Positions 1 through 41,700 of a DNA stretch of 41,700 nt are shown here, in pieces. A program made the position numbers and the translations under genes. This stretch comes from an uncultured Clostridium sp. (GTDB lineage: Bacteria; Bacillota; Clostridia; TANB77; CAG-508), in assembly GCA_930990555.1 (NCBI GenBank), contig CAKNPW010000016.1, positions 1 to 41,700 on the forward strand, written 5' to 3'. The first letter of the stretch is position 1; each line of letters starts with the position of its first letter. Under the pieces are notes generated by a model. It was not told the DNA's origin. It was given only the letters and a program-made list of their open reading frames with translations, and did not search any database.

Positions 1-3000
1 GGCTCTTCTGGTACTTTTTCATCTTCTCCAGTTGGTGTTCCATCTTCGCCAACCTCAGCTATATATGCTGTGTTCTTTATTTTTGTTCCATCTACTAGTT
101 TGTTTACAGTTACTTTGAACTCTACTACTTTTTCTGTACTTATTGGTACATTTAGATTAATTCCGTTTTGTAAGTCTGTAGCTGTTTTGCTTGCGTCAGC
201 AACATTATCTATTTTTATTGAACCTTCTACAAATGTTGTTCCTGCTGGAATTGTATCTTTTACAACTACTGTTCCTTCTCTTGTTCCATCATTTCTTACT
301 CTTATTCTGTATGTTATTTCGTCTCCTTCACGTACTTTTGTTCCGCTTGCTGGGTATGACTCTTTATGTGCTGTTATATTTGGTTTTGTAACAGTTGTTG
401 TTACTTCATTTGTTGGCTCGTTATCTATATTTGCTTGGTTTGTTAATGTCTTGATATATTCGTTAGTTGCTAACTCGTCTACTATTCCTGCAAATACTAC
501 ATCTATACTTCCATTTGCTGGTATTTCTACTTGTATTCCATTCTTTAAGTTTTGTTCTGTATATACTGTTCCAGTGTTTCCTACTTGTATTAATGTATTA
601 TTATCAAATGTTATTCCTTCTGGTAATGTATCTTTTACTGTTACTGTTTTTGCTAGGTTTCCATCATTTCTTATTCTTATCGTATATGTTACCTTTTCCC
701 CTTCAATTGCTTCTTCTTTATCTACCAATTTTTCGCTACTTATTATTGCTTTGTATATTGGTGTTTCGAAACTACTTGTTGTTTCTTCACTTGTTTTCTC
801 TGGAGTTAATAACTTGATACTTCCTTTTACATTATTTGTTATCTTCTCTTGGTTCATATCTAGTCCTACATATACTACTTTGAATGTTTTAGTTATATTT
901 ACTGTTCCTTTTCCATTGTAACTATCTATGTCTGATACATTTTCTTTCCATGTTATTGTCTTACTTGTAGGATTGTAATCTCCTCCTGCTAAGTCTGATT
1001 TTCCTTCATCTATTGCATATGGAAGTGTATCTACTATTGTTACTTCTGCATTTCCTATGTAATCTGTTACTTCTGCTGTATATGTTACTGTGTAACTTAC
1101 TTCTTGGTTTGCAGATGTTATTCTTTCTGTTCCTGTTTTTGTAATATTGTTCGTTACACTTGGTGTTTTTAATCTATAGTAATATGTTACTACTATTTGT
1201 TCTGCTGTCATTGTTCCATTTGCATTTGCTGGTGTTGCTACTAATTCATAGTTCTGAGGTATATCTGTTGCTACTTGAGTTGTATAACTATCTCCAACTT
1301 CTCCATTTATTGTTACATCATCACTTAACTGCTCTGTTGTATTTTCTTTATAGTGATGCACTAATACTGATGTATCTTTTAATTTATAATAATATATTAC
1401 TTCTATTATATCTTTTGTCATAGTTCCACTTGAATTTGTTGGTGTTGATATAAGTTCATACATACTACTTACATTATCTGCTGGTTTAGTTGCATAAATA
1501 TCTCCAACAACTCCTGTTTGTATAACATCATCTGCAGTTCCACCATTTTGTAATGGAACTTTATTTGTTGTTTCTTCTATGTAGTAGTGAACAATTACTT
1601 TTGCTGGTATTTTTTCAAATTCTACTACTACATGTTTGTCTTCTATCATATTGGTAAATTTATTTAAAATTACTGTTCCATCTTCTTCTGGTGTATATTC
1701 TAGTGGCTCTCCATTTATTAATATTTGTTTTACCTGGTAATTTTCATCAGGTACTGCAACAATATCATTTTTCGAATCTTCCCCATATATAACTGTTTCA
1801 TATGGTTTTTGATTTTGTCCAGATATTGTTCCTCCTGCTACATCTACCTCTTCGCCCATTTCATTTATTTCTTTATGAGTCTGCACAGATGTTGTTACTT
1901 CTACAGTTTTAGCTTTATAGTAATATGTTACTACAACTCCATCTTTAGAGTATACTCCACTTGCATTTGAAGGAGTTATAGAAAGTTCATATTTAGTGTC
2001 TAATTCTTCTGCTGTTAGTGCTACTGTTGTATATTCTGTTCCAATCTCTCCTTTAGTTACAACGTCTTGTGCTGGTTCTCCTGAAACTAATGGTACATTT
2101 TCATTTGTACCTTCTATATAATGATGTACTGTTAATGGAACTTGTCTCTTTACATAATAATATGTAATAACTTGTTCTTCTTGTTTAAATGTTCCACTCG
2201 CATTTTCTGGAATTACATATTCTCCATCTACTTGTTTTAGTTCATATTCTTCTAAATCCATATGTGGAGCTGTTGTATAGTTTTCACCAATTGTTCCTGC
2301 AATATGTTCATCATCTGCAACTTTAGTTTGTGTACCATCTATATAATGATGTACTAAAACACTTGAAGCAGTATTACTAAATTTTACTACTATATGTTTA
2401 TTTGTTTGCATATTTGTAAACTGTGGCATAGTGAATGAACCATCTACTGCTGGTGTAAATTCATAATTTTCGCCATTTACAGTTATTTTAACAATTTTAT
2501 AATTTTCGTCTGGTACAATCTTAATTTCTTTTATACTGTCCTTTCCATATTCAACTGTTTCATATGGTGCTTCATCTTCACCTGTGATTGTTCCACCCTT
2601 TACTCCATCTACTTCTTCTATATCTGTAGTTACTTGGAATTTCTTTAAATTATTTTCAATTGTTATCTCTGATGATTCTGGTACTTCTGGAGCTGTAATG
2701 ACTTCTCCATAATTAAATACAAATCCGTCAGAATATTTAGATAAATTTTCTCCTTGTGAATCTGCTGTATCTCCCTTAACTGTAGTACTATTAAAGTATC
2801 CAACTGCAACAAATTCATTTTCGTCTCTTTCTGTAACAGCTGTTACTTCGTCTAAATTATCTCCTGTTACTTGTTTATACCATGCTTGGTTTCCGTCGGC
2901 ATCGTATTTTATTACAAATCCATCAGAGTTTCCAGAAATACTTGGTATCTCCCATGTTGTCTCTTCTTGGTTAAAATCTACTTGGCTACTATATGTATAA

Positions 3001-6000
3001 CCACCTACCATGTAGCCACCATCTGTAGTTTTAGTTACACTTGTTAATACCTCATCCAAAGTTCCTCTTATAAATTTACTACTATTAATTGTACTAGAGT
3101 TTATATCATATTCTATAATTATTCCATCATAATTTCCTTTTGTACTTACTGTTTGCGCTGTTCCTGTGTAATTACCTACAATTATAGCTTTTCCATTATC
3201 TAATCTTGCAACTGCATTTGCATTAAAGTCTAATGTAATTCCTGCAGTTACACTACCATTTGAATAAAAATCTATTCTTCCTGTTGTTGTATCTGTTAAT
3301 CCTTGGCTTACTATTATAACATCTTGGCTATTATAACCATCCATATCTGTTATTTCTATATTTGCACTTATTGTTGTTTCACCATTTATGCTTCCATCTG
3401 CATAAGCATATTCTATAACTTTTGGATTTTCGCCAGTTGTAACACCAGCAACTATATTTCCTTCTATATTTTGTGCTATTGCTGTTACATCATAGTCTAA
3501 CCCTTCTTGTGCAACTTCTTTTGCCCATTCATAACTTCCATTACTACTTAATTTTATTACTATACCTTTAGAGTTATTTGTAGTATTTGTTAAACCTGTA
3601 CTTACCTCTCCTACTTGTAGATTTGTACCTGTATAACATCCTCCTACTACATAACCACCATCATTTGTTTGAAGTACTTTATGTAATATAACTTCTCCTG
3701 ATTCTGTATATACAGAATTAGAAAATTCCATACTTCCTGCTTTGTTGTATTTTGCAATAAAACCAGAATAATATGAATCATTTCCTTTTACATCTGCTAA
3801 TTCATCATTATTTAAATCTGCTTCTTTTGTAAAATATCCACTTGTTACAAATCCATTATCAGTAGTTGTTTCTACTGCTTCTACTTTATTCCAAAAATCT
3901 CCTGCCACTTGTGCATTAAATGATGTTCCAAATTCTGTTTCTTGTGCTTTACTTGCACCTATACCAAAATAATATGTTCTATCTGCTTCATTTTCTGCAA
4001 ACTCATATCCTTCTGGTGCTTCTATTTCCGTTGCTTTATATAAACCTGCTTTTAAACCATAAGAAATTTCACCATTTTCATCTGTTTTTACAACTGGAAT
4101 TTGTGTATTCATGCCTTCTACTTTTATATTTTTTACAAAGCCTGAATCTAAACCATAATTGTTAGAGCCATCTGTTCTATAGGTAAAATCAATCTTATAT
4201 GTACCTGCTTCTAATTCTTCTGTTACAGTTTCGAAACTTAAGTCGTTATAATCTGTAATAGAAGAATTCCCACCAATTTTAGTTGATGTACCTCCTATTG
4301 TAGAATTATCTTTTGTATTTGTAATTGTATAATATACATAATCATAACTTACACTTTCTGAAGAAACTGCCCATTCAAAACTAATATTTCCGTCTTTTTC
4401 TAATGTAAATTCTTTTGATGTCATTGTACTTGTTTTGCTTGTTAAACCAGATATTCCACTTTGATATGTTCCATCTTCTAATTTAGACCATGGATATGTT
4501 TCTTCATCTAATGGGAATGTAATACTACCTGCTCCAACATTTTCTTCTAATGTACCTACAACATTTCCATTAATGTCTTTAGCAAATCCTAATTCATTAT
4601 AATTTTCGTCTATTTCTTTTATAACAAATTTAGCATTTTGAATTGGAAGTTTTGTTGCCCCATCTCTTTTTGTTATTTTAAATAAAGGTTCATCTTCGAA
4701 TTCTAAGTTTATTGTATTGTCTTGAACACTGCTATTACGCAAGAAATTATCTCCTAAAACTTCTAATTCTAAAGCTCCTTCTGTATTTCTTTTAACTCTA
4801 AATTGTAACTGCCTAGAATCTAGTGCATATCCTTCTGGTGGAGTAATTTCTTGAAGTGTATATACTCCAGTAATATTTTTTCCTTCTACATATTCATAAA
4901 GGTTTGGAATTGTAAGAACTCCTGTATCATCTGTTGTGTATGTTGCTCCTTTTTCGTCAATTCCTTCTCCTGTTATTTTGTATTGTGCACCTCTTAACGT
5001 TGTATCTTCTTCTTTTGCAAATTTCTTTACAGAAACTTGATATGTAGGTATCTTTTCGTTAGTAAGTTCTGCTGTTACAGTATCTTGTGCATCTAAGCCT
5101 GTTACACCTGTTCCTGTTGTAACTTGTGAATTACTATTAAAGCTTCCACTTGTAACAACAAACTCTAATTTTCCAGAATTATTTACAACTTTAAATTTAA
5201 CTGGTGTTTCGTTTACATAGTAATCTTTAGCCTCTGTTTCTGTTAATGTATATTCTACATCATGAGAAAGCCCTGTTAATGTTAAAGTTCCTTCTTTATT
5301 TGTTGCGACTGTAATACCATTTCCTAGTCCTTCTCCCTCTAGCTTATATTTTACTCCAGCTAAAAGGCTACTATCTGTATTATCTTTCTTTGTTAAAATC
5401 ACTTTATATTTTGGTGTATTTTCTACTTTAAAGTTTAGTATTCCCCTAGAATCTGTTGTTGCTTGTGTAATACTATATTCTTTTAATGAATCTTGACCTT
5501 CTAGAATTTGTAATACTAACTTGTCATCTTGTACTGTTACTTTAAATTTAACTTCTGTTTCGTTCTTTTCGTATGAACCTGGTGTACGAATTTCTTTTAA
5601 TATATATGTTTTATCAACAAATAAATTTTCGATAGTAAATGTTCCAGAATTATTTGTTGTTCCTAGCTTTGTTTCGTCTTCACCTTCTGCTGTTATACTA
5701 AATGTTGCTCCTTGTACAGGCACTGTAGTATCTTCTTTTACTTTTGACATATTTAAATGATATTTTCTTTCTATTCTAAAACCTAATTTTGTTGTTTCTG
5801 TTTGAGTTTTAAATTTTCCTTCTGCTGTATCTAGGCAGAAATATACTGCGTGTGCACTATATGAAACATCATTGTAGTTTACTGTAGTTGGTACTTTTAT
5901 TTGATAAGAAAATACTCTATTTTCCTTTACACTTAATACATAATCACCTAAATCTATTAGATATGTTTTTACTTTAGAGAAATCTGGTGTAGCTGTCCAA

Positions 6001-8591
6001 CCATTTTCGCTATCATTTAAGTCTGTTGTTGGATTTTCTTTTTCTGAATAATATACTGTAACCTTATCTTTCATATCTTCTGGTACTGTAATTCCGCCAT
6101 CTAACATTTGTGTAGTATAGTTTGAACCTAGGTCTGTTCCGTTTATAGAGAAAGTATTACCTTTAAATGGAATTTTTCCTAATATACTAACTTCACTTAT
6201 TGTTCCAGAATAATTATTTGTTACACTTACATTTACTGTTGCTGTATCTGCTTCTGTTTTATCTATTGTTGCAATTTGTGGTGCAACTGCTGTTTCTCCT
6301 GCTTCGTTATAATTTGTAGCTTGTTGATTTGTTAAAAGTGAGTTTGGCGCTACTATATTTAATGTATCTATTGCATAATTAACATTTTCTGTTACATTTT
6401 CGTCACCATCTACATCATATATATCTGATGTTTTATTTTTATAATTATTACAGAATTCATTATATGCATATAGTTTTACACTTTTTGACTGTGTTACAGA
6501 TCTTGGGTCTGCTGTTAAATTCGTATTAATTGTAATTGTATAATTTGCTTCATTTTCATTTTCTGTTTCTATTTTAATAAATTTCTTTCCATCTTTTTCT
6601 ACTATTTCGTACGCTAATAGTTTTACACTAGAATTAGAAATATTTACACTATTTATTTCTACATCTAATATCTCTTCTGGTAATTCTACTAAGAATCTTC
6701 CATTTGTCCAACCTTTCATATTGTAATAATCATTACGTGTAGTAATAGCTAAGTCTATATCTTTTTCTGTATTTTGAGTTCCAATTGTATCCCTATTTAC
6801 TGTAATACTTGCAACTGCTATTGGTTCTTCGTAACGAGCATTTGCAATATCGTCATTTATTTTTGTATAATCTACACTTCCTTCTGTTTTTACATTTCCT
6901 GTTAAATATGTATATATGTATTCTAATTTATCAAATTCTTCTTTTGTAAATGTTGCCTTTAAAACATTATCATCTATTTCTTTAATATTATATACATAAA
7001 AACTAGCATTTTTATTTGCTTTACTTGTTTCTATTCTTATATGTTTTACTGGTTCTGTATATATATATGGAGATGAACTATTGTAATTATTCCAATCTTC
7101 TTTTGTAAATGTGTGTATCTCTTCACCTGTTTCATCATTTATAACTTTTATGTATCCATCTTCTCCTAATGTATTTTCTACATTTGAAAAGTATATACCA
7201 GTATTTTTTGTATAGTCTGACATATTAAAATATGTACTTTCTGTATTTAAAAATCTATCTGTATATGGTGTATTAGTTTCTTTCATTTGGATAGAATCTA
7301 CATTTATTTGATCTCCTGTATATGCATACCATCTTACTTCGTATAAATCTTCTGTTTCTTCTGCTGTTTCATTATATATTTTTAATGGTTCTTCTTTAGA
7401 TATTATATAATTATAATCATAACTTCTATATTTTCCAGTTGTTACATCAAATCTTGCTGCACTTCCTTCTGGCTTTCTCCATAAAAATGTTATATTCCTT
7501 TCTGCTATATTTGATTGTACTGGATTTTGGAATTCATCATTTGGATTATTAAATCCTTCATAATATGCTTTTACTGGAACTTGCAAGCTTAATGTATCTC
7601 CTGTTAAGCTTTCATATAATTCATATGGATATGTTACTTTAAAATTAAATGTATTATAGTCTGATACTGTTTTTGTAACTATTCCTGCTTCATTTATTGA
7701 TGCTTCTCTTGTAATTGTAAAATTTCCTGTTTCTTCGTCATATTCAAAATTTACATCACTAGAAGTTAACTCTACACTTGTTGGTTTATATCCATTTACT
7801 GTTGGTATTGTTCCTTCTAAAACTGCTTTTTTTAATATTAAATCATCTGTTGTTTCTCTTGTTGTTACACTAAAGTTTAATGTAATATTTTCTTTATTTT
7901 CGTCTGTTATTTCTTCTATATTTTGTGTACCTGTATAGTTATAAATACTTGCTGTAACTGTTCCATACCAATCCACATTAAAATCTACTGTTTTACTTAT
8001 CTGCGTTCTGGTTCCATCATCTGCTATATGTGTACCAGTAAGTACTACACTATTTACTTGGCTATATTTATTTGTATCATTTCCAAAATTAGAGGCATTT
8101 ACTGTACCATAAATTAATTTTTGTGTTCCATTATTTACATCTTTTAATGCAATTTCTGTTGTATTATTAGATATATAGTTTTGTTTTATAACATTATCTT
8201 CTACTATTGCTGTAGATAAATTCATATTAGATGTTTTAATTGTTATTTTTCCATCCACTAATTTACCATTTGTTAGCACATTTAGGTTCATATATAGAGT
8301 ATCTGTTTTATTTATATCTCTACACATTCCACGTACTTGTTCTGCATAACCATCGCCATCTAAATCACGCAAAAAGAACGCATCAAATTGAACATAGTCT
8401 GTATTTGGTACTTTTTCATCACCTTCTTGTACTTGTTCATATTCCATGCTTTTTTGTATTTCTGGATCTGCTAATAATTTAGTTTTTTGGTTTTGTGTAT
8501 TAACCAGCAGGGCAACTATTGTTATTATTGCTGTTACTACTGCTAATATACTAATTGATAATGTTATTTTTTTCGTTCGTTTCCCTTTCAT
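1..8591 (-). CDS. Giant multidomain cell-surface adhesin (SpaA/Cna-B, MucBP and DUF11-type repeats), 3' end outside window
   Basis: One uninterrupted minus-strand frame of about 2,863 codons runs from an ATG at 8591 to the window edge. I checked the phase near 5220, 3480, 2100 and position 3 and it holds. An AGGAGG site lies about 7 nt upstream. The N-terminus is a basic stretch plus a hydrophobic signal/anchor (residues about 8-28), then a region with a DLDGDGYAE calcium-loop-like motif near residue 75. Cna-B/SpaA-like prealbumin repeats start near residues 940, 1060, 1185 and 1300. Repeats with TTDNGF.. / TNDGGYVVGG motifs, resembling beta-propeller blades, cover about 1550-1945. MucBP-like repeats (VHHYI[DE]GT) lie at about 2070-2410 and DUF11-like repeats from about 2420 to the edge. 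The family is cell-wall-linked adhesins; any LPxTG sorting signal would lie beyond the window. The gene follows DGR target gene 1 by 86 nt and may share its transcript. Confidence 0.85.
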   Translation of the reverse strand, partial: MKGKRTKKITLSISILAVVTAIITIVALLVNTQNQKTKLLADPEIQKSMEYEQVQEGDEKVPNTDYVQFDAFFLRDLDGDGYAEQVRGMCRDINKTDTLYMNLNVLTNGKLVDGKITIKTSNMNLSTAIVEDNVIKQNYISNNTTEIALKDVNNGTQKLIYGTVNASNFGNDTNKYSQVNSVVLTGTHIADDGTRTQISKTVDFNVDWYGTVTASIYNYTGTQNIEEITDENKENITLNFSVTTRETTDDLILKKAVLEGTIPTVNGYKPTSVELTSSDVNFEYDEETGNFTITREASINEAGIVTKTVSDYNTFNFKVTYPYELYESLTGDTLSLQVPVKAYYEGFNNPNDEFQNPVQSNIAERNITFLWRKPEGSAARFDVTTGKYRSYDYNYIISKEEPLKIYNETAEETEDLYEVRWYAYTGDQINVDSIQMKETNTPYTDRFLNTESTYFNMSDYTKNTGIYFSNVENTLGEDGYIKVINDETGEEIHTFTKEDWNNYNSSSPYIYTEPVKHIRIETSKANKNASFYVYNIKEIDDNVLKATFTKEEFDKLEYIYTYLTGNVKTEGSVDYTKINDDIANARYEEPIAVASITVNRDTIGTQNTEKDIDLAITTRNDYYNMKGWTNGRFLVELPEEILDVEINSVNISNSSVKLLAYEIVEKDGKKFIKIETENENEANYTITINTNLTADPRSVTQSKSVKLYAYNEFCNNYKNKTSDIYDVDGDENVTENVNYAIDTLNIVAPNSLLTNQQATNYNEAGETAVAPQIATIDKTEADTATVNVSVTNNYSGTISEVSILGKIPFKGNTFSINGTDLGSNYTTQMLDGGITVPEDMKDKVTVYYSEKENPTTDLNDSENGWTATPDFSKVKTYLIDLGDYVLSVKENRVFSYQIKVPTTVNYNDVSYSAHAVYFCLDTAEGKFKTQTETTKLGFRIERKYHLNMSKVKEDTTVPVQGATFSITAEGEDETKLGTTNNSGTFTIENLFVDKTYILKEIRTPGSYEKNETEVKFKVTVQDDKLVLQILEGQDSLKEYSITQATTDSRGILNFKVENTPKYKVILTKKDNTDSSLLAGVKYKLEGEGLGNGITVATNKEGTLTLTGLSHDVEYTLTETEAKDYYVNETPVKFKVVNNSGKLEFVVTSGSFNSNSQVTTGTGVTGLDAQDTVTAELTNEKIPTYQVSVKKFAKEEDTTLRGAQYKITGEGIDEKGATYTTDDTGVLTIPNLYEYVEGKNITGVYTLQEITPPEGYALDSRQLQFRVKRNTEGALELEVLGDNFLRNSSVQDNTINLEFEDEPLFKITKRDGATKLPIQNAKFVIKEIDENYNELGFAKDINGNVVGTLEENVGAGSITFPLDEETYPWSKLEDGTYQSGISGLTSKTSTMTSKEFTLEKDGNISFEWAVSSESVSYDYVYYTITNTKDNSTIGGTSTKIGGNSSITDYNDLSFETVTEELEAGTYKIDFTYRTDGSNNYGLDSGFVKNIKVEGMNTQIPVVKTDENGEISYGLKAGLYKATEIEAPEGYEFAENEADRTYYFGIGASKAQETEFGTSFNAQVAGDFWNKVEAVETTTDNGFVTSGYFTKEADLNNDELADVKGNDSYYSGFIAKYNKAGSMEFSNSVYTESGEVILHKVLQTNDGGYVVGGCYTGTNLQVGEVSTGLTNTTNNSKGIVIKLSSNGSYEWAKEVAQEGLDYDVTAIAQNIEGNIVAGVTTGENPKVIEYAYADGSINGETTISANIEITDMDGYNSQDVIIVSQGLTDTTTGRIDFYSNGSVTAGITLDFNANAVARLDNGKAIIVGNYTGTAQTVSTKGNYDGIIIEYDINSSTINSSKFIRGTLDEVLTSVTKTTDGGYMVGGYTYSSQVDFNQEETTWEIPSISGNSDGFVIKYDADGNQAWYKQVTGDNLDEVTAVTERDENEFVAVGYFNSTTVKGDTADSQGENLSKYSDGFVFNYGEVITAPEVPESSEITIENNLKKFQVTTDIEEVDGVKGGTITGEDEAPYETVEYGKDSIKEIKIVPDENYKIVKITVNGENYEFTPAVDGSFTMPQFTNMQTNKHIVVKFSNTASSVLVHHYIDGTQTKVADDEHIAGTIGENYTTAPHMDLEEYELKQVDGEYVIPENASGTFKQEEQVITYYYVKRQVPLTVHHYIEGTNENVPLVSGEPAQDVVTKGEIGTEYTTVALTAEELDTKYELSITPSNASGVYSKDGVVVTYYYKAKTVEVTTSVQTHKEINEMGEEVDVAGGTISGQNQKPYETVIYGEDSKNDIVAVPDENYQVKQILINGEPLEYTPEEDGTVILNKFTNMIEDKHVVVEFEKIPAKVIVHYYIEETTNKVPLQNGGTADDVIQTGVVGDIYATKPADNVSSMYELISTPTNSSGTMTKDIIEVIYYYKLKDTSVLVHHYKENTTEQLSDDVTINGEVGDSYTTQVATDIPQNYELVATPANANGTMTAEQIVVTYYYRLKTPSVTNNITKTGTERITSANQEVSYTVTYTAEVTDYIGNAEVTIVDTLPYAIDEGKSDLAGGDYNPTSKTITWKENVSDIDSYNGKGTVNITKTFKVVYVGLDMNQEKITNNVKGSIKLLTPEKTSEETTSSFETPIYKAIISSEKLVDKEEAIEGEKVTYTIRIRNDGNLAKTVTVKDTLPEGITFDNNTLIQVGNTGTVYTEQNLKNGIQVEIPANGSIDVVFAGIVDELATNEYIKTLTNQANIDNEPTNEVTTTVTKPNITAHKESYPASGTKVREGDEITYRIRVRNDGTREGTVVVKDTIPAGTTFVEGSIKIDNVADASKTATDLQNGINLNVPISTEKVVEFKVTVNKLVDGTKIKNTAYIAEVGEDGTPTGEDEKVPEE

Positions 8592-8677
8592 TTTTCTGCC
8601 TCCTAAAATTAAGGTTTATGTGTTTTACTTTTTTATTTTGTTATAATTTTAAAAATGCTATGATTGCTCAGTATTAC

Positions 8678-9922
8678 TTAATATAAAGTGCTGCGCGACA
8701 ACCGCCAGTTGTCGTAACTAGACGGATAGTAGTTGCTACGAGAGTCTGCTGGATCGTAGGTACCATCGATGACGTAACAGCCACTCCTAAAAACCCTGAT
8801 GAAGGTACTGCTGGCCTCCATTGTCCAGTCGTATACATTCCCTGCTAGGTCATATATGTTATTGGCTTTTGTGTACTCGCTACTACCTGTTGGTATTCTT
8901 GTACTACTTCCTTCATTTTTCGTTGCCACACTTCCACTACTATTTACATATTCAAATGTTGCATTATAGTAATTTCCCCAACTTGTTGAATCATCTGTTA
9001 TTTGCTCTTTTGTTTTATTTCCTGTTTCTATTAACCACATTAATGTTCTATCCCATTGGTTTCCCCATATCATTCCTGTTACTACATTTGTATTTTCTCC
9101 TCTTAAATTCTTACATCTTTTATACATCTTGTACCATGTTTGGCCATTTATATTTGTATTTCCTTTTCGTATTACTGGTGTCTCTTGGTTTATATTTCCT
9201 GTTTCATATCTTCCTATATAAAATCCTCCATATTTTTCCACACTTGCTACCATATTATTAAATTCTTTTTCCAACTGATTTAAAAATTCATGGGTTGTTT
9301 TTGCTCCTAGTCCTAGTGTTTTTAATCTTGAATCCATATCATATCCTGTACTTCCACTCTTTGGTACTACATCTGGCTCTCTACGACCTGTTTTACTACT
9401 TATTGTCATTACTCCATTACTTTCGCTCCAATTATATGGATATGTTCCTGTTATTTCATCAAATAAGCTACTTGAATTTGTTCTTGTTGTAAACTGATAT
9501 ATTTTTCCCCATTTTTTTCCATTGCTATCAATTCCATAAAATTTACTTATATCTGGTACTGGCACCCATACATATTGGTTTCTATTCTTTTGGGCTTCTG
9601 CTACATTACTATCTGTAACAGATTCTTCTCCTTCGTATATTACATATCCTGTATCTATTTCATTTTCTCCTGCTACACTACTTCCTACATATCCATTTGG
9701 CACTGGTATTTTATCTCCACTTGCGTCTTCCTCTACATGCATATATTCATTATTTTCTAAATTTATAGCATTTGCTGATGACTTTGTAGCTTGCAATACT
9801 GCACTATTCTCTTTTTTAGAAAATGCAAAAATTAAACTTGTTAAAACCAGTATTACTACCAATACTCCGCAAATTATTCCTATCATTTTTTTGTTTAATT
9901 TTTTTCTTGTTTTCTCAGCCAT
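8678..9922 (-). CDS. DGR variable protein 1: membrane-anchored FGE-sulfatase/C-type-lectin-like domain protein
   Basis: This 414-residue protein has a basic N-terminus and one hydrophobic segment (about residues 13-34), so the bulk should face outside. The C-terminal half carries the NIYDLAGNVYDWT signature of the formylglycine-generating-enzyme/sulfatase-modifying fold, a C-type-lectin-like scaffold common among DGR targets. The last about 43 residues are the variable repeat (8687-8817). The ATG at 9922 is preferred over the ATG at 9928 because GGAG lies 8 nt before the former and only 2 nt before the latter. A 681-bp block (8969-9649) is identical to target gene 2, while the N-terminus, the segment just before the VR and the VR itself differ. 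Enzymatic activity is not expected; ligand binding is inferred from the family. Confidence 0.9.
   Translation of the reverse strand: MAEKTRKKLNKKMIGIICGVLVVILVLTSLIFAFSKKENSAVLQATKSSANAINLENNEYMHVEEDASGDKIPVPNGYVGSSVAGENEIDTGYVIYEGEESVTDSNVAEAQKNRNQYVWVPVPDISKFYGIDSNGKKWGKIYQFTTRTNSSSLFDEITGTYPYNWSESNGVMTISSKTGRREPDVVPKSGSTGYDMDSRLKTLGLGAKTTHEFLNQLEKEFNNMVASVEKYGGFYIGRYETGNINQETPVIRKGNTNINGQTWYKMYKRCKNLRGENTNVVTGMIWGNQWDRTLMWLIETGNKTKEQITDDSTSWGNYYNATFEYVNSSGSVATKNEGSSTRIPTGSSEYTKANNIYDLAGNVYDWTMEASSTFIRVFRSGCYVIDGTYDPADSRSNYYPSSYDNWRLSRSTLY
8687..8817 (-). repeat. DGR variable repeat VR1
   Basis: This is the 3' end of target gene 1. Aligned to the template repeat it has about 24 substitutions at template adenines (AAC to TTC, ATC, GTC, TAC; AAT to TGT, GAT, TCT and others). 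It also has two substitutions not at adenines (GGT to AGT, TGC to CGC) and lacks one codon (131 against 134 nt). The adenine bias is the signature of mutagenic retrohoming. The extra changes suggest ordinary drift or an older template. Confidence 0.93.
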
Positions 9923-9928
9923 TTTCAT

Positions 9929-10105
9929 TTCTCCTTCAAGAATTTATATTATATATATTTATTTTATTTATATATAAATAACCTGTAAATGGCTGTATTT
10001 TCTATATTACAACAATATTTTTATTAGTCATTACGGATATACAAATTACGATTTATTTCTTGTCTTTTTTACATTTTCTTGTTTTTTATGTGTCAAACCT
10101 GTTTT
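9929..10105 (-). other. AT-rich spacer upstream of target gene 1 with a weak promoter candidate
   Basis: This spacer lies between the SSB-like gene and target gene 1. A TTGACA at 10096-10091 is followed after 17 nt by TGTAAA (10073-10068), a weak sigma-A-like promoter on the minus strand. If used, it would let target gene 1 and the adhesin be transcribed apart from the retroelement. No clear terminator or operator is visible. Confidence 0.35.
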
Positions 10106-10360
10106 TCAAGCTAAAAACTTAAAATTATAGATTTCTATAATCTCAACTTGCATATTTTCTCGTAGTTTCCCTCTTAAGAAAAATTTCTCTAAATCTTTTT
10201 GATATATATAATCCGCTATGTTATCATACGCAAACACCTCTATTTCTGAATTATTTAATAATTTTGCTTTAAATAAGACTTTTGATTTTTCTTTGCTATT
10301 TATTACAAATTTAAAATTTACATCACTTATCCTTTTTATAAATAAAAAACATTCATTCAT
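10106..10360 (-). CDS. Small SSB-like (OB-fold) protein in the DGR locus
   Basis: This is an 84-residue protein. Its pattern (IEVFAYDNIADYIYQ, then FFLRGKLRENMQVEI) resembles the middle and C-terminal strands of single-stranded-DNA-binding proteins, where a strand of type I.V.A(W/F/Y)... is followed by a helix and a G(R/K)L strand. It is shorter than a typical SSB (about 110-170 residues) and lacks the acidic C-terminal tail, so it would be a minimal OB fold. The Shine-Dalgarno site is poor. It lies between the template repeat and target gene 1 in the same orientation. A role in handling single-stranded cDNA is inference from position. The alternative is an unrelated housekeeping SSB paralogue. 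Confidence 0.6.
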   Translation of the reverse strand: MNECFLFIKRISDVNFKFVINSKEKSKVLFKAKLLNNSEIEVFAYDNIADYIYQKDLEKFFLRGKLRENMQVEIIEIYNFKFLA

Positions 10361-10600
10361 AATTATTAGTTAAAAATTCTTAGCATACTTCTTAACCTTA
10401 AATCTAAAACGTTTATATTTATACCTTTTCACCTTGAAAATTCTTTTTTAAAAAGGTCTTAAAATACATACTTTCGCTATACCTACTGGTATATATTTTA
10501 ATGATTCATATTTACCTTAAATAGGAAGGAATAAACCTCTTTAATATCTAATATTTCACTGGACTACTTCCGTAAAAATAGCCATCTGGATTGATATTAG
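10361..10600 (-). ncRNA. Structured spacer 3' of the template repeat, probable part of the DGR RNA
   Basis: This is 240 nt without a gene, directly downstream of the TR on the transcribed strand. At 10459-10501 there is an 8-bp outer stem (10459-10466 with 10494-10501) that encloses a 6-bp hairpin with a 4-nt loop (10478-10493) stacked directly on it. It also encloses a small hairpin capped by GAAA (10467-10477), so it has the look of a three-way junction. In studied DGRs the RNA flanking the TR is needed for cDNA priming. Assigning that role here is inference. Confidence 0.5.
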
Positions 10601-10734
10601 AGTGCTGCACGACAACCGTCTGTTGTTGTTACTATTAGTCGGATTGTTGTTGTTACGATTGTCTGCTGGATTGTTTGTACCATTGTTGTTGTAATTGCCA
10701 CCCCTATAAACCCTGTTGTTGGTACTGTTGGCCT
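10601..10734 (-). repeat. DGR template repeat (TR)
   Basis: This 134-bp non-coding segment starts 12 nt after the reverse transcriptase stop codon. Read in the frame of the targets it is crowded with AAC/AAT codons (runs of Asn), exactly where the VRs hold Tyr, Ser, Cys, His, Gly, Asp and others. It keeps the invariant framework codons of the VRs (Arg-Val-Tyr-Arg-Gly-Gly, Pro-Ala, Arg-Leu-Ser). It ends in the GC-richer CGGTTGTCGTGCAGCACT shared with VR2. The open frame across it has no start of its own and is not a gene. Confidence 0.95.
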
Positions 10735-10746
10735 TTCGGTTTATCC

Positions 10747-11757
10747 CTAATTTATATAAAAAAGTTTCTCTTCCAAATTCCTTGTATTTGCATATTTCAT
10801 ATATCCTAAATGACCACATATAAATCTACTTGCTTCTTTGCTACTTATATTGCCTTTTTTTACTTCTTCTTTTAAATGTCTAACTTTTTGCTTAATAGCT
10901 TTTTTCCCTCTATCTCGTAACTTTAGACGATATTCGTTTATCTTGTATCCACAAAAATTTACTCCCTGACTACTTTTAAATATTTGGGTTTTGTCGTTTA
11001 ATTCTAATTCTAATTTTATTTTTAAATAATTTTTAATTTTTTCTAAAAGTTCAATGGCTTCTTTTTTTGTTTTTACAAATAAAACCGAATCGTCCATATA
11101 TCTAAAATAATATTTTACTTTAAGCTCGTGTTTTATATATTGGTCTATTTCATTTAAGTATATATTTGCAAATATTTGTGAGGTATAATTACCTATTGGA
11201 AGTCCTTTTTTACCTGAATTTGAATATACTATTTTTTCTAATAGTTTTACTAATTTTTCTTCTTTTACTTTTCTTTTTAAAATACTCATTAGAATATCTT
11301 TATCTATATTCTGAAAATATTTTCGAATATCCATTTTTAAAATATAATAATTTTGCCATAGTCTTTTGCAATGTTTCATTGTATTTTGTACGTCTATAGA
11401 TGCTTTATGCATTCCTCTTTTTTTTATACATGCGTATGATGTATCTATAAATTGATTTACAAAATATCTATTTAAAAAACTATCTACTATCCATCTATGT
11501 ACAATTCTATCTATATATCGTGAAGCTTCTATTTTTCTTCTTTTTGGATATTGAATATAAAAAATTCTATATCCACCATGTTCATAAGTTCCATTTTTTA
11601 GCTGTTCATATAGCCATCTTATGTATTCTTCTTGTTTTAGATTAAATAGAATAACTTCTTTTTTATAATTTTTTCCTTTCCTAGAAAGTAAATGTGCCTT
11701 CATAAGATTGTCATAAGTTAAATATTTATCAAATTCATTCCTTATTGTTTTTGCCAT
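10747..11757 (-). CDS. DGR reverse transcriptase
   Basis: This 336-residue RT copies the TR transcript into error-prone cDNA that replaces VR sequence. Visible motifs are the first catalytic Asp in KMDIRKYF (residues 141-148), LPIGNYTSQ at 186-194 and the YMDD box at 220-223. The (L/I/V)GxxxSQ form of motif 4, in place of QGxxxSP of group II intron or retron enzymes, is diagnostic for DGR RTs. There is no fused maturase, endonuclease or other domain. The ATG at 11757 overlaps the end of avd by 23 nt, which suggests translational coupling. The TR follows immediately, an order less common than TR before RT. Confidence 0.95.
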   Translation of the reverse strand: MAKTIRNEFDKYLTYDNLMKAHLLSRKGKNYKKEVILFNLKQEEYIRWLYEQLKNGTYEHGGYRIFYIQYPKRRKIEASRYIDRIVHRWIVDSFLNRYFVNQFIDTSYACIKKRGMHKASIDVQNTMKHCKRLWQNYYILKMDIRKYFQNIDKDILMSILKRKVKEEKLVKLLEKIVYSNSGKKGLPIGNYTSQIFANIYLNEIDQYIKHELKVKYYFRYMDDSVLFVKTKKEAIELLEKIKNYLKIKLELELNDKTQIFKSSQGVNFCGYKINEYRLKLRDRGKKAIKQKVRHLKEEVKKGNISSKEASRFICGHLGYMKYANTRNLEEKLFYIN

Positions 11758-12109
11758 AGTATCTTACTAAGCCTCCTATTATTTTGCCCATTTCATATAT
11801 TAGACTCATAGCATATTCAAATTTTTTCTTATCTATCCATGCATTTTTATACATAATCCTTAGTAAAATTCTTTGAACGCTTAAATCTGCATCAATTTTA
11901 TTGATAATATTAAATCTTTTTTTTATGTCTATTTTATTTAGATACATTATGCCTTCTAGCATTTTATACATAGAATTTTTATATTCTGTACCTATACTAA
12001 ATTTCTCTGTCCTTGGAATTTTTAATATTACCTCTAACATATATTCAATATATCTTTCAGATTTTGGAATTAATGTTAATTCACTTTCCTTTTTATTTTG
12101 CTTTTCCAA
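11735..12109 (-). CDS. avd: DGR accessory variability determinant (Avd-like four-helix protein)
   Basis: This 124-residue protein is almost entirely helical and basic, with the length and helix pattern of Avd, the S23-like four-helix bundle. Avd forms a ring, binds the DGR RNA and the reverse transcriptase, and is required for cDNA synthesis. Segments such as RYIEYMLEVILKIPRTEKFSIG and ADLSVQRILLRIMYKNAW, spread over residues 19-92, match this family by eye. It sits directly before the RT (23-nt overlap) and overlaps the gene upstream by 17 nt. Identification rests on pattern and context. Confidence 0.85.
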   Translation of the reverse strand: MEKQNKKESELTLIPKSERYIEYMLEVILKIPRTEKFSIGTEYKNSMYKMLEGIMYLNKIDIKKRFNIINKIDADLSVQRILLRIMYKNAWIDKKKFEYAMSLIYEMGKIIGGLVRYYGKNNKE

Positions 12110-12488
12110 GATTTCTCACTCTTTCTAATATATCTTCTTCCTGTTCTTTTCTGTTTTCACAGTTCTTACATTCCAAACAGTTTCTAGTTTCTTTGGTATC
12201 TTTTCCTTTATATCTATATATTTCCTCTAATTCATCTTTTTCATTTTTTACATATAAGATAAATGAATAACCTAGTTTTTCTAACTTTGCTATATATCTC
12301 TCTACATTTTTTACTAAAAATCCTACTTTACATAGTTCTTTTCGCATGCAAGTTAATTTTAGTCCTAATTCTTCATGTAAAGTTATTGCATCTTTTCCTA
12401 TTGCTACAAAGAATATTCCATTCTTTGCTAATATTATTGACCCTTCATTTTCTTTTTGTAATTTTTCTACTTCTTGGACGAATTTCAT
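12093..12488 (-). CDS. MutS domain I-like DGR accessory protein with a cysteine motif
   Basis: Residues about 20-85 of this 131-residue protein resemble the mismatch-recognition domain I of MutS: a strand like GIFFVAIGKDAITLHEELGL, then a segment leading into VERYIAKLEKLGYSFILY, equivalent to the MutS pattern around its YHAVDSYIAKL motif. No other MutS domain or ATPase is present. A CLECKNC motif (CxxCxxC, about residues 104-110) suggests a metal site. MutS-like accessory genes have been described in some DGRs, and its place between target gene 2 and avd fits. GGAGG lies about 11 nt before the ATG. Its action on heteroduplexes made during retrohoming is inference. Confidence 0.7.
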   Translation of the reverse strand: MKFVQEVEKLQKENEGSIILAKNGIFFVAIGKDAITLHEELGLKLTCMRKELCKVGFLVKNVERYIAKLEKLGYSFILYVKNEKDELEEIYRYKGKDTKETRNCLECKNCENRKEQEEDILERVRNLGKAK

Positions 12489-12584
12489 TTTTTATTTTCC
12501 TCCACATAAACACAAATTATTAATTTTCTATTATTCAAACTTCTTTACTTGTTATAGTGCATCGCTACCAGGGCTCAGTATTAC

Positions 12585-13904
12585 TTAATATAAAGTGCTG
12601 CACGACAACCGTCTGTAGTTGTTACTATGAGTCGGACTGTAGCCGTTACGATAGCCTGCTGGACAGTTTGTACCATTGTAGTAGTAATAGCCACCCCTAT
12701 AAACCCTGTAGTTGGTACTGAGGGCCTCCATTGTCCAGTCGTATACGTTTCCGGCTAGGTCGTATATATTATTTGCTTTTGTGTACTCTGCACTTCCTGT
12801 TGGTATTCTTATATAGCTTCCTTCATTTTTCGTATCCACAAATCCTCTACTATTTACATATTCAAATGTTGCATTATTGTAATTTCCCCAACTTGTTGAA
12901 TCATCTGTTATTTGCTCTTTTGTTTTATTTCCTGTTTCTATTAACCACATTAATGTTCTATCCCATTGGTTTCCCCATATCATTCCTGTTACTACATTTG
13001 TATTTTCTCCTCTTAAATTCTTACATCTTTTATACATCTTGTACCATGTTTGGCCATTTATATTTGTATTTCCTTTTCGTATTACTGGTGTCTCTTGGTT
13101 TATATTTCCTGTTTCATATCTTCCTATATAAAATCCTCCATATTTTTCCACACTTGCTACCATATTATTAAATTCTTTTTCCAACTGATTTAAAAATTCA
13201 TGGGTTGTTTTTGCTCCTAGTCCTAGTGTTTTTAATCTTGAATCCATATCATATCCTGTACTTCCACTCTTTGGTACTACATCTGGCTCTCTACGACCTG
13301 TTTTACTACTTATTGTCATTACTCCATTACTTTCGCTCCAATTATATGGATATGTTCCTGTTATTTCATCAAATAAGCTACTTGAATTTGTTCTTGTTGT
13401 AAACTGATATATTTTTCCCCATTTTTTTCCATTGCTATCAATTCCATAAAATTTACTTATATCTGGTACTGGCACCCATACATATTGGTTTCTATTCTTT
13501 TGGGCTTCTGCTACATTACTATCTGTAACAGATTCTTCTCCTTCGTATATTACATATCCAGTATCTATTTCATTCTCTCCTGTTACACTACTTCCTACAT
13601 ATCCGTTTGGCACTGGTACTTTATCTCCACTTGCGTCTTCCTCTATATGCATATATTCATTATTCTCTAAATTTACTGCATTTGCTGTCGTTTTTGTTGC
13701 TTGTAATACTTCACTGTTTTCTTTTTTTGAAAATGCATATGCTATTAATGTAGCTAGTAGTATAATTACTAATATTATAGTAATTGGTACTACTCTTTTC
13801 TTATTTACTATTCTTTTTGTTTTGTTTTTACTATTTTCTTGTTTTTTAGTAGTTGTCTTAATTGTACTTTTTAATGTTTTACTCCCTTTTTTACCTTTTC
13901 CCAC
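12585..13904 (-). CDS. DGR variable protein 2: membrane-anchored FGE-sulfatase/C-type-lectin-like domain protein
   Basis: This 439-residue paralogue of target 1 starts at a GTG (13904) with AAAGGAG 7 nt upstream. It has a long Lys-rich N-terminus, a hydrophobic anchor at about residues 39-58 and an external FGE/C-type-lectin-like domain with the NIYDLAGNVYDWT signature. The last about 43 residues form VR2, which differs from the TR only at adenines. It shares a 681-bp identical block (12879-13559) with target 1. It is the first full-size gene after the leader and is followed by the accessory genes and RT, so it is likely the main current target. Ligand binding at the cell surface is inferred. 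Confidence 0.92.
   Translation of the reverse strand: MGKGKKGSKTLKSTIKTTTKKQENSKNKTKRIVNKKRVVPITIILVIILLATLIAYAFSKKENSEVLQATKTTANAVNLENNEYMHIEEDASGDKVPVPNGYVGSSVTGENEIDTGYVIYEGEESVTDSNVAEAQKNRNQYVWVPVPDISKFYGIDSNGKKWGKIYQFTTRTNSSSLFDEITGTYPYNWSESNGVMTISSKTGRREPDVVPKSGSTGYDMDSRLKTLGLGAKTTHEFLNQLEKEFNNMVASVEKYGGFYIGRYETGNINQETPVIRKGNTNINGQTWYKMYKRCKNLRGENTNVVTGMIWGNQWDRTLMWLIETGNKTKEQITDDSTSWGNYNNATFEYVNSRGFVDTKNEGSYIRIPTGSAEYTKANNIYDLAGNVYDWTMEALSTNYRVYRGGYYYYNGTNCPAGYRNGYSPTHSNNYRRLSCSTLY
12594..12727 (-). repeat. DGR variable repeat VR2
   Basis: This is 134 bp, collinear with the TR without gaps. There are 16 differences, and every one is at an adenine of the template on the coding strand: 10 A to T, 4 A to G and 2 A to C by my count. 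They change 13 codons of the target protein tail. The framework codons, Ser/Cys/Thr codons and the terminal GC-rich motif are unchanged. This is direct evidence of adenine-specific hypermutation. Confidence 0.97.
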
Positions 13905-13955
13905 TTTTCCGCTCCTTTCCTTTATATTAAATTTTAAAAATCCATTTTTACACGC

Positions 13956-13999
13956 AAAAAAGGAAAACCAACAGACTATTAGTCTTGGTTCTCCTTTTT
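13956..13999 (-). terminator. Strong hairpin terminator or attenuator ahead of DGR target gene 2
   Basis: A stem of about 15 bp (13956-13971 with 13985-13999, one G-U pair) is capped by an AGAC/GTCT extension and followed by a run of six T on the minus strand. It also has a T run on the plus strand, so it could work both ways. It lies 52 nt before the start of target gene 2 and after the leader promoter, so transcription of the DGR must pass it. The leader ORF stop codon lies in its apical loop. Confidence 0.75.
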
Positions 14000-14122
14000 A
14001 TCCATCACTTCTAGAGCAGAATTCCTTCCTGCTCTTTTATTATTATTTAAAATACATGTGTGTGTGTGTACAGCGCCAAGCATTTCAGCTATTGTACTAT
14101 TTTTTGCAAGTATTTTTTCCAT
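13979..14122 (-). CDS. Putative 47-residue leader ORF of the DGR operon
   Basis: The ATG at 14122 is preceded by GAAGGTGA at suitable spacing; a GTG at 14131 in frame is an alternative. The product begins MEKILAKNSTIAEMLG, is not hydrophobic, and I do not recognise it. Its 5' half contains a (TG)6.5 dinucleotide run (14057-14069), and a 7-bp hairpin (14013-14035) lies inside it. Its stop codon falls in the loop of the terminator hairpin. It may be a regulatory leader peptide or a small protein gene ended by that terminator. Confidence 0.4.
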   Translation of the reverse strand: MEKILAKNSTIAEMLGAVHTHTCILNNNKRAGRNSALEVMDKKENQD

Positions 14123-14154
14123 TTTTTTCACCTTCATCAATTTTCTTTGAAGGC

Positions 14155-14183
14155 ATTATAAATTATGGATTTTTGAAAGTAAA
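14155..14183 (-). promoter_or_regulatory. Probable sigma-A promoter of the DGR operon
   Basis: On the minus strand TTTACT (14183-14178) and a consensus TATAAT (14160-14155) are separated by 17 nt. It points toward the leader ORF and target gene 2. The right arm of a perfect inverted repeat abuts the -35 box, so the promoter is likely regulated. Confidence 0.65.
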
Positions 14184-14220
14184 TAGAAGAATGTGTCATA
14201 TTTTTGTAACATTCTTCTAT
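14183..14220. promoter_or_regulatory. Perfect 12-bp inverted repeat next to the DGR promoter
   Basis: ATAGAAGAATGT (14183-14194) and its exact complement (14209-14220) are separated by 14 nt. One end touches the -35 hexamer. There is no T run, so it looks more like an operator or an activator site than a terminator. Confidence 0.5.
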
Positions 14221-14356
14221 CTTTGTACGGATATTACTTTTAGACTTTTTATATTATTTTTTGATTACATTCTATTTTTTTCCAGTTTTTTGTGTATTTT
14301 TAATCTATTAATCAAGTAATTATATCTTATATTATTTTCTATGATTTGTTGAAAAC

Positions 14357-14402
14357 AAAAAAACAGTGGAAAACTAATAATTCTTTAATTAGTTTTCCAC
14401 TG
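14357..14402 (-). terminator. Terminator of the fru-pts operon
   Basis: A perfect 15-bp stem (14364-14378 with 14388-14402) is followed by seven T on the minus strand, 29 nt after the ptsI stop codon. The stretch from 14221 to 14356 holds no gene that I can support. Confidence 0.9.
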
Positions 14403-14430
14403 CTTTTATACTATAATTTTTTCTTATTTT

Positions 14431-16131
14431 TTAAAAATTATTTTTAAATTCCTCAAGTCTTGCTTTTACTTCACTTGCTGAAGACATTTTTAAAACTTCT
14501 TGAACTAGCTTTTTACATTCTTTATGATTTAAGCTTCTAATCATCTTTCTAGTATTTAATATTTTAGTAGGATTCATAGAAAATTCATCTAATCCTAATC
14601 CAACTAAAAGAGGTATAAATCTTTCATCACTTGCAGCCTCTCCACACATTCCGCAGAATATTTTAGATTTATGTGCACCATCAATTGCCATTTTAATTAA
14701 ACGTATAACTGCTGGATGAAATTTAGTATATAAATCTGATATTTTTTCATTTCCTCTTTCAACTGCAACAGTATATTGAATTAGGTCATTTGTACCAATA
14801 CTAAAGAAGTCACATTCTTTAGCCAATTCTTCTGCCATAATTGCAGCTGATGGAATTTCTATCATTATTCCGACTTTTACATTCTTATCAAATTTTACCT
14901 TTTCTGCTTTTAATTCTTCTTTAACTTCATTTATAATTTCTTTTGCAGCTCTTATTTCATCTATAGAAGAAATCATTGGAAGCATAATTGCAAGTTTTCC
15001 ATAAACACTTGCTCTATATAAAGCTCTTAATTGAACTTTAAATATCTCTGGTTCACGTAAACATATTCTAATAGCTCTATATCCTAAAAAAGGATTATCT
15101 TCTTTATCTAAATTTAAATATTTTAAGTCTTTATCCCCACCAATATCTAGTGTACGAACTATAACTCTTTTGCCTTCAGATTTCTCTAAAACGTCTTTAT
15201 AAGCTTCAAATTGTTCATCTTCTGTTGGCATACTATCTGAATCCATATATAGAAATTCACTTCTAAATAATCCAACTCCCTCTGCACCATTTTCTAATAC
15301 CATTTCCATGTCTTTAGGAGTTCCTATATTAGCAACTATTTCTGTCTTATATCCGTCTTTAGTAATACTCTTTTTATTTTTAAATTTAGATAAATTTCCT
15401 TTTTCATCTTTCAATTCTTTTTGAATTGTAGTTAACTTATCTACTTCTTCTTTTGAAGGATTTACGAATATATCTCCTGTTTCTCCATTCATTGCAATAT
15501 AAATATCATTTTCTATATTATCAAGAGCTCCTTTAGCTCCTACTATTGCAGGAATTTCATGAGTTCTAGCCATAATAGATACATGAGAATTTTCACTACC
15601 ATTTTCTATTATAATTCCTGCAACTGCTTTTAAGTTTAATTTAGCTGTATCTGATGTAGATAAATCTTTGCCTACCAAAATTGTATTTTCTGGTAAATTA
15701 CTTAAATCTAGTTCAGCTTTATTTATAATTTTATTTAATATTCTTTGCTTCATATCCTCTATATCAGATGATCTTGCAGACATATACTCATCGTCCATAT
15801 TTTTAAAAACTTCTTCAACACTTTCAAAGCCTACTTTTACTGCATATCCTGCATTATATCCATCTTCTTGTATTAATCTTTCTGTTTCTGCTGTTAGTGT
15901 AGGGTCTTGTAATATCATCAAATAAGCATTCATAATGTCTGCTTCTGTTCCAGAAAGTTTTTCTATAACTTTCTTTGTATCTTCTATTACATCATTTAGA
16001 CATTTCTTAAAATAATTTAATTCATTTTCCCTATTGTCAACCTTAAAATCGGTAAGTTTTACTTCTTCATTTTTTAACACTTTTGTATGTCCAATCCCAA
16101 TACCCTTTGATACACCTTTACCTTTTAACAT
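14431..16131 (-). CDS. ptsI: Phosphoenolpyruvate-protein phosphotransferase (PTS enzyme I)
   Basis: Cytoplasmic enzyme I takes phosphate from phosphoenolpyruvate and passes it to HPr. At 566 residues it has the normal length. The phosphorylated His183 lies in GSENSHVSIMAR. The PEP-binding domain shows DFFSIGTNDLIQYT and IFCGMCGEAA. AGAGGAG lies 6 nt before the ATG at 16131. It is the last gene of fruK-fruA-ptsH-ptsI, 21 nt after ptsH, and a strong terminator follows. Placing the general PTS genes behind the fructose genes means fructose induction would also raise general PTS capacity. Confidence 0.97.
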   Translation of the reverse strand: MLKGKGVSKGIGIGHTKVLKNEEVKLTDFKVDNRENELNYFKKCLNDVIEDTKKVIEKLSGTEADIMNAYLMILQDPTLTAETERLIQEDGYNAGYAVKVGFESVEEVFKNMDDEYMSARSSDIEDMKQRILNKIINKAELDLSNLPENTILVGKDLSTSDTAKLNLKAVAGIIIENGSENSHVSIMARTHEIPAIVGAKGALDNIENDIYIAMNGETGDIFVNPSKEEVDKLTTIQKELKDEKGNLSKFKNKKSITKDGYKTEIVANIGTPKDMEMVLENGAEGVGLFRSEFLYMDSDSMPTEDEQFEAYKDVLEKSEGKRVIVRTLDIGGDKDLKYLNLDKEDNPFLGYRAIRICLREPEIFKVQLRALYRASVYGKLAIMLPMISSIDEIRAAKEIINEVKEELKAEKVKFDKNVKVGIMIEIPSAAIMAEELAKECDFFSIGTNDLIQYTVAVERGNEKISDLYTKFHPAVIRLIKMAIDGAHKSKIFCGMCGEAASDERFIPLLVGLGLDEFSMNPTKILNTRKMIRSLNHKECKKLVQEVLKMSSASEVKARLEEFKNNF

Positions 16132-16152
16132 ATTTATCTCCTCTTTTGTTTA

Positions 16153-16416
16153 TTATTCTCCAAAATTATTTTTAAAAGCTTCTTCAATTTCTTTCATTGC
16201 TTCTTGTTCTTTTTCTCCATCACATTGTACTTCAATATCGGTCTTTTGCTTAATTCCAGCTGACATAATCATCAATGGAGATTTTGCATTTACAGTCTTC
16301 CCATTAGCTATTAATTTTACATCACATGGATATTTCATAGCTATTTTTGCAAGCTCTGTAGCAGGTCTTGCATGTAATCCTGTTTCGCTTTCTAATGTAA
16401 AAGTTTTACTTAGCAT
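16153..16416 (-). CDS. ptsH: Phosphocarrier protein HPr
   Basis: An 87-residue HPr that carries phosphate from enzyme I to the sugar-specific EIIA domains. His15 is in the ETGLHARPA motif. Ser46 is present in AKSPLMIMSAGI, the site used by HPr kinase in Firmicutes, so a role in CcpA-type catabolite control is possible. It overlaps the end of fruA by 11 nt, which points to coupled translation. Its family and role are certain. Confidence 0.97.
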   Translation of the reverse strand: MLSKTFTLESETGLHARPATELAKIAMKYPCDVKLIANGKTVNAKSPLMIMSAGIKQKTDIEVQCDGEKEQEAMKEIEEAFKNNFGE

Positions 16417-18337
16417 TTTTTACTTCATCTCCTTTGCTCCAAACATTTTTCTTTAATGCTGCTAGTATAAACATTGCAACTAAAGATCCTACAACTATTG
16501 ATAATAAATATAGTGCTGCATTTCCTACAACTGGTAGAACGAATATTCCACCATGTGGAGCCATTAATGTACAATTAAAGAACATTGATAAAGCTCCTGC
16601 AACTGCTGATCCAGCTACGCAAGAAACGATTACACGAATTGGATCTGCTGACGCAAATGGTATTGCACCTTCTGAAATAAATGAAAATCCCATAATATAG
16701 TTTAATAAAGCAGATTGTCTATCTTTCTTTGGTAATTTTTTAGGGAAGAATGTTGCAAGTAATGCAATTGCAAGTGGTGCTACCATACCACCAGCCATAA
16801 CTGCAGCCATAATATCATAATGTCCTTCTGCAAGCATTCCTGTTCCAAATGTGTATGATGCTTTATTAACTGGTCCTCCTAAGTCAACAGACATCATTCC
16901 TCCTAATATTGCTCCTAATATTACTTTATTTGCTCCTTGCATTGATGATAAGAAATTATTTAATGCTGTATTAATTGCTCCAACTATTGGGTTAATTGCA
17001 AGCATTATTAAGCCTATTAAAAGAATACCACCAACTGGATAAATTAATATTGGTTTTACACTCTCTAAACTCTTTGGCAAGAATGAAAATACTTTTCTTA
17101 GTAAAAGAACTACATATCCACCAATAAAACCTGCAATTAATGCACCTAAGAAACCAGAGCTTACTAATGTTATATCCGGATTTGATAAAGATGCAAATGT
17201 AGTACCTGCTTTTGCAACAGCTCCTCCTACGAAACCTACTGCTAATCCTGGTCTATCTGCTATACTCATTGCTATATATCCAGATAAAATACATAGCATA
17301 AAATCAAATGCCATATCACCAATTGTTTTAAAGAATGATGCTATTGGTGTATTCTTACCAAAATTTGATGGATCTATAGAATAATCATCTAATAAGAATG
17401 CTATAGCAATTAATATACCTCCACCAACAACAAATGGTAACATATGTGTTACACCATTCATTAAATGTCTATATATCCTGCTTCCTACACTATCTGAATT
17501 TTCATATTCTGAATCGTCTTTTCCGTTTCCTTGGTAAACTGGAATATTCTTGTCTGTTAATGCTTTTTCTATTAATTCCTTAGGTTTGTGAATCCCATCA
17601 GCAACTTTTGCCTTTAATATTTTTTTACCTTTAAATCTTGATAAATCAATATCTATATCTGCTGCAATTATTATTGCTTTAGCATTTTTTATCTCTTCTT
17701 TTGTTAATTTATTTTTAACTCCAGATTGTCCTTGTGTTTCTATCTTTACAGGGTGACCTATTTCCTTACCAGCATTTTCTAAAGCTTCTGCTGCCATATA
17801 AGTATGAGCTATTCCTGTAGGACAAGCTGTTATTCCTAATACTTCGTATCCTTGTTCTTGCTTTGTTTCTTCTTTAAATTTTTCGTTTTCTGTTTCATTT
17901 ATTATTTTTAAAAATTCTTCTTTGCTTTTTGCAGAAATCAATTTATTCTTGAAGTCTGTATCCATTAGCATTGTAGATAATCTACTTAATACATCTAAAT
18001 GTACATTATCACTAGTGTTTGGAGCAGCTATCATAAATAATAGATTAACTGGCTTACCATCCAGTGCATCATATTCAACACCGTTTGGCACTACCATTGC
18101 AACTAAGCCTGGTTCAGTTACACAATCTCCTTTACCATGTGGAATTGCAATTCCTTCTCCAACACCTGTACTTCCTTCTTCTTCTCTTTTTAATACAAGT
18201 TCTTTGTATGCTTTTGGATCAGTAATTCTTCCTGTTTTTTGCATTAATTTTGTCATTTTATCAATTATATCATTTTTATCTTTTGCTGTTACATTAAGCT
18301 CAATGGATTCTTTGCTTAATAAATCTGTAATTCTCAT
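16406..18337 (-). CDS. fruA: PTS fructose transporter, EIIABC fusion
   Basis: This 643-residue membrane protein imports fructose and phosphorylates it to fructose 1-phosphate. Domains run EIIA (about 1-150; phosphorylated His68 in IAIPHGKGD), EIIB (about 165-265; Cys172 in ITACPTGIAHTY) and EIIC (about 285-635) with multiple membrane segments and the GGMVAPLAIALLATFF region. The EIIA-EIIB-EIIC order matches Firmicutes FruA. It follows fruK by 15 nt, whose product uses fructose 1-phosphate. Mannose or related sugars are possible for the wider family, but the fruK neighbour supports fructose. Confidence 0.95.
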   Translation of the reverse strand: MRITDLLSKESIELNVTAKDKNDIIDKMTKLMQKTGRITDPKAYKELVLKREEEGSTGVGEGIAIPHGKGDCVTEPGLVAMVVPNGVEYDALDGKPVNLLFMIAAPNTSDNVHLDVLSRLSTMLMDTDFKNKLISAKSKEEFLKIINETENEKFKEETKQEQGYEVLGITACPTGIAHTYMAAEALENAGKEIGHPVKIETQGQSGVKNKLTKEEIKNAKAIIIAADIDIDLSRFKGKKILKAKVADGIHKPKELIEKALTDKNIPVYQGNGKDDSEYENSDSVGSRIYRHLMNGVTHMLPFVVGGGILIAIAFLLDDYSIDPSNFGKNTPIASFFKTIGDMAFDFMLCILSGYIAMSIADRPGLAVGFVGGAVAKAGTTFASLSNPDITLVSSGFLGALIAGFIGGYVVLLLRKVFSFLPKSLESVKPILIYPVGGILLIGLIMLAINPIVGAINTALNNFLSSMQGANKVILGAILGGMMSVDLGGPVNKASYTFGTGMLAEGHYDIMAAVMAGGMVAPLAIALLATFFPKKLPKKDRQSALLNYIMGFSFISEGAIPFASADPIRVIVSCVAGSAVAGALSMFFNCTLMAPHGGIFVLPVVGNAALYLLSIVVGSLVAMFILAALKKNVWSKGDEVKNAK

Positions 18338-18352
18338 CTTTTTCCTCCTTTG

Positions 18353-19255
18353 TTAAATATTATTATACAAATTATATACTTCTTCTTTAGTTGCTAAATA
18401 TTTTGATAAAGCACTTGCTGAACCTGCTGATACACCCATTTTTAACGCATCATTGTAATTTTTATATTTTAAAAATCCTGCTATAAATCCTGCTACCATG
18501 GAATCTCCTGAACCTACTGTGTTTACCCTTTTTCCTTCTGGAGATTTTAGAAAATGTTCTTGGCCTGCTTCATCAATTAATGCCGCACCAGTTTTTCCCA
18601 TCGAAACTAGTACATTTTGCGCTCCCATTTCTTTTAACTTCTTACCGTATACGTAGGCATCTTCTTTAGTATGTATTTCTACACCAAAAATTTCTCCTAA
18701 CTCTTCATTATTAGGTTTTATTAAAAATGGATTGTATTTTAAGGCTTGAACTAATAAGTTTTTGGTTGCGTCTACAACTATTTTTACATTTTGTTTCTTT
18801 ACAATGCTACATATTTTTTCGTATATATCATCTTTAATTGAGCTTGGTATACTACCAGATAAAACCAAATAGTCATTTTCATTAAGACCTTTTAACTTTT
18901 CTAACAACTCTAAAATCTTAGTTTCACTTATCTTTGGTCCATTAGTATTTATTGCTGTCTCTTCTTCTGCTGAAATTTTTACATTTATTCTTGAAGATCC
19001 TTCTTCTAAATCTATAAAATCTGTTTTTACATTCATCTTTCTTAATAATCTTTCTATTTCTGCTCCTACAAAGCCAGCTTTATAACCTAATGCTATATTA
19101 TCAACCTCTAAGTTAGTTAATACTGTAGAAACATTTATCCCTTTTCCTCCTGGAAGTATTAATTCTGTTTTAGACTTTTGTATTTTTCCAATTTCCAATT
19201 TATCTAGTTCTAAAATGTAGTCTAATGCTGGGTTAAATGTAACTGTATAAATCAT
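18353..19255 (-). CDS. fruK: 1-phosphofructokinase
   Basis: A PfkB-family cytosolic kinase that converts fructose 1-phosphate to fructose 1,6-bisphosphate. The N-terminal TVTFNPALD motif, GGKGINVS (about residues 35-42) and the C-terminal VNTVGSGDSMVAGF anion-hole/catalytic-Asp motif are all present. The start chosen is ATG 19255, 3 nt after a GGGAGGGGAG ribosome-binding site, in place of an ATG at 19270 that would place this site inside the gene. It is the first gene of the operon. No fruR regulator lies beside it, but there is a palindrome in the leader. Confidence 0.93.
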   Translation of the reverse strand: MIYTVTFNPALDYILELDKLEIGKIQKSKTELILPGGKGINVSTVLTNLEVDNIALGYKAGFVGAEIERLLRKMNVKTDFIDLEEGSSRINVKISAEEETAINTNGPKISETKILELLEKLKGLNENDYLVLSGSIPSSIKDDIYEKICSIVKKQNVKIVVDATKNLLVQALKYNPFLIKPNNEELGEIFGVEIHTKEDAYVYGKKLKEMGAQNVLVSMGKTGAALIDEAGQEHFLKSPEGKRVNTVGSGDSMVAGFIAGFLKYKNYNDALKMGVSAGSASALSKYLATKEEVYNLYNNI

Positions 19256-19274
19256 TTTCTCCCCTCCCATCTTT

Positions 19275-19286
19275 TGTAAATTTACA
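19275..19286. promoter_or_regulatory. Palindromic operator candidate of the fructose operon
   Basis: TGTAAATTTACA is a perfect 12-bp palindrome between the -10 box and the fruK ribosome-binding site, close to the expected transcription start. Binding there would block initiation. The regulator is not in the window. Confidence 0.5.
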
Positions 19287-19291
19287 TGGTA

Positions 19292-19320
19292 ATTCTATCA
19301 TATATCATTATTATTTACAA
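19292..19320 (-). promoter_or_regulatory. Promoter of the fruK-fruA-ptsH-ptsI operon
   Basis: Minus strand: TTGTAA (19320-19315), 17-nt spacer, TAGAAT (19297-19292) with an extended TGA before the -10. Confidence 0.7.
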
Positions 19321-19339
19321 TTATTATATTTTTTATTAT

Positions 19340-19368
19340 TGACAAGTCTAATATTTTTTATTATAATT
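19340..19368 (+). promoter_or_regulatory. Consensus promoter of the small exported protein cluster
   Basis: TTGACA (19340-19345), 17-nt spacer, TATAAT (19363-19368) on the plus strand, 35 nt before the first ATG. It is a perfect sigma-A consensus, divergent from the fructose operon. Confidence 0.85.
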
Positions 19369-19403
19369 TTTTTACTTTATTCAAGCATTTTTTAGGAGAT
19401 TTC

Positions 19404-19821
19404 ATGAAAAAATTATTATTCTTTTTTATTTTATTTGTAAGTTTGTCATTTTATATTTATCATTTCACTTTATCAACAACATCTATAAATATAAACTTAA
19501 TTTCAACTGCTAATCCAAATAGTTTATATAATAAAAAACTTATACCACGGTTCATATGGATTCTTTTCTTTAATTATTAAGTCAACTAAAAATATTAATT
19601 TTAAAATTCTAAATATAAATTCTAATATTCCCGAAAATTTAAATTTTTATATTAATAATTCTCTTGTGGATATTTCGCAAAATACTTCATTCTTATACAC
19701 AGCTAATACAAGTAATGTGGATATTATATCTTTTTTCTGGGAATGGCCATTTAATAATATAGATATTTTTTATACTTCTACCCTCTCTCTAAATCTTCAA
19801 ATACTCTTCGAAAGGAATTAG
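19404..19821 (+). pseudogene. Frameshifted small exported surface protein
   Basis: An ATG at 19404 with TTTAGGAGA upstream opens a signal-peptide-like start (MKKLLFFFILFVSLSFYIYH). The frame stops at about 19580 after roughly 58 codons. The +1 frame from about 19530 to the TAG at 19819-19821 continues a protein-like sequence ending in SFFWEWPFNN... typical of small TasA/camelysin-like surface proteins in Clostridia. Removing one A from the A6 run at about 19528 would join the two frames. It is either a broken gene, slippage-corrected expression, or a base-call error. Confidence 0.6.
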
Positions 19822-19823
19822 TC

Positions 19824-20279
19824 TTGAAAAAAATTTTATTTTTATTCATTTTAGTTTTTTCTGTAATTTCAGTAATTATTCACAATAATTACTCTATTAA
19901 TCAAAATATTTGTATTTATTCTAATATAGCTGAGCCTATTTTTAATGTTGTCTTTAATGAACCTATGGTTTTAGATAATAATAATAATTTTGCTCAATAT
20001 TCATTTAAAGTATCTAATTATAAAGATAATATTATTTCTGATATTCCATTTTATTATTATTTTTATTTAGAAAATATTTCTACTGATTTTTCTGTAGAAT
20101 GCTATATGGATGCTAATAAAATTTTCTTATCTAATTTTGTATCAGAAAAATTTTTATTAAATAATTTAACTAAAGAAGAGCATGTTTTTACTATTTCTAT
20201 TAAATATAATGGTAATTTTACTACATCTATATTAACTAATTTTAGATTAAAAATTAGTTATGAGCAGTTTTATTATTAA
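19824..20279 (+). CDS. Small exported surface protein, TasA/camelysin-like
   Basis: This 151-residue protein starts at a TTG 2 nt after the previous stop, with AAAGGA about 8 nt upstream. An N-terminal hydrophobic segment (about residues 4-20) acts as signal or anchor. The body is beta-rich and Asn/Ser/Tyr-rich, with AEPIFNVVF and a QYSFKVSNYKDN strand. By eye it belongs with small surface proteins found in tandem in Clostridia, loosely related to TasA/camelysin fibre proteins. No SipW-type signal peptidase gene is visible nearby. Function is unknown; a fibre or surface layer role is only inference. Confidence 0.5.
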   Translation: MKKILFLFILVFSVISVIIHNNYSINQNICIYSNIAEPIFNVVFNEPMVLDNNNNFAQYSFKVSNYKDNIISDIPFYYYFYLENISTDFSVECYMDANKIFLSNFVSEKFLLNNLTKEEHVFTISIKYNGNFTTSILTNFRLKISYEQFYY

Positions 20280-20300
20280 AGATTAATAAAAGGAGTTGTT

Positions 20301-20582
20301 ATGAAAAAAGTTTTTTCTTTAATTTTATTTTTTATAGCATTTAATTCTATTAATTCTGTTGCAAAATATTCTAATATTATTGAATATAATTTTTTAGCTG
20401 TAAATATTTTATTAGTAGAAAATATTTATCAAAATTCCAATTCTTATTATACAAATACTAGTCCACATAAATCGTTTGCTAATAATTATAATATCAAAAA
20501 GTCATATAATACTAACACCGACATTAATTCAGATATTTTTATAGATACAAACACAAATATACAGGTTCAAATTACAAAATAA
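20301..20582 (+). CDS. Small exported protein of the same surface cluster
   Basis: This 93-residue product starts at ATG 20301 with AAAGGAG 7 nt upstream. It has a signal-peptide-like N-terminus (residues 4-20), then AKYSNIIEYNFLAVNI, which resembles the short first strand after the signal in TasA/camelysin-like proteins, and a low-complexity Asn/Thr/Tyr/Ser tail. It is third in the cluster after two related genes and 68 nt before lemA. I do not recognise a specific function. Confidence 0.5.
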   Translation: MKKVFSLILFFIAFNSINSVAKYSNIIEYNFLAVNILLVENIYQNSNSYYTNTSPHKSFANNYNIKKSYNTNTDINSDIFIDTNTNIQVQITK

Positions 20583-20650
20583 TTTTTTATTTTTTATTGC
20601 TGTTTACCTCACTTAATGGCATAATATATATGAAAATAGGGGGTGATACT

Positions 20651-21205
20651 TTGTATATCTATATTATTGTCGGAATTATAGTAATATTTTTAATATATAT
20701 TTTAATAACCTATAATTCTTTTATTAATTCAAGAAATTTAGTTAAAGAAGCTTTTTCTACAATGGATATTTATCTGAAAAAGAGATGGGATATTATTCCT
20801 AATTTAATAGAAGTTGTAAAAGGTTATTCTAAATATGAAAAAGAAACTTTAACTAAAATTACTTCTTTACGAAATTCTAGTTATGATGAGTTAACTATGG
20901 ATAATAAAATTAATATAAATGAAGAATTATCTAAATGTTTATCAAATATCTTTGCAGTTTCAGAAAACTATCCAGAATTAAAAGCTAATGAATTATATGC
21001 TAATTTAAGTAGTAATTTAATAAGTATAGAAGATGAAATTGCAAATAGTAGAAAATATTATAATGGTACTGTGCGCAATTTTAATAATAAAATTCAAATG
21101 TTTCCAAATAATTTACTAGCTAAACTATTTAGATTCAAAGAATATAAAATGTTCGAGGCAAATGCAGAAGAAAAAAATAATATTGGGGTGAATTTAAATG
21201 AATAA
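20651..21205 (+). CDS. lemA: LemA family membrane protein
   Basis: This protein of about 184 residues has one N-terminal membrane helix followed by coiled-coil helices. The family pattern is clear: ITYNSFINSRNLVKEAF, then IYLKKRWDIIPNLIEVVKGY. The TTG at 20651 is preferred over the upstream ATG at 20597 because GGGGGTGA lies just before it and homologous LemA proteins begin at the membrane helix. It overlaps the DUF2207 gene by 8 nt. LemA and DUF2207 proteins commonly occur together; their biochemical role is not established. Confidence 0.9.
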   Translation: MYIYIIVGIIVIFLIYILITYNSFINSRNLVKEAFSTMDIYLKKRWDIIPNLIEVVKGYSKYEKETLTKITSLRNSSYDELTMDNKININEELSKCLSNIFAVSENYPELKANELYANLSSNLISIEDEIANSRKYYNGTVRNFNNKIQMFPNNLLAKLFRFKEYKMFEANAEEKNNIGVNLNE

Positions 21206-23057
21206 AAGATTTATTGGAGTTATACTTTTTATTTTATCATTTATATTAATTTCTTTTTTACCTAATAAGTCGTACGCTGTTACAGATTATGTAATAGATT
21301 CCTATGATATTGACGTAAAAGTAAATGAGAATAATACATTTGATATTACAGAAACAATTACAGCTGATTTTTATGTAAGAAAACATGGAATAATTAGAAC
21401 TATTCCTTTAAAAAATACCATTGAAAGATTAGATGGTTCTAAATCTACTAATCGTGTTAAAATTACAAATTTACAAGTAAATAATGAATATTCAAAAAGT
21501 AATAGTAATGGTAATTTATCTATAAAAATAGGAGATCAAGATACTTATGTAACTGGATTACAAAAATATGTAATTAAATATACATATGATATAGGTGCTG
21601 ATCCTGTAAAAGATGCTGATGAATTTTATTATAATTTAGTTGGAACAGAATGGGATACAAGTATTTCTAATATTAGTTTTTCTATCACAATGCCAAAAGA
21701 ATTTGATGCTTCATCATTGGGCTTTTCTTCTGGTAGATATGGGTATACTGACACTGACAGTGTTTTCTACTCTGTAGATGGTAATATAATTAGTGGTATT
21801 TATACAGATACATTACCTGCAGAAAATGGTCTTACTGTTAGACTTACTTTACCTGACAACTACTTTGTTGGAGCTCGTGATAATAAAACAGATTATTATA
21901 TAATTATAGGTATATGCTTATTTATTGTATTTATTGCATTTGTTCTATGGTTATTATTTGGTAGAGACAAACCTGTTATAGAAACTGTAGAGTTTTATCC
22001 ACCAGAAAGTTACAATTCAGCTGAACTTGCATTTTTATATAAAGGTGAAACAGATGATAAAGCTGTTGTTTCACTATTAATTTATCTAGCAAGCAAGGGC
22101 TATTTAAAAATTGAAGAAACTGAAAATAAAGCATTATTTGCAAGTACAAAAGATTTTACAATATATAAACTGAAAGAATACGATGGAACAAATGAAATAG
22201 AAAAACTTTTCTTTAATGGTCTATTTAGAACGAGAACTGCTGTTACATCTTCAGACTTAACTAATCGTTTTTATATAACAGTAAATCGCATAAAGAAACT
22301 TTTAAATAAGAAAGAAAATAAAACCAAGATTTTTGATAAAAAGTCTTTAAGCTTAAAAAAACTTATTATTCCTATGATACTTATAATATTCGTTTTGATA
22401 ACTGCAAAATCTTTTTATGATGCAGGAATGTTAAGCGAGCTTCCTGTTGCCCTAATATTCCCAGGAATTGGTTTTTCACTTATGATATCAATATTAACAT
22501 CAAGTAGCCCTATATCAACAAAGATATTTATCGTTATTTGGGGATTATTATTTGGCGGAATACCTACTTTTTTAATCATACTGCCTGTTATATTTTCAAA
22601 TCCAATATCTGCTATTACATATTTTATAGGAATTTTATGCATAATAGTTCTTTATGTATTTAGAAAAATTATATTAAAAAGGACTCCTTTTGGTTCTGAA
22701 ATTTTAGGAAAAATTAGAGGCTTTAAACGTTTCTTAGAAACTGCTGAAAAGGAACAACTAGAAGCAATGGTTGAAAAAGAACCAGAATATTTCTATAATA
22801 TCTTACCTTACACTTATGCTTTAGGGGTATCAGATAAATGGGTAGAACAATTTGAAAATATTACAGTTGAACCACCATCATGGTATTATTCTAGTACCGC
22901 ATTTTCAGTTCACTCTTTCGGTACCTTTATGAATAGTACAATGACTAGTGTAAATACTTCTATGACATCTAGACCTTCAAGCTCTGGTTCTGGTAGCTCT
23001 TCTGGAGGAGGCTTCTCTGGTGGTGGCTCCGGAGGTGGAGGAGGAAGTTCTTGGTAG
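21198..23057 (+). CDS. DUF2207 domain membrane protein with Gly/Ser-rich tail
   Basis: A 619-residue protein with a signal peptide (about 1-27, ending KSYA), an external DUF2207 domain with beta-sandwich character (about 30-225), a membrane helix near 230-252, a cytoplasmic winged-helix-like part, a second pair of membrane helices (about 390-490), and a C-terminal tail rich in Ser and Gly ending GGGGGSSW. This layout matches DUF2207 proteins, which often end in such a tail. It overlaps lemA by 8 nt and a terminator follows. Envelope homeostasis is a guess from the pairing. Confidence 0.9.
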   Translation: MNKRFIGVILFILSFILISFLPNKSYAVTDYVIDSYDIDVKVNENNTFDITETITADFYVRKHGIIRTIPLKNTIERLDGSKSTNRVKITNLQVNNEYSKSNSNGNLSIKIGDQDTYVTGLQKYVIKYTYDIGADPVKDADEFYYNLVGTEWDTSISNISFSITMPKEFDASSLGFSSGRYGYTDTDSVFYSVDGNIISGIYTDTLPAENGLTVRLTLPDNYFVGARDNKTDYYIIIGICLFIVFIAFVLWLLFGRDKPVIETVEFYPPESYNSAELAFLYKGETDDKAVVSLLIYLASKGYLKIEETENKALFASTKDFTIYKLKEYDGTNEIEKLFFNGLFRTRTAVTSSDLTNRFYITVNRIKKLLNKKENKTKIFDKKSLSLKKLIIPMILIIFVLITAKSFYDAGMLSELPVALIFPGIGFSLMISILTSSSPISTKIFIVIWGLLFGGIPTFLIILPVIFSNPISAITYFIGILCIIVLYVFRKIILKRTPFGSEILGKIRGFKRFLETAEKEQLEAMVEKEPEYFYNILPYTYALGVSDKWVEQFENITVEPPSWYYSSTAFSVHSFGTFMNSTMTSVNTSMTSRPSSSGSGSSSGGGFSGGGSGGGGGSSW

Positions 23058-23064
23058 AATTCCT

Positions 23065-23103
23065 ATAGGGATTTGGGGACGTTCCTTAAAATCCCTATTT
23101 TTA
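23065..23103 (+). terminator. Terminator after the lemA-DUF2207 operon
   Basis: A 10-bp stem (23065-23074 with 23089-23098), a 14-nt loop and a T-rich tail, immediately after the DUF2207 stop codon. Confidence 0.8.
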
Positions 23104-23163
23104 ATTTTATTGTAATATTTTACTAAATTTTGCATATAATATAAATAAATTAACTTAAATGTA

Positions 23164-23192
23164 TTGACAAGTAATATTATCAGTTATATAAT
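23164..23192 (+). promoter_or_regulatory. Consensus promoter of the initiator tRNA gene
   Basis: TTGACA (23164-23169), 17-nt spacer, TATAAT (23187-23192), 16 nt before the tRNA. Confidence 0.85.
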
Positions 23193-23208
23193 ATTACTCG
23201 TAGCACAT

Positions 23209-23284
23209 CGCGGGGTGGAGCAGTTGGCAGCTCGTTGGGCTCATAACCCAAAGGTCGGAGGTTCGAGTCCTCCCCCCGCAACCA
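23209..23284 (+). tRNA. Initiator tRNA-fMet (CAT)
   Basis: This 76-nt cloverleaf has an encoded CCA end. The acceptor stem has the C1-A72 mismatch and the anticodon stem three consecutive G-C pairs (GGG CTCATAA CCC), both hallmarks of the initiator tRNA. The T-loop is GTTCGAG. Its last 11 bases, plus 5 more, are repeated at 24038-24053. Confidence 0.97.
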
Positions 23285-23289
23285 ACGAA
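23274..23289 (+). repeat. Direct repeat at tRNA 3' end (possible att site, left)
   Basis: CCCCGCAACCAACGAA spans the tRNA 3' end and is identical to 24038-24053. The sequence after both copies is a short AACGA/TCGTT hairpin and a related terminator. Confidence 0.65.
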
Positions 23290-23300
23290 TTTTTCGTTTA

Positions 23301-23336
23301 AAGCAACCTGTATCTAACCATACAAGTTGCTTTTTT
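23301..23336 (+). terminator. Terminator of the tRNA gene
   Basis: A 13-bp stem with one mismatch (23301-23313 with 23320-23332), followed by a T run. Confidence 0.85.
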
Positions 23337-23405
23337 AAATTAAATACATTCATTAGACAACTATATTTTTTTGTTTTATAATTTATAAAAAGGAGTGTGT
23401 TTCTT

Positions 23406-23678
23406 ATGATGTATCCCTATGTAAAATATTCAGATGGTACAGAAGTTGTTTTTTCAAATATATATATTGATAATGACCAAGAATGTATTGATGTTCATTT
23501 TGAAAGACCAACTGAAAAAGGATTTGACTCTGTAAGAATAAAACTACCTACTTATGAAGTAACTGTTTGGGAAGGCAATTATACGGATGAAGAAATAGAA
23601 TTTTTTAAACAAGTAGTAAAAAATAGTAGTGATTTATTCTATAAATATGCTAAAGAGGGAGGTCTTAAATTTGCCTAG
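23406..23678 (+). CDS. Conserved hypothetical partner of a DUF4160 protein
   Basis: About 90 residues, acidic and soluble. The ATG at 23406 with AAGGAG 10 nt before is preferred over an in-frame GTG at 23397. Visible segments are VKYSDGTEVVFSNI, VHFERPTEKGFDS and a C-terminal helix FKQVVKNSSDLFYKYAKEGG. I do not recognise a named domain. It overlaps the DUF4160 gene by 8 nt, so the two form a unit resembling toxin-antitoxin-like pairs, though neither activity is shown. Confidence 0.65.
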   Translation: MMYPYVKYSDGTEVVFSNIYIDNDQECIDVHFERPTEKGFDSVRIKLPTYEVTVWEGNYTDEEIEFFKQVVKNSSDLFYKYAKEGGLKFA

Positions 23679-23958
23679 TATTTTTGAAAGTTTTGGATAC
23701 AAAATATACTTCTGGTCAAATGTAAATAACGAACCTATTCACGTGCATATTTCTAAAGGAAATCCAAGTCAAAATTCCACTAAAGTTTGGATGACCCAAA
23801 CAGGCGGATGTATATTAGCTAATAACAAAAGTAAAATTCCGCAAAATGATTTGAATAAATTATTAGATATAATTTCTAGACATTATTTTTTAATTATTTC
23901 AAAGTGGAAAGAATACTATCATATAGAGGATATAAAAGAAATTAAATTTTATTGTTAA
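23671..23958 (+). CDS. DUF4160 domain protein
   Basis: About 95 residues from the TTG at 23671, which has GGAGG 7 nt upstream; the upstream ATG at 23629 in frame lies inside the previous gene. The pattern PSIFESFGYKIYFWSN followed by EPIHVHISKGNP is typical for DUF4160, as is the C-terminal helix with SKWKEYY. DUF4160 genes usually come in pairs with a small partner and are common in mobile or defence-like islets. Function is unknown. A short hairpin with a T tail follows at 24011-24030. Confidence 0.8.
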   Translation: MPSIFESFGYKIYFWSNVNNEPIHVHISKGNPSQNSTKVWMTQTGGCILANNKSKIPQNDLNKLLDIISRHYFLIISKWKEYYHIEDIKEIKFYC

Positions 23959-24010
23959 TTTATTTTCATTTTTCCCAACTAAACAATTCGCTAAACAAAT
24001 GACTATTTTT

Positions 24011-24030
24011 TGCCTAAATATAGGCATTTT
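24011..24030 (+). terminator. Short hairpin terminator after the DUF4160 gene
   Basis: TGCCTA/TAGGCA stem with a 4-nt loop followed by TTTT. Confidence 0.55.
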
Positions 24031-24037
24031 GTCTTGT

Positions 24038-24053
24038 CCCCGCAACCAACGAA
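24038..24053 (+). repeat. Direct repeat of tRNA 3' end (possible att site, right)
   Basis: A 16-bp exact copy of 23274-23289, without the rest of a tRNA. It is again followed by a hairpin (24049-24063) and a terminator like that of the tRNA. Confidence 0.65.
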
Positions 24054-24067
24054 AAAATCGTTTTTAA

Positions 24068-24097
24068 AAGCTTGTATCTAAGGATACAAGCTTTTTT
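24068..24097 (+). terminator. Terminator after the right repeat
   Basis: A perfect 11-bp stem (24068-24078 with 24083-24093), 4-nt loop and T6. It is related to the tRNA terminator. It may also serve the alpha-amylase gene arriving from the other side. The 120 nt up to the amylase stop show nothing else. Confidence 0.8.
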
Positions 24098-24217
24098 ATT
24101 TACTTATTCTATTATATTTACTTAATAAACTTTGTGATATCCAGTTATTATTATTATCATGAATATATATACTAATATAATTTTTTTCGTAACAATATCT
24201 AAATTCTTGTTATATTT

Positions 24218-25699
24218 TTAATCCTCTCCACTTTTATCATATATATTATCTTTTTTTATCCAAACAGATACACTACCTCCATCACAATAAAATATTCCAT
24301 TTCCATTTGCATCAACATATACCGTCTCAGCTAGATTACCTGTACAATCGTAAAATACTGTATTTGCCAATCTTTCTCCCATATTCATCTCAATATATCC
24401 ACCAGCATTATCACTCATTACAACAGCCAAACCAGAATCTGTATGGTCACTATCTCCTTCTCTTACCCAACCTATTATATTTTCATTCTTAAAATAATCT
24501 TTTTGTTTTCCGTAAGAAAAATGCTTTCTGGCTTTTATCATATTCTCCAATAATTTTTTCTTTGGTGGAATATTATCGTGTTCTATTCCGTAATAATCTC
24601 CATAGAATATGCATGGAATTCCATCTTTTCTTAGTAAGATTAACGCATATGCTAATGGTTTAAACCAGTCTTGTACCCATGAATTTAATGATTGACCTAA
24701 TTGTGTATCATGGTTGTCTACAAATGTTACTGCATATTCTGGATTTTCTTTTACAAGAGTATTATCTAAAATAGTTCTCATATCATAATTTCCAGAAGAA
24801 TTTGAAGCATTAAATAAATTATAATGTAATGGTACATCAAATAATTTCATTTCATAATTTACTTCTTTTAAATAATTATTTATTGCTAAAATATTAGTAC
24901 TCCAATATTCGCCTACTGTGAAAAAATCTTTTGCAAATTCTTCTTTTATATTCTCTAACCATTCTTTGTAAAAACCTGCTCTAATATGTTTTACAGCGTC
25001 TAATCTAAATCCATCTACATTTGTAGTATTTACGTACCAGTCTCCCCATTTATTTAATTCCTGAATAACATCTACATTATTAAAATCAACATCAGCACCC
25101 ATTAAATAATCAAAATTACCATTTTCTTTATCTACATCTGCATCCCAATGTTTTCCGTAAAATTTAAATACACCTTTTCTTTTTTGTTTTTCGTCCCAAT
25201 CGACACCATGAAAATGTGTCCAATTCCATTTAAAGTCGGAATATTTATTATTTCTTCCATCAAAATTGTATTTTGTCCATGCTTCTATAAATACTGGTGT
25301 ATTAATTTCTATATTTCTGTTATTGGGTTGATCCTCTATTGCCATAACTTCTTCTGTTCCATCAGCACCTAATTTATGGTTTAAAACAATATCTGCATAA
25401 ACTTCTAAATTATTTCCTTTTAATACTTTTATTGCATTTATATATTCTTCTTTACTGCCATATTTAGTATTTACAGAACCCTTTTGGTCAAATTCTCCTA
25501 GGTCGTATAAATCATACACACCATATCCAGTATCATTTTTTCCTCCTTCTCCTTTATAGGCTGGTGGTAACCATACTCCTGTAATTCCAATACTATCTAA
25601 ATAGCTTGCTTCGTTTGCAACTTTTTTCCACAATCCACAATCTGCTGGTAAATACCATTCGAAATATTGCATTATTGTTTGATTAATTTTTTTATTCAT
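24218..25699 (-). CDS. Cytoplasmic alpha-amylase (GH13)
   Basis: This 493-residue enzyme has no signal peptide and should cleave alpha-1,4-glucan chains inside the cell. The four GH13 motifs are DIVLNHK (103-109), GFRLDAVKH with nucleophile Asp234, VGEYW with acid/base Glu264, and FVDNHD with Asp331. Length and motifs match the intracellular AmyA type, which uses maltodextrins or glycogen. GGAG lies 7 nt before the ATG. It sits just after the gyrA terminator with no clear promoter, so read-through from gyrA or a weak promoter in the 25-nt gap is needed. Confidence 0.93.
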   Translation of the reverse strand: MNKKINQTIMQYFEWYLPADCGLWKKVANEASYLDSIGITGVWLPPAYKGEGGKNDTGYGVYDLYDLGEFDQKGSVNTKYGSKEEYINAIKVLKGNNLEVYADIVLNHKLGADGTEEVMAIEDQPNNRNIEINTPVFIEAWTKYNFDGRNNKYSDFKWNWTHFHGVDWDEKQKRKGVFKFYGKHWDADVDKENGNFDYLMGADVDFNNVDVIQELNKWGDWYVNTTNVDGFRLDAVKHIRAGFYKEWLENIKEEFAKDFFTVGEYWSTNILAINNYLKEVNYEMKLFDVPLHYNLFNASNSSGNYDMRTILDNTLVKENPEYAVTFVDNHDTQLGQSLNSWVQDWFKPLAYALILLRKDGIPCIFYGDYYGIEHDNIPPKKKLLENMIKARKHFSYGKQKDYFKNENIIGWVREGDSDHTDSGLAVVMSDNAGGYIEMNMGERLANTVFYDCTGNLAETVYVDANGNGIFYCDGGSVSVWIKKDNIYDKSGED

Positions 25700-25723
25700 C
25701 TTTTAATCTCCTTTGCTATTATT

Positions 25724-25754
25724 AAAAAAAGTCTAATAGATATTCTATTAGACT
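25724..25754 (-). terminator. gyrA terminator
   Basis: A perfect 11-bp stem (25730-25740 with 25744-25754), 3-nt loop and seven T on the minus strand. Confidence 0.9.
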
Positions 25755-25788
25755 CTTTTTGAAGTATTCGTATGTTATTATATATCTA

Positions 25789-28236
25789 TTATTTTTTATC
25801 TTCATTCGTTTCTTCTGGTTCTACTAATTCTATACTTACTACTTTTCCTCCATCGTTTGTTCTCATTAAAGTTACACCTTGTGTTGATCTTCCTAAAACG
25901 CTTACATCTTTAACACTTATTCTAATTATAGTGCCTTTATCTGTAATCATCATAATATCGTTTGAATCATCTGTAACCCTAATTCCAATTAATTTACCAG
26001 TTTTTTGAGTAACTTTATATGTTATTACTCCTCTTCCACCTCTGTTTTGAACTCTATATTCATCTAAATCAGTTCTCTTTCCGAATCCATGCTCTGTTAT
26101 AGCCAATAAGGTTGCATTAGCACCAGCTATAATAGATTCCATTCCTATAACTTTATCTCCATCTCCAAGTTTAATTCCTATTACACCTTGTGCAGTTCTA
26201 CCCATTGGTCTTACATCTTGTTCACTAAAAGTAATACTCATTCCATCTTCAGTTACTAATACTACATTATCTTGTCCATCTGTTAATCTTACAGCTATTA
26301 GTTCATCTTCCTCTTTTAATGTTATTGCTTGAAGTCCAGTTTTTCTTGCTGAATTATATTCTGTAAGAGCTGTTTTCTTGATGAATCCCTTTTGTGTTGC
26401 CATTAATAGGTATTTTCCTTCTGCAAAATTTGAAATAGGAATAACTGCTGTTATTTTTTCTCCTGCATCTAAACTTAATAGGTTAACAATTGCAGTTCCC
26501 TTAGCGGTTCTTCCTGCTTCTGGGATCTCGTATCCACGTAATCTATACAATTTACCTTTATTACTAAAGAATAATATAGTATCATGTGTAGATGCTGTAA
26601 ATATTTCTTTAACAAAATCTTCAGCTCTAGTTGATATACCAGTAATTCCTTTTCCTCCTCTGCGTTGGCTTTTATATGTATCTGCTGGCATTCTCTTAAT
26701 ATATCCGAAGTGTGTTAATGCTACAATAGTTTGTTCTTCTTTTATTAAATCTTCTTCTTCTATATCACCTTCAGCAGGTTTTATTTTTGTTAATCTTTCA
26801 TCACCAAATTTAGTTTTTACTTCTTCTAAATCTTTTTTTATTATATCATATACAAGTTGTTCATTTGCTAAAATTTCTCTTAGATGAGCAATTAATTCCA
26901 TTAATTGTTTATATTCTTCCTCTATTTTTTCTCTTTGTAAACCTGATAGTGTTTTTAATCTCATATCTAGAATTGCTTGAGCTTGTATATCTGTTAACCC
27001 AAATCTTTCCATTAATCTTTCTTTTGCGTCATCATAAGAATTTCTAATTATACTAATAACTTCGTCGATGTTATCAATTGCTATTCTTAATCCTTCTAAT
27101 ATATGAGCTCTTGCTAATGCCTTATCTAATTCAAATTTAGTTCTTCTTATTATTACTGTTTTTCTATGATCTATATAATAGTCTAGACATTGTCTTAATG
27201 TAAGTATTTTTGGCTCTCCATCTACTAAAGCTAACAGAATTGCACCAAATGTATCTTGCATTTGAGTATTTTTGTATAATTGATTTAAAACAACTTGAGC
27301 CCTAGCATCACGTTTTAATTCTATTACTATTCTAACTCTATCATTTCTATCGGATTCATCTCTTAGTTCAGATATTCCTTCTATTCTTTTTTCTCTAACT
27401 AATTTAGATATATTTTCTATTAATCTAGCTTTATTAACTTGATATGGCAAAGAAGTTACAATTATTCTTTGTTTGTTATTTGCCATTTCCTCAATCTCTG
27501 CTTCTGCTCTTACTATTATTTTTCCTCTTCCAGTTTTATAAGCTTCTCTTATTCCTTCTTTTCCTAAGATCATTCCTCCTGTTGGGAAGTCTGGACCTTT
27601 AATAATTGACATTAACTCATCATCTGTTATATTTGGATTTTCTATTATCTTTATAAGTCCATCACAAACTTCTGTTAAGTTATGTGGAGGTATATTAGTT
27701 GCCATTCCAACTGCAATACCTGATGAACCATTTATTAATAATTGTGGTATTTTTGAAGGTAATACTGTTGGCTCTTGTAATCTATCATCATAGTTTGGCA
27801 TGAAGTCGACAGTATTTTTTTCTATATCTGTAAGCATATATTCTGCTATTTTAGACATTCTTGCCTCTGTATATCTCATTGCGGCAGCTCCATCGCCATC
27901 TATAGATCCAAAGTTACCATGTCCATCTATTAACATATATCTTAATGAAAAGTCTTGTGCCATTCTTACCATTGCATCATAAACCGAAGAATCTCCATGA
28001 GGATGGTATCTTCCTAAAACAGAACCTACAGTATTAGCACACTTTCTGTATGGTTTATCTGAAGTGATTCCATCTTCGTGCATTGCATATAAAATTCTTC
28101 TGTGTACTGGTTTTAAACCATCTCTTACATCTGGTAAAGCTCTTTGTACAATAACACTCATAGCATAACTTATATATGCTGTTTTCATCTCGCTTTCAAT
28201 ATCTCTTTCAATTATTTTTCCATCATGGTTGTCCAT
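25789..28236 (-). CDS. gyrA: DNA gyrase subunit A
   Basis: The breakage-reunion subunit of gyrase. From the ATG at 28236 (AGAGGTAAAGAA upstream) it has 815 residues and its numbering matches the standard: catalytic Tyr122 in AAMRYTEARM, and GDSSVYD at 81-87 with Ser83 and Asp87, the usual quinolone-susceptible residues. An ATG at 28269 in frame adds 11 basic residues but lies closer to the promoter and lacks a site. The C-terminal beta-pinwheel begins with a GyrA box-like QRRGGKG. It is separated from gyrB by about 4 kb of unrelated genes. Confidence 0.97.
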   Translation of the reverse strand: MDNHDGKIIERDIESEMKTAYISYAMSVIVQRALPDVRDGLKPVHRRILYAMHEDGITSDKPYRKCANTVGSVLGRYHPHGDSSVYDAMVRMAQDFSLRYMLIDGHGNFGSIDGDGAAAMRYTEARMSKIAEYMLTDIEKNTVDFMPNYDDRLQEPTVLPSKIPQLLINGSSGIAVGMATNIPPHNLTEVCDGLIKIIENPNITDDELMSIIKGPDFPTGGMILGKEGIREAYKTGRGKIIVRAEAEIEEMANNKQRIIVTSLPYQVNKARLIENISKLVREKRIEGISELRDESDRNDRVRIVIELKRDARAQVVLNQLYKNTQMQDTFGAILLALVDGEPKILTLRQCLDYYIDHRKTVIIRRTKFELDKALARAHILEGLRIAIDNIDEVISIIRNSYDDAKERLMERFGLTDIQAQAILDMRLKTLSGLQREKIEEEYKQLMELIAHLREILANEQLVYDIIKKDLEEVKTKFGDERLTKIKPAEGDIEEEDLIKEEQTIVALTHFGYIKRMPADTYKSQRRGGKGITGISTRAEDFVKEIFTASTHDTILFFSNKGKLYRLRGYEIPEAGRTAKGTAIVNLLSLDAGEKITAVIPISNFAEGKYLLMATQKGFIKKTALTEYNSARKTGLQAITLKEEDELIAVRLTDGQDNVVLVTEDGMSITFSEQDVRPMGRTAQGVIGIKLGDGDKVIGMESIIAGANATLLAITEHGFGKRTDLDEYRVQNRGGRGVITYKVTQKTGKLIGIRVTDDSNDIMMITDKGTIIRISVKDVSVLGRSTQGVTLMRTNDGGKVVSIELVEPEETNEDKK

Positions 28237-28272
28237 TTCTTTACCTCTTTTCTTCTTTCTGCTACACAATGT

Positions 28273-28301
28273 ATTATACTAAAACAGGAAAAAATATGCA
28301 A
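28273..28301 (-). promoter_or_regulatory. gyrA promoter
   Basis: TTGCAT (28301-28296), 17-nt spacer, TATAAT (28278-28273) on the minus strand, 37 nt before the gyrA ATG. Confidence 0.85.
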
Positions 28302-28339
28302 GAAAATTATGCTAAAATCTTACGGAATTAATAAGAAAG

Positions 28340-28455
28340 GTATTTTTCGAGTATTTCTTCGAAGTTATTTCGAAATATATGCAACTTGCTTTGCTCGGAC
28401 AGACATATGTAGCCTAACTTTGTTGCTCTGGAAAAATCTAGCGATTTTCCCTATG
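28340..28455. other. Palindrome-rich intergenic block upstream of gyrA
   Basis: This stretch is richer in GC than the surrounding spacers. It holds CTTCGAAG (28357-28364), ATTTCGAAAT (28367-28376), GCAACTTGC (28381-28389) and a GGAAAAATC/GATTTTCC hairpin (28431-28451). No gene is supported. It could be an operator region, a small RNA or a dispersed repeat. Confidence 0.35.
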
Positions 28456-28551
28456 AAATAAGAAAAATGACTTTCTAAGCTTATTTTTATATTTAATTTA
28501 AACTTTTTATATAAGAAGTTTGACAAATTTTATTATAATAAGTTAGAACAT

Positions 28552-29265
28552 TTAAGCTAGTGCATTTGCTGCTTCTAATTCGAGCTCATTTATTTCAAAA
28601 TTTTTATTATTGTTTTTAATTAAGCTATGTATATTTTCTATTGTTCTTGCTTCTTTTAGTAAATTTTCTAATGGCATTATTTTATCTAAATATTCTTTTA
28701 TATTATTCATTTCTATTTCCATTATATCAAACTCTTTATTTGTATATGCATTTTTCCATTCTTTAATAGCTGTTTCAAATTTATTTATTTCATTTCCTTG
28801 TTCTATAATCATCTCTTCTATATTACTACTTATATTATCTAATATTAAATTTTTACCCTGTTTTATTACAGTAGCAATATTTTCGTTTAACTTTCCTGAA
28901 TCATTTATTTTATTTAGTGCAATATCAATTCCATTTGAAATAGAATCTATTATCCCTCCTGTTTCTACTGCCTTTTGCATTTGTGAAATATCATCAAATT
29001 TACCTGTTACAATTCCCATTGCATTTTTTCCTAAATCTATAGCCTCATCTATTGCTGTATTTATTCCTTCCTTAAAACCATCTTTAAGTATACTATCTTT
29101 TATTTTTATTACTTCATCTTCTACAAAATCTGGTAATAAAAATCTTATTCCTAAATCAAGTCCTGTATTTATAATTCCACCTAAAGTTGTTTCTAAAAAG
29201 CTCTTTTGTTCTTTTTCTACTTCTATATTTTTATCATTTAAATTATTTTGTAAGTTTATATCCAT
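28552..29265 (-). CDS. Hypothetical helical protein of the VirB4/ParA module
   Basis: A 237-residue protein, mainly amphipathic helices. A Gly-rich segment near residues 26-45 (TTLGGIINTGLDLGIRFLLP) could touch a membrane; there is no signal peptide. Repeated Asp-Ile-Gly/Ile patterns fill residues 60-140 and the C-terminal third is a likely coiled coil. AGGAG lies 11 nt before the ATG, and it overlaps the ParA-like gene by 23 nt. I do not recognise the family. Its invariable coupling to an ATPase pair suggests a shared complex, but this is inference. Confidence 0.6.
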   Translation of the reverse strand: MDINLQNNLNDKNIEVEKEQKSFLETTLGGIINTGLDLGIRFLLPDFVEDEVIKIKDSILKDGFKEGINTAIDEAIDLGKNAMGIVTGKFDDISQMQKAVETGGIIDSISNGIDIALNKINDSGKLNENIATVIKQGKNLILDNISSNIEEMIIEQGNEINKFETAIKEWKNAYTNKEFDIMEIEMNNIKEYLDKIMPLENLLKEARTIENIHSLIKNNNKNFEINELELEAANALA

Positions 29266-29857
29266 ATTTTTTATTCTCCTTTAATAAATTTTTCATTATT
29301 TTTAATAAATCTTTTTTTATAGAATTTATTTTTATTATTTTTTCCATATTTAAAAATACTTCTATCTTGTTGCTGTAATCTATTTTTCCAAGAATATTTA
29401 TTGATTTGAAAATGCTATATAAAATTTCTTTATCTATTGAATTATAATTATATTTATTAAAAATAATATTTATATTTTCCTCTTTAATATCTTTTGTATT
29501 TTTTCTAATTAATTCTTTTAATTTTTTTATTCCTAGTAAATTACATTCTGACAAAAATATATTTGTAGAATTATTTAATAAATCTTTTGTTTTTAAAAAA
29601 TTTATTTGTGGATTATCAAAAATAATTATATTATATTTATCAATTTCTGTTTTATAGAACTTATTTATTAAATATATATTTTCTATTTTTATTACTTTTT
29701 TTTGTACTTTTTTATTAAATATTTTATAAATATTTTGTTGATAATCAATTATTAATACTTTACCTTTATTTTCTGCCATTACATTTGCTAATAATATTGT
29801 TATAACACTTTTACCTACACCATTAGCACCAAATATATTTATTACTTTTTTAATCAT
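29243..29857 (-). CDS. ParA/MinD-like P-loop ATPase
   Basis: A 204-residue protein starting MIKKVINIFGANGVGKS. The P-loop GANGVGKS (residues 10-17) sits where ParA/MinD/CobQ proteins have KGGxGKT; the usual first lysine of the deviant Walker A is not in place. VLIIDYQQ (about 34-41) and IIIFDNPQ (about 78-85) match the switch and Walker B strands. It is shorter than typical ParA (about 250). It overlaps the VirB4-like gene by 8 nt. Possible roles are positioning or assembly of a partner complex; plasmid partition is less likely because no ParB or centromere is visible. Confidence 0.7.
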   Translation of the reverse strand: MIKKVINIFGANGVGKSVITILLANVMAENKGKVLIIDYQQNIYKIFNKKVQKKVIKIENIYLINKFYKTEIDKYNIIIFDNPQINFLKTKDLLNNSTNIFLSECNLLGIKKLKELIRKNTKDIKEENINIIFNKYNYNSIDKEILYSIFKSINILGKIDYSNKIEVFLNMEKIIKINSIKKDLLKIMKNLLKENKKYGYKLTK

Positions 29858-31664
29858 CTCCTTCCCCTTTTTCTATTATCTTTTTTTCGAAATCTGATGA
29901 ATCTATTTTTACTATGATGTGATCATTTCCAACAAACATTAAACATTCTCCTTTTGAAAATGATTTTATTTCTATTTTTTCTTTTTCTGATAACTTAGTA
30001 TATTTTTCTAATATATTAATATTCTCTTCTTCTAAACAAAAAAATACTTTTATATTTGAATTATTTAAAATGCTTTTTCCATATGTTCCATTATCTAAAC
30101 TAAATAAATCTGATATATCTTGGGTTATTGCCACTCCACTACCTCCATATTTTCTAATAGTTTTAAATATTTTATATATAAATGAAGCAACTTCTTTATT
30201 AGATGTTACACCTATTAGTCTCCAAATTTCGTCCATGTAAATAACTTTTCTTTCTTTACGATTTTTTTTTATTAAATCCCAAAATAAATCTACAAATATA
30301 TACATCCCGTATTTAATATTTTCCTCACCTAATTCATATATATCAGCAATTATTAATTTATCTTTTGTCTTTATATTTGTATATTTATTAAAATAATTTA
30401 AACTGCCTTTTACAAAAGGTAACAATTTAATATGAAATTTCTTTGTTCTTTTATCTTGCCCTAGTAACTCATAAAACTCTCCTAATATTGGCATATCTTT
30501 ACTTTCTTTAAAGACTAATTTATTGTTTTTTATCTTATATAGACTTTTATCGTTAAAATTTATATTTTTGTTTTCGTATAGTGTAATTAGTTTTTCTTCA
30601 ATAATTGATTTTTCTTCCTCGTTCATCTCTCCAAATATTAAATTAAAAAATCCTTTAAGTTTATCTATTTTTATACTAAGATAACCTTTTTCGTTTTTCT
30701 CTATACTTTCTTCTCTTATATCAAATACATTTATATATGTACTTGAAGTTGGCCCTATTTTTAATAATGTTCCATTTAATGCTTTGCATATATTTCCATA
30801 TTCCCTATCTGGATCTATGACATATTGATTTATTTCTTGAATTCCATATCTTAATATTAGTAATTTTATATAAAAAGATTTTCCTGCTCCAGACGTTCCA
30901 AACACGCACATATTGGGATTTTTATATTTTTGAGTATTATATCTATCTATAAAAATCATTGAATTATTATAAATATTTCTGCCAATATACACTCCCTTTT
31001 CGTCAAAAATTGATGATGAAATAAAAGGATATGTACTAATAAGTCCATCTGTTAAAATATTTCTCCTTGTAGAAAACTTTAAATCTTTATCATTATACAT
31101 TAGTGGTAATGTTGATTTATATATTTGCTCTTGTCTAAAATTTGCTCTTCTACTTTGCATTCCTGACCCTTGTATTATTCCCTCTATTTTATTCAAGTTA
31201 TATTCTAATTCTTTTATTGACTCAGCAAAAAGATTAATATAAATATATAAATAATATATATCTTGATTATTTATTTGAATCTCTTTTCTTATATATTTAG
31301 CATCATTATATGTATATTGCGCTATATCAACATCCTGTCTATTATTATTTATTTCTTTTAAATCTGCTGACACATTTCCTATATTATACGTTAATTCTTT
31401 TAAAGTTTTATATTTATCTTGTTTTTCGTAAAATATTGAAATATTCATATTTATATTGGTATCTATTAAATTTTTTAATAATAACTCTTCATTTTCTCTT
31501 AAGTAATTTACTATCATTAAACCTGAATAATACATATTATCTATTTCTAAATATTTTGGATTTTGGTTATTTATGTATGATGGACAAATATAATTTTCTT
31601 CCATAAAATTACTTTCTTGTTGTTTTTTTGGAAATAATTTTTTTAATATATTTCTTTTTATCAC
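29850..31664 (-). CDS. VirB4/TraE-like ATPase
   Basis: A 604-residue AAA-type ATPase like those that energise type IV secretion. Walker A is in CVFGTSGAGKSF (about residue 257) and QYVIDPDREYGN follows as in VirB4/TrbE. Walker B is in KVIYMDEIWRL (about 478) and a sensor-like GVAITQDISDLF follows. It is shorter than usual VirB4 (about 650-800). The missing N-terminal part may be supplied by the upstream gene. Start is a GTG directly after the previous TAG; an in-frame ATG about 20 codons in is an alternative. No relaxase, coupling protein, VirB6 or VirB8 gene is seen. Confidence 0.82.
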   Translation of the reverse strand: MIKRNILKKLFPKKQQESNFMEENYICPSYINNQNPKYLEIDNMYYSGLMIVNYLRENEELLLKNLIDTNINMNISIFYEKQDKYKTLKELTYNIGNVSADLKEINNNRQDVDIAQYTYNDAKYIRKEIQINNQDIYYLYIYINLFAESIKELEYNLNKIEGIIQGSGMQSRRANFRQEQIYKSTLPLMYNDKDLKFSTRRNILTDGLISTYPFISSSIFDEKGVYIGRNIYNNSMIFIDRYNTQKYKNPNMCVFGTSGAGKSFYIKLLILRYGIQEINQYVIDPDREYGNICKALNGTLLKIGPTSSTYINVFDIREESIEKNEKGYLSIKIDKLKGFFNLIFGEMNEEEKSIIEEKLITLYENKNINFNDKSLYKIKNNKLVFKESKDMPILGEFYELLGQDKRTKKFHIKLLPFVKGSLNYFNKYTNIKTKDKLIIADIYELGEENIKYGMYIFVDLFWDLIKKNRKERKVIYMDEIWRLIGVTSNKEVASFIYKIFKTIRKYGGSGVAITQDISDLFSLDNGTYGKSILNNSNIKVFFCLEEENINILEKYTKLSEKEKIEIKSFSKGECLMFVGNDHIIVKIDSSDFEKKIIEKGEGDD

Positions 31665-32219
31665 CTACTTTTTTAAATTAATGCATGTATTTAGACAAAA
31701 ATGCAAAACTTTAATAACTTCATCTTTTTTACATTCTTTTACTTGGTTCCCGCATTTATTTAAACATTCTTTTATTTTTAGGTATTTTTCATTTAGTAAA
31801 TAGTGAATATTTTCTATATTATCTGTTTCACTGTGCTCATCTATAATAATATAATAATTTTTTGTGGATGTTTGTTTTTCCGAATTAATTTTTTTTAGAA
31901 ATTCAATATACTTTCTTGAAATAACTGAAATTGAATTATTTTTTGATTTTTTAGTATTATCTACAATTTTAGATATATCCTCTTTATTTGTATGAACTAA
32001 AATTTGAAGATTAAAATTACATGTCTTTAAAAAAATTTTATATGAATTTAAAATAGCTTCTTTTTCCAAAGCAGTTTTTAAATTAAAATTTATTGGTTGA
32101 ATTCTTAATATTTTTATAAATATATTTTTATTTTTTAGTTTTATAACTCCATTTTTATCTATCAACTCAATATTCAACCAATCTTGAGTTGATTTATTAT
32201 TTATTTTTACATATATCAC
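31665..32219 (-). CDS. Small protein preceding the VirB4-like ATPase (TraC-like)
   Basis: About 184 residues if a GTG at 32219 is used; the start is uncertain. The open frame extends to an ATG at 32291, but that ATG lies upstream of the promoter at 32236-32264, so it cannot be used from that transcript. After the AGAGGTGAT site the frame reads VKINNKSTQDWLNIE with GTA where a start would be expected. The body has RIQPINFNLKTALEKEAILNSY... (residues 80-102 of the long frame) typical of the small proteins encoded before TraE/VirB4 in Gram-positive conjugation clusters. It could form the N-terminal part of a split VirB4. Four cysteines near the C-terminus are notable. Confidence 0.6.
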   Translation of the reverse strand: MIYVKINNKSTQDWLNIELIDKNGVIKLKNKNIFIKILRIQPINFNLKTALEKEAILNSYKIFLKTCNFNLQILVHTNKEDISKIVDNTKKSKNNSISVISRKYIEFLKKINSEKQTSTKNYYIIIDEHSETDNIENIHYLLNEKYLKIKECLNKCGNQVKECKKDEVIKVLHFCLNTCINLKK

Positions 32220-32235
32220 CTCTAATCTTTGTAAA

Positions 32236-32264
32236 ATAATACTATTATTTCCAGTATTTGTCAA
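32236..32264 (-). promoter_or_regulatory. Promoter of the VirB4/ParA module
   Basis: TTGACA (32264-32259), 17-nt spacer, TATTAT (32241-32236) on the minus strand, just after the gyrB terminator. The module therefore has its own transcription unit. Confidence 0.8.
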
Positions 32265-32306
32265 CAATATTTGTAATACAAAAATCGACATTTATTACTA
32301 TTACAC

Positions 32307-32331
32307 CAAAAAAGAATCCTTGCGGATTCTT
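32307..32331 (-). terminator. gyrB terminator
   Basis: An 8-bp stem (32312-32319 with 32324-32331), 4-nt loop TTGC on the plus strand, and a run of T on the minus strand. Confidence 0.88.
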
Positions 32332-32339
32332 CTTTTATG

Positions 32340-34557
<2,218 letters not shown>

Positions 34558-34574
34558 TTAAACTCCCTCTTTTG

Positions 34575-35654
34575 TTAAAATTGTTCTTCTTTTTTTACTT
34601 GCCCATCTTTTACATTATATATATTATAATTAAAATTTTCAAGTAGTAATTTGTGAGTACCTGTTAATATTACTTGAGCATCCGTAATATTTTCTACAAA
34701 TTTTTTACGTCTTTTTTCATCTAATTCAGACATAAAATCGTCTAATAATAAAATTGGATATTCCCCAATTTCATCATAAATGACATATAATTCAGCTAAT
34801 TTCAATGATAATATTGCAGTTCTGAATTGACCTTGAGAACCATAAAGATTGATGTTTTTTCCATTAAGATATACTTCAAAATCATCTCTATGTATTCCAC
34901 TAGAAGTATATCCCCTATATATATCATTATCAATCTTTTCATTTAAATGCTTTATATAAGATTCTTTATCCTTAAAATCGCTAGTATATTTAATTTTTAT
35001 CTCTTCTGCATTATCTGTTATATTTTTGTGGATATCTACTATTTTACTCATAATCTTATCCACAAATTTTCTTCTATAATCATATACAATCTGTGCATGA
35101 TTTGCTAATTTTTCATTCCATATTTCTAGCATATTTCTTGGCTTACTTTCAAACTTAATTTGTCTTAAATAATTATTTCTTTGTTCTAAAGTCTTATTAT
35201 ATGCATTTAAATTAAATAAATATCTTGGTCTTAATTGACTTATTAGCATATTTAGAAATTTTCTTCTCTTTTGTGGACCATCTTTAAGAATTTCCATATC
35301 ATCTGGAGAAAAAATAATAGAATTTATATTTCCTAATAATTCACTCATTTTTTTTATTTTTACTCCATTTATAGCTATGTTTTTCTTGTCAGAAATTAAA
35401 TATTCTATTTTTCCTTCCCTATCACTTTTTTCATATTCAATATTTATTTTTGCAAAACTTGAATTTAGTTTAATAAGTTCTTTGTCTTTACTTGTTCTAA
35501 AAGATTTTCCCATCGAGCATAAAAAAATAGCCTCTAATATGTTTGTTTTTCCTTGTGCATTATCACCATAAATAATATTAATTCCCTTATTAAATTCTAT
35601 TTCTTGGCTATCATAATTTCTAAAATTCTTTAATTTTATTTTTGTTATATTCAT
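34575..35654 (-). CDS. recF: DNA replication and repair protein RecF
   Basis: A 359-residue SMC-like ATPase that loads RecA at gaps. Walker A is GDNAQGKTN (about residues 30-38), the signature region contains YRGYTSSGIHRDD, and Walker B is ILLLDDFMSELD. The ATG at 35654 is chosen since GGAGAACTTT precedes it, in place of an ATG 4 codons upstream. DnaA boxes at 35671-35679 and 35694-35702 lie immediately upstream, so DnaA could affect its expression. Confidence 0.96.
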   Translation of the reverse strand: MNITKIKLKNFRNYDSQEIEFNKGINIIYGDNAQGKTNILEAIFLCSMGKSFRTSKDKELIKLNSSFAKINIEYEKSDREGKIEYLISDKKNIAINGVKIKKMSELLGNINSIIFSPDDMEILKDGPQKRRKFLNMLISQLRPRYLFNLNAYNKTLEQRNNYLRQIKFESKPRNMLEIWNEKLANHAQIVYDYRRKFVDKIMSKIVDIHKNITDNAEEIKIKYTSDFKDKESYIKHLNEKIDNDIYRGYTSSGIHRDDFEVYLNGKNINLYGSQGQFRTAILSLKLAELYVIYDEIGEYPILLLDDFMSELDEKRRKKFVENITDAQVILTGTHKLLLENFNYNIYNVKDGQVKKEEQF

Positions 35655-35670
35655 AAAGTTCTCCACTTAG

Positions 35671-35702
35671 TTATCCACATTTCCGTAAGTTTCTGTGGAT
35701 AT
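35671..35702. promoter_or_regulatory. DnaA boxes upstream of recF
   Basis: A perfect TTATCCACA at 35671-35679 and a TGTGGATAT at 35694-35702 (one mismatch, opposite strand) between dnaN and recF. The spacer 35703-35830 shows no gene. Confidence 0.7.
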
Positions 35703-35830
35703 TTTTTAAATATATATTGCATTATACACATAATTAAAAAATAAAGCAAGTTATTTTTTAAAACAATAATTATATACTTTAAATCTTTGCTTTCTGAACA
35801 GTTAATATCAGAGATTTTTTTTATTTAACC

Positions 35831-35866
35831 AAAAAAAACAAGCTATTAATCTAATTTAATAGCTTG
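35831..35866 (-). terminator. dnaN terminator
   Basis: An 11-bp stem (35839-35849 with 35856-35866) followed by eight T on the minus strand. Confidence 0.9.
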
Positions 35867-35875
35867 CAATATTTA

Positions 35876-36991
35876 TTAGTCTTTTAATCTTATTGGTAAT
35901 ATCATATATACATAGTCGCCTTCATCTACAGGTCTAATAATACATGGTGATATACTAGAACCGAAATGAACATAAACTTCTTCGTCATCGATAACTTTTA
36001 ATGCATCTAAAAAATATTTTGGATTAAATCCTGCTTCTATATTTTTTCCTTCTGTTAACACATATATCTCTTCTTTTGCATCTCCTGTTTGATTTGCACA
36101 AGAGATTGTTAATTTTCCAATATCAACTTTTACTTTAACTGGATATTTTTTTTCTTTTTCCACAGATGAGGAAGAAATTAAACTAATTCTTTCAAAACAA
36201 CTTTGTAAAATATTTTTATTTACTCTTATTCTTGTATCCCATTCTTTTGGTATTACATTAGCATAATTTAAGAATTCCCCATCTAAAACTCTTGTTACTA
36301 TCTTACAATTATCCATTTCAAATAATGCTTGATTTTTTGAAATTCCTATTTTTATAGGTTCAAAAGAATCTGAAATAATTTTATTTACTTCATTTAAAGT
36401 TTTACCTGGAATTACAGCACTAAAATCATTTGCTTGTACGTTTAAGAAACTGCTTCTCCATGCTAATCTAAAACCATCTACTGCTACAACATTTAATTTA
36501 TTGTTTATAACTTCAAATAAACACCCTGTAAAAATAGGTCTATTTTCTTCATTGCTAACAGCAAATATAGTTCTTCTAATCATATTTTTTAATACATTTT
36601 GTTCTATTTGTATTGAATTTTCAACATTTATTCTTGGTAATTCTGGAAATTCTGTTGGATCCATAGTTGCTAATTTATATAATGAACCTTCACATTCAAT
36701 AACTAATAAATTATTATCATCTAAATAAATTTTTATTTCTGTATCAGGTAATTTTCTTATAATTTCACTAAACATTATAGCATTTACTACAGTAGAACCT
36801 TGTTCATTAACTTCACAATCCATTATATATTCAATACCTATTTCTAAATCATATGTTGTTAATTTTATTTCATTATCATTTGTTTGAATAAGTATTCCTT
36901 CTAGTATAGGCATTGTAGTTTTTGATGCTACAGCTTTTACTACGGAATTAATAGCTTTAAGGATTTTATCTTTATAACAAACTATTTTCAT
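35876..36991 (-). CDS. dnaN: DNA polymerase III sliding clamp (beta subunit)
   Basis: 371 residues with the three repeated clamp domains of DnaN: MKIVCYKDKILKAINSVVKAV at the start, GSTVVNAIMFSEIIRKLP in domain I, FAVSNEENRPIFTGCLFEV in domain II, and the C-terminal YMILPIRL typical of the family. It follows dnaA in the standard order with a 321-nt spacer that holds DnaA boxes. GGAGAGAG lies before the ATG. Confidence 0.97.
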   Translation of the reverse strand: MKIVCYKDKILKAINSVVKAVASKTTMPILEGILIQTNDNEIKLTTYDLEIGIEYIMDCEVNEQGSTVVNAIMFSEIIRKLPDTEIKIYLDDNNLLVIECEGSLYKLATMDPTEFPELPRINVENSIQIEQNVLKNMIRRTIFAVSNEENRPIFTGCLFEVINNKLNVVAVDGFRLAWRSSFLNVQANDFSAVIPGKTLNEVNKIISDSFEPIKIGISKNQALFEMDNCKIVTRVLDGEFLNYANVIPKEWDTRIRVNKNILQSCFERISLISSSSVEKEKKYPVKVKVDIGKLTISCANQTGDAKEEIYVLTEGKNIEAGFNPKYFLDALKVIDDEEVYVHFGSSISPCIIRPVDEGDYVYMILPIRLKD

Positions 36992-37312
36992 TTTTCTCTC
37001 TCCTTTATTAATAAATAATAATTATAGAAGTAATAGTATTAGGTGTTGTTAATTGTGTGGAAAAGTTCTGAAAGTCCCTATTTCCGTAAAAAAACTATGT
37101 TTATATTTTCGTGGAAAAGTGATAATTTAATCCACATGGTTTTGAAAAAAATGTGGATTAATGAGATATTAACAGTTTATATACACATTATTAACATCTG
37201 CCTGTGTATATCTAATGTATTACTTCCGTAAGTAAAAAAGCAAAACTTTTTTCAAAAATTTGTTTTGGCGAACCAAAGTTTTAAAAAATTTTATTTTTTA
37301 TTGATATTTACT
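36992..37312. promoter_or_regulatory. dnaA-dnaN spacer with degenerate DnaA boxes
   Basis: This 321-nt spacer has no gene. DnaA-box-like sites are TGTGGAAAA (37056-37064), TAATCCACA (37128-37136) and TGTGGATTA (37152-37160). It matches the second half of a bipartite origin as in Bacillus, though the boxes are less perfect than those upstream of dnaA. Confidence 0.55.
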
Positions 37313-38653
37313 TTATTTTTTTTCTAAAATTATTTTTTTCACACTTTCCACAATTAATTTTGTATTAGTATTTTCTTTTATTTCTTTTTCGATTTTATTA
37401 CATCCATGCATTACTGTTGTATGATCTCTTTTTCCAAATTCTTCACCTATTTTGGGAAAAGAAAGACCTGCTACTTCTCTGCACAAATACATTGCTATTT
37501 GTCTAGGGTAAGCAATATCATTTGATCTTTTTGAACTTTTTAAATCTTTCTTATTAATATTAAAATATTTTGCAACTACATCTTGGATATAGTCTGCAGA
37601 GATAACTTTTTCTTTTTGAGCAGAAATATCATTTATTGCTTTTTCTGCCATTTCTATTGTTATTGGACCATTGGCTAATGTGGAGAAAGCAACCAATTTA
37701 TTAAATACACCTTCTAATTCTCTAATGTTAGAAACAACTCTTGTTGCTATTGTTGATAGTATTACATCATCTACTATTATATTATCTGTTTGAGCTTTTT
37801 TTCTTAAAATAGCTAGGCGTGTTTCATAATCTGGAATTGATATATCTGCAATTAAACCCCATTCAAATCTAGATTTTAATCTATCTTCTAATAAAGGAAT
37901 ATCTTTTGGTGGTCTATCACTAGATATAACAATTTGCTTTCTATTATCATGTAATGTATTAAATGTGTGGAAAAATTCTTCCTGAATTCTTTCTTTTCCA
38001 GCTATAAATTGTATATCATCTATTAATAAAACATCAATATTCCTATATTTATTTCTAAATTGTTCATTTTTATTATCTTTTATAGCATTAATTAATTGAT
38101 TAGTGAATTTCTCTGAAGTTACATATAATACATTTGAATTTGGATTATTTTTAATAACTTGATGTCCAATTGCATGCATTAAGTGAGTTTTTCCTAATCC
38201 AACATCTCCATATAAAAATAGTGGATTATATGAAGTCCCTGGTGCTTCTGCTACTGCTAAAGAGGCAGCATGTGCAAATCTATTATTATTACCAACTACA
38301 AATGTATCAAATGTATATTTTGGATTTAAAGAATTATTTGAAACACCAATGTCATTGTCATTAAAACTTTTATCTTCTAAATTAGTATCTTCTTCTGAAT
38401 CTGGATCCTTATATTCTACAATGATTTTACAATCTTTATTTGTAATAAATTTAAATGTATTTACTACTAAATCATAATATCTTGTTTCCACTGCATCTTT
38501 TTGAAAAGGTGAAGAAGCAATTAATATTATTTTATCATCAGTAAAGTCTCGTATTTCTAATGATTTTATCCATGTCTCATAAGAAATATTTGTCATTTCA
38601 TCTTTTAAAAGATCTTTTGCTTTAGTTAAAAGTTCATTTAGCTCATTTGACAT
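37313..38653 (-). CDS. dnaA: Chromosomal replication initiator DnaA
   Basis: 446 residues from the ATG at 38653, with AGGAAGG 10 nt before; a TTG at 38662 is too close to that site. Domain III has Walker A in FLYGDVGLGKTHLMHAIG and Walker B in VLLIDDIQF. Domain IV ends with the DNA-binding GKRDHTTVMHGCNKI signature. It should bind the TTATCCACA boxes on both sides of its gene and open the origin. Confidence 0.98.
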   Translation of the reverse strand: MSNELNELLTKAKDLLKDEMTNISYETWIKSLEIRDFTDDKIILIASSPFQKDAVETRYYDLVVNTFKFITNKDCKIIVEYKDPDSEEDTNLEDKSFNDNDIGVSNNSLNPKYTFDTFVVGNNNRFAHAASLAVAEAPGTSYNPLFLYGDVGLGKTHLMHAIGHQVIKNNPNSNVLYVTSEKFTNQLINAIKDNKNEQFRNKYRNIDVLLIDDIQFIAGKERIQEEFFHTFNTLHDNRKQIVISSDRPPKDIPLLEDRLKSRFEWGLIADISIPDYETRLAILRKKAQTDNIIVDDVILSTIATRVVSNIRELEGVFNKLVAFSTLANGPITIEMAEKAINDISAQKEKVISADYIQDVVAKYFNINKKDLKSSKRSNDIAYPRQIAMYLCREVAGLSFPKIGEEFGKRDHTTVMHGCNKIEKEIKENTNTKLIVESVKKIILEKK

Positions 38654-38662
38654 TTCTTTCAA

Positions 38663-39120
38663 TCCTTCCTAAAAAGTATAAGGGAATAAAGAATAATAGA
38701 TATTTTTGCTGTTATCCACAACAGTATCCACAACTGTTGATAACTTTGAAAAATATGTAAAAATACTGTAATACAAGTGTTAAATTTTACAAAAAAAAAA
38801 TAAAAAATATTACTATTCCCTATTGTTTTTACATTATATATAAATAAAATTACTTAGTCAATAATAAAGGACAAAAAACTTAAATAAATCTGTGTATAAT
38901 GTGGATAATTTTGTGGATAAGTGTTAAAAAGTAATAAAAAATACTTTTTATTACAAAATATTACAAATTTTATAAAGGCTAGAATACCGTAATATTACAT
39001 AAGAGAACAGATTTTTTCTTTTTACGACAATAAGTAACTTTTTTTGGGTGTGAATAATTTTTTATCCACTATGTGTATAAGTATTATTTCATAAAAATTA
39101 TAGTTGTAAATAATAAGAAA
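38663..39120. other. Replication origin oriC (dnaA upstream region)
   Basis: Between dnaA and rpmH lie perfect DnaA boxes at 38712-38720, 38900-38908 and 38912-38920. Near matches are at 38724-38732, 38891-38899, 39062-39070 and 39072-39080. The flanks are very AT-rich, fit for unwinding. Gene direction changes here, so leading strands diverge. The DNA-unwinding site itself could be here or in the dnaA-dnaN spacer. Confidence 0.88.
38833..38861 (-). promoter_or_regulatory. dnaA promoter
   Basis: TTGACT (38861-38856), 17-nt spacer, TATAAT (38838-38833) on the minus strand. DnaA boxes lie on both sides, consistent with autoregulation. Confidence 0.8.
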
Positions 39121-39127
39121 TAAAAGG

Positions 39128-39157
39128 TTGACAAATACTTATTTCCTATAGTATAAT
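39128..39157 (+). promoter_or_regulatory. rpmH operon promoter
   Basis: TTGACA (39128-39133), 18-nt spacer, TATAAT (39152-39157) on the plus strand, 72 nt before rpmH. Confidence 0.82.
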
Positions 39158-39229
39158 TGATATGCTTTTTAATTTTAGAGATAAATATTTATATATTTTT
39201 TACAACAATAAAATAGGAGGTGCATAAAA

Positions 39230-39364
39230 ATGAAAATGACTTATCAACCAAAAACAAGACAAAGAAGTAAAGAACATGGTTTTATGAAAAGAATGAAAAC
39301 AAGAGCAGGAAGAAATGTTTTAAAAGCAAGAAGAAATAAAGGAAGAAAAAAATTATCAGCTTAA
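39230..39364 (+). CDS. rpmH: 50S ribosomal protein L34
   Basis: A 44-residue, strongly basic protein with the L34 pattern: [20 protein letters not shown], then [21 protein letters not shown]. The ATG at 39230 follows AGGAGGTGCATAAAA. The normal neighbour of dnaA on the other side of oriC. A second ATG two codons on is an equally usual start. Confidence 0.97.
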
Positions 39365-39370
39365 GTATAT

Positions 39371-39392
39371 GGCCACATTAAGTGGTCTTTTT
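39371..39392 (+). terminator. Weak hairpin terminator between rpmH and rnpA
   Basis: GGCCAC/GTGGTC stem (one G-U pair), 5-nt loop and T5. Partial termination would keep L34 well above RnpA. Confidence 0.65.
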
Positions 39393-39424
39393 GCAATCTA
39401 TAAAAAAATAAAGAGTGGTAAGAA

Positions 39425-39778
39425 ATGTTAAATACAGATACATTAAAAAAGAATTACGAATTTAAAAATGTTTTAACAAAAGGAAAATACTATAATGGAA
39501 ATTATATTGATATTTATATAAAAAAAAATAATAAGAATTTAAATTATATAGGCATTGCTGTAAGCGTAAAAGTAGGAAAAGCAGTAAAAAGAAATAAAAT
39601 AAAAAGATTAATTAGAGAAAATTATAGATTACTAGAGGATAAAATTTCTGTTGGGTATGATATAATTTTTTTATGGAAAAAAAGTAACAAAATTTCTGAT
39701 GCTAATTTTTTTAATATAAAATATGATATAATTCATACATTAAATAAGAGTAATTTATTAAAAAAAGATGAGGATTAA
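39425..39778 (+). CDS. rnpA: Ribonuclease P protein component
   Basis: 117 residues, basic. The RNR-type motif appears as [19 protein letters not shown] (about residues 50-68), and the N-terminus [19 protein letters not shown] is typical. It helps the RNase P RNA mature tRNA 5' ends. Its stop codon overlaps the start of yidD (TAATG). Confidence 0.95.
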
Positions 39779-39996
39779 TGAAAAAAATATTAATTTTTTT
39801 TATAAATTTATATCAAAAGCATATATCTTCTCTTATATCAAAAGAGGGTATACATTGTAAATTCTATCCAACTTGTTCAGAATATACAAAACAAGCAATT
39901 AATAAGTATGGTTCATTAAAAGGAACTTGGTTAGGGATTAAAAGAATTTTAAAATGTAATCCTTTTTCAAAGGGTGGATATGATCCATTAAAATAA
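39778..39996 (+). CDS. yidD: Membrane protein insertion efficiency factor YidD
   Basis: 72 residues with an amphipathic N-terminus ([13 protein letters not shown]) and the family core [39 protein letters not shown]. It usually lies between rnpA and yidC, as here, and assists YidC. Confidence 0.96.
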
Positions 39997-40009
39997 AGGA
40001 GATAAAAAT

Positions 40010-40894
40010 ATGTCATTTTTAGCAAGTATATTTGGTACGATATTAAATTTTATATATAATATCGTAAATAATTATGGTTTTGCGATAATTTTGTTTTCAA
40101 TATTATTGAAAATAGTATTATTGCCATTATCTATAAAGCAACAAAGAACAATGCAAAAAACTACAAAAATTCAAGAGCAAATGAAAGCTTTGCAGTTTAA
40201 ATATAAAAATGATCCAGAAAAATTAAATCAAGAGACAATGCGACTTTATAAATCAGAAAATATGAGTCCTTTTAGCGGGTGCTTAAGTGCAATAATTCAA
40301 TTGGTTATTTTATTAGCTGTATTTTATATGGTAAAAAGTCCATTAACATATGTAAAAAATGTTTCTGAAGAAGATATAAATAATTATAAAAATGAACTTC
40401 AAACTGCAAATGTGGAGATAAATCAAGCATATCCAGAAATATCAATTATTCAACATAAAGGAAATGAAGATGAAAAAGTATATTTAAATATGAATTTCTT
40501 AGGGCTTGATTTAAACAAAGTTCCAATGCAAAATTTATCTGATCCAAAAGTATATATTATTCCTATATTATATATTTTATCAACATTTATTAGTACAAAA
40601 ATATCAACAAATATGAATAAAAAAGATAAAGAAAAGAAACTTTTAAATGATCATATCGAGGAATATAAAGGAGAAAGCCAAGAAGTAAAGAAGGAAGTTG
40701 AAGAAGTAGACATGGTAGAACAGACTAATAAGAGTATGTCTTTATTAATGCCTATAATGTCAATATCAATTTCTTTAGTAGCACCATTAGGACTAGCTTT
40801 ATATTGGTTAACTAGCAATGTACTAATGATATTAGAAAGATTTTTTATAAATAAATATCTTAAATCTAAGGAGGAAGAAGAAAATGCCAAATAG
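40010..40894 (+). CDS. yidC: Membrane protein insertase YidC
   Basis: 294 residues, Oxa1/SpoIIIJ type with about five membrane segments. The first includes GFAIILFSILLKIVLLPLSIKQ; the central SGCLSAIIQLVILLAVF has the conserved hydrophobic pocket. A long soluble insert (about residues 112-165) sits between membrane segments 2 and 3. It lacks a lipoprotein signal, unlike Bacillus SpoIIIJ. It overlaps jag by 11 nt. Confidence 0.94.
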   Translation: MSFLASIFGTILNFIYNIVNNYGFAIILFSILLKIVLLPLSIKQQRTMQKTTKIQEQMKALQFKYKNDPEKLNQETMRLYKSENMSPFSGCLSAIIQLVILLAVFYMVKSPLTYVKNVSEEDINNYKNELQTANVEINQAYPEISIIQHKGNEDEKVYLNMNFLGLDLNKVPMQNLSDPKVYIIPILYILSTFISTKISTNMNKKDKEKKLLNDHIEEYKGESQEVKKEVEEVDMVEQTNKSMSLLMPIMSISISLVAPLGLALYWLTSNVLMILERFFINKYLKSKEEEENAK

Positions 40895-41555
40895 TATATT
40901 TGCAGAAGGAAGAACTACGAATGAAGCTATAGAAAATGGGTTAAAACAACTTAATGCAAAAAGAGAAGATGTAATAATTAATGTAATTGGTAATGAAGAA
41001 AAAAGAAGTTTTTTTAGTATTTTAGAACCAACGAAAATAAAAGTTGAATTAACATTAAAAGAACCAGTAAAAAATAAAAAGATTAATATTACTGAAGAAG
41101 AATTAAATGAAGTATTATCCATAATGAAAGAATTTTCAAATAATTTTTTTAATACATTAAAAATAAATAATTTAAATATAAATGTAGAAGAAAAAGAAAA
41201 AAGAATATATATTTCTGTAAATGGAGACGATATTAATTATTTAATTGGATATAGGGGAGAAGTACTTAACAATTTACAATTAATTTTTTCAAATGTTGCA
41301 AATAAAAAATTAAAGCATAAATGTAGCATAATATTAGATATTGAAAATTATAGAGAAAAAAGAAAAGTTGTATTAGAAGATTTAGCAGAAAAAATATCAA
41401 AAACAGTAATAAGAAATCAAAAGAAAATAGAATTAGAACCTATGTCTGCTTACGAAAGAAAAATAATACATACAAAATTACAAAATAATTCTAAGGTAAA
41501 AACTTATAGTGTTGGTGAAGAACCAAACAGAAGAATAATTGTAGATTTAAAATAA
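40884..41555 (+). CDS. jag: Jag/KhpB RNA-binding protein (SpoIIIJ-associated)
   Basis: 223 residues in three domains: an N-terminal Jag domain (about 1-55), a KH domain with LIGYRGEVLNNLQLI (about 125-139), and a C-terminal R3H domain with MSAYERKIIH. It binds RNA and acts in cell elongation and division control in Firmicutes. GGAGGAAG lies 6 nt before the ATG. It completes the conserved rpmH-rnpA-yidD-yidC-jag block. Confidence 0.95.
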   Translation: MPNSIFAEGRTTNEAIENGLKQLNAKREDVIINVIGNEEKRSFFSILEPTKIKVELTLKEPVKNKKINITEEELNEVLSIMKEFSNNFFNTLKINNLNINVEEKEKRIYISVNGDDINYLIGYRGEVLNNLQLIFSNVANKKLKHKCSIILDIENYREKRKVVLEDLAEKISKTVIRNQKKIELEPMSAYERKIIHTKLQNNSKVKTYSVGEEPNRRIIVDLK

Positions 41556-41574
41556 TTTAATAAAGATAAAACAG

Positions 41575-41659
41575 AAGTCAAAGTTCTGGGTAATAAATAA
41601 GAAAAATTAATTTGGAATTTAAATTCCAAAATCTTAAATATTTCCAAACTTTGACTTTT
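41575..41659 (+). terminator. Nested hairpin structure after jag, likely terminator
   Basis: An 11-bp outer stem (41575-41585 with 41647-41657) encloses a perfect 20-bp palindrome (41611-41630) and is followed by TTTTA. A simple terminator needs only one stem, so a regulatory RNA beginning here is possible. Confidence 0.5.
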
Positions 41660-41700
41660 AAATTTAAATAAAAATAAAAAAAATTAATTACTAAATAAAT

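Follow-up and report, generated by a model that had tools for sequence, protein, structure and literature searches.

A chromosomal diversity-generating retroelement of gut Clostridia with an RT-14 RNA, a MutS-domain-I-like gene and a candidate SSB-like accessory

A 41,700-nucleotide stretch of DNA from an uncultured Clostridium sp. (contig CAKNPW010000016.1; hereafter the window, in whose coordinates positions are given) raises the question of whether it carries a complete diversity-generating retroelement (DGR) that is still at work, and of which parts such an element is made. An earlier reading based on the letters and open reading frames (the sequence-only reading) had described a complete, recently active-looking, two-target DGR with two target genes, a reverse transcriptase (RT) and an Avd-like gene. 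All of these parts are present, and three others were missing from that list: a gene for a MutS-domain-I-like protein (MSL), an RT-14 structured RNA and a gene for a small SSB-like protein. We consider it very likely that the locus is a chromosomal DGR of gut Clostridia, in which a transcript comprising the template repeat (TR) and the RT-14 RNA is copied with errors at adenines, and the cDNA then replaces the variable repeat VR2 and, formerly or more rarely, the variable repeat VR1. Each part of the element described below lies on the minus strand.

The TR (10601-10734) is located just 3' of the RT gene, starting 12 nucleotides past its stop codon, and includes 54 adenines and 18 AAY codons. 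Realignment with VR2 (12594-12727) bears out the adenine-only divergence claimed earlier: the two repeats differ at 16 of 134 positions, and all 16 are template adenines (hypergeometric P = 1e-7). On the coding strand these changes are nine A>T, five A>G and two A>C, with none at the remaining 80 template bases, and they alter 13 codons, most commonly from Asn to Tyr. The same tabulation by template base, which the sequence-only reading had proposed as a check, places 24 of the 26 substitutions in VR1 (8687-8817) at TR adenines (P = 1e-9). The two non-A substitutions in VR1 are one G>A and one T>C in the 3' block (GTCGTGCAGCAC to GTCGCGCAGCAC), and this repeat also has an in-frame 3-nucleotide deletion relative to the TR. 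The shared 3' block GTCGTGCAGCACT, a putative IMH, is the same in the TR and VR2 and carries one T>C in VR1. A scan for A-biased repeats returned the same two TR/VR pairs, and a genome-wide search of this assembly yielded no further VRs beyond chance matches to the TR. The swapped assignment, with 12594-12727 as the template, was rejected because it spreads the differences over several template bases, and we therefore take 10601-10734 to be the template.

The RT gene (10747-11757) encodes a protein of 336 amino acids that matches PF00078 (1.1e-20) and contains the DGR-type SQ motif LPIGNYTSQ, as had been read from the sequence. Its nearest phage matches are annotated as reverse transcriptases, and relatives in its family occur in a DGR context. 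The adjacent gene (11735-12109, 124 amino acids), previously called Avd-like, matches the bAvd family PF22296 (1e-17) at 65 bits against a cut-off of 40, and this confirms the assignment; its score with the NCBIfam model DivGenRetAVD (NF033474; 9.5e-20) is 70.9 bits, just under the cut-off of 80. The genes for RT, MSL and the SSB-like protein are under purifying selection, with dN/dS values of 0.07-0.24. Of the 292 genomes sampled from the bacterial family, 122 contain this RT family, representing 25 of 39 genera, and dozens of related loci have the same architecture together with A-biased TR/VR pairs.

The sequence-only reading had proposed that the element diversifies the C-terminal tail of a surface protein. 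DGR diversification of such a tail is supported, and the proposal was incomplete in naming a single protein, since there are two paralogous targets with 86% identity. Target 1 (8678-9928, 416 amino acids) has an N-terminal membrane anchor and a putative C-terminal FGE-sulfatase/C-type-lectin-like domain that ends in VR1, and target 2 (12585-13904, 439 amino acids) carries VR2. PF03781 (FGE-sulfatase) is matched by 4 of 18 target relatives (best 5e-4), and a weak match to sulfatase modifying factor 2 (E = 0.08) was also obtained. Directly downstream of target 1 lies a gene for an adhesin-like surface protein (3-8591, minus strand) of more than 2860 amino acids, cut by the contig end and 92% conserved in the genus mates G005 and G011. 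In these same two genomes a second, truncated SSB-like gene lies upstream of target 2 (L034:5546-5746 and L072:5545-5745), which suggests duplication of an SSB-target unit. Three further genomes of the genus (G006, G007 and G010; L226-L240) encode 8-18 target-like paralogous surface proteins whose C-termini vary, and have no close DGR RT or RT-14 RNA. That these DGR-less genus mates recently lost the same element was considered and rejected, because their 8-18 paralogues do not match the TR; the exception is a pair of fragments in G007, located at the ends of contigs, which have 6-8 non-A mismatches to it.

Evidence on recent activity comes from comparing G005 with G011, two sister species that carry the same element and have identical TRs. 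Like all genomes compared, these are metagenome assemblies, in which hypervariable sites can be mis-assembled and consensus VRs may hide a population; read with this in mind, VR2 differs between them at 30 of 52 template-A positions and at 1 of 82 others (Fisher P = 9e-15). Divergence in VR2 amounts to 23%, 30 of the 31 changes falling on adenines of the TR, compared with 1.5% in the RT gene, and there are 0 substitutions in the TR, the RT-14 RNA and the MSL, Avd and SSB-like genes. VR1 shows 3 template-A and 7 other differences, mainly at its damaged 3' end, and is in this sense nearly frozen. The recent activity that had been suggested is thus upheld for VR2 and less so for VR1, which also bears non-A changes in the window; within the limits of a comparison of two sister genomes, variation at the VRs favours the earlier claim. 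We read this as one live target (VR2) and one stale target (VR1) in the G005 and G011 species, not two equal ones. At positions specific to the lineage, VR1 of the window still agrees with the TR of the window, which points to a probable rewriting since the lineages diverged, though this VR1 now contains non-A changes. The body of the target 2 gene is 8.4% divergent between G005 and G011, which indicates that recombination between paralogues probably occurs as well.

Immediately 3' of the TR, positions 10459-10602 match the Rfam family RT-14 (RF02921) at 123 bits against a gathering score of 48.1, so that the RNA covers 144 nucleotides from the TR 3' end onward. When 41 related loci are compared, compensatory changes affecting both sides are seen at 20 of 23 predicted base pairs, and the RNA adjoins the TR even in loci where the TR is upstream of the RT gene. 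Because the spacer of the BPP-1 DGR binds RT-Avd and primes cDNA synthesis (PMC12875486), we infer by analogy that RT-14 RNA is probably the portion of the TR transcript that binds RT/Avd and primes the cDNA. At one related locus (L040:5221-7218, equivalent to G225:C20), six tandem TR-like units, each followed by its own RT-14 RNA, are located upstream of MSL-Avd-RT. Alignment of these units shows 54 variable columns, with an A present in 37 of them, and the array is possibly a multi-template DGR. Similar arrays occur in G271:C8, G175:C14 and G116:C17, and G261 has many RT-14 copies. Several DGR RT genes of the family contain multiple stop codons (e.g. G167:C26 and G117:C4), and these decayed elements are still found near high-scoring RT-14 RNA.

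The MSL gene (12093-12488), located between the Avd gene and target 2, encodes 131 amino acids and matches PF01624 at 34.6 bits against a cut-off of 20.6, a family also matched by 31 of 31 MSL relatives. Its fold is that of MutS domain I, with Taq MutS as the best Foldseek match (E 2e-6). When aligned to MutS, all 31 relatives keep the mismatch-contacting Phe, and the Glu of the Phe-x-Glu motif is present in 0 of 31. MSL also lacks the ATPase domain that, with the complete Phe-x-Glu motif, marks a MutS mismatch sensor. Both MSL and HRDC are known DGR accessories (PMC10053308). MSL and the SSB-like gene co-occur (30 cases with both, 7 with neither and 8 with one only; P = 0.001, uncorrected for kinship). 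An Avd-only DGR subclade lacks both, indicating that neither is essential for DGRs in general.

The gene that we propose as a further DGR accessory (10106-10360) lies 3' of the TR and encodes an SSB-like OB-fold protein of 84 amino acids. Neither Pfam nor NCBIfam names this gene, and the window's protein itself does not match PF00436 (SSB), a family matched by 19 of its 37 relatives (best 3.2e-8). Its AlphaFold model (pLDDT 87.6) aligns to an SSB with a Z score of 13.0 and 1.7 A over 82 residues. Because the SSB-like profile, used by itself in a sequence search of the PDB, gives weak matches (best SSB E 0.18), we base the assignment on the fold and on the relatives that match Pfam. The protein stops where the OB fold ends and has no C-terminal acidic interaction tip, and its gene has a dN/dS of 0.07. 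In a search of 117 genomes using a profile built from DGR loci, 39 of 44 near-full-length copies were found within 2.5 kb of a DGR RT gene or RT-14 RNA, most of the 39 at less than 150 nucleotides, in many genera and in both orientations. In dozens of DGR loci a relative is found at the equivalent position, and in L055-L063 the relatives are inverted jointly with MSL. DGRs, multi-target DGRs and MSL are already known; the SSB-like accessory appears to be undescribed in the literature searched, with priority uncertain given a 2018 survey, cited in PMC10053308, that includes one DGR-associated protein outside Pfam.

The element is chromosomal: dnaA, dnaN, recF, gyrB and gyrA are on the same strand, and ptsI adjoins it. 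Its distance from dnaA is 26 kb, and it is oriented outward from this gene. Carriers make up 3 of 14 genomes of the genus, and in the other two the element is 27 kb from dnaA in the same orientation. In the genus mate G002, ptsI is followed directly by the large adhesin gene with no DGR between them, a junction resembling an empty site. In E. coli, closeness to the origin and an orientation matching that of replication are reported to favour DGR editing, and exonuclease I to inhibit it (PMC12875486). The position near the origin, the orientation and a need for single-stranded DNA handling fit these results, a fit that is not evidence for the roles of the SSB-like protein and MSL. Origin proximity as a family-wide rule was not supported, dnaA and the listed DGR RT being on different contigs in the other genomes compared. 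Between gyrA and gyrB (28552-32291, minus strand) are genes for a VirB4/TraG-like ATPase and a ParA/MinD-like ATPase together with two unnamed genes; no other conjugation genes were seen.

Other accounts of these observations have to be weighed. In favour of a fossil element, with VRs diversified long ago and nothing moving now, are the non-A changes and deletion of VR1, its frozen state in the sister species and the broken RTs in several relatives elsewhere in the family. This account is very unlikely given that VR2 is free of any non-A change, that it has 30 template-A differences between genomes with identical TRs, and that the RT, Avd and MSL genes are intact, with RT and MSL under purifying selection. 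Gene conversion among duplicated surface-protein genes, in place of retrohoming, could draw on the 86% identity of the targets, on the 8-18 paralogues of related species and on a VR2 gene body that differs between the sisters as if by recombination. However, conversion would not confine changes to template adenines, the adenine-only substitutions of VR2 have no donor paralogue, and full-length DGR-less paralogues show at least 37 non-A mismatches where the whole TR length aligned, so that we find this origin of the variation scarcely credible.

Equally to be considered is whether the element belongs to a prophage or another mobile element, since many DGRs are phage-borne and its sparse occurrence in the genus (3 of 14 genomes) suggests transfer. 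Its flanks consist of ptsI, the large adhesin gene, gyrA, gyrB, recF, dnaN and dnaA, with no phage genes seen; the best viral RT is about 40% identical, and a phage search gave no match for the MSL or SSB-like proteins. Prophage origin was rejected on this gene context and on the viral and phage searches, and membership of any mobile element is extremely unlikely. The SSB-like gene could be a chance neighbour or general cargo rather than a component of the DGR: for 5 of the 44 near-full-length copies, no DGR RT or RT-14 RNA was detected nearby, one DGR subclade does without the gene, and the search profile itself came from DGR loci. We regard this as unlikely, given the other 39 copies within 2.5 kb, and mostly within 150 nucleotides, of RT-14 RNA or RT across many genera and in both orientations, and given that the gene moves with MSL as an inverted pair in L055-L063.

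A chromosomal DGR with additional parts can be compared with known systems. It has in common with the BPP-1 phage DGR of Bordetella (PMC12875486) an RT, Avd, a TR, a VR at the 3' end of the target gene, adenine-directed changes and a structured spacer 3' of the TR, and its targets may share the C-type-lectin-like fold. Unlike BPP-1, it is chromosomal, has its TR 3' of the RT gene, carries MSL, an SSB-like gene and two target paralogues, and has RT-14 RNA as the spacer. It resembles other DGRs with an MSL accessory (PMC10053308) in having a PF01624 gene in the cassette, and differs from them in that MSL stands alongside Avd and a small SSB-like gene and lacks the mismatch Glu in all 31 sequences. 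The Rfam family RT-14, to which the window's 123-bit match belongs, abuts the DGR TR 3' end in the loci examined. The SSB-like protein shares its OB fold with bacterial SSB and PriB (PF00436; Z of about 11-13 to SSB and PriB structures), but it has 84 amino acids, no C-terminal acidic tail, 8-18% identity to solved structures and a DGR-linked gene. About one in seven DGRs is multi-target (PMC3521204). The two-target phage DGRs with tentaclins (PMC10743442) likewise have one TR serving two targets, C-type lectins there and putative C-type-lectin-like proteins here, although those phage targets have a different topology and reside in phages, whereas the window has two chromosomal paralogues, one of them stale.

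In the mechanism that we favour, an RT-Avd complex would copy the transcript of TR and RT-14 RNA with errors at adenines, with RT-14 RNA presumably priming cDNA synthesis as the BPP-1 spacer does. The cDNA would then take the place of VR2, and in the past or less often that of VR1, at the 3' ends of genes for membrane-anchored surface proteins, so that up to 18 AAY codons may be changed in a putative C-type-lectin-like display surface. The SSB-like protein may bind single-stranded cDNA or a lagging-strand target gap, and MSL may bind the duplex of cDNA and target, with its many mismatches, without recruiting repair. The data directly support the anatomy of the locus, its adenine specificity, the natural rewriting of VR2 between sister species, the conserved RNA structure and the conserved linkage of MSL and the SSB-like gene. 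A more tentative proposal, which we hold to be possible and still rather doubtful, is that this DGR lineage has its own DNA-handling pair, in which the SSB-like protein coats and delivers mutagenised cDNA, and the Glu-less MutS-domain-I protein covers the heteroduplex and keeps host mismatch repair away. Deletion of mutS had no effect on an insertion reporter (PMC12875486), and such a reporter does not test substitutions.

The least understood step of DGRs is the entry of mutagenised cDNA into the target. If the proposal is true, the DNA-handling pair would be a dedicated solution to this unsolved integration step. A cassette with SSB-like and MutS-domain-I-like proteins, whose template RNA is pinned to an Rfam family, offers concrete parts for the reconstituted E. 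coli system (PMC12875486), and the sister-species comparison provides a record from nature in which one target has been rewritten and its paralogue has hardly moved.
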